Origin: an uncultured Spirochaetales bacterium | GTDB taxonomy: Bacteria > Spirochaetota > Spirochaetia > Sphaerochaetales > Sphaerochaetaceae | Assembly: GCA_949288415.1 (NCBI GenBank) | Contig: CASEKE010000015.1 | Coordinates: forward strand, 1-64,000 | Reading direction: 5' to 3' | DNA: 64,000 nt | Shown here: positions 1 through 64,000 of the stretch, one piece after another | Numbering within the stretch: position 1 is the first letter of the stretch | How the letters are laid out: each line of letters opens with the position of its first letter | Made by a program: the position numbers and the translations under genes | The notes under the pieces: generated by a model | What the model saw: only the letters and a program-made list of their open reading frames with translations | Databases searched by the model: none | What the model was told of the DNA's origin: nothing

Positions 1-153
1 TATGAGATTGGGAATATACGCGAGCTCTTCCATGGCCTTCTCGACCCTGCCGGTCACCTCTGGACTTACAAACCTCGTCTTGTTGATCACATGGGAAACG
101 GTTGCCGTGGAAACACCGGCCCGCTCGGCTATATCCTTGATTCCAACTGCCAT
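1..153 (-). CDS. LacI-family transcriptional regulator, N-terminal fragment
   Basis: Only the first 51 codons are in the window; the gene runs off the left edge. The visible part is a LacI-type helix-turn-helix beginning MAVGIKDIAERAGVSTATVS, followed by HVINKTRFVSPEVTGRV. The helix sequence AGVSTATVSHVIN is diagnostic of this family. The start is the ATG at 153, with a strong AAGGAGG a few bases upstream. A perfect palindromic LacI-type operator lies about 20 bp upstream, so autoregulation is likely. The sugar it responds to cannot be told because the effector domain is missing. Confidence 0.93.
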   Translation of the reverse strand, partial: MAVGIKDIAERAGVSTATVSHVINKTRFVSPEVTGRVEKAMEELAYIPNLI

Positions 154-174
154 CTTCCCTCCTTGAATGCGATC

Positions 175-244
175 TTAAACGTTTGCGCAAACGTTTAACG
201 AGAAAACTTTGCTACACTTTACTGCCTGGTCACAAGATTGTCAA
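175..244 (-). promoter_or_regulatory. Promoter and LacI-type operator of the first regulator gene
   Basis: On the minus strand TTGACA (244-239), a 17-bp spacer and TAAAGT (221-216) form a good sigma70 promoter. Downstream of the expected start of transcription, 175-198 is a perfect 24-bp palindrome centred on GC, with core AAACGTTTGCGCAAACGTTT. This has the form expected for a LacI/CcpA-family operator. A repressor bound here would block elongation from the promoter, fitting autorepression of the gene starting at 153. Confidence 0.75.
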
Positions 245-422
245 CAACTGTTTCTACTTTTCCCGATTATTGAGGCCGTTGAAATGCATATGCCTGACGG
301 GAATCCGGGCGAAACAGGAAAAACGGCCATGGCAGAGCCGGAGAAATGCCGCAGCAAGGAAGATGCCGGATGGCAATTTGAAAGGAAAGAACGATGAAGG
401 ACGCAAAGGCATGATGAAGAAT

Positions 423-455
423 CCGGGACACCCGGGATATTCCAAGGTGTCCCGG
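423..455 (-). terminator. Hairpin at the end of the sugar operon
   Basis: A perfect 10-bp stem (CCGGGACACC at 423-432 with GGTGTCCCGG at 446-455) and a 13-nt loop lies just past the RidA stop codon. There is no uninterrupted U-tract, so it may be a weak or Rho-assisted terminator, or an mRNA 3' stabiliser. Confidence 0.5.
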
Positions 456-462
456 TGAATGC

Positions 463-831
463 CTACTTCGTGGCGATCGCCTCTATCTCGCAGAGGGCTC
501 CCTTGGGAATCTGCTTGACCGCAACGCAGGATCTGGCAGGCTTTGAGGTGAAATACCTTGCATAGACTGCATTGAATGCCGCGAAGTCGGCGATGTCAGC
601 AAGGAAGCAGGTCGTCTTGACGACCTTGTCGAATCCGCTGCCGGCCGCCTCGAGGATCGCTCCGACGTTCTTGCAACTCCATTCGGCCTGCTCCTCTATC
701 GTCTTCGGCATCTCTCCCGTGGCAGGATCGACGGGAAGCTGCCCCGATGTGAACACAAGATTTCCGATTTCATATCCCTGGGAATAAGGTCCGATAGCTC
801 CAGGCGCATTTTTCGTCTCGACTGTCTTCAT
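463..831 (-). CDS. ridA: RidA/YjgF-family enamine/imine deaminase
   Basis: A 122-residue protein of the usual RidA length. It starts MKTVETKNAPGAIGPYSQG and contains the family-typical IGPYSQ, TSGQLPVDP and a C-terminal KGALCEIEAIA segment. RidA proteins are cytosolic trimers that hydrolyse reactive enamine/imine intermediates released by PLP enzymes such as threonine dehydratase, sparing other PLP enzymes. An IlvA-type dehydratase is encoded at 37108-38313. The start has an AAAGGAG ribosome site. It is the last gene of the minus-strand sugar operon, 67 bp after the EamA transporter, so its role there is not obvious. Confidence 0.93.
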   Translation of the reverse strand: MKTVETKNAPGAIGPYSQGYEIGNLVFTSGQLPVDPATGEMPKTIEEQAEWSCKNVGAILEAAGSGFDKVVKTTCFLADIADFAAFNAVYARYFTSKPARSCVAVKQIPKGALCEIEAIATK

Positions 832-898
832 GATGTTTCTTCTCCTTTGCTATGTCGTTTTATGCAATTATAACATTGCCTGCCGGCAATGAACAGCG

Positions 899-1756
899 TC
901 AGAAAAGCATGCCTATCGTACCTGCCACTACGAGGACAAGGCCCAGAAATGCCCTTCTGGAGAGTCTCTCGCCGAATACGATGTACGAGAAGGCCACAGT
1001 AAAGACGATGCTGAGCTTGTCGATAGGTACGACCAGACTTGCCTTCCCGTCCTGCAAAGCCTTGTAGTAGCAAAGCCAGGAAGCTCCTGTCGCCAGACCC
1101 GAAAGAACTATGAAGAACAGTTCCCGCCCGGGTATTCTGCACAGCTTCGACCCTTTGCGACGCAAGAGGACCACAATGAAAGACATCACGAGGACAATGG
1201 CGGTTCTTATCGCGGTTCCGAGGTTCGAGTCGATGCCCGTCATTCCAATCTTTGCAAAAATCGATGTGAGACTGGCAAATACCGCAGAAAGGACGGCCTG
1301 CAGAAGCCATATCCTGCCTTTGGCATCCTGTACCACCTTCTTTCTCCCAACCATCATAAGCGTTCCGGCTGCAATAGCCGCCAGGCCGACCAGGCTGGAA
1401 GCATCGACATCCTCGCCTAGCAGGACGAAAGCCAGAATGACAGTCAGCACGACGCTGCACTTGTCTATGGGAACGACAATGTTTATATTTCCCTTCTGGA
1501 GAGCCTTGAAGTAGAACAGCCAGCTTGCGCCCGTGGATAGACCGGAAAGCACAAGAAAGGTCCACTGTATTCCATCTATGTCGCTTATAGCGTCTAAGGA
1601 ACCGACGATATATGCCATCATCCAAGCAAAGACAAGTACCACGACAGTCCGGATTGCCGTGGCGACATCGGAATCGGTTGTCCGTATACCGCACTTTGCA
1701 AGAATGGCCGTCATCCCCGCAAAAAAGGCAGAAGCAAAGGCGAACAGAATCCACAT
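899..1756 (-). CDS. EamA/DMT-family transporter
   Basis: A 285-residue, highly hydrophobic protein with two homologous halves. Each has about five membrane segments and carries the repeat-specific motifs LSGLSTGASWLFYFKALQKG and LSGLATGASWLCYYKALQDG, followed by a VVPIDK sequence. This is the duplicated EamA domain of the drug/metabolite transporter superfamily. The substrate cannot be inferred from sequence; such proteins often export metabolites or amino acids. The start has a GGAGGGTGA ribosome site. It lies 54 bp downstream of the beta-phosphoglucomutase gene and is probably co-transcribed with the disaccharide operon. Confidence 0.88.
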   Translation of the reverse strand: MWILFAFASAFFAGMTAILAKCGIRTTDSDVATAIRTVVVLVFAWMMAYIVGSLDAISDIDGIQWTFLVLSGLSTGASWLFYFKALQKGNINIVVPIDKCSVVLTVILAFVLLGEDVDASSLVGLAAIAAGTLMMVGRKKVVQDAKGRIWLLQAVLSAVFASLTSIFAKIGMTGIDSNLGTAIRTAIVLVMSFIVVLLRRKGSKLCRIPGRELFFIVLSGLATGASWLCYYKALQDGKASLVVPIDKLSIVFTVAFSYIVFGERLSRRAFLGLVLVVAGTIGMLF

Positions 1757-1810
1757 GGCTCACCCTCCGGAGACGATTCTATTTCAGATCATGCGCCGAT
1801 GCAACTCAAA

Positions 1811-2455
1811 TCAGAGAATGTTAAGGAGATCGGACAGACGTCGGATTCTGAAATCCGCTTTGTCGGACAATGCGGCATCACCTATCCCGGCTGAGATGAA
1901 ATGTCCTGAAAAAGCTGCGTCTATCCCGCTTTTTGCGTCCTCGACGACGAGACAGGACGTAGGCGGAATGCCAAGGAGCGCCGCAGCCTTGAGGAACACT
2001 TCCGAATCGGGTTTGCTTCGTCTTATGCATGTACCGTCGCATACCGCGTCAAAGAAATCCGACAGCCCTATTCTGGAAAGAATCAGACGGGTATTTCTAG
2101 ATGAGGAACCTATGGCAAGGGGATAACGCTTCTTCAGGGAATGAAGCGTCGAAAGCACGTCCTCGGAGACGCTTTTTTCCGTCATTTCCTCAAGAAAGCT
2201 TCTGTAGAGGTTATTTTTGTATTGGAGCATCTTATCCTTGACATCTTCCGGAAAAGACATTCCGGCCTGGGCAAGAATGATATCAAGACTTTCCTTGCGT
2301 CCGATGCCCCTCAGAAGGTTGTTCACCTCATGGGAAAAAGGAATCCCATAACTGGTGCAAAGGCAGGCCCATGCCTTCTCATGGTATATATCCGTACTGC
2401 AGATAACACCGTCAAGATCGAATATGACAGCTTTTACATCAGATTTCGACAACAA
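1811..2455 (-). CDS. pgmB: Beta-phosphoglucomutase (HAD family)
   Basis: This 214-residue HAD phosphatase-like protein has the nucleophile motif AVIFDLDGVI near residue 10, a GSSSRN motif II, Lys in RRSKPDSEVF and the acidic motif VVEDAKSGIDAA. The pattern and length fit beta-phosphoglucomutase, which converts beta-glucose 1-phosphate to glucose 6-phosphate. The partner gene immediately upstream is a GH65 phosphorylase, whose product is beta-glucose 1-phosphate, so the pairing supports the call. Translation seems to start at a TTG (2455) inside the end of the phosphorylase gene, 4 nt after an AAAGGAG, giving a 17-bp overlap and translational coupling. Confidence 0.88.
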   Translation of the reverse strand: MLSKSDVKAVIFDLDGVICSTDIYHEKAWACLCTSYGIPFSHEVNNLLRGIGRKESLDIILAQAGMSFPEDVKDKMLQYKNNLYRSFLEEMTEKSVSEDVLSTLHSLKKRYPLAIGSSSRNTRLILSRIGLSDFFDAVCDGTCIRRSKPDSEVFLKAAALLGIPPTSCLVVEDAKSGIDAAFSGHFISAGIGDAALSDKADFRIRRLSDLLNIL

Positions 2456-4661
2456 TCGGCTCCTTTCCTATGGGCACATCGCGCCCGTGCACCGTCACGA
2501 CCAAAGGCCGCTCGGCACTCAACACGGCACCGTCCTTCCCCACCTTGAGAGTGATGCGATTACTCTTGTACATGACACTGAACGAATAAGATCTCCAGCC
2601 TTCAGGGAGAATCGGAGAAAAAGAGACTCCTTTCTCGCCGACACGGAATCCGCCGATTCCCTTAACGAAGGCAAGATACCCTCCCCCCATATTGGCCGTA
2701 TGGATGCCATCTCTGGTGTTTCCATGGGTATCCTCAAGATCGATCTCATTCGAGGAACTGAAGTATGAGTATCCCTTTTCGATATCTCCAAGCGCAAACG
2801 CCTGTAAGGCATATACACATTTGGACAAGGAAGAATCATGAGTAGTGATCGCCTCGTAGTATCCGTACGATCTTATCATGGTAGCTCTGTCCGAAAACTG
2901 CGGATACAGCAACTCCGCAAGCACGGCATCGGCCTGTTTAAGCACCTGGTGCCTGTAGAGAAACAGCGGATGGTAATGGAGGAGCATCGGATGGTCCGAC
3001 GCAGGTATCCTGGCCAGATCCAGCTTCTTTTTGTATATGAACGAATCGTCCTGGAGGTCTATTCCCAATTCCTCGTCGTGCGGCAGAAACATGGAAGCAG
3101 AAGCCCTTTCGAACTCTCTGAGCTCGGCTTCCTCCTTTTCGGAGATCGAAGGAAGGATCTCACGGACAAGTTTTGCGGTCTCCGCCAGATCGAATTTTGC
3201 AGAGGCATTCGTATAGAAATTGTTGTTGACTATGCAAGTATATTCGTCGGGGCCAGTGACATCATGCAACTCGAATCCTCTTTTCGTGAAGACGCCAAGA
3301 TCCATCCAGAGCCGTGAAATTTCCAGAAGCATCTCAAGGCCCTTGTCAAGCATGAACTCCTTGTCTCCGGTCATGCGGTAGTACTCTATGATGGCATACG
3401 CCACTGCACCGTCGATATGATATTGGGCAGTTCCGGCGGGAAAAAATCCGCTGCATTCTGTTCCGTCGATCGTCCTCCAGGGAAACAGCGCTCCCTTCCT
3501 ATGGCCGAGAAGCGATGCATTTTCCCTTGCCTTGTCGAGAATGGAATACCGGTATTCCAGAAGACTTCTCGACAATTCCGGCATGATGTATGTGAATATC
3601 GGCTGGACGTACATCTCGGTATCCCAGAAGTAATGTCCCTCGTATCCTTCTCCTGAAAGTCCTTTTGCCGCAAGATGGGAGAGACCATCCTTCCCGACCG
3701 ACTGCAGAAGCTCGAAAAGATTGAATCGCAGAGCCGTCTCAAGTTCATCATCTCCCTCAAGGGACAAGCCTGTACGCTCCCAGAAATTTGCAAGATATTT
3801 TTTCTGGTCCGCCACCGCAGCCTCGAAGCCTTTCCTCGAATCATCGAGCACGGCGAGGATCGCATCCCTCTCGGGATCGGATGATGTCCTCGAGTCGGAA
3901 AATGCGACATAGCGTTCGAATATTACGCTTCCACTTTCCAAAGAGAATCGGTTTACGGCTTTCCCGTCCTCAACAGCTCTTGCGGGTGATGCTGAGACAA
4001 TCCTGTCCAGGACGGCGCTCACGACACGTATCCCGCTTTCCTTTGTCGTCGAACGGCAAACGGAAACTCCGTCGGATGTGAAGAAAGGTTCATCCTGTAC
4101 GAGGAACGAATGCACGACGGACGCAAGTCTTGGATCTGATGCATCTGCCAGGTTCGTGACCTTGCAATGATGTGTCGTCTCGGCATCGATCGCGATCGTA
4201 CGGTCGGACTCGATCCTGACTCTGATCATGAAAGATCCCTTGCGCGTGAAAGGACATAGTCTCTCGAAGACCGCTTCCACCATCGCTCCGGACGGAAGCT
4301 CGATCGAAAACGACCTCGATGAAATGCCGGAGCCAAGGTCTAGCTTTCTTGAATAACGTCCGGATGGCGCAATAGGATGGCCAAAAGAGAAAAACTTTAT
4401 ATCCTGCACCTCGGCGAGGTTCACAATCGTCTGTTTCCTGTCGACCAGTCCGAACAGGGGCTCTGCCTGTGGCATCGGGACAATATCGTATACCCCGTTT
4501 ATATAGGCGCCTCTTACACTTCTTGCGCGAATTTCCCCATAACCTTCCTCGAATACGGCCCGAACTCCGAGATACCCATTGGCAGAATGAAACAAGGTTT
4601 CGTCCCGTTCCAGGGTTGCTGCATCAAGACTGTCGTAAGTCTTCTCAATGACGTTCCTCAT
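2439..4661 (-). CDS. GH65 disaccharide phosphorylase (maltose/kojibiose/trehalose phosphorylase type)
   Basis: A 740-residue glycoside hydrolase family 65 protein. Landmarks are WDTEMYVQPIFTY in the (alpha/alpha)6 barrel, the general-acid region DVTGPDEYTCIVNNNFYTN with the catalytic Glu in GPDEY, and a HDSSLSKCVYA phosphate-loop segment. GH65 phosphorylases split alpha-linked glucose disaccharides with phosphate to give beta-glucose 1-phosphate. The bond specificity cannot be decided by eye. The ATG at 4661 overlaps the permease stop codon as ATGA; an in-frame extension further upstream lies inside the permease gene and was not used. It sits between an ABC importer and beta-phosphoglucomutase, a complete import-phosphorolysis-isomerisation path. 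Confidence 0.9.
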   Translation of the reverse strand: MRNVIEKTYDSLDAATLERDETLFHSANGYLGVRAVFEEGYGEIRARSVRGAYINGVYDIVPMPQAEPLFGLVDRKQTIVNLAEVQDIKFFSFGHPIAPSGRYSRKLDLGSGISSRSFSIELPSGAMVEAVFERLCPFTRKGSFMIRVRIESDRTIAIDAETTHHCKVTNLADASDPRLASVVHSFLVQDEPFFTSDGVSVCRSTTKESGIRVVSAVLDRIVSASPARAVEDGKAVNRFSLESGSVIFERYVAFSDSRTSSDPERDAILAVLDDSRKGFEAAVADQKKYLANFWERTGLSLEGDDELETALRFNLFELLQSVGKDGLSHLAAKGLSGEGYEGHYFWDTEMYVQPIFTYIMPELSRSLLEYRYSILDKARENASLLGHRKGALFPWRTIDGTECSGFFPAGTAQYHIDGAVAYAIIEYYRMTGDKEFMLDKGLEMLLEISRLWMDLGVFTKRGFELHDVTGPDEYTCIVNNNFYTNASAKFDLAETAKLVREILPSISEKEEAELREFERASASMFLPHDEELGIDLQDDSFIYKKKLDLARIPASDHPMLLHYHPLFLYRHQVLKQADAVLAELLYPQFSDRATMIRSYGYYEAITTHDSSLSKCVYALQAFALGDIEKGYSYFSSSNEIDLEDTHGNTRDGIHTANMGGGYLAFVKGIGGFRVGEKGVSFSPILPEGWRSYSFSVMYKSNRITLKVGKDGAVLSAERPLVVTVHGRDVPIGKEPIVVEI

Positions 4662-5503
4662 TTCACTGCTCCTGCGACAACGCCCTTGATGATGTACTTC
4701 TGGGCGCAGAAATAGAATATGACCACGGGGATGATGGTCATGGTCAATCCAGCCATGGCCTCGTTCCACTGAATCGTGAATACCCCGAAGAAACTGCTCG
4801 TCGAAAGAGGAATGGTCCTCAAATCCTTCCCGTTCAACACGAGCGACGGAAGCAGGTAGTCGTTCCAGATCCAAATGATGTCGAGAATCAGAACCGTCAT
4901 GACAGTCGGTTTCATTATCGGGAAAACTATCCGGAAGAACACCCCGAACCTTCCGCAACCATCAAGCGTGGCAGCCTCTTCGAGGGAAATCGGAATGCCC
5001 TTGACAAAACCATGGAAGAGAAATACCGCAAGAGACATTCCGAATCCGATATACATGAATACGATTCCGTACCGAGTATTGAGAATCGGGATTCCCAAGT
5101 AGATTCTGGACCACTTCATAAGCTGTACGAGCGGCATCATCAAAGTATGAAAGGGAATCAGCATCGTCGCGACGAAGGAAAAGTATATCGCCCTGCTCTT
5201 TCTGTCGTCGGTCCTTGCGAGCATCCAGGCGCACATGGACGAGAAAAGAATTATGAAGAACACCGAAAATAGCGTTATGGTGATCGAATTGGAGAAGCTT
5301 CTTACGAAGTTCATGCGGTCCATCGCATCAAGATAGTTCTCGAATCTGAGAACAGTGGGCAGCGCTATCGGGCTCATGTAGAGTTCCGCGCGGTTTTTGA
5401 AGCTGTTTATCACCATTATGTAAAGCGGAACGAGGAACACCAGACCCAGAAGGATCATGAACAGCGAGCCGGACATCCTTGCAATTCGCCGACGCATAGT
5501 CAT
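4658..5503 (-). CDS. ABC sugar transporter permease, MalG type
   Basis: A 281-residue inner-membrane protein with six predicted helices. It carries the ABC-contact EAA loop EEAATLDGCGRFGVFFRIVFPIMKP about 90 residues from the end. This is the MalG-type (carbohydrate uptake family CUT1) permease. It overlaps the preceding MalF-type permease by 4 nt and the following GH65 gene by an ATGA, so the three are translationally coupled. No ATPase gene is present in the operon, so a shared MsmK/UgpC-type ATPase encoded elsewhere presumably energises it. The substrate is inferred to be the disaccharide cleaved by the GH65 enzyme. Confidence 0.93.
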   Translation of the reverse strand: MTMRRRIARMSGSLFMILLGLVFLVPLYIMVINSFKNRAELYMSPIALPTVLRFENYLDAMDRMNFVRSFSNSITITLFSVFFIILFSSMCAWMLARTDDRKSRAIYFSFVATMLIPFHTLMMPLVQLMKWSRIYLGIPILNTRYGIVFMYIGFGMSLAVFLFHGFVKGIPISLEEAATLDGCGRFGVFFRIVFPIMKPTVMTVLILDIIWIWNDYLLPSLVLNGKDLRTIPLSTSSFFGVFTIQWNEAMAGLTMTIIPVVIFYFCAQKYIIKGVVAGAVK

Positions 5504-6381
5504 AGTTGAACCTCCTTCCTCTTGGTGATGGCCACCTGTGTCAGCGTCACCAGTGCGACAAGCAGGAAGAAAACTATCGCCTTTGCCTGTCCATAGCCGT
5601 ACTTGTTGTAGCTGAATATCTCATTGTAGATGTTCATCGCGAACATCTCGGTGGCATTCGCAGGTCCTCCTCCCGTAAGGGCGAGATTGATGTCATATAT
5701 CTTGAAGCAGTTCGAAAGCGTATAGAAAACACATACCGTGACCGAAGGCATTATCAGAGGAAATACCACGTTGCGGAATCTTCTCCATGGACCGGCTCCA
5801 TCTATGACTGCCGCCTCGACAAGCTCTTCCGGAACAGTCTGCAGTCCTGTGATGTATATGATCATCACATAGCCCGACATCTGCCAGGTGATGACGACGA
5901 CCAAAGCAAACAGAGAGAACACGGGATCAAGCAGCCAATTGAAGAAGATTCCCGCAAGCCCTGTCGCTTCCCCGACAGCCTTGAATGTGTCGGAAAGAAT
6001 GAACTTCCAGATATAGCCAAGGATAAGTCCTCCGATGAGATTCGGCATGAAGAACATCGTCCTGGCCAGATTCGCACCCTTCAGTCCGCCTGTGACGAGC
6101 AGCGCAAGGGACAGGCCAATGACGTTTATAGTGATGACGGAAATAAGGGTGAACTCCACCGTATGCAATGCGCTTGCGATGAATCTTTCATCCGAGAATA
6201 TGTTCTTGTAGTTCTCAAGTCCGACCCATTCCACCGGGTTGAGCCTTATTCCGTCCCATGATACGAATGAATAGCTTATTCCTATGAGGAAAGGCAGGAC
6301 GACCACCAAAAAGAACGAAAGCAAAGCCGGCAGGACAAATACTAGATAATACAGTCTTTCACGCTTTCTTCTGATCGTCAT
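5500..6381 (-). CDS. ABC sugar transporter permease, MalF type
   Basis: A 293-residue permease with an N-terminal cytoplasmic RRKRER stretch, six membrane segments and the EAA-loop sequence LVEAAVIDGAGPWRRFRNVVFPLIMP. It pairs with the MalG-type permease to form the membrane channel of a CUT1 sugar importer. It starts 57 bp after the binding-protein gene and ends with a 4-nt overlap with the next permease. Length and topology are normal for the family. Confidence 0.93.
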   Translation of the reverse strand: MTIRRKRERLYYLVFVLPALLSFFLVVVLPFLIGISYSFVSWDGIRLNPVEWVGLENYKNIFSDERFIASALHTVEFTLISVITINVIGLSLALLVTGGLKGANLARTMFFMPNLIGGLILGYIWKFILSDTFKAVGEATGLAGIFFNWLLDPVFSLFALVVVITWQMSGYVMIIYITGLQTVPEELVEAAVIDGAGPWRRFRNVVFPLIMPSVTVCVFYTLSNCFKIYDINLALTGGGPANATEMFAMNIYNEIFSYNKYGYGQAKAIVFFLLVALVTLTQVAITKRKEVQL

Positions 6382-6437
6382 TTATAAAATCCTCCAGAAG
6401 GAGCCTGCCCCACCCGACAGGCTCCAGGAACACATCA

Positions 6438-7649
6438 TCAAAGCCGTGAGAGATACGCGTCTTCGATCTTTTCCACAAACTCGATGCCGGTCATGTCGGT
6501 CGTGAAGAACTCCTGTGCGAGAGGAGCGAAGTCCGTATCGACAATGTTCATCGGCCAGAGATTTGTAGCCCAAATCAACGTCTCGCCGCTGCCTGCAGCC
6601 TTTGCTACGTCGGCACTGAGCGGATCGAGGGAATCTGTCGCGATGTTCGAGACTGCCGGAACGAAGAGGAACTTATCCACGATGTAGGACATTCCGGTCT
6701 CCGAAGTGTGAAGCCAATCGAGGAACTCGATGCTTGCCTCTCTATCGGCTTCCGATACCTGGGAATTGACGACCCAGTAGTACGGAACCGATACGGAAAG
6801 CTTGCTGTTTCCGAGAAGAGGAACGCCGACAAGGCCCATGTCCACATCCGTGTCGTAGGAAGAGAACATGCTGTAACACCAGTTGCCCTGATGTATCATT
6901 GCGGTCTTTCCTGTCGCGAAATCGCCGCAGGATCTGTCATAGTTGATCTCAAGCGGATTCTCCGCAACTGCCTTTATCTTGTCCATGAGTACTGCGAATG
7001 CCTGGAATTCCTTCTGGTCCGCAAGATGGACGTTGCCTGCTTCGAAGTCGGCAATGAAACCTTCGGGATCATCCATGATCGCAAACGGTGCATTGAGGAG
7101 ATGGCCGATCAGAAAGTAGGATTCCTGGCTGAGTCCGAACGGGTTTACACCTTCCGAAGCAAGGCGATCCAGAGCTGCAAGGAATGCCTCATCGCTGACA
7201 AGATCGGCATCGCTCACCATTGCCTTGTTGATCACAAGACCATAACCTTCTACGCTGTATGGGACGCCGGAACTCTTTCCATCGACCATGAGAGCGAGGG
7301 ACGGAGCGATGAATTCAGCCACTGCCGAGCCTTCGATCGGCGCAATGTAGGAAGCGAACATCTCGGCCTCGGAACCGGCTGCGACGGAAAAGATCGTAGG
7401 AACTTCGTCGCCATCCAGCTTGAGAGCAAGCTGTGCCCGATAATCGTCACCTGTTGTCTCCCATATTTCGACTTCGATTCCTGTCTCTGCCGTAAAATCT
7501 GCGGCGGCATCGGCCAATGCATCAGTTATCTCGACCTTTGACTGGAAGATGACAACCTTACCCTTCTCCGGCGCCTGTTCCTTGCTGCCCTGGGCAAAGA
7601 GGGAAACAGAGAGGAGCATTATAAGAACGACAATAGCTGTTTTTTTCAT
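6438..7649 (-). CDS. ABC sugar-binding protein (extracellular solute-binding protein family 1)
   Basis: A 403-residue exported protein. The N-terminus MKKTAIVVLIMLLSVSLFAQG is a signal peptide with no lipobox Cys, so it is probably released by signal peptidase I rather than lipidated. The mature part has the family-1 binding-protein pattern: KVVIFQSKVEITDAL at the start, GKTAMIHQGNWCYS in the middle and WLHTSETGMSYIVDK near the end. It delivers the sugar to the two downstream permeases. It is the first gene of the operon, with an AAAGGAGAA ribosome site, and the divergently controlled LacI gene is immediately upstream on the same strand. Confidence 0.93.
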   Translation of the reverse strand: MKKTAIVVLIMLLSVSLFAQGSKEQAPEKGKVVIFQSKVEITDALADAAADFTAETGIEVEIWETTGDDYRAQLALKLDGDEVPTIFSVAAGSEAEMFASYIAPIEGSAVAEFIAPSLALMVDGKSSGVPYSVEGYGLVINKAMVSDADLVSDEAFLAALDRLASEGVNPFGLSQESYFLIGHLLNAPFAIMDDPEGFIADFEAGNVHLADQKEFQAFAVLMDKIKAVAENPLEINYDRSCGDFATGKTAMIHQGNWCYSMFSSYDTDVDMGLVGVPLLGNSKLSVSVPYYWVVNSQVSEADREASIEFLDWLHTSETGMSYIVDKFLFVPAVSNIATDSLDPLSADVAKAAGSGETLIWATNLWPMNIVDTDFAPLAQEFFTTDMTGIEFVEKIEDAYLSRL

Positions 7650-7811
7650 CCTGAATTCTCCTTTTTGATTTTTATAAATCGTTTAATCAAACTCTCAGGA
7701 ATAAAACAGCCAATGTCAAGAAAAAAACTTTACAACAGTGTTTTAATGAACAATACTACCAGATTTTATAATATTTTACATAAAATATCCAAGTAAATTT
7801 ACATAAAACTA
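7650..7811 (-). promoter_or_regulatory. AT-rich control region of the sugar operon
   Basis: This 162-bp gap between the LacI stop and the binding-protein start is strikingly AT-rich. It holds a LacI-like near-palindrome TAAATCGTTTAA (7675-7686) between promoter and ribosome site, a TTGACA (7719-7714) without a good -10 at standard spacing, and an alternative promoter TTTACT-18-TATTAT further upstream. It also holds an 11-bp direct repeat TTTACATAAAA at 7775-7785 and 7798-7808. The repressor encoded just upstream is the likely ligand of the near-palindrome. Confidence 0.5.
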
Positions 7812-8777
7812 TTAAAATACCGCACTTGAACGCTCTACAATCTTCGCATTGATACGGAATGTGCTGGTATCTATTTCACCCTCAATGTTCCCGACAAGCG
7901 CCTGTGCTGCAAGATAACCTCTCTCATAGTCGGGGATATCGATGGTTGTTATTCCGTTGTAAGTTGCCACATCATTGTTGTCGAATCCCGTGACAAGAAT
8001 GTCATGTCCGACAGAAAGGCCATTGTCCCGGAAAACCTCCATCGCACCAAGGGCCATGTTGTCGTTCGCACACACCAGGACTTCCGGCCTGGGGTATGTC
8101 AGCATCAGTATCTGGGCAGCCCTTCTTCCGCTCTCCTCGTGCCAGTCTCCGGATATGTACCTGTCACGTGTGAAGCAGATCCCCCGAGACCCTAGAGCAT
8201 CGAGGAATGCCTGATACCGCTCCCTGTTGTCGGATGTATTCTCGACTCCGCCGAGGAATGAAAACCGTCTATATCCTGCATCGACCAGTCGGGTCACAAG
8301 CTGATGCATAGGTCCGTAATTGTTCACAAGAATGCTCTTGATGAACGGGTTATCAAGTTTTCTGTCGAGCACGACTATCGGGTAGTTTCTGGAGGCCTTC
8401 CGTTCGAGCACCGCATTCTCAAGCTTGCCATCGAGCGCTATGCATCCGCTTGTCACGAGCGGATCCATGTACTTCTCGCAGAACCGTCCAGTACAGATCA
8501 GAAGGTCGTAGTCATGCGCATCCACATAGTCGTGGATGCCATGGATCACGTCAAGGTAGAATTTCCTGTCAAAGTCGCTGAACGTGAACAGAAGCGTCTT
8601 CGGGCTCCCTGTCTTGAGGTTCTTTGCGACAATGTTCGGGTTGTATCCTTTCTCCCTGCATATGGTAAGAACCCGTTCCCGGGTTTCCTGTCCGACGTTC
8701 GCTCTTCCATTCAGGACATTCGAGACTGTCGCAGGACTCACGCCTGCCAATGCAGCTATTTCCTTTACACCGATCAT
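7812..8777 (-). CDS. LacI-family repressor of the disaccharide operon
   Basis: A 321-residue protein: helix-turn-helix at residues 3-25 (VKEIAALAGVSPATVSNVLNG), hinge helix region NIVAKNLKTGS, then a periplasmic-binding-like effector domain (DIPDYERGYLAAQAL near the end). It is the first gene on its strand before the sugar ABC/GH65 operon, so it most likely represses that operon and is induced by the disaccharide. No Shine-Dalgarno precedes the ATG. Instead TATCAT lies exactly 7 nt upstream, so the transcript may be leaderless. Confidence 0.92.
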   Translation of the reverse strand: MIGVKEIAALAGVSPATVSNVLNGRANVGQETRERVLTICREKGYNPNIVAKNLKTGSPKTLLFTFSDFDRKFYLDVIHGIHDYVDAHDYDLLICTGRFCEKYMDPLVTSGCIALDGKLENAVLERKASRNYPIVVLDRKLDNPFIKSILVNNYGPMHQLVTRLVDAGYRRFSFLGGVENTSDNRERYQAFLDALGSRGICFTRDRYISGDWHEESGRRAAQILMLTYPRPEVLVCANDNMALGAMEVFRDNGLSVGHDILVTGFDNNDVATYNGITTIDIPDYERGYLAAQALVGNIEGEIDTSTFRINAKIVERSSAVF

Positions 8778-8884
8778 ATGAGATATGATAACCCGATTGA
8801 ATTCAAACAGGAAACCTTTTTGTTGGTTGCTATGTCAAATATTCCTTGAACATCGAAGACGGCAATCGCCATAGGAAAGGAAAA

Positions 8885-8913
8885 GGCCGTGTGCAAAAAA
8901 CATGCACACGGCC
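8885..8913 (-). terminator. Intrinsic terminator of the DUF3798 ABC operon
   Basis: A perfect 11-bp stem (GGCCGTGTGCA with TGCACACGGCC) and 7-nt loop is followed on the minus strand by TTTTCCTTT. It lies about 70 bp past the last gene of the upstream minus-strand operon. Confidence 0.85.
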
Positions 8914-8979
8914 CGGAAAAGATCGATAATACACCCCTTTGCCCGGACGGACCGTAGCAGAAGGGGCGACGCAGGACAA

Positions 8980-9444
8980 TCAGAAATCCGACATCAGCGA
9001 GGCTTCCTCTGTAAGGACGACCTCGTCACTGCCTGTGTCGTACGTTACGGCAAGACTCTCGAACGGTTCGAGCCAGTCTTCCTGCGGTGCGTCCGGATTT
9101 GCAATGAGAACCGGAAGGGAGACAAGCACCATGTTCTCCCCGAGAGGAATGCTGATGTCCTTTTCTAAGACTATCTCGTTCCAGCTGTCGTCCGTATAGA
9201 CGATGGTAAGCGTATGCTTCTGTCCGGTGACGATCGCCTGGTCCCTCATCCTCTTGGTGATCTCTATCGACGGTTGCTTGTCCACGGTCACCTCGATGAG
9301 GTCGAGAGCGGCAATGTCGTCGACGGTCTTGTTGTCGAGAAGAATCGTGTGCTGCTTGCCGATTAAGAACATCCATACTGCGATCAGGAGAACGATGACC
9401 ACCGCAGAGATCCTGACTATTAGCCTTCTCTTTTGTGTTGTCAT
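8980..9444 (-). CDS. Single-membrane-anchor protein of the ABC operon (DUF6672-like)
   Basis: A 154-residue protein with a short basic N-terminus, one membrane helix (about residues 10-27) and an external domain rich in beta-strand pattern (ILLDNKTVDDIAALDLIEVTV, VVLTEEASLMSDF). I do not recognise a catalytic motif. A family of this kind, DUF6672 as I recall it, accompanies spirochaetal nucleoside/BMP-type transporters; that name is tentative. It is the last gene of the operon, beginning one base after the permease stop, with a GGAGGA ribosome site. An accessory role at the outer face of the transporter is an inference. Confidence 0.6.
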   Translation of the reverse strand: MTTQKRRLIVRISAVVIVLLIAVWMFLIGKQHTILLDNKTVDDIAALDLIEVTVDKQPSIEITKRMRDQAIVTGQKHTLTIVYTDDSWNEIVLEKDISIPLGENMVLVSLPVLIANPDAPQEDWLEPFESLAVTYDTGSDEVVLTEEASLMSDF

Positions 9445-10533
9445 TTATTCCTCCTTCTCAAAGGCGATACGCGCCTCGCGTCTCTTTCTCACTTCGTAGA
9501 GCACGAGCGAGATCGTGATTACACCATAGCTGACGAACACTCTGAAGTACTCGCCGAGCTGGGCCTGTCCTATGATGTTCTTTCCCGCCATAGGAGCGAC
9601 AACGAACATCAGGTGGAAAAGTATTATTCCGAGGAAAACGTTGCGGATGTTGGCTCTCTCTACGGATGCGCCGCCTACGAGGATGGCCGCAATGCTGAAC
9701 ATGCCGATCTGCGTATGGCTATTGTAGGTATTCAGCGTTCCGATGTTCTGCAGGTAGATGATCATTCCGTAGCCTGCAAAGACAGTGGAGATCACAATAG
9801 CGATTATCCTGGTCTTCTCGACCTTGATTCCCGCAGCCCTTGCAACCTCGAGATCCTGACCGACCGCTCTCATGTCCTGTCCGAGCTTCGTCTTCTTGAA
9901 CCATAGGTAGATAAGGCAGAATATCGCAATCACGATGAACGTCGCGACAGGAATGCTTATGCCGAAAAGGCGAAGCGGGATAAGGTTGTCAAGGCTCTTT
10001 CTCATTCCGATCAGATTGACGGTGTTCCTTATGCCATATCCTCTGGGAAGAACCAGAGAAGTACTTATGACTGGGATGAGAGAGCCCATGAGATAAAGCA
10101 CTACCAGCTGGTAGACTCCGTTCATGAAGAATCCGATGATGTAGCTGGTGACCATCTCCCTACCCTTCGCCATGTTCAGTATCTGTCCGCAGAAATATCC
10201 GAGAATGACGGAAATAGGAGTAGATATGATCGCTGCAAGCACCATCGCCGGAATTCCGACGATGTTCCAGTCAGCCACAAGTATCAGTCCGATCTGACCG
10301 GCCATGGCGCCGAGGGTCATTCCGAAGTTGAGCCCCATTCCTGCCAGGATAGGCACAAGGAGCGATATCACGAGAAATCCGTTCCTGCTTATTCTCGTCA
10401 CAATCTCGGAAAGAAGATAGGTGGCGCTGTATCCGGATACGGGAATCGCAAGCGCACAGATCACGATGAACAGGATCGGCACCAGATTGTTCAGGACGAA
10501 TTCCTTTGGATCGAAGTTCTTCAGTCTGTTCAT
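9445..10533 (-). CDS. ABC transporter permease, RbsC/BPD_transp_2 family
   Basis: A 362-residue inner-membrane permease with about ten hydrophobic segments. It contains GLNFGMTLGAMAGQIGLILV and the family signature AVGQDLEVARAAGIKVEKTRIIAIVIST, followed by SIAAILVGGASVERANI. This is the ribose/nucleoside-type permease group. It overlaps the previous permease by 4 nt and forms a heterodimer with it by inference. The substrate is unknown. Confidence 0.9.
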   Translation of the reverse strand: MNRLKNFDPKEFVLNNLVPILFIVICALAIPVSGYSATYLLSEIVTRISRNGFLVISLLVPILAGMGLNFGMTLGAMAGQIGLILVADWNIVGIPAMVLAAIISTPISVILGYFCGQILNMAKGREMVTSYIIGFFMNGVYQLVVLYLMGSLIPVISTSLVLPRGYGIRNTVNLIGMRKSLDNLIPLRLFGISIPVATFIVIAIFCLIYLWFKKTKLGQDMRAVGQDLEVARAAGIKVEKTRIIAIVISTVFAGYGMIIYLQNIGTLNTYNSHTQIGMFSIAAILVGGASVERANIRNVFLGIILFHLMFVVAPMAGKNIIGQAQLGEYFRVFVSYGVITISLVLYEVRKRREARIAFEKEE

Positions 10534-11579
10534 CTTGTCGCCTCCTGCTTTCTTGTGAGCGCGTACAGGATCATTCCGTTGGAAACGATAATCCTTATGA
10601 CTTCGGAAATATCCGTATGTATGAGGGAGTTCATCACGCTGGGCGTCATGGTGAGGATGCCCTGGAAGAGAATCGTTCCGATGATGACATTTGTTATGGT
10701 GGCCTTGTTCACGCTGGCTCCTCCGATAAGTATAGCGGAAACCGCCGGAAGCGCCATGTAGAACGGGCTCATGTAAAGCTGGATGAACCCGAACGACTGC
10801 TGATAAACGATGATTCCCACGGCTCCGAGCCAGGTCGAAAGAACAACGGAAAGCATCCTCATTCTATCGATATTGACTCCTGATGCAGTAGCAAATGCAG
10901 GGTTCGAACCGACGGCTGTCATGGCCGTACCTGTCTTGGTCCTGAGGAAAGCCCACATCAGCAATGCGAGCAAAGCAAAGAAGAGGAACATGCCGAACGG
11001 AATGGTCAGATGTCCGATCTTCAAAGCCAGGAAGTCGTTGAGAATATGCGAATAATAGCCTTCAAGGGATATTGTAGTTCTAAGCCCCTGTCCTGCATAT
11101 CCCCAGACCATGGTGGGATTGTCGTAAGGCAGAAGAAGCCACATCATGCACATGAATGCGACCGAAGAGAATCCGACATATGTTGCAATCATCATCTCTC
11201 CGCCCTTGACTCTGTTCAAAAGAACACCATATCCCCAGCCGAGCACGATCGCAAACGGGGTCGAGAACAGGATCGCCATGATGAACGACAATCCGCCTGA
11301 GAAGTTCATCTGCAGAGATATCGTCGCTCCGAGCAGTCCGGAGATGATTCCGAGCGGAAGTCCGAAGTTCAGACCACATCCAGAGTGGATCATAGGCACC
11401 ATCGCAAGCACTAGCACCGCGTTCATTCCGAATCTGTTGAGCGTATCGGAAAGTCCCGTAGCTACGTTTACTCCGGCAAAAGGAGCGACAAGGAAAAGCG
11501 CAAGAAGGAACAGCGCAATTATTATCCTCGGCCAACCGAAGGATTTGATGAAGGAATCGACCTTTGCCTTGATGTCCAT
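10530..11579 (-). CDS. ABC transporter permease, RbsC/BPD_transp_2 family
   Basis: A 349-residue permease homologous to its downstream neighbour. It has GCGLNFGLPLGIISGLLGA in an early helix pair, then AVGSNPAFATASGVNIDRMRMLSVVLST and LPAVSAILIGGASVNKAT. The start chosen is the ATG at 11579, 7 nt after AAAGGAGG. A GTG one codon upstream is also possible. Its start overlaps the end of the ATPase gene, and its stop overlaps the next permease by 4 nt. Confidence 0.9.
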   Translation of the reverse strand: MDIKAKVDSFIKSFGWPRIIIALFLLALFLVAPFAGVNVATGLSDTLNRFGMNAVLVLAMVPMIHSGCGLNFGLPLGIISGLLGATISLQMNFSGGLSFIMAILFSTPFAIVLGWGYGVLLNRVKGGEMMIATYVGFSSVAFMCMMWLLLPYDNPTMVWGYAGQGLRTTISLEGYYSHILNDFLALKIGHLTIPFGMFLFFALLALLMWAFLRTKTGTAMTAVGSNPAFATASGVNIDRMRMLSVVLSTWLGAVGIIVYQQSFGFIQLYMSPFYMALPAVSAILIGGASVNKATITNVIIGTILFQGILTMTPSVMNSLIHTDISEVIRIIVSNGMILYALTRKQEATR

Positions 11580-13198
11580 CACATCACCTCCTTTCTTACA
11601 TTTCCGACCATAAGCATTCCGAACTCCTCACTGGACGAGGATGCGTCGCGGATGCCTGCAATCTGTCCGTCCTGGACAATCGCTATGCGGTCGCATACGC
11701 TTCTGAGCTCCTCGAGCTCGGATGAAATCATGACTATGGTCGTGCCGTTTTTCTCGTTGTATTCCCTGAGGGCCTTGAGAACGAGGGCCTTCGCACCGAT
11801 GTCGATTCCTCTTGTAGGTTCCGACACGAAGAGAAGCTTCGGAGCAAGTGCGAACGCCTTAGCCAGGCATATCTTCTGCTGGTTTCCGCCGGAGAGCTCT
11901 TTTGCTCTCTGCTTCGACGAGGTGCACTTGATCTCGAGCATTCCGATGTACTCGTCTGTTACCTGCTTGATGGCATCGTTGTCACGGAAGCGTATAGGAC
12001 CGAACTTGCGGAGGAACTTGTTCTGGATCTGCATCGCCGTGAACGACACGTTCCACTCCAACGATTCATCCAGGAGAAGTCCGACTCCGCGTCTGTCCTC
12101 GGAAACGAACGCCATGGACGCATCAAGAGCCTGTCTGGGATGGTTAAGAGATATCTCTTTGCCTTCAAAGACGACCTTGCCTTTGGCAGGATATAGACCC
12201 ATTATTCCGTTTGGGATTCCGATCTTGCCCTGTCCGGCAAGGCCTCCTATCCCGAGGATCTCGCCCTTCTTCACCGCAAGATTGACGTCGCGTACCATCT
12301 CTCCGGGCATTCTGACCTTGAGATGCTCTATGGTGAGAATATTCTCGTCGGTGCGGGTATCGACAGAGCGCTCGATTCTGTCGGTGCTGACCGTACGACC
12401 GACCATCCAGGCGGCGATATCGGTTACGCTGGCCTCGCTGGTCGGAGTCTTCTTTATTATCAGACCATCGCGCATGACCATGACTGTGTCGCATACGTCG
12501 ATGATTTCATGAAGTCTGTGTGATATGAAAATGATCGCTATTCCGGCCTCGGAGAGCATCCTCATTGCATTGAGAAGAGCTTCAGCCTCTTTCTCCGAGA
12601 GAACGGCTGTCGGCTCGTCGAGCACGAGAAGACGCATCGACGAGAGCGAATCCGGATCGTCTTCCTTGGACAGCTCTCTAGCAATCTCGGTAAACTGCTT
12701 GTGGCCTACAGGAAGCTCGGAAATGAGCTTGTCCTGGTCAAGTTTCACCCCAAGGCGCGTTATAGCCTTGAGTGCGCGTACCTGCATCTCCTTACGGTCG
12801 ATCGTATTGAATCTCCGACCGAAAAGCTCGGAAACGACCGAATACCTGACAGGCTCGCGATTGAGAAGAATGTTTTCAGTGACGGAGAAATCCGGCAGGA
12901 GCGAAAACTCCTGATGGACCATTCCGATGCCTTTTCTGATCGCATCCTCAGGGGATTGGAAGTTGACCTTCTCCCCGTCTATGAGGACATCGCCGCCGTA
13001 CCCGCCGGTGGCATGGATCTCCTCCATTCCGAAAAGGATCTTCATCAGCGTCGATTTTCCGGCACCGTTCTCGCCTACTAGTCCAAGTATCTCACCTGGC
13101 ATCAACGAGAAACTGATATCCGAAAGGACCTTGTTGCCGAAGAAGTCCTTGCTTATCCCCTTCATTTCCAACAGGGGATGCACTACTTCTTTTCCCAT
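11579..13198 (-). CDS. ABC transporter ATPase with two nucleotide-binding domains (RbsA type)
   Basis: A 539-residue protein with tandem ABC domains. The first has Walker A GENGAGKSTLMK near residue 40 and the Walker B/D-loop LLVLDEPTA. The second has a degenerate Walker A (GLAGQGKIG, with Ile in place of Ser/Thr after Lys), an intact signature LSGGNQQK and FVSEPTRGID. One weak site is normal for sugar/nucleoside ATPases of the RbsA/MglA class. The start is ATG 13198 (MGKEVVHPLL) after a CAGGAAA site; upstream in-frame codons lie in the intergenic hairpin. It powers the two downstream permeases. Confidence 0.92.
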   Translation of the reverse strand: MGKEVVHPLLEMKGISKDFFGNKVLSDISFSLMPGEILGLVGENGAGKSTLMKILFGMEEIHATGGYGGDVLIDGEKVNFQSPEDAIRKGIGMVHQEFSLLPDFSVTENILLNREPVRYSVVSELFGRRFNTIDRKEMQVRALKAITRLGVKLDQDKLISELPVGHKQFTEIARELSKEDDPDSLSSMRLLVLDEPTAVLSEKEAEALLNAMRMLSEAGIAIIFISHRLHEIIDVCDTVMVMRDGLIIKKTPTSEASVTDIAAWMVGRTVSTDRIERSVDTRTDENILTIEHLKVRMPGEMVRDVNLAVKKGEILGIGGLAGQGKIGIPNGIMGLYPAKGKVVFEGKEISLNHPRQALDASMAFVSEDRRGVGLLLDESLEWNVSFTAMQIQNKFLRKFGPIRFRDNDAIKQVTDEYIGMLEIKCTSSKQRAKELSGGNQQKICLAKAFALAPKLLFVSEPTRGIDIGAKALVLKALREYNEKNGTTIVMISSELEELRSVCDRIAIVQDGQIAGIRDASSSSEEFGMLMVGNVRKEVM

Positions 13199-13235
13199 AT
13201 TTTTTTCCTGCGTAAAAAAAAATTCAGCAAAACAA

Positions 13236-13254
13236 GGGGAGGCCACGCCTCCCC
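13236..13254 (-). terminator. Attenuator hairpin after the binding-protein gene
   Basis: An 8-bp GC stem (GGGGAGGC with GCCTCCCC, 3-nt loop) is followed on the minus strand by TTGTTTTG. It sits between the binding protein and the ATPase gene, where partial termination would give the usual excess of binding protein over membrane components. Confidence 0.75.
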
Positions 13255-13277
13255 CTTTCGTGTTGTCCAGGAACGGA

Positions 13278-14504
13278 CTACTTGAGCGTGTAATACTTCT
13301 CAGGGACCTCGATGTCGGTAACGTTCATGTAGCCCTTGCCCATTACATAAGTATCCTGATAGATGAGTACCATGTTCTTGGATGCGACACCGGTGTTGAC
13401 GTCGGTATAGTACGCACCATTCCACTTTGCACCAGGAGTATACTTGTTGTAAGCTCTCATGATGTCGGAAAGCTTCGTAAGCTCGCTCTCTCCGTTGAGA
13501 ACGTTGATGGCATGCTGTCCAAGACCGGCAGTCGTCGTGTATCCATAGCTATATGCCCAAGTTCCGAAGCGTCCGGCACCACCCTTCTCGACGATAGCGG
13601 ATTCAACCTTTGCCAGGATTGCAGGGAAATCTCCAGCTTCCTCGGTGAGATCGATTCCGAGAGCTCCAGGATATCCCATTAGCGGGCTCGGAAGGTCAGC
13701 TTCGATGAAGTAGCCACCGTATGCGAGGAGCTGGCGGAGAAGAGGCTCTGTATGAGCATCGTTCGTGCAGAAGAATGCAGCATTCTTTCCGTACTTTTCG
13801 ATCCAGGCAGGAACCTGCTCGAGGATGTACTGCTGAGCGCCGGCAACTCCGACATCGCTGGTCGGATCAGGTGCTGTCTCGGAGACGAATGTCATTCCGA
13901 GCTCATCGCAGGTAGCCTTCATGATTGCAAGTCTTCTGCTCATCGTCTCATAGGAAAGGTGTCTCGGGAACGAGATATGTACGAACGTGTCGCAGCCAAG
14001 CTCGTGTGCCGTATGGATGATGAGGTATCCGCGGGATACGAAGTCGTTGTTGCATACGAGATCTGCGGATGTCGTGATGACGCCCGGATCCTCATGTGCC
14101 TCACCTGCAAGGCAGATGATGTCCGGTCTGATTTCCTTTATTCTTCTGAAAGCCTCGGTAGTTCCGGGAACTGCCTGATTAACGATGACTGCCTTCATGA
14201 GCGGATCGTCCGCAAGTCCGGCGATGACGCTGATCGTCGTCTCCTGTTCCTCCATGAAGTTGTCAGGGTAGGTTACATGCTGGATGATTCCACCGTCAGC
14301 TACGGAGCCATACTCGGCGATAAGAGCCTCGGCTCCTCTGAGATCGTCTTCGGACTGGGATACGGTACCTGTGACGATTCCGATATGGAAGACGTTTCCC
14401 TCTGTTGAAGCATCTGCAGCCGGTGCAGCCGTTTCCGCGGCTCCGTTGGCGAACAGGCTGAGAGAAAGCATGAGCGTCAGAATGACTAGAGCAAATTTCT
14501 TCAT
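13278..14504 (-). CDS. DUF3798-family ABC substrate-binding protein
   Basis: A 408-residue exported protein with signal peptide MKKFALVILTLMLSLSLFAN and no lipobox Cys. The mature domain looks like a periplasmic-binding fold: FHIGIVTGTVSQSEDDLRGAEAL, KAVIVNQAVPGTTEAFRRIKE, DTFVHISFPRHLS and AAFFCTNDAHTEPLLRQL. I match it to DUF3798, a family of lipoprotein or binding proteins found in spirochaetes and fusobacteria with RbsA/RbsC-type components, as here. The ligand is unknown. It is the first gene of the operon, with an AAAGGAGGAA ribosome site, and is separated from the ATPase by a hairpin. Confidence 0.85.
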   Translation of the reverse strand: MKKFALVILTLMLSLSLFANGAAETAAPAADASTEGNVFHIGIVTGTVSQSEDDLRGAEALIAEYGSVADGGIIQHVTYPDNFMEEQETTISVIAGLADDPLMKAVIVNQAVPGTTEAFRRIKEIRPDIICLAGEAHEDPGVITTSADLVCNNDFVSRGYLIIHTAHELGCDTFVHISFPRHLSYETMSRRLAIMKATCDELGMTFVSETAPDPTSDVGVAGAQQYILEQVPAWIEKYGKNAAFFCTNDAHTEPLLRQLLAYGGYFIEADLPSPLMGYPGALGIDLTEEAGDFPAILAKVESAIVEKGGAGRFGTWAYSYGYTTTAGLGQHAINVLNGESELTKLSDIMRAYNKYTPGAKWNGAYYTDVNTGVASKNMVLIYQDTYVMGKGYMNVTDIEVPEKYYTLK

Positions 14505-14656
14505 CTTGATTCCTCCTTTATAGAATCATTGTTGGAAATACTACTATCAAATGGTATTTTAATCTACACCTTTTTGGCAATTGGTGAATTTTTATACGAT
14601 TATTATGCATTTTTATGAATAATAAAAGGTGTTTCGGAACATCGTTTCACATGTCA

Positions 14657-15478
14657 TCATAGTTCAGGAATTCCCGATTTTGCAAACTTGGAAGGAGACA
14701 TACCGAAACGGCGAGAAAACGCAACAGAGAAATGCTCGGCGCTTGAATATCCAAGAATCGATGCAATCTTTTCGACGGAATATTCACCGCTTTGCAACAG
14801 CATTTTACCTTTTTCCATCCTCGCCTCCAGCCTGAGGCTCGTAAACGTTTTTCCGTAAAGTCTATGAAGTAGCCTCTCCGTTTGCCTGCAGCTGAGGTCA
14901 AGGCGTTTTGCAAGACGCCCAAGGGTGATGTCTGCATGCTCATTGAGCAATATCTCCTCTATCCTGATAGCACTCCGCCCTGCGGGAATTGGAGGCAAGG
15001 CATCCGCCCTACCTACTTTTTCCGTCATCATCCGCAGGAGCGTGACGAGAACGAGGACGAGGCAGGCATCGACTGCAGCAGATGACGGACAGTCTGTCCT
15101 ACCGCATTCCAACTGCATCAACCTCAGTATCGGAGCGATGTCACCGGATTCCGGTGAGAAGAAGAACGGATTGGAACGAAACGCTTCGGCCATGGAGCTT
15201 CGGCTTTTGGATGAAAACGAGAAATTCAGGCACAGCTCCTCCATAGGCTCTGCCTCGTCAGGTATCTGCTCATGCTCCACATGGGGACCAGTAAGGAAAC
15301 AGCACCCCCCATATAGAGGCAATTCACGTCCATCGGCCTTCAGAAGCCCCCGACCATGCGGAATGTAGTGAAGTTCGTACGTCCCCTCCCCGTGGCTGTG
15401 CTTCGCCACAGGTCCGGAAAACACGGAACAGGAGAATTTAAGTACAGAGGCCTCGATGCCGACGATTTCTTCGAACAT
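14657..15478 (-). CDS. AraC-family transcriptional regulator with N-terminal cupin domain
   Basis: A 273-residue regulator. The first half has an AraC-type cupin pattern (KHSHGEGTYELHYIPHGRGLL). The last 100 residues are two helix-turn-helix units, ITLGRLAKRLDLSCRQTERLL and YSVEKIASILGYSSAEHFSVAF followed by RRFGMSPSKF. It is divergent from the alpha-L-fucosidase gene 118 bp away and is its likely activator. The start is uncertain: no Shine-Dalgarno supports any candidate. I chose ATG 15478 because TATGAT lies exactly 7 nt upstream (leaderless pattern). ATG 15502 or TTG 15544 would add 8 or 22 residues. Confidence 0.85.
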   Translation of the reverse strand: MFEEIVGIEASVLKFSCSVFSGPVAKHSHGEGTYELHYIPHGRGLLKADGRELPLYGGCCFLTGPHVEHEQIPDEAEPMEELCLNFSFSSKSRSSMAEAFRSNPFFFSPESGDIAPILRLMQLECGRTDCPSSAAVDACLVLVLVTLLRMMTEKVGRADALPPIPAGRSAIRIEEILLNEHADITLGRLAKRLDLSCRQTERLLHRLYGKTFTSLRLEARMEKGKMLLQSGEYSVEKIASILGYSSAEHFSVAFSRRFGMSPSKFAKSGIPEL

Positions 15479-15596
15479 ACGACCGATCATACAACTTTTC
15501 ATTCGCTTATGCGACATCTTCCAAATGAAGATGACGCATTTCAAGCTTGCAGGATACAGCCGACGATATAGAATTTTCTAATATAAGGAGACGCAG

Positions 15597-17072
15597 ATGA
15601 GCTTCGACAGAAAGGAATATCTGGAAAGAATCGACGAGGTGATAGCAAAAGGAAGTTTCAAGGACGACTGGTCAAGCCTGGTAAGACACGAGGTACCGTC
15701 ATGGTTCAGAGATGCCAAGTTCGGGATTTTCATCCATTGGGGAGTTTATTCCGTACCGGCTTTCGGAAGCGAATGGTATCCCCGCAACATGTACGACAGA
15801 AGCACAAAGGAATTCGAGCATCACCGAAAGGTCTGGGGAGAGCACAGGGACTTCGGATACAAGGACTTCATCGAACTCTTCAAAGCGGAGAGATTCGACC
15901 CTGCCGCCTGGGCCGCTTTGTTCGCAGAGTCAGGTGCAAGATACGTCGTACCCGTCGCCGAGCATCACGACGGCTTCCAGATGTATGCCAGCGACATCTC
16001 GGGATGGAACAGTCTGGAAATGGGTCCGAAAAGAAACGTTCTCCGGGAACTGACGGAAAAATTTCTCGAGCTTGGCCTCATACCCGGAGCCTCAAGCCAT
16101 AGGGCGGAACATTGGTTCTTCATGGAGCACTGCCGGGATTTCGACAGCGGGGCCGATCCCGACGACCCCCGATCGCTCTATCATCCGGCAGTCCGTATAG
16201 ACAGTACGACGGCGCTCGATGCAAATCCCGAACCGAGCAGAGAACATATGGAGGACTGGCTCGCAAGGACATGCGAGATAATAGACAGATACAGGCCTCG
16301 GCTACTCTATTTCGACTGGTGGATCGAACAGAAGGCCTTCAAGCCGTATCTGAGAAAGCTTATGGCATATTACTACAATCGTGCGAACGAATGGGGTATA
16401 GAAGCCGTAATCACGTACAAGCATGATGCGGCGGCATTCGGCTCTGCAGTCGTGGATGTAGAGCGTGGACAGTTCGAGGATACGATGCACTTTCCATGGC
16501 AGACGTGCACTTCCATGGGTCGTCTGAGTTGGGGATACACGGAGGACAATGTATTCAAGGATGCGGAAGAGATACTCCAGAACCTTGTGGATGTGGTCTC
16601 TAAGAACGGGAATCTGCTGCTGAACATCGGTCCGAAGGCAGACGGGACAATCACGGAAGAAGAGACGGAGAATCTTCTGGAAATCGGGGCTTGGCTGAAA
16701 AAGAACGGAGAAGCGATATATGGCTCCAGGCCATGGTGGTACTCGTCGGAAGGTCCGACCAAAGTTCCGGGGGGATTCTTCACAGACAAAAGAAAGATCG
16801 AATACACTACGGCCGACGTCAGATACACAACGGCAGAAGGCAACATCTATGCAATAGCGATGAAGCGCAGCAGGGATGGCAGGTATTCTTTCGAGAGGCT
16901 CAGACGGAATCCGCCGGAGAAATGCGAAGGATTCCTAGGCCTGGTGGACAAGGTCGTATGTCTGGAGACAGGGCAGGAGTGCAGATTCGAAATCGACGAC
17001 GAAGGACTGCATCTCCAGACGGATGCCCCATTCGATGATACGCCGATCGCTTTCAGGATATCGGTGCTATAA
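15597..17072 (+). CDS. GH29 alpha-L-fucosidase
   Basis: A 491-residue protein with the GH29 landmarks WFRDAKFGIFIHWGVYSVPAF near residue 40, EWYPRNMY, YVVPVAEHHDGFQMY and the nucleophile strand RLLYFDWWIEQ (catalytic Asp). The C-terminal half has NGNLLLNIGPKADGTI, also typical. GH29 enzymes release alpha-L-fucose from glycans such as mucin or milk oligosaccharides. There is no signal peptide, so it probably acts in the cytoplasm on imported oligosaccharides. The ribosome site is AAGGAG. Its 3' end overlaps the convergent epimerase gene by 20 bp. Confidence 0.93.
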   Translation: MSFDRKEYLERIDEVIAKGSFKDDWSSLVRHEVPSWFRDAKFGIFIHWGVYSVPAFGSEWYPRNMYDRSTKEFEHHRKVWGEHRDFGYKDFIELFKAERFDPAAWAALFAESGARYVVPVAEHHDGFQMYASDISGWNSLEMGPKRNVLRELTEKFLELGLIPGASSHRAEHWFFMEHCRDFDSGADPDDPRSLYHPAVRIDSTTALDANPEPSREHMEDWLARTCEIIDRYRPRLLYFDWWIEQKAFKPYLRKLMAYYYNRANEWGIEAVITYKHDAAAFGSAVVDVERGQFEDTMHFPWQTCTSMGRLSWGYTEDNVFKDAEEILQNLVDVVSKNGNLLLNIGPKADGTITEEETENLLEIGAWLKKNGEAIYGSRPWWYSSEGPTKVPGGFFTDKRKIEYTTADVRYTTAEGNIYAIAMKRSRDGRYSFERLRRNPPEKCEGFLGLVDKVVCLETGQECRFEIDDEGLHLQTDAPFDDTPIAFRISVL

Positions 17073-17931
17073 TCCGATCGGCATCCGAGAACCTGAACCG
17101 GACGCTGAGTATTTTCTCCTTGCCCGGAGGAAGCACGAGGAGTCCCGATTCCTTTTTCATCCCTCTCGAATAAAGATCGGTGAAACCGTATGAACAGGTA
17201 CTTGGATCGGCACAGAAGAATGTATGATCGGGACTTGCGTATATTCCTAGGAATCTGAACTCGTCGTCGCATTCCATCGACATGCGGAAACTGTCGAATT
17301 CGACGAGGACCTTCATGGGAACATCGGTCATATACTGTCCATCGGAGGCAATCGAACGTATCCGATAGCCTTTGTTCATGTCGTAGAACAGGCCAGAGGC
17401 AGGAATCAGCACACCATCGGCCATCTTGTGTTCATCCCACTCAAGACGGTACGCAACGTTCGCCGTGATATTGCCGTTCGCATATGTCTTGCTGAAGAAC
17501 GGATGCAGCGCGATTCCATACGGGATGTTGCACTCGTCCCGATTCCACAGATCGAACTGCCAGAGTATCGAATCCTCCTCGAGGCTTATCCCCACGACGA
17601 ACTCCGCCGTGAACGGGAACATCTCGTCCCCGCCATGGAAGGAAAGTCTGCCCTTGACGGACGACGGGGTTCTCTCGATCACACGGAAAGATCTCGTTCT
17701 GACGAAACCATGCATCATCGCGGGAATCCTTCTGCCCTCGAACTCGAATTCTCCCCCGCGTATCCTTCCGGGCGTCGGAAAAGTGACAGGAATGGAATAG
17801 CACTGTCCCGATGCACGTCTTCCGCCATCGAAATCGACGAGCTCCTCTCCCCTATAGCGAAGAGAGACGACGTTCATGCCGTCCTCCGCAATGACAATGG
17901 CGGACAAGTTGCCGTCCCTGAGAATTATCAT
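17053..17931 (-). CDS. Aldose 1-epimerase-like (galactose mutarotase fold) protein
   Basis: A 292-residue protein with the beta-supersandwich pattern of aldose 1-epimerases: VVSLRYRGEELVDFDG, FPTPGRIRGGEFEFEGRRIP, a MHGF His site, PYGIALHPFF (second His) and LVLPPGKEKILSVRF. The reaction would be interconversion of sugar anomers; the exact sugar is unknown. It starts at ATG 17931 behind GGAGGGGAG, overlapping the VOC gene stop as ATGA. An upstream in-frame extension lies within that gene and was rejected. Convergent with the fucosidase gene, with a 20-bp 3' overlap. Confidence 0.82.
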   Translation of the reverse strand: MIILRDGNLSAIVIAEDGMNVVSLRYRGEELVDFDGGRRASGQCYSIPVTFPTPGRIRGGEFEFEGRRIPAMMHGFVRTRSFRVIERTPSSVKGRLSFHGGDEMFPFTAEFVVGISLEEDSILWQFDLWNRDECNIPYGIALHPFFSKTYANGNITANVAYRLEWDEHKMADGVLIPASGLFYDMNKGYRIRSIASDGQYMTDVPMKVLVEFDSFRMSMECDDEFRFLGIYASPDHTFFCADPSTCSYGFTDLYSRGMKKESGLLVLPPGKEKILSVRFRFSDADRIIAPIS

Positions 17932-18320
17932 CTCCCCTCCGTCGTCGGCTTCTTCTTTCCTAGTATCTCCACCCAGTAGCCGTCCGGGTCTTGTATGAAG
18001 TACACGCCCATATTCGGGTTCTCGTAGACTATGCACCCCATCTTTTCATGGAGGGCATGGGCGGCCTCGAAATCGTCCACGCGGAATGCAAGATGGAACT
18101 CCTCGTCACCGAGGTCGTACCTTTCCTTGTCGAAATCTCTCAGCCATGTAAGTTCCAGCTCGTGGCTTGAGACGTCGTCGGTCATGAACACTATGACGAA
18201 AGCTCCGTCGGATGCGGTCTTTCTCCTTTTCTCCATGAGTCCGAGCGCATCCTTATAGAACGAAATGGCCCTATCAAGATCGACGACATTGATGTTGTTG
18301 TGGTCAAAAACGAATTTCAT
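17928..18320 (-). CDS. VOC-superfamily (glyoxalase I-like) protein
   Basis: A 130-residue protein with two beta-alpha-beta-beta-beta units: an N-terminal HNNINVVDLDRAISFYKDALG, a HELELTWL strand, EFHLAFRVDDFEAAHALHEKMG and the C-terminal YFIQDPDGYWVEILG. These are the pattern and metal-ligand positions of glyoxalase I (lactoylglutathione lyase) and relatives. Function as a methylglyoxal-detoxifying enzyme is plausible but not proven. It begins 17 bp inside the metallo-beta-lactamase-fold gene and shares an ATGA with the epimerase gene, so the three form one operon. Confidence 0.85.
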   Translation of the reverse strand: MKFVFDHNNINVVDLDRAISFYKDALGLMEKRRKTASDGAFVIVFMTDDVSSHELELTWLRDFDKERYDLGDEEFHLAFRVDDFEAAHALHEKMGCIVYENPNMGVYFIQDPDGYWVEILGKKKPTTEGR

Positions 18321-18888
18321 AAGAGAATTCTACCCTGAAATTCTCCTCCTGCAAAGCAGGCAGGACCTCCTTCTCCCTTCCCCACATGTGCATCGGGACA
18401 ATCAGGGACGGGGAAAGATGCTTCGCAACCGCCCTGGCAGTCGACAAAGGATCCGGCAAACGCGGATCCACGGGGACGAACGCAAGATCCACCTTCCCTA
18501 TCACGCCGAGAATCCTTTCATGTTCCTCTCTGAGTCTTTCGTCCTCTTCGTCCCAGTACCAGTCGGCATTGTCGCCGGCATAGTATATGCGGCGGCCTTC
18601 GAAGGAAATCGCAAAGCATACCCCGCTGTCCGTGGACGGAAAGGTGTCGAACGCCAGGAACGGACTCCTGTCGACATGGGAAAAAGCCTTCAGATCGAGG
18701 AATATCTCTTTTGCACCGAGGGAGAATATCCTCTTCGAGAAATGGTCCCTATGCCGGTGGGAAACAAAGACGAATAACGGTTTCTCCGCATCCCTTAGGG
18801 GGACCTGTCCCTCTACGAAATCGAAGAGAAGACTACATTCGTCACCATCGACAAGAAATCCACTATGGTCGATATATCGTATGATCAT
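18304..18888 (-). CDS. Metallo-beta-lactamase-fold hydrolase
   Basis: A 194-residue protein with the zinc motif SHRHRDHFS (HxHxDH) near residue 45, a following YYAGDNADWYW metal-ligand Asp region and a C-terminal VPMHMWG His. This fits the UlaG/YtnP-like branch of the beta-lactamase fold; the substrate is unknown. It leads an operon with the VOC and epimerase genes. The start is ATG 18888. There is no Shine-Dalgarno, but a perfect TATAAT (18901-18896) lies 7 nt upstream, so translation is probably leaderless. Confidence 0.82.
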   Translation of the reverse strand: MIIRYIDHSGFLVDGDECSLLFDFVEGQVPLRDAEKPLFVFVSHRHRDHFSKRIFSLGAKEIFLDLKAFSHVDRSPFLAFDTFPSTDSGVCFAISFEGRRIYYAGDNADWYWDEEDERLREEHERILGVIGKVDLAFVPVDPRLPDPLSTARAVAKHLSPSLIVPMHMWGREKEVLPALQEENFRVEFSYEIRF

Positions 18889-18964
18889 GTACTGGATTAT
18901 ATCCCATGATTTAGAGAAAAAGGCAAAGTTGCACAACCTTTAGACTGGAAAAACGCGACAGCTG

Positions 18965-18973
18965 TGCTATGAT
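18965..18973 (+). promoter_or_regulatory. Extended -10 promoter of glgA
   Basis: TGCTATGAT is an extended -10 element (TG-n-TATGAT) about 34 bp before the glgA start. No strong -35 is seen at standard spacing, as is common with extended -10 promoters. An AAGGGG ribosome site follows. Confidence 0.55.
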
Positions 18974-19006
18974 TCTTAGAAGTAATACACCAAGGGGTTC
19001 AAATAT

Positions 19007-20467
19007 ATGAAAAGGATATTGTTTGTAACGAGCGAGTGCGTCCCCTTCGTCAAGACCGGAGGTCTTGCGGACGTTTGCGGAAGTCTTCCGAAAGCTTTTG
19101 ACAAGAAGGACTATGACATAAGGGTGATCCTGCCGAACTACCATGCGATCAAGGAAGATTGGCGGAACAAGATGGAAACCGTCTACTATTTCCAGATGGA
19201 CAACAGGATCTATGTCGGGATAAAGACGCTCACACTTGACGGAATACAGTACTATTTTGTGGACAACGAACAGTACTTCGGCGGTCTTGTACCCTATTAC
19301 GACATGTTCCAGGATCTCGAGAGATTCGCCTACTTCTCGAAGGCCGTGCTATCGGCGCTTCCGCTCATCGGCTTCAGACCCGACATCATCCACTGCCATG
19401 ACTGGCAGAGCTCGCTGGTGCCTGTATACCTCAACACGGTATTCCAAGGAGATCCGTTCTTCAGAGGCATAAGAACCGTATTCACCATACACAACATCCG
19501 TTTCCAGGGTACATGGGACGTCGGCCACATACAGTGGGTCTCGGCACTGCCATGGGAATGCTTCCAGCCCGGTCTTCTCGTATCCCCATACCAGGATACT
19601 TCGATACCAAGGGAGAACTGGAACTGCTCGATGATGAGAGGCGGACTGGTATATTCCGACTACATCACTACAGTGTCGAACAGCTACGCATACGAGATAC
19701 AAACCCCGCAGTTCGGGGACGGTCTGGACGACATACTCAAATGGAGGCACGAGAGACTGTGGGGGATAGTCAATGGAATCGATACGGTAGAATGGAATCC
19801 ATATACCGACAAGAAGATTGCAAAAAACTATAACACGAGGAGCCACAAGAGCGGCAAGAAAGCAAACAAGGTAGCACTGCAGAAGGAGCTGGGACTACCG
19901 GAGAATCCCGAAGTCCTGACGCTTGGAATCATATCCAGACTCACTGATCAGAAGGGATTGGACCTCGTCAACATCATCATGGACGAGCTCTGCGGTTCGA
20001 GGGAAGTCAACCTCATCGTACTCGGCACAGGAGCAAGGAACTACGAGGACATGTTCCGCTACTTCGAGGGAAAGTATCCGGACAAGGTCAGGGCGAAGAT
20101 CATGTACTCCGACGATCTAGCACACAAGATATACGCAGGCGTCGATGCACTGCTGGTACCCTCCGCCTTCGAACCGTGCGGCCTTACGCAGATGATTGCA
20201 CTCAGGTATGGGACAGTACCTATCGTCCACGCGATCGGCGGTCTCAAGGACACCGTTGAGCCCTACAACGAGATCGAGGAGACCGGAACGGGATTCTCCT
20301 TCAACGAATATTCCGCCTGGGCGCTCATGGACAGGATCAACCACGCCTGCTGGCTCTACTACGACCGCCCCTCTTCCTGGAACGCGCTGGTAGAGAGAGG
20401 AATGAAAAAGGACTGGTCCTGGAAGAACTCGAGCGAGATATACAAGGATCTCTACTCCAGGATGTGA
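19007..20467 (+). CDS. glgA: Glycogen synthase (GT5)
   Basis: A 486-residue glycosyltransferase. The N-terminal KTGGLADV motif (residues 16-23) binds ADP-glucose. IIHCHDWQSSLVPVYL and VFTIHNIRFQG follow, and the C-terminal domain has LGIISRLTDQKGLDL and SAFEPCGLTQMIALRYG near residue 390. These are the hallmarks of bacterial ADP-glucose-dependent glycogen synthase, which extends alpha-1,4-glucan. No other glg gene is nearby, so it is a single-gene unit. It is flanked by an extended -10 promoter upstream and a terminator hairpin downstream. Confidence 0.95.
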   Translation: MKRILFVTSECVPFVKTGGLADVCGSLPKAFDKKDYDIRVILPNYHAIKEDWRNKMETVYYFQMDNRIYVGIKTLTLDGIQYYFVDNEQYFGGLVPYYDMFQDLERFAYFSKAVLSALPLIGFRPDIIHCHDWQSSLVPVYLNTVFQGDPFFRGIRTVFTIHNIRFQGTWDVGHIQWVSALPWECFQPGLLVSPYQDTSIPRENWNCSMMRGGLVYSDYITTVSNSYAYEIQTPQFGDGLDDILKWRHERLWGIVNGIDTVEWNPYTDKKIAKNYNTRSHKSGKKANKVALQKELGLPENPEVLTLGIISRLTDQKGLDLVNIIMDELCGSREVNLIVLGTGARNYEDMFRYFEGKYPDKVRAKIMYSDDLAHKIYAGVDALLVPSAFEPCGLTQMIALRYGTVPIVHAIGGLKDTVEPYNEIEETGTGFSFNEYSAWALMDRINHACWLYYDRPSSWNALVERGMKKDWSWKNSSEIYKDLYSRM

Positions 20468-20474
20468 TTGCAAG

Positions 20475-20494
20475 CCCCGGCCGGAAGGTCGGGG
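20475..20494. terminator. Bidirectional terminator between glgA and a MATE gene
   Basis: A hairpin CCCCGGCC-GGAA-GGTCGGGG (one G-T wobble) follows the glgA stop and lies 12 bp past the convergent MATE gene. Short T runs follow on the plus strand (TTT) and a short A/T pattern on the minus strand. Confidence 0.65.
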
Positions 20495-20506
20495 TTTCCC
20501 ATGTGT

Positions 20507-21865
20507 CTATCTGTCCATGCTCCGCAGTTCCGGCATGACTATATGCCGCATTGTCAGATATGCTGCCAGACCGCCTACTATATTGCTTATAGGTTCCGCT
20601 AGCATGACTCCGTCGATGCCAAAGAACGAAGGCAGCAGCAGAGTCAGAGGAACTACGATGATCACTTTTCTGAAGATGGAGAAGAATATCGCGGGACGCG
20701 CCTTGCCCAAAGCGACGAACGTCTGCTGCCCTGCAATCTGGAAGGCCATGAACACGAAACCGAAGAAATATATCCTCAAGGCTCTTGCGGAAGCCTGAAG
20801 CATCGCGTCGTCCTGAGTGAAAAGATGTGCAAGCTGATAAGGAAAGAACTGAACGACAAGCCAGATCAGAAGACTGACGACTACTCCGAACACAAGCGTA
20901 AAGTCGCTGGCCCGGCGGGTTCTTCCTCCGTCCTTCGCTCCGTAGTTGAAGCTCATCACGGGGCTGGCACCGTTTCCAATCCCGTTCACCGGCGTGGAGA
21001 ATATGTCGCGAACCGAATTGAGTATCGTCATGACTCCGACATACAGGTCGCCTCCCCATATGAACGCCATCTTGTTGCATACGATCTGGACGATGGAATT
21101 TGTGGCCCCCATGACGAAACCGCTCGTCCCCAGCGCGATGATCCTCATACACCGTGCAGGCTCGAGCTTCATGCAGGATATCTTCAGTCGTATTTCCGTC
21201 GACTTTCCGGTCAGAAACGTCAGCACAAGGACAGCCGAGGCGCACTGGCTTATCACAGTCGCGATGGCGGCGCCTTTGACACCTAGGGAAAAGACGAATA
21301 TGAAAAGCGGATCGAGAAGGATATTCAGTACCGCACCGACGATTACGGTCGTCATCCCGACCTTCGCATACCCTTGTCCGTTTATGAAAGCATTCATAGA
21401 GAGCGTTATCAGCACGGGAATGCTTCCCAAAGCATATATGGCAAGATAGTCACGTGCATAAGGATATGTGTTTTCGCTTGCCCCGAAGGCATGAAGCACC
21501 GGATTCATGAAGACAATTGTCAGGACCATCGTGACGGCTCCTGTGAGCACAGCCATCAGAAATGACGACCCGAGAACCTTCTCCGCCTCCGCCATATCCT
21601 TGCGACCGAGAGCGATCGAACAGAGCGGAGCTCCACCGTTGAAGCCGAAGAGACGTGCGAACGCACTTATGAGCGATATGATCGGAAAACATAATCCGAG
21701 TCCTGTAAGTGCGGTACTTCCAACCTCCGGGATATGGCCGATGTATATGCGATCAACCATGGAATAGAGAAGATTGACGAGTTCGGCCAGTATCAAAGGA
21801 AGGGATACGCTGACAATCAGCGACGAGACGCGGCCCGACGAAAAGTCCGCATGTCTGATCTCCAT
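20507..21865 (-). CDS. MATE-family efflux transporter
   Basis: A 452-residue membrane protein with twelve predicted helices in two halves. It has SLPLILAELVNLLYSMVDRIYIGHI at the N-terminus and the mid-protein GNGASPVMSFNYGAK motif characteristic of the bacterial MepA-like MATE branch. MATE proteins export cationic or organic compounds using Na+ or H+ gradients. The start at 21865 is supported by AAGGAG 7 nt upstream. It is a monocistronic unit converging on glgA. Confidence 0.92.
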   Translation of the reverse strand: MEIRHADFSSGRVSSLIVSVSLPLILAELVNLLYSMVDRIYIGHIPEVGSTALTGLGLCFPIISLISAFARLFGFNGGAPLCSIALGRKDMAEAEKVLGSSFLMAVLTGAVTMVLTIVFMNPVLHAFGASENTYPYARDYLAIYALGSIPVLITLSMNAFINGQGYAKVGMTTVIVGAVLNILLDPLFIFVFSLGVKGAAIATVISQCASAVLVLTFLTGKSTEIRLKISCMKLEPARCMRIIALGTSGFVMGATNSIVQIVCNKMAFIWGGDLYVGVMTILNSVRDIFSTPVNGIGNGASPVMSFNYGAKDGGRTRRASDFTLVFGVVVSLLIWLVVQFFPYQLAHLFTQDDAMLQASARALRIYFFGFVFMAFQIAGQQTFVALGKARPAIFFSIFRKVIIVVPLTLLLPSFFGIDGVMLAEPISNIVGGLAAYLTMRHIVMPELRSMDR

Positions 21866-22040
21866 CCGTTTTCTCCTTTTCCTTTTTTATAATCCTATCT
21901 GCAAGGTTTGTCGATACTGTCAAAGAATCGGACACCGATGCGACGAATCAAGGTGGACCTTGTTCGGAAGCAACTATGTAATTGCTTTGTCAAACAGGGA
22001 TTATCGATTAAGAAAACAGAAAAAAATCATCCGATGAATA

Positions 22041-22070
22041 TTGAAACTGATCTTTCCATTTGATTATAAT
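22041..22070 (+). promoter_or_regulatory. Promoter of the YkgJ-type gene, near-leaderless
   Basis: TTGAAA, an 18-bp spacer and a perfect TATAAT end 8 nt before the ATG at 22079. The predicted transcript would have at most about two nucleotides before the start codon, and no Shine-Dalgarno is present. Confidence 0.6.
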
Positions 22071-22078
22071 CCTTTTCC

Positions 22079-22699
22079 ATGAAAAACGTAGACAAAGCTA
22101 TCGAACTGCTCGAAGGAACGTCTGTCGCGGAAACTCTCAAAGCGATAATGGAATTCTATGGAACGACACAGGGCGAACTCGACGATTTCGTGAAAGGAAC
22201 CTCCATATCATGCCCTCGCGGCTGCGGCTCGTGCTGCGAACGCTTCATGCCGGACATCACGGAAGCCGAAGCGCTGGCTGTAGCGGCATTCATCGTCTTC
22301 TCGGACAGTCCAAAAGCGCACAGGAAGAAACTCGAGAGCGCCAGAGGCATGAAGACCGGTCCTTGTCCGCTCTACAATCCGGATTCCCCTTTCCACTGCA
22401 CGGTCTACGAGGCACGTCCGCTCATATGCAGACTGTTCGCATCGTCATGTTTCCCCGACAAGGACGACGAGGCAAGCTTCAGTCCATGCCATCTCAACAA
22501 GGATTTCAAAGGAATTTCGAAAGAAGAACTGCGTAAATTTCCCGGACACAAGCCGATAATGGGACATTACGGCTTTTCCATACGCGATCTCGAAGGCAAC
22601 AGCGAAAAGACGGAATTCCTGCCTGAGGCAATATTGAAGGCAATAGATCTTCTGGAGTACTACCTTTCAATAATATATCCGGAACCAAACTGCTCATAG
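22079..22699 (+). CDS. YkgJ-family cysteine cluster protein
   Basis: A 206-residue protein with CPRGCGSCCERF (residues 41-52), CPLYNPDSPFHCTVYEARPLICRLFASSC and a final CHLNKDF. This Cys arrangement is the YkgJ/CxxCxxCC family, predicted zinc or iron-sulfur cluster proteins of unknown function. It has its own promoter and no Shine-Dalgarno (leaderless pattern). It ends one base from the convergent MATE gene, with no terminator visible between them. Confidence 0.85.
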   Translation: MKNVDKAIELLEGTSVAETLKAIMEFYGTTQGELDDFVKGTSISCPRGCGSCCERFMPDITEAEALAVAAFIVFSDSPKAHRKKLESARGMKTGPCPLYNPDSPFHCTVYEARPLICRLFASSCFPDKDDEASFSPCHLNKDFKGISKEELRKFPGHKPIMGHYGFSIRDLEGNSEKTEFLPEAILKAIDLLEYYLSIIYPEPNCS

Positions 22700-22700
22700 T

Positions 22701-24038
22701 TTATATCGACCTTTTTCTGCCATAGAGTACGAAGCAGAAAATGAAGAAGATGATGCCTGCCAACGTCGTGATAGGCGTCGCAAGGCCGATAAGCAGCAAC
22801 GATGTACCTTCTAGGCAGGAAAAGATCAGAGCGAGAGGAATCCTTATAAGAAAAGCGGAGGCTATTCCCTGGATCATCACGGGTATGGATAGTCCGTATC
22901 CGTTGAAGAACCCTATGGACGAGAAAAGAATGCAGGTAAGGATGCATTCAGGAGAGAAACCTTTCAGGTAAAGTGCGCTCTGGGCGATTACATCCAAATC
23001 GGAAGTGAACAGACGTGACGCGGGTCCTCCGAAGAAGAATCCAGCCAGAAAGAAAATCGTACCGAGACAGACTCCGTAGCCTACTGCGACGGACAGCCCT
23101 TTTCTCGCCCTCTCCTTCAGTCCTGCACCGATATTCTGCGCCACAAATGCCGAGACGGACTGCATGAGCGACGACGGAAGCAACATTATGAACGAGACGA
23201 TCTTCTGCGCGACACCGTAACCGGCCGACGGCATGAGGCCCATGCTGTTGACTATCGAATTTATGACCAGAAACGAAATCTGAACCATCGTCTCCTGCAC
23301 TGCGATCGGAACGCCTACGGAAAGGATCCTGCCCATCTCGAACCTGTCGATCTTCAGCTTTCTTATCGAGAAGGAAATGTCGAGCCTGCTTCGGCCGATG
23401 GCGAAAAGAGATACAATCACAGACACGCCCTGCGCAATTACCGTAGCCAAGGCCGCTCCGGCAGCATCCATCTTAAATACGGCTACAAACAGCAGATCGC
23501 CGACTATGTTGACGATGCATGCCACGGCAACGAACAGAAGAGGAAGGGATGCGTTTCCGGCACCGCGCAGAATCGCGCTTATGACGTTGTAGGCGATGAT
23601 CACAAGGATTCCACCGGAACAGATGCGTATGTATTCCACGGCCATCTCCTTGGACTCCGGAGGAACCTGGAGAATCCCGGTTATATTCCCGGCAAAAAGT
23701 TCCAGTACAACCGTGAGCACTATGCCGATGGCTAGAAAGAGAATCACGCTGGTCCCGACGGACACCCCGGCCCCTTCGGGATCCTTCTGCCCGATGTGCC
23801 GTCCTATCATCACCGTAGACCCCATTGCAAGACTCGATATGACGAAAGTGACCATCTGCATGAAAGCCGACCCGGTACCGACAGCCGCTATGCTCGCCGC
23901 CGTACCGAACCACCCCACGACCAAAAGATCGACCGCTCCGTATGCCGCCTGCAGTACCAAGGCTCCCAGCACAGGAACTGCGAACTTCGCAAGGGCCTTG
24001 GAAACAGAACCTGATGTAAAAGTTGTATTCTTATCCAT
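22701..24038 (-). CDS. MATE-family efflux transporter
   Basis: A 445-residue protein with twelve hydrophobic segments. It has KFAVPVLGALVLQAAYGAVDLLVVGWFG at the N-terminus, AISAILRGAGNAS in the first half and VGVPIAVQETMVQISF at the start of the second. This is a NorM/DinF-like MATE branch, distinct from the MATE gene at 20507. No Shine-Dalgarno precedes the ATG. A 14-bp inverted repeat (GTTTCA-AC-TGAAAC, 24040-24053) sits one base upstream and could be an operator. TGGAAA-17-TAGATT would give a leader of about 10 nt. Confidence 0.92.
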   Translation of the reverse strand: MDKNTTFTSGSVSKALAKFAVPVLGALVLQAAYGAVDLLVVGWFGTAASIAAVGTGSAFMQMVTFVISSLAMGSTVMIGRHIGQKDPEGAGVSVGTSVILFLAIGIVLTVVLELFAGNITGILQVPPESKEMAVEYIRICSGGILVIIAYNVISAILRGAGNASLPLLFVAVACIVNIVGDLLFVAVFKMDAAGAALATVIAQGVSVIVSLFAIGRSRLDISFSIRKLKIDRFEMGRILSVGVPIAVQETMVQISFLVINSIVNSMGLMPSAGYGVAQKIVSFIMLLPSSLMQSVSAFVAQNIGAGLKERARKGLSVAVGYGVCLGTIFFLAGFFFGGPASRLFTSDLDVIAQSALYLKGFSPECILTCILFSSIGFFNGYGLSIPVMIQGIASAFLIRIPLALIFSCLEGTSLLLIGLATPITTLAGIIFFIFCFVLYGRKRSI

Positions 24039-24185
24039 AGTTTCAACTGAAACCTAATCTACAACATCGAATCAATTGTTTCCAGACGACACTGCGGATG
24101 GAAGAACATTTTCCCCGATATCAACTATGTATATGTCTGGAAATATAGTATCATTCGATACGGGAAAGACGCTTGAAAAATAAAA

Positions 24186-24214
24186 TTGACAGATTACGTC
24201 TTCCCCCTTATTCT
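24186..24214 (+). promoter_or_regulatory. Promoter of a candidate small RNA
   Basis: A consensus TTGACA (24186-24191), a 17-bp spacer and TATTCT (24209-24214) predict transcription starting at G24221. Confidence 0.7.
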
Positions 24215-24220
24215 TTGAGT

Positions 24221-24336
24221 GTAAGGAACGGAAAAAAGAAGCCAGACGGCTTGAAGGCACAATGAAAGGCCACATCAAAGAAGAAACCAGACAGATTCCT
24301 TACATCGAAAAGCCGGAGGGTGTCACCTCCGGTTTT
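24221..24336 (+). ncRNA. Candidate stand-alone structured small RNA
   Basis: The stretch between the MATE gene and the oxidoreductase gene (24039-24392) contains a complete small transcription unit. A good promoter predicts a 5' end at 24221. The first bases, GTAAGGAA (24221-24228), are perfectly complementary to TTCCTTAC at 24296-24303. An internal AAGCC-AGAC-GGCTT hairpin lies at 24239-24252. An intrinsic terminator follows at 24313-24336. The resulting RNA is about 115 nt. It does not show the conserved tip of 4.5S RNA, or tmRNA or RNase P landmarks. The next gene has its own promoter beginning after the terminator, so this is not simply a leader. Function unknown. Confidence 0.6.
24313..24336 (+). 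terminator. Intrinsic terminator of the candidate small RNA
   Basis: A perfect 7-bp stem CCGGAGG/CCTCCGG with a 6-nt loop is followed by TTTT. Confidence 0.85.
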
Positions 24337-24356
24337 AATTATGTATCGTCAGCCCA

Positions 24357-24385
24357 TTGCCGACAAAGATGAGTACATTTATACT
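24357..24385 (+). promoter_or_regulatory. Promoter of the Gfo/Idh gene, leaderless arrangement
   Basis: TTGCCG, a 17-bp spacer and TATACT (24380-24385) end exactly 7 nt before the ATG at 24393. No ribosome-binding site is visible. Confidence 0.6.
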
Positions 24386-24392
24386 TTCTCCT

Positions 24393-25724
24393 ATGGACAC
24401 GACAACTTTCGCAATCATCGGGCTCGGTTCCAGAGGGCTCGATTCGTATGCCCCCTACCAGAAAACCCATCCGGATAAGATGAGGATCGTCGCCGTAGCA
24501 GATCCCAGGAGGGAAAGAATCGATAAGGCCAGAAAGGAATATGCGATACCCGAGGAAATGTGCTTCAAAGATGCGGATGAACTTCTCTCAGGAAAACGGC
24601 TCGCGGATGCCGTCATCATAGCGAACCAGGACCAGGATCATGTCAAAGCTGCATTGAAAGCCTTGGAAAAGGGATATCACATTCTTCTGGAAAAACCAAT
24701 ATCCCCTAGGAAGGACGAGGTGCTTTCGCTTCTCGAGGCTTCCCGTAGGAGCGACAGGAAGATTGCAGTCTGCCATGTTCTCAGGTACACGCCGTTCTAT
24801 AGAGCGATCAAAAAGGCTGTGGACGAAGGAAAAATCGGAAAGCTGATGGCAATCGATGCAATCGAGCATGTCGGCTACTGGCATCAGGCCCATTCGTTCA
24901 TAAGAGGAAACTGGAGGACGGAAAGGACGACGAGTCCCATGCTTCTGCAGAAATCCTGCCACGACATGGATATTCTCCGATGGCTCGCGGGAAGTCCGGC
25001 CGAAAGCGTATCGAGCTATGGGAATCTGGAATACTTCAGGAAGGAAAACGCCCCTGAAGGAGCGACTGCCTACTGCATGCAAGGCTGTGCGTCAAAGGAC
25101 AGTTGCCCGTTCGATGCAGAAAAGATATACATAACGGACGAAAGAACCGGGATACTTGCCCATTCCGAAGGTGACTGGCCATGCAATGTTCTTGCAACCG
25201 ACCCTACGGAGGAAAAAATCAGAGCGGCAATAGCAAATGGACCGTATGGAAGATGCGTTTTCCTATGCGATAATACAGTAGTGGACCACCAGAGCGTATC
25301 AATACTGTTCCGCAACAATGTCGTCGCAAATTTCCTGATGACGGGATTCACCAAAGACAACCACAGGACGATTAGGCTCTTCGGTACGGAAGGAGAGCTC
25401 TCAGGTGACATGGAAAGCGGAAAGATAACGCTCTCGCGCTTCGATTCCGCAAAAGAGGAGACCATACCCGTCGAGCGGACGGAAAGCGGGCATGGAGGCG
25501 GTGACGAGCAGATAATGACCGACTTCATAGCCGCAATCAGGGACGGCAGGAGCATATCGACTTCCCTGGAAGAATCCATAGATAGCCATCTCATGGTATT
25601 TGCGGCAGAGGAAGACCGAAAGAAACATATTCAATACGAAAGAAAAGGATCGGCCTACGATCCGGAAGACGGAATAGTCTTCGAATGGATGGGCAGAGCG
25701 GAGGGAATAAGCGATGAACAATGA
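24393..25724 (+). CDS. Gfo/Idh/MocA-family NAD(P)-dependent oxidoreductase
   Basis: A 443-residue protein. The N-terminal Rossmann fold FAIIGLGSRG is followed by VVAVADPR, the EKP signature in HILLEKPIS and the catalytic-lysine region. The C-terminal domain includes LLQKSCHDMDILRWLAG. It carries a Cys-rich insert CMQGCASKDSCPF around residue 230, seen in some sugar or inositol dehydrogenase-like members. The substrate is unknown, probably a sugar or polyol. The start was set at ATG 24393 because a promoter places transcription start there and because the core fold begins immediately. TTG 24357 and ATG 24369 are alternatives. It overlaps the HAD gene by 11 bp. Confidence 0.87.
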   Translation: MDTTTFAIIGLGSRGLDSYAPYQKTHPDKMRIVAVADPRRERIDKARKEYAIPEEMCFKDADELLSGKRLADAVIIANQDQDHVKAALKALEKGYHILLEKPISPRKDEVLSLLEASRRSDRKIAVCHVLRYTPFYRAIKKAVDEGKIGKLMAIDAIEHVGYWHQAHSFIRGNWRTERTTSPMLLQKSCHDMDILRWLAGSPAESVSSYGNLEYFRKENAPEGATAYCMQGCASKDSCPFDAEKIYITDERTGILAHSEGDWPCNVLATDPTEEKIRAAIANGPYGRCVFLCDNTVVDHQSVSILFRNNVVANFLMTGFTKDNHRTIRLFGTEGELSGDMESGKITLSRFDSAKEETIPVERTESGHGGGDEQIMTDFIAAIRDGRSISTSLEESIDSHLMVFAAEEDRKKHIQYERKGSAYDPEDGIVFEWMGRAEGISDEQ

Positions 25725-26322
25725 ATTGAAAAACAAAAAACTCTTCATCTTCGATGCAGGAAACGTATCCATAACGAATATATCGTTTCTGGAGGAAACA
25801 TGTAGGAAGTACGGGCTGGACATCGACGAGATCCGAAGGGACTACAGAAACTACGAGTACCCATTCTATGACGGATTCGTCACAGAAGAGGAATACATGA
25901 AACACCTTGAATGCAAATACAAGGTCAGCTTCAGCGAGAATGTGGTAAAGACTTTCTTCCGCCCCAGGATAAACTGGAAAGTAATAGACACGGTAGATGC
26001 CCTGCGCCGCCATGGCTATCGTACGGTCCTCGGATCGAACACGATCAAGGACCACACAAGCGTCATGCTGGACGAGATGGGCCTCAGAAGCCACTACGAC
26101 CACTGCTACTGTTCGCAGGAAATGCATCTTTCGAAGCCGGACAAAGAATTCTTCGACTACATTCTGGAACACGAAGGAGTCGAAGGAAAGGATGCTTTCT
26201 TCGTCGACGACAACAGCGATTATCTCGTCGGAGCGACGAAAGCCGGCATCGACACGCTTCATTATTACGGACCAGACAAGGACGAACGCCTCAGCAAGAC
26301 ATTCGAATTTCTCTATAGTTAG
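25714..26322 (+). CDS. HAD-family phosphatase (YihX-like)
   Basis: A 202-residue HAD protein with motif I LFIFDAGNV (nucleophile Asp; the usual second Asp is Gly, as in the YihX sugar-phosphatase branch), motif II VLGSNT, a Lys in LSKPDKEFF and motif IV FVDDNSDYL. It probably dephosphorylates a sugar phosphate. The start has a GGAGGG ribosome site and lies within the end of the oxidoreductase gene, so the two are an operon. A shared sugar or polyol pathway is inferred from this. Confidence 0.82.
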   Translation: MNNELKNKKLFIFDAGNVSITNISFLEETCRKYGLDIDEIRRDYRNYEYPFYDGFVTEEEYMKHLECKYKVSFSENVVKTFFRPRINWKVIDTVDALRRHGYRTVLGSNTIKDHTSVMLDEMGLRSHYDHCYCSQEMHLSKPDKEFFDYILEHEGVEGKDAFFVDDNSDYLVGATKAGIDTLHYYGPDKDERLSKTFEFLYS

Positions 26323-26336
26323 TCTAAACAAACTTA

Positions 26337-26381
26337 TTGACAGACATCGAATTTTCCTATATTGTTAGTTTAAGCTAACAA
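26337..26381 (+). promoter_or_regulatory. Promoter with palindromic operator of the DUF3793-flavodoxin operon
   Basis: TTGACA (26337-26342), a 17-bp spacer and TATTGT (26360-26365) make a strong promoter. A 20-bp inverted repeat, TTGTTAG-TTTAAG-CTAACAA (26362-26381), overlaps the -10 and start site, where a bound repressor would block RNA polymerase. The repeat resembles metal-regulator operators of the DtxR type (TTAG...CTAA), which would suit a flavodoxin operon, but the regulator is not known. Confidence 0.7.
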
Positions 26382-26398
26382 GTGTAAGGATTTTTTCT

Positions 26399-26935
26399 AT
26401 GTGCCAAGACCGTTTTCTGCTATTGCATGCCGCCGCCACGATCGAAGGATTGAAACCGGCCTCGTTGCTTTGCCTCAAGAAGACAGGACATATCTGCAAG
26501 GAGAAATTGGAAATACTTGAGGAACACGGCATAGAGAACATGGAGATGACAAGCAGGATATCCTGCCCTCTTCTCCTTCTATACGACAGGAAGCTGCTGG
26601 AACGTACGATATCCGCCCAAAAAGAACGAAGAATCCTGGAACGCTACGGATACAGTCCCGACGACCTCCCATCCTCGCTGGAAAACCTGAGAAGGAGATT
26701 TGCGGAATTCTCCTGTCCCTGTGAAATAGGAGTGTTTCTAGGCTATCCGCCAGAAGACGTGGCATCGTACATAGAAAAAAAAGGAAAGGACGAGATCTAT
26801 TCAGGATACTGGAAAGTATACCACGATGTGGAAAAGGCGAAATGCATAGAGGCCTGCTTCAAGGCATCCCGCGACAGGCTGATATCCCGTCTCGAATCAG
26901 GACTTTGCCTGAAAGAAGCGATCTCGAAGAAATGA
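26399..26935 (+). CDS. DUF3793 family protein
   Basis: A 178-residue protein with the DUF3793 pattern: an N-terminal HAAATIEGLKPASLLCL, a central CEIGVFLGYPPEDVASYIEKKG and YWKVYHDVEKAKCIEACF. The biochemical function is unknown. The family is recurrently found next to flavodoxin genes, as it is here, suggesting a role in a flavin- or metal-dependent redox process. It has an AAGGA ribosome site and is the first gene behind a palindrome-covered promoter. Confidence 0.85.
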   Translation: MCQDRFLLLHAAATIEGLKPASLLCLKKTGHICKEKLEILEEHGIENMEMTSRISCPLLLLYDRKLLERTISAQKERRILERYGYSPDDLPSSLENLRRRFAEFSCPCEIGVFLGYPPEDVASYIEKKGKDEIYSGYWKVYHDVEKAKCIEACFKASRDRLISRLESGLCLKEAISKK

Positions 26936-26958
26936 AACAGTCGGAGGACTTCATAGAT

Positions 26959-27369
26959 ATGAAAACAGCGATCGTCTACTATTCCGGAACGGGAAATACG
27001 AAGATGATGACGGATGTTCTTGAAAAGGAACTGGCAAAGAAAGGAGAGGTGTCTGTTTTTACAGCACCGGAATTCTCAGCCGATATGTTACAGTCATACG
27101 ACGTAATTGCATTCGGCTGTCCTGCAATGGGCGCAGAGGAACTGGAACAGGATGAATTCGAACCCATGTTCGCTTCTCTCGAAAACAATCTTGGAGGAAA
27201 GCGAATCATTCTATTCGGCTCGTATGCTTGGGCGGACGGAGAATGGATGCGAACTTGGAGGAAGAGGTGTGAAGACGACGGAGCCGTCGTACTCGCCGAC
27301 ATCACAAGCTTCGAAGCTCCAGACGATGCAGTGAACGAAGCTTTGACAGAAGCAGTATCGAAAATATGA
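26959..27369 (+). CDS. Flavodoxin
   Basis: A 136-residue short-chain flavodoxin: KTAIVYYSGTGNTKMMTD carries the FMN phosphate-binding loop (SGTGNT), FGCPAMGAEEL corresponds to the 50s/60s isoalloxazine loop and RIILFGSYAWADGEWM to the 90s loop. It carries electrons at low potential and often replaces ferredoxin under iron limitation. The chosen start, ATG 26959, follows GGAGG; an ATG at 26932 overlaps the DUF3793 stop codon as ATGA and is an alternative adding nine residues. Confidence 0.93.
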   Translation: MKTAIVYYSGTGNTKMMTDVLEKELAKKGEVSVFTAPEFSADMLQSYDVIAFGCPAMGAEELEQDEFEPMFASLENNLGGKRIILFGSYAWADGEWMRTWRKRCEDDGAVVLADITSFEAPDDAVNEALTEAVSKI

Positions 27370-27374
27370 AAAAA

Positions 27375-27401
27375 AAGCGCTGCATGATTCATGCGGCGCT
27401 T
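27375..27401. terminator. Bidirectional terminator between flavodoxin and ftsH
   Basis: A 12-bp stem AAGCGCTGCATG/CATGCGGCGCTT (one wobble) with a 3-nt loop. On the minus strand it is followed by eight T, a strong intrinsic terminator for ftsH. Confidence 0.85.
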
Positions 27402-27448
27402 CTATCAAAAAAAACATAGAGGAAAGCTTTATTCCCCGACAACGTTCA

Positions 27449-29332
27449 TCAGACCTTTTTCTCTACGGATTCTCCCTTTTCCAGGATTTCCATGAACTCG
27501 TCACCTGTTATGGTCTCCTTAGCCATCAGGTAAGCGGCCAACTCGTCGAGTTTTGCCCTGTTCGCCTTCAATATGTCCATCGCCCTCGCATAGGCATCCG
27601 AAACGATTCCGACAACCTTTGCGTCTATCTTGGAAGCCGTCTCCGCAGAACAGGAAAGGCTCATATCGCCTCCCAGGTAGCGGTTTTGCTCCGTCTCTAG
27701 GGCAACCATCCCGAACTCCTCGCTCATCCCGTACCGAGTCACCAGCGCTCTGGCGAGTTTGGTAGCCTGCTCTATATCGTTGCTGGCGCCGGTGGTCACC
27801 CCGTCAGCACCGAGCAGGAGCTCCTCAGCGCAACGCCCGCCGGTGAGCGTGGCTATCTTGTTCAGGATCTCCGTCTTGCTCATAAGAAGCTTCTCGTCCT
27901 CATCTACCTGCATCGTATAGCCCAAAGCTCCGCCTGTACGAGGAACTATAGTAATCTTCGTCACGGGTGCGCTGTGGGTCTGCATGGCTGCAACGAGGGC
28001 ATGACCGGTCTCATGATATGCGACAATCTTCCTGTCGCTTTCGGATACCACCGCACTCTTCCTCTCAGCTCCGGCTATCACCGTCTCTATACTGTTCTCC
28101 ACATCTTGTTCGCCCACACTATCGGCTCCACGCCTGACTGCCGCCAGCGCCGCCTCATTGACGATGTTTGCAATCTCAGCACCGGACGCACCTGCCGTGG
28201 CCCTGGCCAATCTATCCCAATCGATATTATCATCATGCTTCACCTTAGCTGCGTGAACCAGCATTATCGCCTTTCTGCCGGCAAGGTCGGGAAGCTCCAC
28301 GGGAACTCTCCTGTCGAAACGCCCCGGCCTAAGCAATGCCGGATCCAAGCTCTCGGGTCTGTTGGTCGCGGCAAGCAGTACGACGCCTTTTCTTCCATCG
28401 AAACCGTCCATCTCCGCAAGGAGCTGGTTTAGTGTCTGCTCGCGCTCGTCGTTTCCGCCGAAGGCACCGCTGTCCCTCTTCTTGCCTATCGCGTCTATCT
28501 CGTCTATGAACACTATGCACGGCGCCTTCTCGCTCGCCTGCTTGAAGAGATCTCGCACCTTAGCGGCACCCATGCCCACGAACATCTCCACGAACTCACT
28601 GCCTGAGATGCTGAAGAAAGGCACACCCGCCTCTCCTGCCACAGCCTTTGCCAGCAGAGTCTTTCCCGTACCGGGAGGGCCCACAAGCAGGACTCCCTTG
28701 GGGAGGCTTGCACCTATCGCCGCATATTTATCTGGATTGTGGAGAAAGTCCACAACCTCCTTCAGACTATCCTTGGCCTCATCCTGCCCTGCGACATCGG
28801 AGAAGCGGATTCCCGTATGGGCATCCTCCACATATACCTTCGCCCCGGACTTGCCGAACTGCATCGCATTCCCGAAGCTGCCTCCCATCCTTTTCATGAC
28901 CATGCGGGAGAGAAGCGACCCGACGACATAGAAGAAAAGCAAAGGCAACACCCAGTTGGTGACGAACTGGATGAGCGGACTCGCCTGCGTCGGGATCGAA
29001 GCGGAAAACACGATTTCCGGATGTTCCCTCAACTGCGCAAGCAATCTCTCTCCGTCGTCCGGCCAGATTCCGGTCTTGAATATTCCGGTTTTGCCGTCCT
29101 CCAGGGAAGCTATGAATACATACTGGCTTTCGGCCTCGTCGTATGCAACCTGGGACACCCTTCCCTCATCTACCATGTCAAGGAACTGATTGTACCCGAC
29201 CTCCGTAACACGATCTCCCATTACGGGAAAAAGCAATGCATTGAGCAACATGACCACAAGCAACGATATCAAATAATAGAAAATGAGCGGTTTGCGCTGA
29301 GGGTTCTTCTCAGGTTCCTTGATTTCCTGCAT
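27449..29332 (-). CDS. ftsH: ATP-dependent zinc metalloprotease FtsH
   Basis: A 627-residue membrane-anchored AAA protease with two N-terminal membrane segments (about 17-36 and 122-140). The AAA domain has Walker A GPPGTGKT at 218-225, [11 protein letters not shown] and an SRH region [22 protein letters not shown]. The zinc motif HETGH lies at 440-444. FtsH forms a hexamer in the inner membrane and degrades misfolded membrane proteins and short-lived regulators. The start has AGGAGG upstream. It is transcribed alone and ends at a strong terminator. Confidence 0.97.
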
Positions 29333-29436
29333 TCATCTCCTCCTATATTATCAAAATACTATCGACTGGAATCGAAGGCAACGGAAGAACGCCTCTTATA
29401 CGCAATCTACAGATAACAAGTGTCACAATGGCCCAC

Positions 29437-32115
29437 TCAATTGGTTTGCCGATTCTTGCGGAATCTCTTTCCGGACATCTTCCTGATTACCAGTTTCTCG
29501 ATCTCGACGATCGGAATGATAAGCACAGCAAGAGCTATTGCAATCACGAATTCGACAAGCGAGATATGGCCAAAACCGAACGCATTGCGAAGAAACGGCA
29601 CATAAAGTACCGCAATGGTCAGCAGGAATGAACCGAATATGCAAAGAAAGAGATTCCTATTGCCGGTCCTCAATGTGAATATGCTCCTATCGAGGCTACG
29701 CATATTGATGGCGTGGAACATTTCCAGCATCGAAAGAGTCAGGAAGGCCATAGTCATACCATCATTGGAAGTCTCGACCGCAATGCGCCCATGCTCGAAG
29801 AATTCACCGACAAAGAATGACGCGATTGTGATTGCGGCAACCACAGCTCCCTGAAAAAGGCAGTTGACACCCAGTCCTCCGGCAAAAAGCCCCTCGTTTC
29901 TGCTCCGCGGCGGTCGTCGCATCAGATCCTCTTCGCCATCCTCCATTCCGAGCGCAACCGCCGGGAAACTGTCGGTTATCAGGTTGATCCACAGAAGGTG
30001 CGCAGGCTTCAGGATCGTGAATCCGATGATCGAAGAGATAAAAATGGAAATGACTTCGGCAAGGTTCGATGCCAGTAGGTATTGTATGGACTTGCGGATG
30101 TTGTCATATATCCTCCGCCCCTCCGCCACTGCGCCGACGATAGTAGCAAAGTTGTCATCTGCAAGAACCATGTCCGCGACATTCTTCGTGACATCCGTTC
30201 CCGTAATGCCCATACCTATTCCAATATCCGCATTCTTTATGCTAGGCGCATCGTTCACCCCATCACCGGTCATGGCTGTGACCTTGCCAAGCTTCTTCCA
30301 CTCGTTGACAATCCTTACCTTGTGCTCGGGCTGAACACGAGCGTATACGCTGTAACGCACGATATCGGTAGAGAAGTCCTCATCGGATATCTTGTCGAGT
30401 TCGCTTCCCGTTATTGCCTCGTCGGCGGATTCTATTATCCCAAGTTCCTTAGCTATCGCAATGGCGGTATCCTTATGGTCTCCTGTAATCATGATCGGTC
30501 TGATCCCAGCCTGCCGGCACTCGGATATAGCCGCCTTCACTTCCGGTCGTACAGGATCGATCATACCGACAAGCCCTATAAAGACCAGATCCCTCTCAAG
30601 ATCTTCTGCCTTGAAGGACGATGGAAGAGCATCATACTTCCTCATTGCGGCAGCAAGGACCCTCAATGCCTTGTCGGCATAACTTTTGTTGATCCGCATG
30701 ATTTCATCTCTGTCGAAGTCCGTGATTGGCCTCACCCCTTCTCCAGTCAGTATACATGTGCATTTTTTCAGGATTTCATCGGGAGCTCCCTTAGTATACT
30801 GGACGAAGCCATCCTTGTCCGGATGGACCGTACTCATAAGTTTTCTCATGCTGTCGAACGGAGCTTCCCCCACTCTTTCAAACTCGCTTTCCCCAGCATG
30901 TCCCTTGTCGAATCCGTACTCGGACCAAGCATAGTTCACCAATGCACATTCTGTCGGTTCGCCGACAGCCTGACGATTATCGTCCAGGACGGCATCCGAA
31001 CAAAGGCTCATCGCTCTTGCAAGCAACGCGTTGTCCGGAGAATGCGCCTCGACAACCGTCATCTTGTTCTGTGTCAACGTGCCTGTCTTATCGGAACATA
31101 TCACCTCGGTACATCCAAGTGTTTCAACTGCAGTAAGCTTCCTTATTATGGCCTTGTTGCGGCTCATCTTGGTTACTCCGATCGATAGTACGATAGTCAC
31201 TACTGCGGCAAGTCCCTCCGGTATCGCGGCGACAGCAAGGGAGATTGCTATCATTGAAGTATCCAATATTCCGCCTATTGTGATCGAAGAGACTATGGAC
31301 ATTCTCACTAGGTCAACCGCGAAAATAACTACGCAAATTCCAAGTACCAGAAACGTAAGGACACGTGACAACTGGTTGAGCTTGACCTGTAGCGGAGTCG
31401 CCTCATCCTTTGCCTCCTGTAGGGCATATGCAATCTTGCCCATCTCGGTATCCATACCTGTGCCTGTGATGACAGCCTTTCCCCTCCCGTATACGACAGT
31501 AGACCCCATATATACCATATTTGCACGGTCTCCAAGAGGAACATCATCCCCTTCCCCCGGAGAAAGTTTTGCGACATCCTTTTCCGAAGGGACGGATTCT
31601 CCCGTAAGTGCAGCTTCCTCGACCTTCATGCTTGCTGTCTCTATGAGTCTTCCATCGGCTGGTACGCTATCTCCGGCCTCAAGCACGACTATGTCCCCCG
31701 GCACAACTTCCTCAGTCGGCACCTGACGAATCGATCCGTCCCTGATTACCTTGCTCTTCGCTGCAGAAATGGCCTGCAACGCCTCTATGGCCTTCTCCGC
31801 CTTCGATTCCTGTACAACCCCGAGTACTGCATTGATAATAACTACAGCAAGGATTATGATCGCATCTGCATATTCAGGTTCCCCCGATACGAAACCTGTA
31901 ACAAGCGACAGCACGGCAGCAACCATCAGTATGATCAACATTGGTTCCGCAAGTTGTTTGAGAAAACGCTGCAATAGCGATTTCTTCTTCCCCTCTTCAA
32001 GCTTATTTGGTCCTTTCTCGGCAAGAAGCTTTTCGGCCATGCCGGTCGAAAGGCCCTCGGGGGAACTCTGCATGTTCCTTAAGACCTCATCAGCCTCCTG
32101 AAAATACGGTTTCAA
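29437..32115 (-). CDS. P-type Ca2+-transporting ATPase
   Basis: An 892-residue P2A-type ATPase: actuator motif LTGES, phosphorylation site CSDKTGTLTQNK, hinge GDGVNDAPSIKNAD, ten membrane helices. Calcium-site residues are recognisable: AIPEGL in M4, SNLAEVISIF in M5 and NLITDSFPAVALGME in M6, matching the SERCA/PMR1 pattern. It exports Ca2+ (possibly Mn2+) across the inner membrane. The likely start is TTG 32115, 8 nt after GGGAGG. A further-upstream TTG at 32139 lacks a ribosome site. Confidence 0.94.
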   Translation of the reverse strand: MKPYFQEADEVLRNMQSSPEGLSTGMAEKLLAEKGPNKLEEGKKKSLLQRFLKQLAEPMLIILMVAAVLSLVTGFVSGEPEYADAIIILAVVIINAVLGVVQESKAEKAIEALQAISAAKSKVIRDGSIRQVPTEEVVPGDIVVLEAGDSVPADGRLIETASMKVEEAALTGESVPSEKDVAKLSPGEGDDVPLGDRANMVYMGSTVVYGRGKAVITGTGMDTEMGKIAYALQEAKDEATPLQVKLNQLSRVLTFLVLGICVVIFAVDLVRMSIVSSITIGGILDTSMIAISLAVAAIPEGLAAVVTIVLSIGVTKMSRNKAIIRKLTAVETLGCTEVICSDKTGTLTQNKMTVVEAHSPDNALLARAMSLCSDAVLDDNRQAVGEPTECALVNYAWSEYGFDKGHAGESEFERVGEAPFDSMRKLMSTVHPDKDGFVQYTKGAPDEILKKCTCILTGEGVRPITDFDRDEIMRINKSYADKALRVLAAAMRKYDALPSSFKAEDLERDLVFIGLVGMIDPVRPEVKAAISECRQAGIRPIMITGDHKDTAIAIAKELGIIESADEAITGSELDKISDEDFSTDIVRYSVYARVQPEHKVRIVNEWKKLGKVTAMTGDGVNDAPSIKNADIGIGMGITGTDVTKNVADMVLADDNFATIVGAVAEGRRIYDNIRKSIQYLLASNLAEVISIFISSIIGFTILKPAHLLWINLITDSFPAVALGMEDGEEDLMRRPPRSRNEGLFAGGLGVNCLFQGAVVAAITIASFFVGEFFEHGRIAVETSNDGMTMAFLTLSMLEMFHAINMRSLDRSIFTLRTGNRNLFLCIFGSFLLTIAVLYVPFLRNAFGFGHISLVEFVIAIALAVLIIPIVEIEKLVIRKMSGKRFRKNRQTN

Positions 32116-32215
32116 AACTTTTTCCTCCCAAAAAAACAAATATTGTAGAGAGTAAAGTAACCCCTGTCAGAGGAAACGGCAAATCTTTTTTTACGGATTA
32201 ACCGAATATTAACAA

Positions 32216-32244
32216 TTGCTAAGGGAGAAAAAGTCTTTTATTCT
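32216..32244 (+). promoter_or_regulatory. Promoter of the nitroreductase gene
   Basis: TTGCTA, a 17-bp spacer and TATTCT precede an AAAGGAGG ribosome site and the ATG at 32269. The 153-bp gap to the divergent Ca2+-ATPase holds nothing else recognisable. Confidence 0.6.
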
Positions 32245-32268
32245 TAGATTCGGACAAAGGAGGCAAAT

Positions 32269-33048
32269 ATGCAGGATACAATCACAACGATAGAGAAAAG
32301 AAGAAGTTACAGAAGCTTTTCGGATCGTCCGGTCGATAAGGCCACAGAGGAGAAATTGATGACCCTTACGCTTCGCGCCGCAAGTGCGGGCAATATGGAG
32401 ATGTACTCCGTTATAAGGGTAACGGATCCTGCAAAAAAAGCACTGCTTGCAAGGACATGCGACAACCAAACATTCATCGCGAAGGCACCTCTTGTCTATC
32501 TCTTTCTCGCTGACAGCCAGAAATGGTATGACTACTTCAGATTTTCGGAATCCGACAAGCATTTTTCCAAGAGTATCAGAAAACCTGGAATCGGAGATTT
32601 CCATCTGTCGATGCAGGACGCGATGTCCGCAGCAGGAACCTGTGTACTCGCGGCAGAGGCACTCGGCCTCAGATCCTGCTACATCGGAGACATCATAGAA
32701 CATTTCGAGACTATACGGGACGCTTTCTCGCTTCCACCTTTCGCCTCTCCTGCATGCCTTCTCGTCATGGGCTATCCAAAGGAGGAGATAAAGGCCCCGT
32801 ACACAAGGCGGCCTAATGCGGACGACTTCTTCATGGAAAACAGCTATCCGAAGCTGACAAAGGAATTCCTTGACAGAATGTACGCCAATCAGGAGGACTT
32901 CCTCAGGGAAAGGAAGATCCTCCCGCTCGATAACAAGGGAAACATTGCAGACTACTACTTCAACAGGAAGTACTCATCCGACTTCATGGCCGAAATGAAC
33001 AGAAGCACTGCAACCTTTCTCAAGCCATGGCTTGAAGAAGAGGAATGA
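32269..33048 (+). CDS. Nitroreductase-family flavoprotein
   Basis: A 259-residue protein with the FMN-binding N-terminus TIEKRRSYRSFSDRPVD, LRAASAGNMEMYSVIRV and QDAMSAAGTCVLAAEALGLRSCYIGDI. It belongs to the NfsA/FRP-like nitroreductases, which reduce nitro or quinone compounds with NAD(P)H. It has a clear promoter and an AAAGGAGG site. The last 29 bp overlap the convergent GDPD gene. Confidence 0.9.
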   Translation: MQDTITTIEKRRSYRSFSDRPVDKATEEKLMTLTLRAASAGNMEMYSVIRVTDPAKKALLARTCDNQTFIAKAPLVYLFLADSQKWYDYFRFSESDKHFSKSIRKPGIGDFHLSMQDAMSAAGTCVLAAEALGLRSCYIGDIIEHFETIRDAFSLPPFASPACLLVMGYPKEEIKAPYTRRPNADDFFMENSYPKLTKEFLDRMYANQEDFLRERKILPLDNKGNIADYYFNRKYSSDFMAEMNRSTATFLKPWLEEEE

Positions 33049-33751
33049 GCCTGTCGGGACGGTTGGTTATTATTCCGTCCACGCCAAGTGCGATGAAACG
33101 CTTCATATCCTCGACTTCGTCGACCGTCCACACGTTGATGCCGACGGAGTTGGCATGAAGCTCGTCGACTATGGCCTTGTCAACGAGTCGGCAATCCGGG
33201 TGGTAATATGAATGCCCGTTCTTTCTGATTATGCTTCCCATGTTCTGCAGCTTGAATCCTTCCATCAGCAATCCTCTAGGAATATCCGGAGCAAGAGTGG
33301 CGACGCGCTCGATGCTCATCCAATTGAACGACGAGAAGATTATCCGGTTTCTCATACCGAACCTGTCAATAAGATCAATCGTCTTCTCTTCTATCGAAGG
33401 ATAGTAGTATGGGAAAGTCTTTATTTCTATGTTTGTGACCTGGCTCTTGTCCTTCATGAAATCGAGGTATTCCTCGAGCGACGGAATCGGAGTGAATCCG
33501 AAGGAATCGTCCTTTGTCCTGCCGGCATTCATGTGTTCAAGCTCGCTTCTGCTATAGTCCTTGACAATTCCTTCGCGACCTGTCGTACGGGCAAGAGCCT
33601 CGTCGTGTATTATCATAACTTCCCCGTCCCGGGAAAGATGGACATCCAGTTCGATTCCATATGCTCCCGCATCCACGGCACGGGAGAAGGAAAGCATGGT
33701 ATTCTCGGGATATTCTCCTGAAAAGCCCCTATGGGCGAACGATCTGGTCAT
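33020..33751 (-). CDS. Glycerophosphodiester phosphodiesterase
   Basis: A 243-residue GDPD-family TIM barrel: SFAHRGFSGEYPENTMLSF (first catalytic His and Glu), IELDVHLSRDGEVMIIHDEAL (second His) and a C-terminal VNVWTVDEVEDM-like segment ending GVDGIITNRPDRL. It hydrolyses glycerophosphodiesters to glycerol 3-phosphate. No signal peptide is seen, so it is cytosolic. ATG 33751 follows AAGGAG by 12 nt; residues upstream of it do not look like part of the fold. Confidence 0.92.
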   Translation of the reverse strand: MTRSFAHRGFSGEYPENTMLSFSRAVDAGAYGIELDVHLSRDGEVMIIHDEALARTTGREGIVKDYSRSELEHMNAGRTKDDSFGFTPIPSLEEYLDFMKDKSQVTNIEIKTFPYYYPSIEEKTIDLIDRFGMRNRIIFSSFNWMSIERVATLAPDIPRGLLMEGFKLQNMGSIIRKNGHSYYHPDCRLVDKAIVDELHANSVGINVWTVDEVEDMKRFIALGVDGIITNRPDRLIPLLQAMA

Positions 33752-33798
33752 TTGTGAATCAAACTCCTTGCGGACATTATCATCCCTCGCCAAGGACT

Positions 33799-33839
33799 CG
33801 TCAACACAAGTTGACAAGTTGTTGTTTTGTGCCGATATT
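33799..33839. promoter_or_regulatory. Back-to-back divergent promoters
   Basis: On the minus strand TTGACG (33804-33799)-17-GATAAT drives the GDPD gene. On the plus strand TTGACA (33811-33816)-17-GATATT (33834-33839) drives the zinc-ribbon gene. The two -35 elements are only 6 bp apart and form the inverted repeat GTCAAC-ACAA-GTTGAC. Confidence 0.6.
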
Positions 33840-33845
33840 TTGTAT

Positions 33846-34187
33846 ATGGACTCACAGAGGAACGGATTCGATTCGATATGCTTCGCACTGTCGATCGTCA
33901 CCATAGTATTGCTCGTGCTCGCGTCGGTGATCGAGGACGAGCTTCTGCGCATGATTCCCGTAGCAATCGCTGGGGGTGCGCTGATATATGCCATATCGAG
34001 GATTCTTAGCACGAACGTCGCAAAGAGGCGCTATGAAGCCGACAGGTTCTCGTCCTTTTTCAGAAAGGATCCATACCGCCGCTTCAAATGTCCGAAATGC
34101 AGGACGATCTGCAGAGTTCCCAAGGGAAAGGGCAAGATAAGAATCAAATGCCCGAACTGCGGCGAGCAGTTCGTAAAGAGGACGTGA
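33846..34187 (+). CDS. Two-helix membrane protein with C-terminal zinc ribbon
   Basis: A 113-residue protein with two adjacent membrane helices (about residues 12-50), a basic linker and the zinc ribbon FKCPKCRTICRVP...IKCPNCGEQF. I do not know a function. It heads an operon with the DUF5685 and DnaJ-domain genes (1-nt overlap, then ATGA overlap). The ATG at 33846 has no Shine-Dalgarno. A TTGACA-17-GATATT promoter ends 6 nt upstream, so the mRNA would begin exactly at the start codon. Confidence 0.75.
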   Translation: MDSQRNGFDSICFALSIVTIVLLVLASVIEDELLRMIPVAIAGGALIYAISRILSTNVAKRRYEADRFSSFFRKDPYRRFKCPKCRTICRVPKGKGKIRIKCPNCGEQFVKRT

Positions 34188-34996
34188 TGTTCGGATATCT
34201 CACAGCAACAAGAGGCCTTGAAAAGGAAGACATAGCAAAATACCGCGCCTACTACTGCGGCCTTTGCCATGTGCTCAAAGAAAAGTACGGAAAGACAGGT
34301 ACGATAAACCTTTCGTACGACATGACATTCGTTGCGATGCTGCTTTCCGATCTGTATGACGCTCCGATCACGAACGGAAGCGAACGATGTGCGTTCAAAC
34401 CGTTGAAGGAACACGTGTATTCTTTGACGAAATACACAGAATATGCGGCCGACATGCAGATGCTTCTATCCTACTACTCGGCCCTCGATGACGTGAAGGA
34501 CGAGGGAAAGGGAAAAGCCAGGGAGGCAAAGCTCGGGAAATTCCTGCCGGAGATAGAAAAGAAATATCCGAGACAGTCAAAGGCCCTGTGTTCGGCTCTC
34601 GCCTCGCTTGACATTGCGGAAAAGGAGTACCCGGACATGCCGGAAATGCTGGCAACGACATTCGGACTGTCCTTCGGCGAAGTACTGACTCCGGACGGAG
34701 ACGATTTCTTTGCGACCGCGCTGAGAGCTCTTGGATGCTCTCTTGGCCGCTTCATCTACCTGATGGACGCTGCGGACGACAGGAAAAGCGACAGGAGAAA
34801 GGGGCTTTTCAATCCCCTTCTCGATGTCGATGACGAAAAGATACATGAAATGCTGCTCAGTGCGGCGACCGACGCCTCGACGGCCTTCGAGACATTGCCG
34901 CTTGATGACCACCTTCCGATCCTCAGGAACATAATATACGCCGGAATCTGGCAGAGCCGGGAAAAGGCAGGAAGGAACGAGGGAGAGGAAGAATGA
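34187..34996 (+). CDS. DUF5685 family protein
   Basis: A 269-residue protein beginning [20 protein letters not shown], then [14 protein letters not shown], the DUF5685 signature with a CxxC pair. The remainder is helical with TFGLSFGEV and [13 protein letters not shown]. The family is uncharacterised. Its start codon overlaps the zinc-ribbon stop (TGATG) and its stop overlaps the DnaJ-domain start (ATGA), so synthesis of the three is coupled. The CxxC and helical bundle suggest a metal-dependent fold; that is inference. Confidence 0.82.
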
Positions 34997-35676
34997 CGGA
35001 AGATCCATACAAGATACTGGGCGTCAGCCCTGGGGCAAGCGACGATGAGATAAAGAGAGCGTACAAACAGCTCGCGAAGAAATACCATCCGGATCTTAAC
35101 CAGAACAACCCGGAAGCGGCCGAGATGATGAAAAAGATCAACGAGGCTTACGACATACTCATAAACCACAAGAGCTACGGTACGTCGTCATCTTCGTCTT
35201 CGTCCGGCGGCTACGGCTACCGCCAGGATCAGGGCAACCCGTTCTACTGGTACACGCAATGGGGCGGCTCCGGCTCGTCATACGGATTCGATGAAGCATC
35301 CTTCGACAGACAGTACGGACAGGGCCCGAGCCTGAACAGGGCAAAGGCACTCTACAACATGAGGCAGTTCGCGCGTGCCCTGGACGAGCTCAGGCACATG
35401 GGAGAAGCGGAAAGGAATGCAGAATGGCACTATGTGGCATCTATGTGCCACAGAGCGATGGGCAACAGCGTGGATGCAGAAAACGAGATGAGACGGGCAC
35501 ACGAGATGGATCCCGACAATCCGGTCTATTCACAGTATGCGAACTACTACGACAATCGAAGGAGCAGCTACGAATACAGGAGAAGCGGATACCCGAACGC
35601 AGGCGGCTTCCTTTCCTGCTGTCTGAGCCTGTTCCTATTCAGACTTTGCGGCTGTCCCTGCTTCTGCATCATCTGA
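34993..35676 (+). CDS. DnaJ-domain protein with Cys-rich hydrophobic tail
   Basis: A 227-residue protein. Residues 4-60 are a J domain ([25 protein letters not shown] in YHPDLN). A Ser/Gly/Tyr-rich linker (about 62-105) and two TPR-like helix pairs follow ([41 protein letters not shown]). The final 20 residues are hydrophobic with six Cys, ending [10 protein letters not shown]. It is not a full DnaJ: the zinc-finger and peptide-binding domains are missing. It would recruit DnaK to a specific client; the tail may anchor it to the membrane or bind metal. The last 42 bp overlap the convergent TetR gene. Confidence 0.83.
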
Positions 35677-36282
35677 GAAAGCCGGTGCAGCCTGGAAAAA
35701 ACGCTCTACAAGCTCGCGACTTGAAAGCATCGTGACCATTCTGGTACAGAATTCGGGAAGCTCGGCGACAGTCATCGGGATCCTTCCCGCAAGGCTATCA
35801 TAATAGAGTGCAAGTATGCCTGAGCACCAGAAATCCAGAAGGCATAAAAACTGCTGTCTCCCCCACTGCTTTTCTATGAATCGACCGGTATTCGAAGATA
35901 GAAAGTAATCGAAGAGCTCCTGCTTGTGCTCGTTGATGTAATCCGGGATTCCTCCGATCTGGAATGCCAGACGATAGTAGTTCTGGTCCTTGATCAACGA
36001 ATTCGATATGCTTTGGAAGATCGTCCGTGGATTGATGAAGATATAGTCTGCACCATAAGCCTCTATCGAGGCGGTAAGCTCCTTGAGCATTTCCTCGTTT
36101 ATCCTCATCAACACATCGCGCGTATTTTTGAAGTGCGCGTAGAACGTTCCGCGGTTGATGTCTGCCCTTTCCACTATGTCGGTGACGGTTATATCTTCAA
36201 AGCTCTTCTCCTGCATCAGTTCGAGCAGGGTCCTCTTGATCGCATTCTTGCTCCGGATGCTGCTTCTGTATTCGGCTTTCAA
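35635..36282 (-). CDS. TetR/AcrR-family transcriptional regulator
   Basis: A 215-residue regulator with an N-terminal helix-turn-helix [31 protein letters not shown] and an all-helical ligand domain. The ligand is unknown. The likely start is TTG 36282, 9 nt downstream of AAAGGAG and 4 nt after the Cof-phosphatase stop; a more upstream ATG would overlap that gene without a ribosome site. It is probably the last gene of an operon with the phosphatase and threonine dehydratase. Confidence 0.85.
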
Positions 36283-36286
36283 ATCG

Positions 36287-37108
36287 TCATGCTCCTTTGA
36301 ATGGGGGTGCAAGCACGTGGAAGATGGCATTCTTTATTCCATCCTCCTCCACGTCGCTCGTTATCCAATCGGCCTTCTCCTTGAGTAGCGGGTCCGCATT
36401 TCCCATCGCGATTCCCACCTTGCAGTACTCTACCATCTCGATGTCGTTCGGTCCGTCCCCTATTGCGACCGCATCGTCCGCGGATGCTCCGAAACTGCGC
36501 AGAGCGACCTCTATACCGGTTGCCTTCGTGACTCCTTTGGGGCTGACCTCGGCCATCAGTTCATACGGAAGTCCTACTGTGTTCTTGACCAGCTCGTAGC
36601 GAGGCATGAGAACTTCATGCGTACGGCTGACGCCGTAGCCGTCCTCGTCGGACAGGAACACGATCTTTCGCACCTTGATATCCTTCGGGATACTGTCGAC
36701 TACAAGAAGTCCGTTGAGCTGGACCGTACGACCGATATAGCGGGAAAAATGGCGTTTGAACACCTCGAGAGTCCGCTTCGTGAGATAGGTACCATTGTCG
36801 GTCTGGCAGAGCTCGTAGAGCCCATGATCGGCGAGGTAGTCGGAAAGGAACCTGTAGTCGCCATCGCTCATGTAGTCGTTGCGTATCTGCTTTCCGTCGA
36901 CAATGACCTCGAGCCCCGCGGATAGAACGAACCCGTCGAAATCTATTCCGGGGAAATCAGGCAGTTCCTTGCGGCTGCGCCCAGTGGCGACAAGACATCT
37001 GTTTCCGAGCACCTGTGCGGCCTTGATCGCATAGATTGCGCTCTCGGGCATAGGCTTGCCGAACGGAAGCAGCGTTCCATCCACATCAAAGAAGAAGTAC
37101 TTCGGCAT
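36287..37108 (-). CDS. Cof-type HAD hydrolase
   Basis: A 273-residue HAD-IIB phosphatase: FFFDVDGTLLP at the start, ATGRSRKEL motif II, a cap domain, KGVTKATGIEVAL and the metal motif AIGDGPNDIEMVEYCKVGIAMGNA. Members dephosphorylate sugar phosphates, pyridoxal phosphate or flavin mononucleotide. The start overlaps the threonine dehydratase stop by one base (TGATG). Confidence 0.92.
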   Translation of the reverse strand: MPKYFFFDVDGTLLPFGKPMPESAIYAIKAAQVLGNRCLVATGRSRKELPDFPGIDFDGFVLSAGLEVIVDGKQIRNDYMSDGDYRFLSDYLADHGLYELCQTDNGTYLTKRTLEVFKRHFSRYIGRTVQLNGLLVVDSIPKDIKVRKIVFLSDEDGYGVSRTHEVLMPRYELVKNTVGLPYELMAEVSPKGVTKATGIEVALRSFGASADDAVAIGDGPNDIEMVEYCKVGIAMGNADPLLKEKADWITSDVEEDGIKNAIFHVLAPPFKGA

Positions 37109-38313
37109 CAGTTGAGCTCCGTCACGAAACGGAATCCGGCGTCCTGTATGGCCTTGCGGATCTCGGCCACGTGGCCATGATCCCTTGTCTCGACCGTGAC
37201 CCTGAGCGTACAGCTCTTGAGATCCGTACCGCTTCCGCCCTTGTCATGGAACACCCCGACGACGTTCGCACCATGCCTTGCCACGATCGAAGAAACCTCG
37301 ACAAGCTGTCCCGGCTTGTCTTCGAGACTGATCGTGAAATCGTAGTATCTACCTTCTCTGAGAAGCGCACGATTGATGACGCGGCTGAGAATCGTCACGT
37401 CTATGTTTCCCCCAGATACGAGACAGCAGACCTTCTTTCCCTTTATGTCGACCTTTCCGAATTCCGCAGCGGCGACGGAAACGGCTCCGGCACCTTCGGC
37501 CACAAGTTTCTGCTTCTCCATCAGATCGAGGATGGCACAGGCAACCTCGTCATCCGTAACCGTCACGACCTCGTCCACATACTTCTCGGTGCAGGCGTAT
37601 GTGAGATCTCCGGGACACTTGACAGCAATTCCGTCGGAGACCGTGCTCACGCTGGCAAGCGCCTCGATATGATGATGCTCGAGAGAATTGACCATAGATG
37701 CAGCTCCGGAAGCCTGTACACCGTACACCTTGACGGACGGCTTGAGCGTCTTGAGGACATAGGCCACACCCGATATGAGTCCGCCTCCGCCTACGGGGAC
37801 GATGACGACATCGACATCGGGAAGCTGCTCGAGAATCTCAAGCCCGAGCGTTCCCTGCCCTGCGATCACATCCTCGTCATTGAACGGGTGGATCATCGTC
37901 ATGCCGGTCTCCTTGCAAATCTCGAGGGCCCTCTGGTATGCATCGTCATAGACTCCCTTGACGAGCTCCACCTTGGCTCCGTAGGCTCTTGTGGCCTCCA
38001 CTTTCGAAATCGGAGCACCTTCGGGAATGCAGATGACAGCATCTATTCCCTGTCTGGCTGCCGCCAGAGCAACGCCCTGTGCATGGTTGCCGGCCGAACA
38101 TGCCACTACACCGGCCTTCTTCTGTTCGTCAGTAAGCCGGCTCATCTTGTAATATGCACCACGCACCTTGAACGAACCGGTTATCTGCAGGTTCTCCGTC
38201 TTGAGGTATACTTCCGCGTCAGGGAACATTTTAGGTGCCCTGATCATATCCGTTTTCCTGGCGACCTGCCTGAGTGTGAAGGCCGCCTGATAGACCGTAT
38301 CCAATGTAAGCAT
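37108..38313 (-). CDS. ilvA: Threonine ammonia-lyase (PLP-dependent threonine dehydratase)
   Basis: A 401-residue fold-type II PLP enzyme: Lys in TGSFKVRGAYYKM (near residue 50), SAGNHAQGVALAA, the glycine-rich PLP loop VPVGGGGLISGVA, and a C-terminal ACT-like regulatory domain (YYDFTISLEDKPGQLVEVSSIV). Length and domain order match the ~400-residue IlvA/TdcB class that converts threonine to 2-oxobutyrate and ammonia. Isoleucine synthesis versus catabolism cannot be decided. No Shine-Dalgarno; TTGAAA-17-TAATTT ends 6 nt before ATG, a leaderless pattern. Confidence 0.92.
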   Translation of the reverse strand: MLTLDTVYQAAFTLRQVARKTDMIRAPKMFPDAEVYLKTENLQITGSFKVRGAYYKMSRLTDEQKKAGVVACSAGNHAQGVALAAARQGIDAVICIPEGAPISKVEATRAYGAKVELVKGVYDDAYQRALEICKETGMTMIHPFNDEDVIAGQGTLGLEILEQLPDVDVVIVPVGGGGLISGVAYVLKTLKPSVKVYGVQASGAASMVNSLEHHHIEALASVSTVSDGIAVKCPGDLTYACTEKYVDEVVTVTDDEVACAILDLMEKQKLVAEGAGAVSVAAAEFGKVDIKGKKVCCLVSGGNIDVTILSRVINRALLREGRYYDFTISLEDKPGQLVEVSSIVARHGANVVGVFHDKGGSGTDLKSCTLRVTVETRDHGHVAEIRKAIQDAGFRFVTELN

Positions 38314-38353
38314 ATGTTCAAATTAAACCTATATTTCTTTTTTTTCAATAAAC

Positions 38354-38367
38354 TGATAATCTTATCA
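38354..38367 (+). promoter_or_regulatory. Inverted repeat in the metK promoter
   Basis: TGATAA-TC-TTATCA contains a GATAAT -10-like hexamer (38355-38360), 29 bp before the metK start. It may be an operator or simply the promoter core. The -35 position is a T-tract. Confidence 0.4.
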
Positions 38368-38388
38368 TCCCCAATAAGGATAAAGAAA

Positions 38389-39543
38389 TTGAAAAAGAGC
38401 TACTTCACATCCGAGTACGTTACAAAAGGACATCCTGACAAGATTGCAGACCAGATATCCGATGCCATCCTAGACGAGCTTCTCAGGCAGGATGCCGCAT
38501 CGAGGGCCGCAGTGGAGACCACTGTGGAAAAAGACTACTTCCACATAATGGGAGAAGTGACGACGAAAGCCCGCCTGGATGCCGAGAAAATTGCCAGAAG
38601 GACGATAAGAGAAATCGGCTATACGGACCCATCCCTCGGTTTTTCCGATTCCAGCGAGTCCAGAATAAAACTCCACGAACAAAGTCCGGACATCTCCATG
38701 GGTGTAGATTCCTCATACGACGACAAGGGACAGCAGGGTGCAGGAGACCAGGGGATAATGTTCGGTTATGCCGTCGACGAGACGCGACAGCTGATGCCTC
38801 TCGCACTCATGGCATCCCGCGAACTGACCGATCTTCTGACAGCCAGGAGGGAAGATGGAAGCCTTCCATATCTGCGCCCGGACGGGAAAAGCCAGGTCAC
38901 GGTGGAATACGAAGGAAGAAAGATACGACGCATAGACACTGTCGTTATCTCGACGCAGCATGACGAAAGCGTGACGCTTGGACAGCTAAGATCGGACATC
39001 ATGGAAAACATCGTCGAAGCCTCCTCATTCAGAAACCTTATGGACGACGATACGCGGTTCTTCATCAATCCGACGGGACGATTCGTTCTCGGAGGTCCTG
39101 CCGCCGACACCGGTCTTACGGGACGGAAGATAATCGTCGACACGTACGGAGGAAGGGCCCACCATGGGGGAGGAGCGTTCAGCGGAAAGGATTCATCCAA
39201 AGTAGACCGTTCTGCCGCATATGCGCTTAGAAATATTGCAAAGACCATAGTCTCTTCCGGAGTGGCCGATGAATGCGAACTGCAGGTCGCATACGCCATA
39301 GGAGTAGCAGAACCGGTATCGGTGCTCGTGGATACCTTCGGCACGGCAAGAATCGATGAAGAAAAGATAGAAGCATTCGTCAGAGACAATTTCGATCTTC
39401 GCCCGGGCGCGATCATTGACAACCTTGGCCTCAGGAACCCGATATTCCTGGACACGGCCAGATACGGGCATTTCGGACGTCCGGGATACAGCTGGGAAAA
39501 AGTCGATCCGAAGCTTGTCGGGAAACTGGCAGGACTGATCTGA
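38389..39543 (+). CDS. metK: S-adenosylmethionine synthetase
   Basis: A 384-residue protein, the same length as E. coli MetK. It has FTSEYVTKGHPDKIADQISDAILD near the N-terminus, the ATP-binding GAGDQGIMFGYA, and the P-loop-like GGRAHHGGGAFSGKDSSKVDRSAAY. It makes S-adenosylmethionine from methionine and ATP. The start is a TTG at 38389, 8 nt after AAGGA; no ATG or GTG fits the conserved N-terminus. Divergent from ilvA and followed by a strong terminator. Confidence 0.96.
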   Translation: MKKSYFTSEYVTKGHPDKIADQISDAILDELLRQDAASRAAVETTVEKDYFHIMGEVTTKARLDAEKIARRTIREIGYTDPSLGFSDSSESRIKLHEQSPDISMGVDSSYDDKGQQGAGDQGIMFGYAVDETRQLMPLALMASRELTDLLTARREDGSLPYLRPDGKSQVTVEYEGRKIRRIDTVVISTQHDESVTLGQLRSDIMENIVEASSFRNLMDDDTRFFINPTGRFVLGGPAADTGLTGRKIIVDTYGGRAHHGGGAFSGKDSSKVDRSAAYALRNIAKTIVSSGVADECELQVAYAIGVAEPVSVLVDTFGTARIDEEKIEAFVRDNFDLRPGAIIDNLGLRNPIFLDTARYGHFGRPGYSWEKVDPKLVGKLAGLI

Positions 39544-39548
39544 AAATG

Positions 39549-39582
39549 AAAAAAGGAATACGGTTGCCGTATTCCTTTTTTT
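39549..39582 (+). terminator. Intrinsic terminator of metK
   Basis: A perfect 9-bp stem GGAATACGG/CCGTATTCC with 3-nt loop, flanked by A-run and T7, so it can act in both directions for metK and the convergent barrel gene. Confidence 0.92.
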
Positions 39583-39598
39583 CAAAGTCCGATTCGCG

Positions 39599-40507
39599 TC
39601 AGAAAGCAAAACCCAGCGAAACCGTCACGCCGTGAGCCATCTTGCTGTCGGCAATGTTACGATCGAACATGTATTTGAACTTGTAGGTACCATCTATATG
39701 AACGACATCAGAGAAGTAGAAGCCGAAACGTGCCGCGGCAAGAGCATATGCGTTCAGGCTGATCAGGTCGTTCTCGTACAGCGTCGGAAGGAAATCCTCG
39801 CCAAGACCTTCCATTGTGGATGCGAACAGCACATTGGCTCCGCCGCCTCCGCCCAGGGCCAGCTCTATGTTGCTCAGACGGAATTTCATATAGAGAGCGA
39901 GATCTACGCTTGCGCCCATGGCGAACTTGGTATTGCCGATGTCGCGCAGAGCATTCACGAATCCGTCCCTGAAATCGATGCTCGGAACGAAAAGACCGGC
40001 GACATCAAGCCCTATGTCGAGAGCGAAGAAATCCGCAGGACTTGCGACGTTCTTGAAATCGAATGAGAGCGCAGGTGTGAGCGCTATCCTGTAATCCATG
40101 TATTCGGTTCCTGCCCCGATGCCGAAAGAGAACCTGAACGGAAGACCGCTCTTCTCCACATTGCGGGGAATTGCCGACACCACGGCCACAGGCGGAACCT
40201 CTTCTTCGTCGACAATCGGCTGTGCCACAGGCGGAGTGTATACAGCATATCCCGAAGGACTCCATGTGCGACCTCCGTCAACGGAAAGCTGCACATACAC
40301 CGTAGTGCTTTCCGAAGCGTCGAGAGTAAGACTTGTCACGTCCTTGCCTACATATACCCACCCGTCTTCATTCTCCGAACCTATCTGATATCGATATCCG
40401 GTCACGTTGTCGTAAGGCGTGGACCATGTCCATGTAGCCGCCATCAATCCGGATGCTGCAACGAGCAGAATCGCTGTTGCAACGATTGCAATTCTTATTG
40501 CTTTCAT
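39599..40507 (-). CDS. Outer-membrane beta-barrel protein with N-terminal Fn3-like segment
   Basis: A 302-residue exported protein: signal peptide with cleavage near SGLMAATW, a short segment with the pattern of a fibronectin-type or carbohydrate-binding strand domain (residues 25-90, DGGRTWSPSGYAVYTPP), then alternating amphipathic strands ending in VTVSLGFAF with a terminal Phe. This ending is typical of BAM-inserted outer-membrane barrels. Function unknown. It overlaps the upstream membrane-protein gene by an ATGA, so the two are co-expressed. Confidence 0.72.
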   Translation of the reverse strand: MKAIRIAIVATAILLVAASGLMAATWTWSTPYDNVTGYRYQIGSENEDGWVYVGKDVTSLTLDASESTTVYVQLSVDGGRTWSPSGYAVYTPPVAQPIVDEEEVPPVAVVSAIPRNVEKSGLPFRFSFGIGAGTEYMDYRIALTPALSFDFKNVASPADFFALDIGLDVAGLFVPSIDFRDGFVNALRDIGNTKFAMGASVDLALYMKFRLSNIELALGGGGGANVLFASTMEGLGEDFLPTLYENDLISLNAYALAAARFGFYFSDVVHIDGTYKFKYMFDRNIADSKMAHGVTVSLGFAF

Positions 40508-41355
40508 TTTCCTTCCTTCTCCTTGTTGTCTGCTTTCAATCCATCCTTCATCTTCGTCGGAATGAAATTTTCCGCGAAGCTTTTCCTCTTTCCTTTCTCC
40601 CGACCGCGTTCATAGAAAAATCCGAACGTGCTGAACACGACCGCACCTATGAAGTTGACCATCATGTCCTTCATCGTGTCGATGAGTCCGATGTCGAGAT
40701 ATCCGTCGATACCTAGATCGACGCCGTTTACTACTGTGCTGGTTATATCCTTTATGTGGACCACCTTGTTGCTCATCGTAGGATCGAGCGCAACTGTGTT
40801 GATACTTTTTATGATATAGTCCTTCTGCATGTCGGTCATGAAGAACTGGTCCGCGAAGAACTCGAAGAATTCCCATATGCATGCGACCGTCATCGAGAAA
40901 CAGAAAGCGACGAACGCCAGATAGAACGGGGATAGCTCGATCTTGTCGCTCGTACGGTTCAGAAGATCCACCAGTGAAAAACCTACGGCAGCGGCAAGAA
41001 ATCCCGTGGTGGTATGGAGAGCAGTATCCCATCCGGGATATCTGACATAGTAGCTGCTTATCTCGCCAAGAATCTCGGCGGCGAATATGAATACAAGGAT
41101 GATTACTTCCAGGACATTCGGAATGTCGATCTTGAGTCTTCTCTCGACTAGAGATGGAAGAGTGAAGAGGATCAACGTCAGGAAACACAACAGCACATTG
41201 TAGTAATCGCCTTTCATGAACTGCAGAACGATCGCCAGGACGACCAGTGCTCTTAGAATGACGTAGACAGAAAAGAGGACCGGAGCCTTCTTGATCTGAT
41301 CTTTTACGGTTTCCTTCTTCTTCCTTTCCTTGTTTTTCAAATCGGGTTCACTCAT
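40504..41355 (-). CDS. Polytopic membrane protein of unknown function
   Basis: A 283-residue protein with about six or seven membrane helices and a charged N-terminus (MSEPDLKNKERKKKETVKDQ). GWDTALHTTTGFLAAAVGFSL and CIWEFFEFFAD carry conserved-looking His, Glu and Trp residues reminiscent of the DUF2238/YjdF group; I hold that only loosely. The start is ATG 41355: no Shine-Dalgarno, but TGGAAA-17-TATTCT ends exactly 6 nt upstream. It is co-transcribed with the outer-membrane barrel gene. Confidence 0.7.
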   Translation of the reverse strand: MSEPDLKNKERKKKETVKDQIKKAPVLFSVYVILRALVVLAIVLQFMKGDYYNVLLCFLTLILFTLPSLVERRLKIDIPNVLEVIILVFIFAAEILGEISSYYVRYPGWDTALHTTTGFLAAAVGFSLVDLLNRTSDKIELSPFYLAFVAFCFSMTVACIWEFFEFFADQFFMTDMQKDYIIKSINTVALDPTMSNKVVHIKDITSTVVNGVDLGIDGYLDIGLIDTMKDMMVNFIGAVVFSTFGFFYERGREKGKRKSFAENFIPTKMKDGLKADNKEKEGK

Positions 41356-41361
41356 ACAGAT

Positions 41362-41408
41362 AGAATATGCTATTCCGAGTGTTTTTTCCACGGAAAATAT
41401 TCTATAAT
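41362..41408. promoter_or_regulatory. Divergent promoters between the membrane protein and M18 genes
   Basis: On the minus strand TGGAAA (41390-41385)-17-TATTCT (41367-41362) serves the membrane protein gene. On the plus strand TATAAT (41403-41408) precedes an AGGAG site and the aminopeptidase ATG. The two -35 regions overlap. Confidence 0.55.
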
Positions 41409-41429
41409 TCCATTCAGGAGACATTTTAA

Positions 41430-42746
41430 ATGGACAAGACAATCAGAAGATATCTGGATTTCATCACGCGCAACAAAACCGAACGCGAATGCGTAAGATC
41501 CATCGTCAGACTCTGCGAAGAGGTAGGCTACAAGAACCTCATGTCGCAGGATGTGCTGAATCCCGGCGACAAGGTATACGCCGACATCTATGGGAAGAGC
41601 GTCATTCTCTTCCAGATCGGTACCGATCCAATCGACAAAGGCCTCAACATACTCGGAGCCCATCTCGACTCCCCTCGCCTGGACTTCAAGATGAAGCCGC
41701 TATATGAATCGAAAGGCATAGTCTACTTCAACACGCACTACTACGGCGGAATCAAGAAGTACCAATGGCTCAGCCATCCTCTCGCAATCCACGGATCGGT
41801 ATTCAGGAAGAACGGCGAGGAGGTAAGGCTCGCAATCGGAGAGGATGACGACGATTATACATTCGCCATATCGGACATTCTCCCACACATCGCGCAGGAA
41901 CAGATGAAGAAGACGGCATCGGAGTTCGTGGACGGCGAGGATCTCGACCTTGTTATCGGTCTCAACGAGACGGACGAGAAGGATGCGGGGAAGAAGGCCA
42001 TCCTGGAACTTCTGGAGAAGAAGTACGGCATCGCCGAGGACGATTTCCTCTCCGCGGACCTGGAGATAGTACCTGCAGGAAAGGCAAAGCTCCTCGGCCT
42101 CAGAGGGGACATGGTCTTCGGATACGGACAGGACGACAGGGTCTGCGCCTTCACCAGTCTCGAAGCGATGCTCGAGCAAAGGGCCGACAATCTACGGACC
42201 ACATGCTGCATCCTGACGGACAAGGAAGAAGTAGGCTCGACGGGAGCTACAGGCATGAACAGCCTGATGCTGGAGAACGTGCTTTCCGAAGTCATAGAAC
42301 GCCTCGGAGGATATGACGGACTCACGGTAAGAAGGGCGCTCAGGAACTCCTACATGCTGTCCAGCGACGTGAACAGCGCATACGACCCGCTCAATGCGAA
42401 CCTCTATGACGAGGACAACTCATCGAAGCTCGGCGGAGGAGTCGTATTCAACAAATACACAGGATCGAGAGGCAAGAGCGGAGCAAGCGATGCCAATCCG
42501 GAGTTCATAGCACTTCTAAGGTCCACAATGGACAAAGCAGGCGTCAAGTTCCAGATGGCCGAAATGGCCAAGGTCGACGTAGGAGGAGGCGGAACGATCG
42601 CAAAGTTCGCAGCATTCTACGGCATGCAGGTAATCGATGCGGGCGTGGCGGTGCTTTCGATGCACGCACCATGGGAGATTACGTCGACAAGCGATGTCCT
42701 ATCTGCAAAGAACTGCTACAAAGCATTCCTTGCAATCGAGAAATAA
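41430..42746 (+). CDS. M18-family aminopeptidase
   Basis: A 438-residue zinc peptidase with LNILGAHLDSPRLDFK (first metal His/Asp), LTDKEEVGSTGATG (Glu pair), SSDVNSAYDP and the final MHAPWEITSTSD (His ligand). M18 enzymes (aspartyl aminopeptidase group) remove N-terminal residues, often acidic ones, from peptides in the cytoplasm. It has its own promoter, an AGGAG site and a downstream terminator, a single-gene unit. Confidence 0.93.
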   Translation: MDKTIRRYLDFITRNKTERECVRSIVRLCEEVGYKNLMSQDVLNPGDKVYADIYGKSVILFQIGTDPIDKGLNILGAHLDSPRLDFKMKPLYESKGIVYFNTHYYGGIKKYQWLSHPLAIHGSVFRKNGEEVRLAIGEDDDDYTFAISDILPHIAQEQMKKTASEFVDGEDLDLVIGLNETDEKDAGKKAILELLEKKYGIAEDDFLSADLEIVPAGKAKLLGLRGDMVFGYGQDDRVCAFTSLEAMLEQRADNLRTTCCILTDKEEVGSTGATGMNSLMLENVLSEVIERLGGYDGLTVRRALRNSYMLSSDVNSAYDPLNANLYDEDNSSKLGGGVVFNKYTGSRGKSGASDANPEFIALLRSTMDKAGVKFQMAEMAKVDVGGGGTIAKFAAFYGMQVIDAGVAVLSMHAPWEITSTSDVLSAKNCYKAFLAIEK

Positions 42747-42757
42747 GAATCATTCGG

Positions 42758-42779
42758 AAAGCCGGCAAAGCCGGCTTTT
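42758..42779 (+). terminator. Intrinsic terminator of the M18 peptidase gene
   Basis: A 9-bp stem AAAGCCGGC/GCCGGCTTT with an AAA loop and trailing T; usable from both sides. Confidence 0.85.
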
Positions 42780-42808
42780 CCCATTTCTTCCAAGCACATC
42801 TCCCTGTT

Positions 42809-43636
42809 TCAGGTCATTATTCTGAGATACGTTCTATCGTCGAAAGAGCAGTTCCCCTCCTCCACACCTTTGACGCTTTTGTGTATTCGGTAGCATAGCG
42901 GGTCCTCGGCAAGTATTTCGGCATGCCGTTTCTCTGTTTGTTCAAGCGATGGGAAAACCTCCATATAGCCGTCCGTGGCAAGTGCGATGCTCTCGCCCTT
43001 CGGTACAGATACCACGACGAGAGAAGAAGGGAGAATACGCAGAAAGCCGTCAAGAACGCTGTAGCCGTATTCGCTGTCGTCGCTGTTCTGGAACTTCTTC
43101 TGCAGACAGGACACGGAGTCGCAAAGCTTTCTTATCTTGCCCTGCCGGCAAAGAAGCTCTTCTTCGGAGGCCCCGTCAAGCAGCATGCTCCTGATCAGGT
43201 ATGATCTGTATTCCTCATGGAGGATATCCACCTTCTTGTGCGTAGCGTAGAATGTGTCGCCGACAAGGGCACCGCAGTCGCCAAGGCACCAAGCCTCATG
43301 CCTTTCGTCCGAGTAGATCGCGACATAGCATGCAATCCGCAGAGCAGGATTCTTCTCGGCGGAGCAAAGCATGCCTTCGGCCTCATAGAAGTCCGCAATG
43401 GCTTTGTCCAGCATCTTCAGGGCATCGAGGCATGATATGTCGCGCGGCATTTTCGACAACGCGTCTTTCACAGTCTCCATCGCCAGACGTCCCGGACTCT
43501 TTCCTCCGTACTCAAGTCCCGAGCGTGTGGTGCATCCGTCTATCACCGCCGCAAAATCTGGAGAAAAAAAGAATCCGTCCTCGCATCTCTCCTGGTCCGG
43601 TCTCTTTCCTTTTATGAAAGTTTCGATCAATTCCAT
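42809..43636 (-). CDS. PP2C-like serine/threonine phosphatase
   Basis: A 275-residue protein with a reduced PP2C layout: CEDGFFFSPDFAAVIDGCTTR (Asp pair for metal binding), AWCLGDCGALVGDT, ESIALATDGYMEVFP and a final FDDRTYLRI. The motif order is right for the PPM/PP2C fold, though overall it is divergent. The target is unknown. The gene stands alone. TTGCTT-17-TAGACT ends 6 nt before the ATG, and there is no Shine-Dalgarno. Confidence 0.75.
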   Translation of the reverse strand: MELIETFIKGKRPDQERCEDGFFFSPDFAAVIDGCTTRSGLEYGGKSPGRLAMETVKDALSKMPRDISCLDALKMLDKAIADFYEAEGMLCSAEKNPALRIACYVAIYSDERHEAWCLGDCGALVGDTFYATHKKVDILHEEYRSYLIRSMLLDGASEEELLCRQGKIRKLCDSVSCLQKKFQNSDDSEYGYSVLDGFLRILPSSLVVVSVPKGESIALATDGYMEVFPSLEQTEKRHAEILAEDPLCYRIHKSVKGVEEGNCSFDDRTYLRIMT

Positions 43637-43642
43637 GGAGAA

Positions 43643-43671
43643 AGTCTAATGCCGCCCGGTCGGGAAAGCAA
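43643..43671 (-). promoter_or_regulatory. Promoter of the PP2C-like gene, leaderless arrangement
   Basis: On the minus strand TTGCTT (43671-43666), 17 bp, TAGACT (43648-43643), then six bases and the ATG. Confidence 0.5.
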
Positions 43672-43759
43672 GCTTCCGTTTTCCCCGATATCGTGCGAAG
43701 AAATGAAAAAAATCCCGAAGACCGCCGATGGTGGAATATAATCATCACCAGGAGAGAAC

Positions 43760-45727
43760 ATGATAAGCAAGGACGGAAATAGACTGGTCTACAGGTTCGA
43801 TGCGGAGACGCTCATGATCGAGCCCTGGGGAAAGGACAGCCTCAGGATACGTAGCACAATGGCCCCGCGTTTCATCGACGACGACAGGGCGCTCACGGAG
43901 AAAGCGGAGAAGAACGCCATCGTAAATGACATGACGATCGAAAACGGAAGGATACGTGCCTGCATATCGGAATTCGGCACGATCTCGATATACGACAGCG
44001 ACGGAAGGCTTCTTTTGCAGGAGCTCTCGCGAAACAGAAAGGACCTGCATGCCACAGACTGCAGCGCAATCGAGATAGAAGCAAGGACGTTCTCTCCTGC
44101 AAGGGGATCGGACAACTACCATATCACATGGCATCTCAAATCGCTTTCGAAAACAGAAAGGATCTACGGAATGGGACAGTACCAGCAGCCCTATCTGGAC
44201 ATCAAGGGAATGGACTTCGAGCTGGCACATCGCAACAGCCAGGCAAGCGTACCTTTCTTCATCTCGTCTCTCGGATACGGGATGCTGTGGAACAATCCGG
44301 CGATCGGCAGAGCGGTCTTCGGCCTCAACATCATGCAGTTCGAAGCCTACTCCGCAAAGGAGCTTGACATCTGGATAACGGCGGGAAGCACCCCGAAAGA
44401 GATAGAGAGGAACTATGCGTCCGTGACGGGAAAAGTTCCGATGATGCCGGAGTACGGACTCGGGTTCTGGCAGTGCAAGCTGCGCTACAGAACGCAGGAA
44501 GAAGTTCTGAATGTAGCGAGAAAGTACAGAAGTCTGGGCCTTCCTCTGGACGTCATCGTCATCGACTTCTTCCACTGGCCCGTCCAGGGATCCTGGACTT
44601 TCGATCCGGCGTATTTCCCCGATCCGAAGGCAATGGTGGACGAACTTGCATCGATGGACGTCGAACTGATGGTGTCAATATGGCCGACGGTGGATAGGAG
44701 AAGCCCGAACTGGAACGAGATGCTTGAAAAAGGTTACCTGATACGGATCGAGAGAGGGTTCAGAATCAGCATGGACTACGAAGGCAACACGGTCCACTAC
44801 GATGCGACGAATCCGGAGGCAAGAAAATATCTCTGGAACAAGATCAAGGACAACTATTACAGATACGGCATAAAGACGTTCTGGCTCGACGAGGCGGAAC
44901 CGGAGTACGCTGTGTACGACTTCGACAACTATCGCTACATGGCCGGCAGCGATCTCGAGGTCGGCAATATCTATCCTCTATGCTACGCGAGAACATTCTA
45001 CGAAGGCCAGGAAGCGGAAGGACAGAAGAATATAGTGAACCTTCTCAGGTGTGCATGGGCAGGAAGTCAGAAATACGGAGCCCTGGTCTGGAGCGGAGAC
45101 ATAGCCTCCAGCTACGAAAGCCTCAGAAACCAGCTGGCGGCGGGTCTCAACATGGGAATCGCCGGAATCCCATGGTGGACTACCGACATCGGAGGTTTCC
45201 ACGGAGGAAATCCGCAGGACGAAGGATTCAGGGAGCTATTTGCCAGATGGTTCGAATGGGGCTGCTTCTGCCCGGTGATGAGACTCCATGGCGACAGAGA
45301 TCCAAAACTTCCGCAACTGGGTTCCACAGGGGGCGCACACTGCCTTTCAGGCTCCGACAACGAGGTATGGTCCTACGGAGACGAAGTATTCGGAATCTGC
45401 CGGAAGTACCTTCTTCTGAGGGAACGCCTCAGGCCTTATACGAGAGAAGTCATGAAAGAAGCTCATGATCATGGAGATCCTGTGATGCGACCTCTTTTCT
45501 ACGAATTCCCACAGGACGGCATATGCTGGACGATCGAAGACGAATACATGTTCGGAGGAAGCTATCTTGTAGCCCCTGTGCTCGAACCAGGTGCCAGGGA
45601 AAGAAAGGTATACTTTCCCGCAGGTTCGCAATGGGAATCGATAGAAGACGGATCGATGCATGAAGGCGGAAGGAGCGAGACCGTGGCTGCCCCTCTCGAC
45701 GTCATACCCGTATTCAGGAAAAAATGA
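43760..45727 (+). CDS. GH31 alpha-glycosidase (alpha-xylosidase/alpha-glucosidase group)
   Basis: A 655-residue GH31 enzyme: RIYGMGQYQQPYLDIKG, PEYGLGFWQCKLRYRTQEEV, VIVIDFFHWPVQGSWTFDPAYFPDP and the nucleophile strand KTFWLDEAEPEY. The acid/base Asp is in VWSGDIASSYESL, followed by GIPWWTTDIGGFHGG. The WLDEAEPE form is closer to the alpha-xylosidase/alternative-specificity branch than to maltases, but substrate is uncertain. No signal peptide, so it acts on imported oligosaccharides. SD AGGAGA; TATAAT at 43737-43742. Confidence 0.9.
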   Translation: MISKDGNRLVYRFDAETLMIEPWGKDSLRIRSTMAPRFIDDDRALTEKAEKNAIVNDMTIENGRIRACISEFGTISIYDSDGRLLLQELSRNRKDLHATDCSAIEIEARTFSPARGSDNYHITWHLKSLSKTERIYGMGQYQQPYLDIKGMDFELAHRNSQASVPFFISSLGYGMLWNNPAIGRAVFGLNIMQFEAYSAKELDIWITAGSTPKEIERNYASVTGKVPMMPEYGLGFWQCKLRYRTQEEVLNVARKYRSLGLPLDVIVIDFFHWPVQGSWTFDPAYFPDPKAMVDELASMDVELMVSIWPTVDRRSPNWNEMLEKGYLIRIERGFRISMDYEGNTVHYDATNPEARKYLWNKIKDNYYRYGIKTFWLDEAEPEYAVYDFDNYRYMAGSDLEVGNIYPLCYARTFYEGQEAEGQKNIVNLLRCAWAGSQKYGALVWSGDIASSYESLRNQLAAGLNMGIAGIPWWTTDIGGFHGGNPQDEGFRELFARWFEWGCFCPVMRLHGDRDPKLPQLGSTGGAHCLSGSDNEVWSYGDEVFGICRKYLLLRERLRPYTREVMKEAHDHGDPVMRPLFYEFPQDGICWTIEDEYMFGGSYLVAPVLEPGARERKVYFPAGSQWESIEDGSMHEGGRSETVAAPLDVIPVFRKK

Positions 45728-45732
45728 TGGCC

Positions 45733-45761
45733 GATGGCATGGATGTACTGTCCATGCCATC
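45733..45761. terminator. Hairpin between GH31 and feoB
   Basis: A perfect 11-bp stem GATGGCATGGA/TCCATGCCATC with 7-nt loop overlaps the feoB stop codon. On the minus strand a T6 run follows nine bases later. Confidence 0.6.
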
Positions 45762-48117
45762 ATGCGAGACCGCACGCAAGTGCGATCAGATGTACCAGAA
45801 ATGCAGAGACCCAGGCAAGCACTGTGTTTCCCAGTACGACATATATGGCCCACTTGAGACCGAGCTCACGTCTGACAGATGCGATGGCGGCGACGCACGG
45901 GGAATAGAGCAGGCAGAATACAAGCAGCGACACAGCCGCCGCAGGAGCAAGCACAAGACGCAGCGCCTCTATCGAGCCGAACAGCACGGACAGTGTCGCC
46001 ACGACACTTTCCTTCGCCATGAAGCCCGTGATCAGCGATGTGGATATTCTCCAGTCGCCGAAGCCCAACGGACCGAATATCGGAGCAATCCACCCTGCAA
46101 CCAGTGCAAGTATGCTCTCATGACTGTCCGTCACGACATTCAGATGCGTGTCGAAAGTCTGCAGACACCAGATGATGATCGTAGCAAAGAAAATCACGGT
46201 GAAAGCTCTTTCAAGGAAGTCCTTTGCCTTGTCCCACAGGAGCAGTGCCACGTTCTTTGCACCTGGCATCCTGTAGTTCGGCAGTTCCATCACAAACGGT
46301 ACCGCCTCTCCCTTGAAAAGCGTACCTCTCAGCAGCAGGGCCACCAGAACTCCGACAACCATTCCGCCGAAGTAGAGAGCTATCATCACAAGTGCCCCAT
46401 GGTCAGGGAAGAATGCCTGTGTGAAGAAAGCATATATGGGAAGCTTGGCCGAGCAGCTCATGAAAGGAGTGATAAGGACCGTCATCCGTCTGTCCCTCTC
46501 GGAAGGCAACGTGCGGCTTGCCATCACTCCGGGCACGGTGCATCCGAACCCTATGAGCATAGGGACAATGCTTCTTCCCGACAGTCCGATCTTTCTCAGA
46601 AGCTTGTCCATCACGAACGCCACACGGGCCATGTAGCCGCTGTCCTCGAGCAACGACAGGAAGAAGAACAGAGTGACTATGATCGGCATGAAGCTTACGA
46701 CTGATCCGACCCCACTGAATATTCCGTTTATCACCAGAGATTCGATCACCGGATTCACTCCCAAGCCGGACAGCGCGGAACCGACCAGGCCGGACAGCGC
46801 GTCGATCCCTGATTCCAGAAGACCGGAAAAGAATTCTCCGATAAGGCCGAACGTCAGGTAGAAGACAAGCCCCATTATCAGGATGAAAGCCGGTATCGCG
46901 GTGTACTTTCCGGTAAGGATTCTATCTATCCTCATACTGCGAGAATGCTCCTTGCTCTCATGAGGCTTGATCACCGTCTCGGCACCGACCTTGCGGATGA
47001 AGGAAAACCTCATGTCCGCAATGGCTGCAGCTCTGTCGAGTCCCCTCTCCTTCTCCATCTGCCAACGGATGTGCTCGAGCATCTCCTGCTCGTTATGGTC
47101 CAGAGAAAGGCTCTCGAGCATTATCGGGTCACCTTCCGCAAGCTTGCTTGCGGCAAAACGGAGAGGAATGTTCTTCTCCTTTGCGTGATCCTCGATCATG
47201 TGCATGATTCCATGCAGGCATCTATGGACAGCTCCACCATTATCGCTGGAATCGCAGAAATCCTGCCTCGACGGCTTCTCCTGGTACTTCGCCACATGGA
47301 TCGCATGGTCCATCAGCTCCTCTATGCCTTCGTTCTTGGCAGCGGAAATAGGGACTACCGGTATGCCGAGCATCTCCTCTAGAGCATTGACGTCTATCGA
47401 ACCGCCATTTTCCCTGACCTCGTCCATCATGTTCAGTGCAAGAACCATCGGAATGTCGAGCTCGATGAGCTGCATCGTCAGGTACAGATTCCTCTCGATG
47501 TTCGTGGCATCCACTATGTTGATGATTCCTCTGAGATGCTCGCCGAGCACGAACTCCCTGGTGACGATCTCCTCCTGGGAGTACGGAGAAAGGGAATATA
47601 TTCCGGGCAGGTCGGTGACTATCGCATTCTCGTGTCCGCGGATTCTTCCATCCTTCCTGTCCACAGTCACACCAGGGAAATTTCCGACGTGCTGGTTGGA
47701 GCCTGTCAGCTGGTTGAAAAGCGTGGTCTTGCCGCAGTTCTGGTTTCCGACAAGGGCGAACGTCAGAAGCTCGCCGTCGGGAAGAGGATTTTCCGTCTTC
47801 TTCTCATGGAAACGACCACCCTCTCCGAGTCCGGGATGGCTCGACTTCTTCCTTGTAGTGAACTCCGCAGGATCGGATACCCCGTCCTCCGGATTCTCGA
47901 CCATGATTCTTGAACAGTCGTCAAGGCGGAGCGTAAGCTCGTAACCCTGTATCCTGACTTCCACCGGATCCCCGAGCGGGGCATGTTTCACCATGCCGAC
48001 TTTCATGCCCGGGATAAGTCCCATATCGAGGAAATGCTGCCGAAGGGCTCCGCTTCCTCCGACAGAGACAATCGTGGCACGCTTTCCTATCTCAAGTTCC
48101 TTCAGTTCCATATCCAT
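45760..48117 (-). CDS. feoB: Ferrous iron transporter, FeoA-FeoB fusion
   Basis: A 785-residue fusion. Residues 1-75 are a FeoA (SH3-like) domain (MDMELKELEIGKRATIVSV, QHFLDMGLIPGMKVGMVKHAP). A linker leads to a G domain with G1 GNQNCGKTTLFN, G2 PGVTVDRKDG, G3 DLPGIYSLSPYS, then the FeoB membrane domain with two Gate repeats (MLIGFGCTVPGVMASRTL). It imports Fe2+. The gene starts only 10 nt after the glnN stop codon, so both are probably on one transcript. ATG 48111 is an alternative start. Confidence 0.95.
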   Translation of the reverse strand: MDMELKELEIGKRATIVSVGGSGALRQHFLDMGLIPGMKVGMVKHAPLGDPVEVRIQGYELTLRLDDCSRIMVENPEDGVSDPAEFTTRKKSSHPGLGEGGRFHEKKTENPLPDGELLTFALVGNQNCGKTTLFNQLTGSNQHVGNFPGVTVDRKDGRIRGHENAIVTDLPGIYSLSPYSQEEIVTREFVLGEHLRGIINIVDATNIERNLYLTMQLIELDIPMVLALNMMDEVRENGGSIDVNALEEMLGIPVVPISAAKNEGIEELMDHAIHVAKYQEKPSRQDFCDSSDNGGAVHRCLHGIMHMIEDHAKEKNIPLRFAASKLAEGDPIMLESLSLDHNEQEMLEHIRWQMEKERGLDRAAAIADMRFSFIRKVGAETVIKPHESKEHSRSMRIDRILTGKYTAIPAFILIMGLVFYLTFGLIGEFFSGLLESGIDALSGLVGSALSGLGVNPVIESLVINGIFSGVGSVVSFMPIIVTLFFFLSLLEDSGYMARVAFVMDKLLRKIGLSGRSIVPMLIGFGCTVPGVMASRTLPSERDRRMTVLITPFMSCSAKLPIYAFFTQAFFPDHGALVMIALYFGGMVVGVLVALLLRGTLFKGEAVPFVMELPNYRMPGAKNVALLLWDKAKDFLERAFTVIFFATIIIWCLQTFDTHLNVVTDSHESILALVAGWIAPIFGPLGFGDWRISTSLITGFMAKESVVATLSVLFGSIEALRLVLAPAAAVSLLVFCLLYSPCVAAIASVRRELGLKWAIYVVLGNTVLAWVSAFLVHLIALACGLA

Positions 48118-48127
48118 CCAACCAAGA

Positions 48128-50215
48128 TCATAGGTAGAACAGCATCTCCGCATACGATGGATACGGCCATGCGTCCGCTGCTACGATCAATTCGAGCGAA
48201 TCGGAGAACTTCCTGACCTTCTCCATTGCTGGAAGTATGCAACGTTGCGAGTAATGGGCAAGCTCGCTTCCCTCGTATTCCTTCGCATTCTCTGTGACTT
48301 CCTCGAGCTCCGCGGAAGCGTCGTACAACGCATCCGTCAGCTTGGAGACCTGTTCGAGATGCCGTATCTCGCTCTTGTACGGGAAATCGGAAATGGCTTT
48401 TTTGGCAACCAGTCCCCTGGCAATCTTCCCTGTATAGGCCTCCATACTTGGAAGCACCTTGCGATTGATCATGTCGATGAGAGTCAGTGCCTCTATGTGT
48501 ATCGTCTTCGAGTACTCGTCGTTGAGCACCTCGTAGCGCGAAGCGATCTCGACGCGGCTGTAGACCCCGAAGCGGGCAAAGACATCGACATTTTTGTCAA
48601 GAAGGAAAGTGTCGTACGCATCGGGAGCGGACTTCAGGTCTAGCAGGCCTCTTCTCTTGGCTTCCTCACGCCACGATTCCGAGTAGTTGTTCCCGTTGAA
48701 AACGATCCTCTTATGCTTCAGATACTCGTCCTTTATGAGCTCCGTCACGGCTTTCTTCATGTCCTGCTCATCCTTGAGCCTCTCGTAGAAATCAGACAGA
48801 GATGCCGCAACAATCGTATTGAGGACAATGTTGGGATCGGCGACGCTGAACGAAGAGCCCAGCATGCGGAACTCGAACTTGTTCCCGGTGAATGCGAACG
48901 GACTTGTCCTGTTGCGGTCTGTCGTGTCCTTCTGTATCTCCGGAAGCACATGGACGCCGCCGAACTGCATCTTCTGCTTGATCTTGCCGAAAGCCTGCTT
49001 GTTGGAGCAGAGCGCCTCGAGAATCTCCGTGATGTCATCCCCGAGGAACATGGAAACTATCGCAGGAGGGGCCTCGTTTCCGCCCAGTCTCTGGTCGTTG
49101 CTGGCGCTTGCGACCGAAAGCCGCAGAAGATCCTGATACTCGTCGACGGCCTTGATCGTCGCGACCAGGAAGAGAAGGAACTGGGCATTGTCGCGCGGAT
49201 TGTCACCAGGCTCCAGAAGATTCACACCTGTATCGGTCTGGAGCGACCAGTTGTTGTGCTTTCCCGACCCGTTGACGCCGGCAAACGGCTTCTCATGGAG
49301 AAGACATGCGAACCCATGCTTCTCGGCAAGCTTCTTCATAAGCTCCATCGTGATCTGGTTATGGTCGACGGCAACATTGGTGATGGTATAGACGGGTGCC
49401 AGTTCATGCTGGCTTGGGGCTGCCTCGTTGTGGCTGGTCTTGCTGTATACGCCAAGCTTCCAGAGCTCCTTGTCAAGATCGTGCATGAACTCGCTGACCC
49501 TATTGCGGATAGCTCCGTAGTAATGGTCGTTCATCTCCTGTCCCTTCGGGCTCCGTGCTCCGATGAGCGTCCTGCCCGTGAACACAAGATCCTCCCTACG
49601 GACATAGTCCTTCTTATCGATTAGAAAGTACTCTTGTTCCGGACCGACTGTGGTTATTACGCGCTTGACGTCGTCGCGCCCGAACAGCCTGAGAATCTTC
49701 AGCGCCTCGGTTCCTATGGCCTCCATGCTCTTGAGAAGCGGCGTCTTCTTGTCGAGAGCTTCTCCGGAATATGAGCAGAACGCCGTGGGTATGCAGAGCG
49801 TATCGTCCTTTATGAACGCATAGCTCGTGGGATCCCATGCCGTATAGCCTCTCGCCTCAAACGTAGCCCTCAGTCCTCCGGAAGGGAACGATGACGCATC
49901 GCTTTCTCCCTTTATCAGGTTCTTTCCGGAGAACTCCAGGAGCATCTTCCCGCCCTCTCTCGGGCTGATGAACGACTCATGCTTCTCCGCGGTGATGCCC
50001 GTCATAGGCTGGAACCAGTGGGTATAGTAGGAACAGCCATGTTCCAGAGCCCACATCTTCATCGCATTCGCAACGGAATTCGCTATGTCGATCTCAAGTT
50101 CCTTGCCGTCTTCGACCGTTTTCTTGAGGGCCTCGTACACATCGCGAGACAGGCGCTCCCTCATCGTATCGTCATTGAAGACGAGAGAACCGAATATTTC
50201 ACCGATTTTCTCCAT
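48128..50215 (-). CDS. glnN: Type III glutamine synthetase
   Basis: A 695-residue protein, the length typical of GSIII rather than the ~450-residue GSI. It has EKHESFISPREGG, FSGKNLIKGESDASSFPSGGLRATFEARGYTAWDP, GPEQEYFLIDKK, SHNEAAPSQHELAPV and HEKPFAGVNGSGKHNNWSL. GSIII makes glutamine from glutamate and ammonia. A TAACTCTATAGAGTTA palindrome sits 30 bp upstream over the promoter. It is the first gene of a unit that probably also includes feoAB. Confidence 0.96.
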   Translation of the reverse strand: MEKIGEIFGSLVFNDDTMRERLSRDVYEALKKTVEDGKELEIDIANSVANAMKMWALEHGCSYYTHWFQPMTGITAEKHESFISPREGGKMLLEFSGKNLIKGESDASSFPSGGLRATFEARGYTAWDPTSYAFIKDDTLCIPTAFCSYSGEALDKKTPLLKSMEAIGTEALKILRLFGRDDVKRVITTVGPEQEYFLIDKKDYVRREDLVFTGRTLIGARSPKGQEMNDHYYGAIRNRVSEFMHDLDKELWKLGVYSKTSHNEAAPSQHELAPVYTITNVAVDHNQITMELMKKLAEKHGFACLLHEKPFAGVNGSGKHNNWSLQTDTGVNLLEPGDNPRDNAQFLLFLVATIKAVDEYQDLLRLSVASASNDQRLGGNEAPPAIVSMFLGDDITEILEALCSNKQAFGKIKQKMQFGGVHVLPEIQKDTTDRNRTSPFAFTGNKFEFRMLGSSFSVADPNIVLNTIVAASLSDFYERLKDEQDMKKAVTELIKDEYLKHKRIVFNGNNYSESWREEAKRRGLLDLKSAPDAYDTFLLDKNVDVFARFGVYSRVEIASRYEVLNDEYSKTIHIEALTLIDMINRKVLPSMEAYTGKIARGLVAKKAISDFPYKSEIRHLEQVSKLTDALYDASAELEEVTENAKEYEGSELAHYSQRCILPAMEKVRKFSDSLELIVAADAWPYPSYAEMLFYL

Positions 50216-50244
50216 ACTCTCCCCCTCCAGGGCCTTAGATAGAC

Positions 50245-50276
50245 TAACTCTATAGAGTTAAAGCATTTTTTTCAAT
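50245..50276 (-). promoter_or_regulatory. Palindromic operator over the glnN promoter
   Basis: A perfect 16-bp palindrome TAACTCTATAGAGTTA (50245-50260) overlaps the -10 region of a minus-strand promoter whose -35 is TTGAAA about 17 bp upstream (TAGAGT as -10). It is well placed for a repressor. The remaining gap up to 50403 is AT-rich with no other gene. Confidence 0.6.
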
Positions 50277-50403
50277 CGCTTGAATGTCATACAAAGATCC
50301 AAATGCGTATTTTTTCTTAAGACTATCCTGTTAATTTGCTTATGAGAAAGAAATAATTTTGGAAAATTTTGAAGTTTTTTTGTTCTTGACATACGTACTG
50401 ATA

Positions 50404-50432
50404 TTGTCGAAACAGAAGCATGGGAATAAAAT
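50404..50432 (+). promoter_or_regulatory. Promoter of cstA
   Basis: TTGTCG, 17 bp, TAAAAT; a GGAG ribosome site and the ATG at 50466 follow. A consensus TTGACA also lies just upstream but has no -10 partner at standard spacing. Confidence 0.5.
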
Positions 50433-50465
50433 CGAATACAAACATTGACAAATGGAGTGTAAGCA

Positions 50466-52136
50466 ATGAGTGGAATTTTGATTCTTACAATCGCAATCGT
50501 AGCCCTCGTTCTTGGTTACGTGTTCTACGGCAGGTACCTTGCTAAAAAGTGGGGTGCCGACGATTCCATCAAGACTCCTGCATATGAATACAGAGATGAC
50601 TTGGACTATGTTCCTACAAAGAAGCAGGTCGTGTTCGGTCACCAGTTTGCATCCATCGCAGGAGCAGGCCCGATCAACGGACCGATCCAAGCTGCAGTAT
50701 TCGGCTGGGTTCCGGTATTCCTCTGGTGCGTGATCGGCGGAATCTTCTTCGGAGCGGTACAGGATTATTCATCCATGTTCGCTTCCGTCAGAAACAAGGG
50801 CAAGAGCATCGGGTTCATCATCGAACTGTATGTCGGAAAGGTCGGAAAGAGACTGTTCCTCCTCTTCGTATATCTGTTCAGCATCCTTGTCGTGGCAGCA
50901 TTTGCCGACATCGTAGCAAAGTCATTCGGCGTCACAGGGGCCGATGCTGCAATCGATCTTGCAAACAGCCAGGTCGCCTGCACCAGCACGCTGTTCATCG
51001 TGGTCGCAGTAGCTTTCGGATTCTACATCAAGCATTTCAATCCTTCCTCGCTTGTAAACACGATAGTATCGATCGTGCTTCTCATAGCATGCGTGACGAT
51101 CGGATGCCTTCTGCCGTTCAGCCTCTCCGTCGGAACATGGGAATACTTGGTCTTCGCATACATTCTCATTGCTTCTGTAACTCCTGTATGGGCACTTCTG
51201 CAGCCTAGAGATTACCTGAACAGCTACCTGCTCATCTTCATGATCATTGCAGCGGTTCTCGGAATTTTCGTATCCAATCCTACGATGGAGCTTCCCGCTT
51301 TCACGGCATTCACTACAAGCGCAGGATCGATGTTCCCGATTCTCTTTGTGACAATCGCATGCGGTGCAGTTTCCGGATTCCACTCTCTCGTGTCTTCCGA
51401 GACGGCATCCAAGCAGGTCGAGAAGGAAAGCGACATGCTTCCGATCTCCTATGGCGCAATGCTCATCGAGAGCCTCCTCGGAATCATCGCACTCATCGCT
51501 GTCGGAGCGATCAGTGCAGGTGGCAACATCCCCGCGGGAACGCCTTCCGTCATCTTCGCAACCGCAGTATCGGGATTCCTTGCAAAACTTGGCATTCCGT
51601 CTGCGATTTCATTCACGCTGATCAGCCTTGCAGTAAGCGCATTCGCACTGACGAGCCTCGACTCGGTCGCACGTGTCGGACGCCTTTCCTGGCAGGAGCT
51701 CTTCCTCGACGAGGAGGACGACATGAACAACCTCAAGCCTTGGAAGAAGATCATCACGAACAAATGGATCGCGACGATACTAGTCCTCATTCCGTCCTAC
51801 ATTCTTGCAAAAGTCGGCTATGCGGAAATCTGGGCTCTCTTCGGATCTGCGAACCAGCTTCTCTCCGTGCTTGCGCTTGCAGCTGTCGCCGTGTATCTGA
51901 AGAAAGTGAAGAAGACCAACAAAATGATGTTCTTCCCGATGTTCTTCATGCTCGCTGTAACGCTCACGGCGCTCGTCCAGCTCGTATGGAAGAACATTGT
52001 GTCATTCGGAGCATCCTCGATCTCCGTGACCGGACAGACGCTGCAGATAATCCTCGGAGTACTCCTGATCGCACTTGCGATAATTGTCGTCGTAAAGTGC
52101 TGCCAGAAGCTCTTCTCCAAGGAAGAAGCGAAATAA
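50466..52136 (+). CDS. cstA: CstA-family transporter
   Basis: A 556-residue membrane protein with about 15-16 helices. It starts MSGILILTIAIVALVLGYVFYGRYLAKKWG and carries the CstA signature FGHQFASIAGAGPINGPIQAAVFGW and the SGFHSLVSSETASKQV region. CstA proteins import peptides and, in some bacteria, pyruvate, and are induced by carbon starvation. Divergent from glnN, single gene with its own promoter and terminator. Confidence 0.93.
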   Translation: MSGILILTIAIVALVLGYVFYGRYLAKKWGADDSIKTPAYEYRDDLDYVPTKKQVVFGHQFASIAGAGPINGPIQAAVFGWVPVFLWCVIGGIFFGAVQDYSSMFASVRNKGKSIGFIIELYVGKVGKRLFLLFVYLFSILVVAAFADIVAKSFGVTGADAAIDLANSQVACTSTLFIVVAVAFGFYIKHFNPSSLVNTIVSIVLLIACVTIGCLLPFSLSVGTWEYLVFAYILIASVTPVWALLQPRDYLNSYLLIFMIIAAVLGIFVSNPTMELPAFTAFTTSAGSMFPILFVTIACGAVSGFHSLVSSETASKQVEKESDMLPISYGAMLIESLLGIIALIAVGAISAGGNIPAGTPSVIFATAVSGFLAKLGIPSAISFTLISLAVSAFALTSLDSVARVGRLSWQELFLDEEDDMNNLKPWKKIITNKWIATILVLIPSYILAKVGYAEIWALFGSANQLLSVLALAAVAVYLKKVKKTNKMMFFPMFFMLAVTLTALVQLVWKNIVSFGASSISVTGQTLQIILGVLLIALAIIVVVKCCQKLFSKEEAK

Positions 52137-52153
52137 ACGAGCTTCACTTAAGC

Positions 52154-52180
52154 AAAACGGGACCGGCAAGGTCCCGTTTT
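52154..52180 (+). terminator. Intrinsic terminator of cstA
   Basis: An 11-bp stem AAAACGGGACC/GGTCCCGTTTT with 5-nt loop followed by T. Confidence 0.9.
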
Positions 52181-52215
52181 TCATTTACGTCCATGACGCT
52201 TGAATTTCTTTCTGC

Positions 52216-53196
52216 CTATTTCCGGACTATCTTTCCCAGCAAAAGCCCGAGCGATTCCCGGACTAATTCGAATCCGAGTATCCGCCTTGATGAATTGGCG
52301 GAGTAATAGCAATACCAGGTATCCTCATCCTCCACGAGCTTCACGGCGCATCCCGTGATAGCCCTGGAGGACCATCCTTCGAGAGGACTTGTCTGCATGA
52401 CGGAATGGATGCTCCATTCGATGCCGTCATCGCTGTGCAGCAGAAGCATCGCCGAGCGGCTCCTGTTGTTGTCCTTGTCGTAGAAATAGGAACACTCCAC
52501 TGCAGCGAGGCAATCTGAAAGCGCAATCACCCTGATGCCGCCAGTGGCAAGATTTCTGTATCCGCTGTCCGGCTCTATCTCGATCAGAGGCTCCCCGTAC
52601 AGCTTGTACGGACCTTCGATGTAATCGCTTTCCGCCATCATGAACATGGCTGTGGATTTCTGTCCGGAATCGTATATCGTCAGCTCCCCTGCACCGAAAT
52701 ACAGTCTGTATCGTCCCTGCCAAAGGACAAGCTGAGGCCTCGAGATGCGACTGTGCGACTGTCTCCACGATGCTTCGCTTATGTCCTTCGCTTCCATGAT
52801 CACTTTCGGCTGCGACCAGCTGTACAGATCCTTGGAAACAGAGATCATCACTCGTGACCCCTTTTTCGTGACATCCTTGCTTTTCTTGCCCCAGTCCCTG
52901 TCATGGGTCTCGAAAAGCATGTAGTACTCCTGAGCCTCCTTGTAGATGAAGGGGCTGTTGCTTCTGAAGAACACAAGCTTGCGACGTTCCCAATTAAGGC
53001 CTGATGACGAGGTATAATGCATTATTCCGGTCCATGTATGGGCGAAAAGATGCCATTTCCCGTCAGGCGACTCTTCAGGAAGGACTATTGCAGGATCGCT
53101 GAGACGCGGCAGGTACCATGGGGAAGAATGGACACACTCGTCCCTGAATGAGTACCAGTAGGCGGAGCGTAGCTTGTCCCAGGTAGGATAACGCAA
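52216..53196 (-). CDS. GH43/GH32-like five-bladed propeller protein
   Basis: A 326-residue protein with repeated blades of glycosidase propellers: SDPAIVLPEESPDGKWHLFAHTW, SPFIYKEAQEYYMLFETHD, RISRPQLVLWQGRYRLYFGAG and SRSAMLLLHSDDGIEWS. The first Asp of the DPA motif fits the GH43 catalytic base, but other catalytic residues are not certain. Activity could be glycosidase or phosphorylase-like; unassigned. The start is TTG 53196, 9 nt after GGAGG and just after the stop of the upstream gene. It ends the nif3-lspA operon. Confidence 0.7.
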   Translation of the reverse strand: MRYPTWDKLRSAYWYSFRDECVHSSPWYLPRLSDPAIVLPEESPDGKWHLFAHTWTGIMHYTSSSGLNWERRKLVFFRSNSPFIYKEAQEYYMLFETHDRDWGKKSKDVTKKGSRVMISVSKDLYSWSQPKVIMEAKDISEASWRQSHSRISRPQLVLWQGRYRLYFGAGELTIYDSGQKSTAMFMMAESDYIEGPYKLYGEPLIEIEPDSGYRNLATGGIRVIALSDCLAAVECSYFYDKDNNRSRSAMLLLHSDDGIEWSIHSVMQTSPLEGWSSRAITGCAVKLVEDEDTWYCYYSANSSRRILGFELVRESLGLLLGKIVRK

Positions 53197-53199
53197 GAC

Positions 53200-53472
53200 C
53201 TACTTCCTCCGTCTGGAAGTAAAGATCGGATCGAGCTTGTTCTCTAAATCCCATTTCTTGATGACCCAGTTGAGGACCTTCGAATAGATGAACATGCTCA
53301 ATGCTATGGCGACGACGAAACTGATCACCAGGCCCGCGGTCGCGACATTGGCGTTCTCTCCGGCCAGAAGCAAGGTGACCATGATTCCGACAAGGAATAT
53401 TACAGCCAGCAGGATAACGTTGAAGAACGTCGCTCCGATCATGAATAGGATGGTATTGGATTTCTTACTCAT
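53200..53472 (-). CDS. Small two-helix membrane protein next to lspA
   Basis: A 90-residue protein with two membrane segments (about 8-35 and 45-65) and a basic C-terminus FTSRRRK. Similar small proteins lie beside lspA in treponemes and are sometimes called leader-peptide-processing proteins. There is no functional evidence for that name. Its start overlaps the lspA stop as ATGA, behind GGAGGAGA. Confidence 0.65.
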   Translation of the reverse strand: MSKKSNTILFMIGATFFNVILLAVIFLVGIMVTLLLAGENANVATAGLVISFVVAIALSMFIYSKVLNWVIKKWDLENKLDPIFTSRRRK

Positions 53473-53984
53473 AGTTTTGTCTCCTCCGTTTCCCTTTTCG
53501 GGAATATTATGGAAATCGCCATCAGAATCACGCATATCGTGATGGACGCATCGGCGATGTTGTAAGTTGGGAATCTATCCATTCCGAAGACTCCGTAGTT
53601 GTTCGTGCTTATGAAATCCACGACGCTCATGCCGCGGAATATCCTGTCAATGAGATTGCCTACCCCACCTCCGACGATGCCCGCCAGAAAGAAGCGCTGG
53701 GCAAGCGAGATATTTTCATCTTTTTCCTTGACGATATAGATTGCGATAAGCACGCAGAACGCAAGCGGAACTACGATGAACAGCAGAATCTTTATGAACA
53801 TCGGAAGCGAAGTTCCCAGCGAGAAAGCGACCGCATTGTTGCGGACGTGCACGATCCTGAGAAAATCGCCGAACAGCGACTTCCATATAGTATTCTCCGG
53901 TATATATGCAACGACCAGGGCCTTGGTGATCTGGTCCAGCAGCACTACAGTCGCCGTCAACGTGAACGGAAGATATTTTCTCAT
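53469..53984 (-). CDS. lspA: Lipoprotein signal peptidase
   Basis: A 171-residue inner-membrane aspartic protease with four helices: DQITKAL near residue 17, RIVHVRNNAVAFSL, GGGVGNLIDRIFRGMSVVDFI (first catalytic Asp region) and FPTYNIADASI (second). It cleaves signal peptides of prolipoproteins after lipidation. Overlaps its neighbours on both sides by ATGA, so it is coupled to the Nif3-like gene upstream. Confidence 0.96.
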   Translation of the reverse strand: MRKYLPFTLTATVVLLDQITKALVVAYIPENTIWKSLFGDFLRIVHVRNNAVAFSLGTSLPMFIKILLFIVVPLAFCVLIAIYIVKEKDENISLAQRFFLAGIVGGGVGNLIDRIFRGMSVVDFISTNNYGVFGMDRFPTYNIADASITICVILMAISIIFPKRETEETKL

Positions 53985-54739
53985 AGTCCAGTCTCCGAAT
54001 CTATGAACACAGTCTCGAGGCCGTACCTGCCCCTGACCAGGCGCTCCAGAGCCTTGACGCCGAACACTTCGCTTCTGTAATGTCCTCCGCCTATGAGGTT
54101 GATATGGTTTTCCTCGACGTAATGGTATACCTCATGAGGGACGTCTCCTGTGATGAAGAGATCCAGTCCTTCCTCCACGACCTGGGCGACGTCATCGCCT
54201 GCGGCACCCGAAATGATTCCGACGGTCTCGACGACCGTCTTTCCGAACGGAAGAAGCTTCAGGCCTCCCTCGAAAGTGAATCCGAGGCGGAATGCGATAT
54301 CGGGGAGCGTCATTCCGACAGGAAGCTTTCCTTTGAATCCGATGCTTTTTCCTTTGTATTCCCCGAACGGATCGTAACCGTCCATGCCTAGGGCAAGAGC
54401 CATCTGAGCATTGTTTCCATAAAGAGGATGGGCATCGAGCGGCAGATGACATGCAAACAGTGACATGTCCGCATCCAGACAGGCTTTGACGCGCTCATAA
54501 TGGGATCCGGAGATCGCCAACGCCCTGCCCCAGAACAGGCCGTGATGCACTACAAGCATGTCCGCTCCCGCTTCCGCCGCCTTGACTATCGTCTCTAGGC
54601 AGGCGTCCACGGCAAATGCGACCTTGCCGACATCCTTGTCGCTTGACGCAATCTGTACTCCGTTGAGGGAAGCGTCCCCCGGGAACGAGGATATGTCGAG
54701 AATATCGTAGAGCTCTTTCTGAAGTTCGCTTGCTTTCAT
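53981..54739 (-). CDS. Nif3/DUF34-family metal-binding protein
   Basis: A 252-residue Nif3-like protein: LNGVQIAS, a central DMLVVHHGLFWG metal site, FACHLPLDAHP and the C-terminal INLIGGGHYRSEVFGVKAL. Members of this family form toroids with dinuclear metal sites. A GTP-cyclohydrolase type 2 annotation is often used but poorly supported. No Shine-Dalgarno; TATACT lies 7 nt before ATG 54739, so translation is probably leaderless. Confidence 0.88.
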   Translation of the reverse strand: MKASELQKELYDILDISSFPGDASLNGVQIASSDKDVGKVAFAVDACLETIVKAAEAGADMLVVHHGLFWGRALAISGSHYERVKACLDADMSLFACHLPLDAHPLYGNNAQMALALGMDGYDPFGEYKGKSIGFKGKLPVGMTLPDIAFRLGFTFEGGLKLLPFGKTVVETVGIISGAAGDDVAQVVEEGLDLFITGDVPHEVYHYVEENHINLIGGGHYRSEVFGVKALERLVRGRYGLETVFIDSETGL

Positions 54740-54746
54740 GAGGGAA

Positions 54747-54787
54747 AGTATAATTCGTTGACACAAAATAATCCACATCTATATCAT
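54747..54787. promoter_or_regulatory. Divergent promoters of the Nif3-like and Lon-like genes
   Basis: The minus-strand -10 TATACT (54752-54747) ends 7 nt before the nif3-like ATG. On the plus strand TTGACA (54758-54763), 18 bp, TATCAT (54782-54787), then 6 nt and the Lon-like ATG at 54794. Both genes lack ribosome sites. Confidence 0.55.
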
Positions 54788-54793
54788 GAAAGC

Positions 54794-56683
54794 ATGCTCA
54801 ATGAACTGACACATTCGGATCTGGTTCTGGACTTCTCGGACATGGACTTCAAGGACATCGCCCCGGGAAAAGGAATCATAGGACAGGATAGAGCCCTCAA
54901 GGCTTTGCGTCTCGGATTCGAGATGAAGCGTCCAGGATACAACATATTCATCTCCGGCGACGAGGGAACGGCCAGAAGAACGGCTGCGATAGAGGAAATA
55001 AAGAGGATAGAAGGAAACATATCCATACTGCGTGATGTCGCCTATGCAGTGAACATGAATCGACGCTCAAGCCCGCTATGCCTCATCTTCGCTCCGGGGG
55101 AAGCGTCGGAATTCCAGAAGGACCTTGACGCATTGGCAGGCGGAACTCTCCGCAGAAGTGAGATGAAGTCGCGATGGAAGGACGAGAAGATCGCAAGATT
55201 CATAGAATCTCTTCCCGAAGATCCATCCTCGTTCCCGGAAGCATTCAGGATAAACATCGTACTGGACAGGAAGAACTCGAAACGCAGACCGCTTGTCATA
55301 GAAAGCCATCCGAGCCACGACTCTCTCTTCGGCTTCATAAAGAAAGACATGGAGCCGCATCTGGCGATAGAGCTCGGGAGCTACCAGAACGCCTCCGGAG
55401 GATTTCTCATGCTGAGCGCAGAGGAACTGCTGCACGAGACCGGTCTGTGGACGACGCTCAAGAGATACATAGACATGACAGACGGAGCAATAAGTTCAAC
55501 GGCAGTCGCCGGCGAACTGATAGGAGAAGTGAGACCGAGTCCGATACCCCTTCCGGTGAAAGTGATACTGATCGGCAACGACGAGACATACGACAATCTT
55601 GCCGAAAAGGACGAGGAATTCCTCAAGCTCTTCAAGATTGCACCGGAGTTCGACTACAGGATGGATCGCAACAAGGAGAACTCGGAAGGAACGATTGCAT
55701 ACATCAAGAGCATATCTGACAACCTACTGCCGATGGAGGATACAGCATACATGGAACTGTTGCGGTACTCTTCATGGTTCGCGGAAAACCGCAACATGCT
55801 ATCGACACAGCTATCGCTTGTCGGCGACCTTGCGGAAGAGGCGGACATCGTGGCCACAGAAGAAGGGAAGACATCGATAGGAGGGGAAGACGTCAGGGAA
55901 GCTATCAGAAAGCGGAACTACCTTGCATCCCTTACGGAGGAAAGGATCAACCGGGACATCAAGGACGGGGAGCTCCTAATAACACTCGAAGGTCGGAGAG
56001 TCGGAATGGTGAACGGCCTTGCAGTCATGGACCGCGGTCTCTCGAGTTTCGGTACGCCTACCGTCATAAGCGCCACGGCAGCTCCGGGCAACGAGGGAAT
56101 CGTAAACATAGAACACGAAGCGGGACTATCAGGAGGAATCCACGACAAAGGTCTGCTGATTCTGGAAGGATATCTGAGGCATAAATATGCCAAGACATTT
56201 CCGCTCAGCCTATATGCCGGAATATGCTTCGAGCAGAGCTATGCAGAGGTAGACGGAGATTCCGCAAGCTCCGCAGAGCTTTATGCACTACTGTCCGCTA
56301 TAGGAGATATCCCATTAAGACAGGACATAGCGATCACAGGCAGCGTAAACCAGATGGGAGAGCTCCAGCCCGTAGGCGGGATAAACGAGAAAATCGAGGG
56401 CTTCTACAACGCCTGCAGGACCGTAGGGCTCACCGGTCGCCAGGGAGTCATAATACCGATACAGAACATCTCGTCGCTGATTCTCCCGTACGAAGTCGAA
56501 GATGCAGTGAAGGCCGGAAATTTCCATATCTATTCCATAGAGGATATAGAAGACGGGTTCGAGATTCTGACCGACCTGGAGGCCGGAGACAGGAATGCGA
56601 AAGGAGCATTCCCCTCCGGATCGTTCAACCGCATAGTGGAGGATGCTCTCAAGCGTCTTTGCCAGAACAGCCAGAGGAACTAG
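54794..56683 (+). CDS. Lon-like protease with degenerate ATP-binding motif
   Basis: A 629-residue AAA_32/Lon-protease protein: a P-loop position GDEGTARRT (no Walker Lys), ASGGFLMLSAEELL, PEFDYRMDRN, and a C-terminal Lon peptidase domain with Ser in DGDSASSAELYALLSA and Lys in VGGINEKIEGFYNAC, the Ser-Lys dyad. So the peptidase domain looks intact and the ATPase site does not. The start ATG 54794 has no Shine-Dalgarno; the mRNA would begin at the AUG (TTGACA-18-TATCAT-6). Overlaps the convergent methylase gene by 35 bp. Confidence 0.88.
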   Translation: MLNELTHSDLVLDFSDMDFKDIAPGKGIIGQDRALKALRLGFEMKRPGYNIFISGDEGTARRTAAIEEIKRIEGNISILRDVAYAVNMNRRSSPLCLIFAPGEASEFQKDLDALAGGTLRRSEMKSRWKDEKIARFIESLPEDPSSFPEAFRINIVLDRKNSKRRPLVIESHPSHDSLFGFIKKDMEPHLAIELGSYQNASGGFLMLSAEELLHETGLWTTLKRYIDMTDGAISSTAVAGELIGEVRPSPIPLPVKVILIGNDETYDNLAEKDEEFLKLFKIAPEFDYRMDRNKENSEGTIAYIKSISDNLLPMEDTAYMELLRYSSWFAENRNMLSTQLSLVGDLAEEADIVATEEGKTSIGGEDVREAIRKRNYLASLTEERINRDIKDGELLITLEGRRVGMVNGLAVMDRGLSSFGTPTVISATAAPGNEGIVNIEHEAGLSGGIHDKGLLILEGYLRHKYAKTFPLSLYAGICFEQSYAEVDGDSASSAELYALLSAIGDIPLRQDIAITGSVNQMGELQPVGGINEKIEGFYNACRTVGLTGRQGVIIPIQNISSLILPYEVEDAVKAGNFHIYSIEDIEDGFEILTDLEAGDRNAKGAFPSGSFNRIVEDALKRLCQNSQRN

Positions 56684-57398
56684 AAAACCACGCATAAAGG
56701 AGTATCGCACTGGCCGAAGCGACGTTGATGCTGCCCTTTGCCCCTATCTGACGTATAGACACCCTGCCTAGGGATGCGTCGGCGATAGCCAGTGCCTCGC
56801 GGCTCACTCCGGTCTCTTCGCTTCCGAGGATGCAGATTCCTCTTTCAGGAAACTTGAAATCGGCAAGATCGGTTCCACCAAGTTCCAATGCGAACACAGG
56901 AACCTTTCCACGCACCTCGTCAAGTTCGGCGAAACTCCAGGCTATCGCATCCACGGTATCGCGACTGGTCCTGCGCGCCCGGTCATGAGTCGGACTTGCA
57001 GAACCGGGACGAAGAAATATGCGTTCGACGCCGAAAGCCTCCGCATTGCGGAAGACGGATCCTACGTTGTAAGGACTTCTCAGCCCGTCAAGATACAGCA
57101 TGTGAGGCAGGACCGTACGACTTGAGAAGTCCACCCTCCCCTCCCTGTAGAGATCCCAGTCCGCAACTGATTCTCCAAGGAAATCGAGCGTCAGGTAATA
57201 TATGTCGTCGAAACGTCCCTTTTCAAAAAGGTATTCGGCATTCTTACGCCTGTCCGGATCGAGAAAAGACAGCAGGATGGAGAATATCTCGTCCTTTTCA
57301 GGGCAGTCCTCGCCGAGCGACAGCAGATGGAACACGTCACCGCATTTCCGGACCTGGACACGAGGCTTAAGCGTCAGTATCTTCTTCGCTCTGATCAT
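56649..57398 (-). CDS. SpoU/TrmH-family RNA methyltransferase
   Basis: A 249-residue SPOUT methylase: motif 1 LYLDGLRSPYNVGSVFRNAEAFG, motif 2 CILGSEETGVSREAL and motif 3 VSIRQIGAKGSINVASASAILLYAW, which form the S-adenosylmethionine trefoil knot. An N-terminal helical region precedes the catalytic domain. Substrate (rRNA or tRNA 2'-O-ribose) is unknown. ATG 57398, after GGGAG, lies inside the end of rsmI, so the two are coupled. Confidence 0.88.
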   Translation of the reverse strand: MIRAKKILTLKPRVQVRKCGDVFHLLSLGEDCPEKDEIFSILLSFLDPDRRKNAEYLFEKGRFDDIYYLTLDFLGESVADWDLYREGRVDFSSRTVLPHMLYLDGLRSPYNVGSVFRNAEAFGVERIFLRPGSASPTHDRARRTSRDTVDAIAWSFAELDEVRGKVPVFALELGGTDLADFKFPERGICILGSEETGVSREALAIADASLGRVSIRQIGAKGSINVASASAILLYAWFSSSSGCSGKDA

Positions 57399-58077
57399 CG
57401 CAGACTCCCGGGGCAATCAGGATTGCAAACTCGCCTTTTATCGTATCTCTGGCCTCGAACATGCCGGCAATCTCGGTAATGCTCCCGCTTTCCACTTCCT
57501 CGAACTGCTTGGTCAGCTCACGCCCGATCACACACCGCAGCGACGAATCGATCTCCGCAATCTCCTTGAGCGTCCTCAGCACGCGGAACGGAGATTCATA
57601 TATTATGAAAGCTTCCCGTCTGGAGACAAGCTCCTCGAGCCGTCTGGTCCTTCGGCCTTTCTTGGGAGAAAGGAATCCCTCGAATGCGAAACTACGCCCT
57701 ATATTGCCTGCGACGCTTACAAGAGCTACAGAAGCGGAAGCCCCTGGAATCGGCACTATTTCATGATCGCTGTTCGACCTGACATACTCCACAAGCCTTG
57801 CTCCGGGGTCCGAAACTCCGGGAGTACCTGCATCGGAGCAGTAGGCAACGTTCTGGCCTGCATCGAGCAGCGAGAGAATCCCCTTGCTTGAGGCTTCCTC
57901 GTTGTGCGCATGGCACGCGATGAGCCTTTTCCTTATTTCGAAGTGCTGCAGGAGCTGTCCCGTATGTCTGGTATCCTCGCATGCTATGACATCGACTTCC
58001 CTGAGAACCCTCAAGGCACGTAGGGTGATGTCTTCAAGATTTCCAATCGGCGTAGCCGTAAGATATAGAGTACTCAC
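57367..58077 (-). CDS. rsmI: 16S rRNA 2'-O-methyltransferase RsmI
   Basis: A 236-residue protein: STLYLTATPIGNLEDITLRAL, EDTRHTGQLLQHF, YCSDAGTPGVSDPGARLV, and GASASVALVSVAGN, the standard RsmI motifs. It methylates the ribose of C1402 in 16S rRNA. The start is GTG 58077. There is no Shine-Dalgarno; TTGATT-17-TAGAAT ends 7 nt upstream. It leads an operon with the SpoU-type methylase. Divergent from the pspA1 operon, whose enhancer elements lie between them. Confidence 0.92.
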   Translation of the reverse strand: MSTLYLTATPIGNLEDITLRALRVLREVDVIACEDTRHTGQLLQHFEIRKRLIACHAHNEEASSKGILSLLDAGQNVAYCSDAGTPGVSDPGARLVEYVRSNSDHEIVPIPGASASVALVSVAGNIGRSFAFEGFLSPKKGRRTRRLEELVSRREAFIIYESPFRVLRTLKEIAEIDSSLRCVIGRELTKQFEEVESGSITEIAGMFEARDTIKGEFAILIAPGVCDDQSEEDTDA

Positions 58078-58084
58078 ACGAAAG

Positions 58085-58113
58085 ATTCTACAGCGCGGCA
58101 GATGGAGAATCAA
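58085..58113 (-). promoter_or_regulatory. Promoter of rsmI, near-leaderless
   Basis: On the minus strand TTGATT (58113-58108), 17 bp, TAGAAT (58090-58085), then 7 nt and the GTG start. Confidence 0.55.
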
Positions 58114-58127
58114 GCAGTGCCAGGACA

Positions 58128-58163
58128 TGGTATTTTTTGCCAGATTCATGGTAAAAGTGACCA
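58128..58163. promoter_or_regulatory. Candidate PspF enhancer (two sites) of the pspA1 operon
   Basis: Two TGG-N9-CCA elements, 58128-58142 (minus-strand TGGCAAAAAATACCA) and 58149-58163 (TGGTAAAAGTGACCA), lie 21 bp apart and about 45-80 bp upstream of the sigma54 promoter. The first nearly matches the elements upstream of the second pspA operon (63045-63078). Confidence 0.65.
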
Positions 58164-58205
58164 CAAGTATCGTTTTATCGAGGAAATTGGAGGTTTTTTC
58201 ATACT

Positions 58206-58221
58206 TGGCACGTCATTTGCA
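58206..58221 (+). promoter_or_regulatory. Sigma54 promoter of pspA1
   Basis: TGGCACGTCATTTGCA matches the sigma54 consensus TGGCACG-N4-TTGCA, with GG (58207-58208) and GC (58219-58220) ten bases apart. Confidence 0.88.
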
Positions 58222-58264
58222 TTCAAAAGAGTGCAAACAAAAAAAAGAAAATAAGGAGTTCAGA

Positions 58265-58945
58265 ATGAACATTTTCAAAAGAATCGGAGATATCGTCTCC
58301 TCCAACGTGAACAGTGCTCTCGACAAGATGGAAGACCCGGAAAAGATGATCGATCTTTCGATCAGACAGCTTGAAGATTCGATCGACGAAATGAGAGTTC
58401 TTCTCAGCGAAAAGAAAAGCGAACAGGCAAAAATCGAAAACAGCATAAAAGAAAGCGAGAATCTTGCGACCCGATGGAACGAGAGAGCCCGTCTTGCCGT
58501 CGAAAAGGACCTCGATGACATGGCACGCGAAGCAATCGGCGAAAAGCGGAAGATCGAGGATACCCTCGAAGTCGAAAGAAGCGCAAAGAGCGAACTTGAC
58601 TACCTCGTAGGAAAACTCGAGGAGAATCTTACGGACGCAAAGGGAAAACTTGCAGATCTCAAAAGCACAAGCGTCGCTTTGAAGGCAAGGGCACAGGTCG
58701 CAAAGGAACGTCTCAAGGTCAACAAAAAGGCCAATGTCGATGAGACAGCTTCATACTCGAGACGTCTCGAAGAGCTGAAACTGAAAATCGAGCGCTGGGA
58801 ATCCGAAGCGGATATCCACCATGAGGACCTGAAGAAGAAAGCAGAGAGGCAGACTCCCAGCTTCGAGGAACTCGAGAAAGACAGTGCAATAGAAAAGGAA
58901 CTCGAAGAACTCAAAAGACAGAAGAAAGAACTGAAGGTGGAGTGA
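58265..58945 (+). CDS. pspA: Phage shock protein A (PspA/IM30)
   Basis: A 226-residue, almost entirely coiled-coil protein: MNIFKRIGDIVSSNVNSALDKMEDPEKMI at the N-terminus, then ESENLATRWNERARLAVEKD and long Lys/Glu-rich helices ending KELEELKRQKKELKVE. PspA is a peripheral inner-membrane protein that oligomerises on damaged membranes. It follows a consensus sigma54 promoter and AAGGAG, and its stop overlaps the pspC GTG. A second, divergent PspA is encoded at 63185. Confidence 0.94.
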   Translation: MNIFKRIGDIVSSNVNSALDKMEDPEKMIDLSIRQLEDSIDEMRVLLSEKKSEQAKIENSIKESENLATRWNERARLAVEKDLDDMAREAIGEKRKIEDTLEVERSAKSELDYLVGKLEENLTDAKGKLADLKSTSVALKARAQVAKERLKVNKKANVDETASYSRRLEELKLKIERWESEADIHHEDLKKKAERQTPSFEELEKDSAIEKELEELKRQKKELKVE

Positions 58946-59175
58946 AAGAAGTGAAATACCACGAAGATTACTACGAGTACGAGACGGCAAGAAGGTCAAA
59001 GCTCGGAAGAAGCGTCAACGGGCTTGTTCTTGGAGTCTGCCAAGGTCTGTCCGACTGGTCCGGCATTCCTGTAGGCATAATAAGAATAGCCGCAATAATA
59101 GCCCTTTTCACAACAGGATTTTTTCCTGTGGGCTTTTTCTATCTGCTCCTGGCAGTCCTGCTTCCTGCAAAGTAG
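58942..59175 (+). CDS. pspC: PspC-domain membrane protein
   Basis: A 77-residue protein with a charged N-terminus and a PspC domain (LGRSVNGLVLGVCQGLSDWSGIPVGIIRIAAIIALF, then FFYLLLAVLLPA). It inserts in the inner membrane and usually binds PspA or PspB to signal stress. It starts with a GTG that overlaps the pspA stop codon (GTGA), behind AAGGTGGA, so the two are translationally coupled. Confidence 0.9.
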   Translation: MKEVKYHEDYYEYETARRSKLGRSVNGLVLGVCQGLSDWSGIPVGIIRIAAIIALFTTGFFPVGFFYLLLAVLLPAK

Positions 59176-59186
59176 ATACGTTATAC

Positions 59187-59216
59187 AAAGGGGCTCTCGT
59201 ACGAGGGCTCCTTTTT
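59187..59216 (+). terminator. Intrinsic terminator of the pspA1-pspC operon
   Basis: A 13-bp stem AAAGGGGCTCTCG/CGAGGGCTCCTTT (two wobbles) followed by TTTTT. Confidence 0.8.
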
Positions 59217-59231
59217 ATTTATAATGGATGC

Positions 59232-59711
59232 ATGAAGGCGATACACACCATCGATCCTGTATATGACAAATTCTCCAGAATACTCATTCTCGGATCTTTT
59301 CCGTCCGTAAAATCGAGGGAAGCCGATTTTTTCTATGCACACCCGCAAAATCGGTTCTGGCGGTTAATGGAAATTCTTTACGATTCGAAAAGTCTCAAGA
59401 CGATCGACGACAAAAAAGCTTTTCTGCTGGAACATAACATAGCCCTATGGGATGTAATCGGAGAATGTACGATAACAGGTTCGGCAGACAGTAGTATCAG
59501 GGATGTGATACCAAACAACCTCAACAGAATACTGGATACGGCGACTATAGAGAAAATTTTCATAAACGGCTCGACAGCAGGAAAACTTTACGTGAAATAC
59601 CAGGAGAAAAAAACAAACATGAAGGCTGTCGTCCTCCCGTCCACCTCGCCGGCAAATGCGACATTCTCGTTGGAAAAGCTAGTGGAAAAGTGGAAAATCA
59701 TAACTGATTGA
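59232..59711 (+). CDS. DNA-deoxyinosine / mismatch-type uracil-DNA glycosylase family protein
   Basis: A 159-residue uracil-DNA glycosylase-superfamily protein: ILILGSFPSVKSREADFFYAHPQNRFWRLM and LPSTSPANATFSL. The LGSFPS...FFY...NRFW pattern fits the DNA-deoxyinosine/mismatch glycosylase branch, which removes deaminated purines or uracil. Cytosolic. No Shine-Dalgarno precedes the ATG; a perfect TATAAT (59220-59225) ends 6 nt upstream (leaderless), inside the tail of the pspC terminator. Confidence 0.85.
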   Translation: MKAIHTIDPVYDKFSRILILGSFPSVKSREADFFYAHPQNRFWRLMEILYDSKSLKTIDDKKAFLLEHNIALWDVIGECTITGSADSSIRDVIPNNLNRILDTATIEKIFINGSTAGKLYVKYQEKKTNMKAVVLPSTSPANATFSLEKLVEKWKIITD

Positions 59712-59717
59712 AAGTAT

Positions 59718-59733
59718 TGTTTCACGTGGAACA
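59718..59733 (-). promoter_or_regulatory. parS site (ParB/Spo0J binding)
   Basis: TGTTTCACGTGGAACA is the exact reverse complement of the classical B. subtilis parS TGTTCCACGTGAAACA. ParB binds it and loads as a sliding clamp. Forms an inverted pair with 59753-59768. Confidence 0.85.
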
Positions 59734-59752
59734 TCATGACATTTCAAGCACC

Positions 59753-59768
59753 TGTTCCACGTGAAACA
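59753..59768 (+). promoter_or_regulatory. parS site (ParB/Spo0J binding)
   Basis: TGTTCCACGTGAAACA is an exact match to parS. It is 35 bp centre-to-centre from the first site, in inverted orientation. Confidence 0.85.
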
Positions 59769-59825
59769 TGAATCGAAAAACAGAGAAAAGCAAAACTGCA
59801 CATTACAGGAAATCATCAAGAAAAA

Positions 59826-59887
59826 CTAATTAGGGTTCTGTACCCTAATTAGGGATTTCAAAGCTATTTTCCTAAAACTCCCTAATT
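59826..59887. repeat. CCCTAATT repeat cluster
   Basis: CTAATTAGGG (59826-59835), CCCTAATTAGGG (59843-59854, perfect palindrome) and CCCTAATT (59880-59887). The first two arms also form a 10-bp hairpin with a 7-nt loop. The meaning is unknown; it could be a protein-binding array. Confidence 0.55.
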
Positions 59888-60224
59888 TTCATCAAACAGC
59901 CGACAAATCGACAATATCGACTTAATTCGTTGTAATATATGGACTATACATTATAAATGCCAGGGGCCTACAGGCTTCGGCATCTGCAAGAAACATAAAT
60001 CGCATAGAACTATCGTTCCTACATGGTCGCCCCCTCGACTGTCGCGCATGTCCTATCGTACGGCCTATCTAGAAGCGCGGATCGGCAACATTTTCGAAAC
60101 ATTGACGGCGAAAGAGAACATCCGTTGTAAAAACAGTTATTGTAATCGTCTATACATCTGACGAAGGAGCAGCATCCGATTACGGTCTGCGGATTTTATA
60201 ATTTATATAAACTTTCAGAACGGT

Positions 60225-60254
60225 AAAAAAACGACCCTGCGCAAAACAGGATCG
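60225..60254 (-). terminator. Intrinsic terminator of fhs
   Basis: On the minus strand CGATCCTG/CAGGGTCG (one wobble) with 7-nt loop is followed by seven T. Confidence 0.88.
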
Positions 60255-60270
60255 CCTAATCCGTACAGGT

Positions 60271-61941
60271 CTAGAACAGACCGGATATGACTCCGGAATC
60301 ATCGACATCGATTCCCTCGGCAGCAGGTATTTTCGGCAGTCCGGGCATCGTCATAATATCTCCGGCATACGCAACAACGAATCCGGCACCGGCATTTACC
60401 TTGATATCCCGTATCGTTATCTTGAATCCTTCAGGAGCACCGATCTTCTTCGGATCGTCGGAAAACGAATATTGAGTCTTGGCAATGCATACAGGATAGT
60501 CACGATAACCTTCGCTCTCGGCCTTCCTGATTTTTGTAAGCACACCGGGAGCGAAGACTACACCGTCCGCCCTGTATATCCGCTTTGCAACGGCTCTTAT
60601 CTTGTCGGCAATGGATATATCGTCAGGGTATGTGAACGTTCTAAGAGAGGGATCGCATTTCTCCACGGCCCGAAGGACCTTCTCTGCAAGGTCGAACCCG
60701 CCTTTTCCACCCTTCTCCCATACCTCGCAAAGAGCTACTTCGACACCCTGTTTCCTGCAGAAATCCTCTACAAGCGCCAGTTCGGAGTCAGTATCGCTGG
60801 TAAAACGATTGAGAGAAACCACGACAGGCAGATGCCATACATCTCTTATATTTCCGATATGCCTATCGAGATTCTTCATCCCTGAAGCCAGAGCGTCCAG
60901 ATTTTCCTTCCCGAGATCATCCTTAGAAACGCCACCATGACTTTTCAGAGCACGCACGGAAGCGACGAGAACGACCGCACTCGGCATCATCGACGCCAGC
61001 CTGCATTTGATATCTATGAATTTCTCTGCACCGAGATCGGCACCGAATCCCGCTTCCGTGACGACATAGTCGGCAAGCTTCAGCGCAGTTCTCGTCGCGA
61101 TCACGCTGTTGCATCCGTGAGCGATATTGGCGAATGGTCCGCCATGCACGAGAGCCGGAGTTCCTCCCAGAGTCTGCACGAGATTAGGCTTTATCGCGTC
61201 CTTCAGCAAAGCGCAGGCAGCTCCTTCCCCATGAAGATCTCCAAGCGTGACGAGTCTGTCGTCATATGTCCTGGCCACGATCAATCTTGCCAGGCGTTTC
61301 TTCAGATCGGACAAGTCCATCGCAAGACAGAACGCAGCCATGACCTGGCTTGCCGTGGTGATCTCGAATCCATCCTCACGGGGAACGCCGTTGCTCTTTC
61401 CTCCCAGACCGGAGATTATGAATCTGAGCTGCCGATCGTTCATGTCCAGACAGCGTTTCCAGACGATCCGCCTAGGATCTATCCTGAGAGGGTTGCCTTG
61501 CTGAATCGAGTTGTCGACAAGTGCGGCTATCAGATTGTTTGCCGCTCCTATCGCATGGAAATCGCCTGTAAAGTGGAGATTTATGTCCTCCATCGGAACT
61601 ACCTGGGCATAACCGCCTCCTGCGGCACCGCCTTTAAGTCCGAACACAGGTCCTAGCGACGGCTCGCGAAGGGCAAGACATACATCTTTTCCGAGAAGAT
61701 TCAGCGCGTCGGCCAGCCCGATCGAAACAGTTGTCTTTCCTTCTCCGGCAGGAGTAGGATTGATTGCGGTAACAAGTATGAGCCGTCCTTTCTTCCCAAC
61801 GGTTCCAAGACTTCTATAGTCGACCTTGGCCTTGTATTTTCCATAATCCTCGAGCAGTTCCTCGGGGATCGAAAGTCTGCCTGCGATTTCATGGATGTGC
61901 CTCATCCTATAGCTTTGTGCGATCTCGATATCTGACAGCAT
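60271..61941 (-). CDS. fhs: Formate--tetrahydrofolate ligase
   Basis: A 556-residue protein of normal length: P-loop [18 protein letters not shown] near residue 65, [41 protein letters not shown], and the C-terminal [21 protein letters not shown]. It makes 10-formyl-THF from formate, THF and ATP for one-carbon metabolism. Start ATG 61941 after GAGGTG; a GTG two codons upstream is an alternative. Promoter TTGTAA-17-TAGCAT lies upstream. Ends at a T7 terminator. Confidence 0.96.
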
Positions 61942-61959
61942 TTTCACCTCACAAGGCAG

Positions 61960-61988
61960 ATGCTAGAGAAAAAAGAAATTTTTTACAA
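61960..61988 (-). promoter_or_regulatory. Promoter of fhs
   Basis: On the minus strand TTGTAA (61988-61983), 17 bp, TAGCAT (61965-61960), in the gap after pspF. Confidence 0.55.
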
Positions 61989-62020
61989 CCTGGAACGAGC
62001 TTGCAGGACCGAAAACGGCT

Positions 62021-63043
62021 TTATTTCAGCCTGTCCTTATACTTTCTGTAAAGGCCACGGAATTGATCGTAGGTTATGCCGAGAAGCTCGCTGGCCCCTT
62101 TCTGGCTTCCGGAGCTTTCATCAAGAGCTCTCGAAATGAACGAGATGTCCAGATCCTCATGGGCTTTCTCCAGAAGCTTCAGATCATAGCCGAACGGGGT
62201 TGCCCCCTGCTGCGAAGCAGCATGTCCGGTCCGGTCATTCTCCGCCACGGGCAACGGGCTCCATGGATTTCGGAATGGATCGAACTCGACATGGTCTATC
62301 ACATTGCCTTCGGTCCTGTAGACGGCACGTTCGACGACGTTCTTCAGTTCTCTCACGTTGCCCGGCCATGGATACTCCAGAAGCTGGTGCTCTACTTCCT
62401 CCGTGAATATCGGTATATCCGTTCTGGAACATTCGTAGCTCATGCGCGACGCAAAATACGATGCAAGCAAAAGGATGTCCGTACCCCGGACGCGGAGCGG
62501 CGGCAGAAAGAGTACCTCGAACGAAAGACGGTCAAGCAGGTCTTCCTTGAATTTGCCATCGCGGCAAAGCTGAGGAAGGTCGGCATTTGTAGCTCCCACT
62601 ATTCTCACATCGGCTTCATGCGTCACCGACGATCCGACTCTCTGGTATGTGCCATACTCCACGACACGCAGTATCTTTTCCTGCACCTCGAGAGGCATCA
62701 GGCCGATCTCGTCGAGAAAAAGCGTACCGCCCTCAGCCTCCTCGAAACGGCCTTTCCTCGTCTGGACCGCACCGGTGAAAGCGCCTTTTTCATAGCCGAA
62801 AAGTTCACTTTCTATGAGCGAAGGCGGAAGAGCCGCAAGATTGACAGTCACGAGAGGACCTTCCCACCGTGAAGACAGGTAGTGAATCCTTTTCGCCGAG
62901 AGTTCCTTTCCCGTACCACGTTCCCCGATGATCAGAACCGGACGATCCACTTTCGCAACCTTGCTCAGTCTGGTCTGGAAATCGAGATAGGCCTCGCTCT
63001 CGCCGACTTCCTTGACCAATGTGTCCCTAATGCTTGCACCCAT
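62021..63043 (-). CDS. pspF: Sigma54-dependent activator PspF
   Basis: A 340-residue bacterial enhancer-binding protein: Walker A GERGTGKE, the sigma54-contact loop GAFTGA in GYEKGAFTGAVQTRKGRF, GGTLFLDEIGLMPLEVQEKILR, and a Fis-type C-terminal helix-turn-helix (ASELLGITYDQFRGLYRKYK). It lacks an N-terminal sensor domain, as PspF does. Divergent from a pspA gene with a sigma54 promoter. Its own sigma70 promoter (TTGGTA-17-TATTAT, 7 nt before ATG, leaderless) is covered by two enhancer-like elements. Confidence 0.92.
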   Translation of the reverse strand: MGASIRDTLVKEVGESEAYLDFQTRLSKVAKVDRPVLIIGERGTGKELSAKRIHYLSSRWEGPLVTVNLAALPPSLIESELFGYEKGAFTGAVQTRKGRFEEAEGGTLFLDEIGLMPLEVQEKILRVVEYGTYQRVGSSVTHEADVRIVGATNADLPQLCRDGKFKEDLLDRLSFEVLFLPPLRVRGTDILLLASYFASRMSYECSRTDIPIFTEEVEHQLLEYPWPGNVRELKNVVERAVYRTEGNVIDHVEFDPFRNPWSPLPVAENDRTGHAASQQGATPFGYDLKLLEKAHEDLDISFISRALDESSGSQKGASELLGITYDQFRGLYRKYKDRLK

Positions 63044-63044
63044 A

Positions 63045-63079
63045 TGGCAAATAATACCACCTATGGCAAAAATTACCAA
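63045..63079. promoter_or_regulatory. Candidate PspF enhancer pair overlapping the pspF promoter
   Basis: TGGCAAATAATACCA (63045-63059) and TGGCAAAAATTACCA (63064-63078), 19 bp apart. The first contains the pspF -10 (TATTAT, minus strand), the second the -35 (TTGGTA, 63079-63074). They lie about 70-100 bp upstream of the pspA2 sigma54 promoter. Confidence 0.68.
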
Positions 63080-63143
63080 CAATCAAGACCCCACATAGCC
63101 CCATTTCCTGTGGAAAGAGCCCTGCTTTGATGCTAGAATCAGC

Positions 63144-63160
63144 TTGGCATGAAAATTGCT
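63144..63160 (+). promoter_or_regulatory. Sigma54 promoter of pspA2
   Basis: TTGGCATGAAAATTGCT has GG (63146-63147) and GC (63158-63159) ten bases apart, matching the -24/-12 consensus. It lies between the enhancer sites and the AAGGAG/ATG of pspA2. Confidence 0.88.
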
Positions 63161-63184
63161 TTTCCTCAGGGCAAGGAGTCACAC

Positions 63185-63832
63185 ATGGGAATTTTCTCGA
63201 GATTCATGGACATAGTCAACGCAAACATAAATTCCATTCTGGACAAGGCAGAAGACCCGGAGAAGATGCTTCGGCTGATGATCCAGGAAATGGAGGACAC
63301 GCTGATCGAACTCAAAAGCAATGCTGCAGGATCGATAGCGCAGAAAATCAAGACGGAAAGGAAGAAGACAGAGACAGAGGCTACGATCGAACGCTGGCAG
63401 CAGCGCGCCATCCTTGCCATAGAGAAAGGCAAGGAAGATCTCGCGAGGGAAGCCCTTTTGGAAAAGAAGAAGCTGACTGAGGAACTCAGCCTGATAGAAA
63501 GTCAGCTGGAGGAGAACGCAAGGACGATCGACAGCGCAAAGAGCGAGATAGAAACCTTGGAGGAAAAGCTCACACAGGCAAAAGCGAAGCTCAAGATAAT
63601 AAAGGAAAAAGAGGAACGCGCCAGAGCCGAGGAAAAAGCGGAATCTCTCAAGAGAAAAAACATGAGTGAACACTTTGCGCATATGGAAGAAAAGATAGAC
63701 CGCATGAATGCCTGGAGGGACATCAACAGCATGGAGTCCAGCGATACGGAGAAAAAGTTCTCGGATCTCGAACGTGACGAGGACATAGAGAAGGAACTCG
63801 ATGAACTCAAGAAGAAGGCAGGCAGAGAATGA
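63185..63832 (+). CDS. PspA-family protein, second paralogue
   Basis: A 215-residue coiled-coil PspA homologue: MGIFSRFMDIVNANINSILDKAEDPEKMLRLMIQEMEDTLIEL, ATIERWQQRAILAIEKGKEDLAREALLEKK and a Lys/Glu-rich end. It is clearly the typical PspA length and motif set, but distinct in sequence from the one at 58265. ATG 63185 lies 6 nt after AAGGAG. Directly downstream of a sigma54 promoter and divergent from pspF, the E. coli arrangement. The stop overlaps the next start as ATGA. Confidence 0.93.
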   Translation: MGIFSRFMDIVNANINSILDKAEDPEKMLRLMIQEMEDTLIELKSNAAGSIAQKIKTERKKTETEATIERWQQRAILAIEKGKEDLAREALLEKKKLTEELSLIESQLEENARTIDSAKSEIETLEEKLTQAKAKLKIIKEKEERARAEEKAESLKRKNMSEHFAHMEEKIDRMNAWRDINSMESSDTEKKFSDLERDEDIEKELDELKKKAGRE

Positions 63833-64000
63833 ACAGCGGCATGATAATCGCTCTAGTCGCAATCATAGCCCCTCTTATCACATTGATCGTCATTTTCGAC
63901 AACATTCACGAAGAAAAGATGCGGAAAATGAAGATTGAGGCGGCACTTCGAGAAGCTGAAATGCAGCGCGGATATGCTCCGGGAACATACTCCAGGACGT
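63829..64000 (+). CDS. Small single-helix membrane protein (PspB-like), partial
   Basis: The gene runs off the right edge after 57 codons. It starts MNSGMIIALVAIIAPLITLI, one membrane helix, then a charged helix (HEEKMRKMKIEAALREAEMQ). Position after pspA with ATGA overlap, one helix plus a coiled segment recall PspB, but identity is not proven. Confidence 0.65.
   Translation, partial: MNSGMIIALVAIIAPLITLIVIFDNIHEEKMRKMKIEAALREAEMQRGYAPGTYSRT

Follow-up and report, generated by a model that had tools for sequence, protein, structure and literature searches.

In most bacteria that possess a ParABS system, several parS sites are present in each genome, and the origin of new parS sites is, to our knowledge, little documented. 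Chromosomal parS sites conform to the consensus TGTTNCACGTGAAACA (PMC7022226). As described in two studies (PMC7053999, PMC8367383), ParB is loaded at parS as a CTP-dependent clamp and then slides. Residues R173 and G201 of Caulobacter ParB are conserved in all extant ParB and are Q and R in the related protein Noc (PMC7383237). In Pseudomonas aeruginosa a parS site works only within approximately 650 kb around oriC (PMC5098823), and Caulobacter tolerates an extra parS cluster in a zone of approximately 500 kb centred on the native one (PMC5815017).

Here we describe a natural pair of parS sites in a metagenome-assembled genome (MAG) of the Spirochaetia (2.08 Mb, 53 contigs, 87% complete). The pair lies in the first 64 kb of contig C15 (97,752 bp), the stretch of DNA that was analysed and that we call the window. 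The type of site is ordinary; its position is mildly unusual.

Sequence and setting of the pair

The original prediction held that two exact parS 16-mers separated by 19 bp lie in inverted orientation in a gene-free region, and their sequences and coordinates are exactly as claimed (Table 1). The pair is indeed intergenic, occupying a 559-bp gap between the converging 3' ends of the glycosylase gene and fhs. Both copies match the published consensus over 16 bp, one per strand, and each is one base off the perfect palindrome TGTTTCACGTGAAACA. Together the two 16-mers, 35 bp apart from centre to centre, form a perfect 16-bp inverted repeat. Its arms reach exactly as far as the parS motif and no further, which is what selection on the 16-mer itself would be expected to produce. 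Because parS is near-palindromic, the 'inverted orientation' of the pair says little, meaning only that the GTTCCAC half-sites of both copies face each other.

Table 1. Features at and around the parS pair (positions in the window unless a locus is named)
Feature	Position	Strand	Remark
pspA and pspC	58265..59175	+	left border of the inserted block
DNA-deoxyinosine glycosylase (TIGR04274)	59232-59711	+	6 nt between its stop codon and parS copy 1
parS copy 1, TGTTTCACGTGGAACA	59718..59733	+	GTTTCAC outer half, GTTCCAC inner half
spacer between parS copies	59734..59752	.	19 bp; inverted repeat does not extend past the 16-mers
parS copy 2, TGTTCCACGTGAAACA	59753..59768	+	GTTCCAC inner half, GTTTCAC outer half
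fhs, formate-tetrahydrofolate ligase	60271-61947	-	convergent with the glycosylase gene
pspF-like sigma-54 activator	62021..63082	-	right border of the inserted block
compared pspC/pspF junctions	window 58945-62021; L088:9613-12527; L090:9880-10342

That such a match could not be accidental was also part of the prediction, and the numbers agree. A third-order Markov model built on 254 kb of this genome gives approximately 0.0016 expected sites per 2.08-Mb assembly and 5e-5 per window, and the same estimate for 2.08 Mb gives approximately 7e-11 expected pairs within 60 bp; the reversed parS pattern, used as a control, had 0 matches in 60 genomes. A chance origin of the pair is excluded.

Pairs as close as this one are present in 11 of 393 genomes of the phylum. 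A scan of the GTDB r220 species set for the facing arrangement of GTTCCAC, with spacers of 4-34 bp allowed, gave 77 stretches, one of them in Treponema bryantii, a member of the same class; a special meaning of the facing halves was considered and rejected, since the spacers observed are spread over 6-34 bp and imply no fixed geometry. Within the present genome the GTTCCAC half-site is unused in the main parS cluster, which speaks against the pair as a parS locus of this ParB. The TGTTCCACGTGAAACA variant was found in four other congeners; in G004, G015 and G021, for example, it lies beside canonical sites. Close parS-like pairs also occur on at least 120 viral contigs (IMG/VR loci L177-L296), and the commonest viral spacers, 7-8 bp in 46 of the 141 pairs among the matches listed, represent a geometry not seen in the window. 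Within the intergenic gap there is a further hairpin (CTAATTAGGGT/ACCCTAATTAG, window 59826-59852), followed by a T-run on the minus strand and situated approximately 420 bp downstream of fhs, which is likely to be the fhs terminator.

The ParABS system and its distance from the pair

From the pair alone, a ParABS system had been predicted, with no parA or parB in the window, and this is what the rest of the assembly contains. The sole ParB-family match is on contig C45, separate from that of the window, which itself has no parB match; the protein has all three ParB Pfam domains and its gene adjoins parA. Also on C45 are dnaA and, at 59866-62505, five sites, of which two are perfect parS and three deviate from it at one position. 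Along this contig the cumulative GC skew, a check suggested at the outset, turns at a minimum at approximately 65-70 kb, beside dnaA and parAB. Smc is encoded in the genome. Hence the features expected of a chromosomal parS, a 16-bp match to the consensus and cognate parA and parB genes, are found together here. Residues R189 and G217 of this ParB match the positions of Caulobacter R173 and G201, and its score against the TIGR04285 Noc model is below the cut-off; its predicted specificity is of the parS type and not the Noc type. A Noc binding site was considered for the pair and ruled out, given that the sequence is exactly parS and the sole ParB-family protein found is of the ParB type.

The distance between the pair and the main cluster was approached through synteny with two better assembled relatives of 2.1-2.4 Mb, G034 and G024. 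Open-frame searches show that C15 is collinear with contig C2 of G034 (approximately 99-182 kb) and contig C1 of G024 (approximately 30-109 kb), and that C45:1-80 kb is largely collinear with stretches around dnaA on the same contigs of these relatives. Between the junction orthologous to that of the pair and the parS cluster there are 136 kb in G034 and 114 kb in G024; the corresponding distances to dnaA are 141 kb and 120 kb. In the window's genome the known pieces from the pair to the first parS site of C45 sum to 98 kb, and in the relatives a further 55-73 kb separates the ends corresponding to C15 and C45. The distance from pair to main cluster is therefore at least 98 kb and probably approximately 150-170 kb, by inference from the relatives rather than as read from the assembly, a fragmented MAG. 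This falls inside both the Caulobacter and the P. aeruginosa distances, which were established on chromosomes larger than this one.

By synteny, the pair is on the left arm, inside the origin-proximal domain. The origin-proximal placement proposed originally is thus upheld and extended to a particular arm; it needs refinement in that the pair is a second locus and not the main centromere cluster. Two further differences emerged from the same comparisons. Segment C45:132720-139817 maps inverted to G034:C2:110-118 kb, between C15:25.7 kb and C15:27.4 kb, which suggests a rearrangement between the two chromosome arms; and C45:11520-35127, in the origin-proximal left arm, is an insertion of approximately 23.6 kb when compared with G034 and G024.

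Congeners and the inserted block

In the 30 congeneric genomes with listed sites, the parB locus is the sole place with exact parS, a single-locus statement which for most of the 30 means sites within 6 kb on one contig, nearby dnaA or parB having been checked in part of them. Apparent second loci in G032 and G022 proved to result from contig ends that cut through the parAB cluster; parA/parB are next to the site on contig C3 of G032 and contig C45 of G022. These contig breaks inside the cluster (G032:C1/C3, G022:C30/C45) illustrate how parS counts from fragmented MAGs can mislead. No counterpart of the pair was found in the relatives examined, and hence orthologous positions offer no signal of purifying selection.

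In the window's genome, and thus in a single assembly that is itself a fragmented MAG, the glycosylase gene, the parS pair and fhs appear as a block inserted at the pspC/pspF junction. The fhs and glycosylase genes are at other places in relatives, at loci without parS. The pspC-pspF gap is approximately 0.45 kb in G024, and is filled by a different, repeat-rich gene in G034. Across three congeners this convergent junction is empty, or holds the repeat-rich gene, or holds the glycosylase-parS-fhs block, and such differing contents mark it as an insertion-prone place. The pspA/pspC and pspF neighbourhoods of three of the closest relatives by fhs identity are without parS at up to 3 mismatches, and the idea of a degenerate parS remaining at the same junction was likewise rejected, none being present at up to 3 mismatches in the pspC/pspF, fhs or glycosylase loci of relatives. 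Since the junction lacks parS in relatives, and fhs and the glycosylase gene are elsewhere, the pair would not predate the insert; its acquisition, either along with the glycosylase/fhs block or later, probably took place in this lineage. One species has a second parS locus in an inserted block, and the rest of the genus keeps a single cluster.

Interpretation and likeness to known systems

In our view the pair very probably constitutes a genuine second parS locus of the chromosome, on which the single ParB of the organism would act. Conceivably the pair was left behind by a plasmid or mobile element that had integrated, bearing a ParB that used chromosomal-type parS, and has no present role, as might be suspected from its location in a block absent from relatives at pspC/pspF and from the occurrence of parS-like pairs on many viral contigs. 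Yet the only ParB-family match in the assembly is the chromosomal one, the block consists of ordinary chromosomal genes that other genomes of the genus also carry, and both sites are intact, so that wherever they came from they should be bound by the resident ParB; we regard such a remnant as unlikely.

It is very improbable that ParB at the pair chiefly regulates transcription of the neighbouring fhs or psp genes instead of taking part in segregation: the flanking genes converge on the site, so that it adjoins their 3' ends and not a promoter, and, although ParB affects gene expression in some species, loss of Spo0J in Bacillus subtilis left the expression of parS-adjacent genes unchanged (PMC7022226). 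Least credible is that the inverted repeat functions as an RNA hairpin, at the 3' end of the glycosylase transcript or as its terminator, and resembles parS incidentally. The repeat does begin 6 nt downstream of the stop codon of the glycosylase gene and has a strong predicted fold (z -4.9), but its arms equal parS base for base, for which chance is no explanation, and it is absent from a terminator scan that takes loops of 3-8 nt only. An intrinsic terminator at the pair was rejected, as the hairpin forms without a T-run on either strand. Rfam at gathering thresholds gave no matches over the window and ARAGORN found no tRNA, which rules out a known structured RNA at the pair.

Taking the pair as a second parS locus, ParB dimers would load at both 16-mers and, once closed as CTP-bound clamps, slide onto the adjacent DNA, forming a small ParB patch on the left arm. 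This patch could recruit Smc, could join the main partition complex next to oriC, and may have an effect on fitness. Its proximity to the native cluster, at no more than a few hundred kb, would explain why the extra locus is tolerated. The pair is most likely a predicted extra ParB-loading site, probably gained recently, in a zone that tolerates additional parS. A bolder proposal is natural centromere expansion, in which a lineage-specific second parS locus at an insertion-prone site, approximately 100-170 kb from the native cluster, would form an independent centre of ParB/Smc loading on one arm and alter the folding or segregation of the origin region; this we hold to be doubtful.

In comparison with known systems, the sites resemble those of B. 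subtilis Spo0J in their identical 16-bp sequence, the cognate chromosomal ParA and ParB and the origin-proximal position. What sets them apart from typical chromosomal parS is that a secondary locus carries two of them, with 35 bp from centre to centre. In Treponema bryantii (NZ_FORI01000001; L099, L164), TGTTTCACGTGGAACA and TGTTCCACGTGAAACA likewise face each other, although there the pair is part of a dense parS-like cluster, whereas the pair described here stands alone. The extra parS clusters of Caulobacter (PMC5815017) are likewise second chromosomal loci away from the native cluster, but those were engineered, while the present locus is natural; it would represent a small natural example of the Caulobacter tolerance rule rather than a new mechanism.
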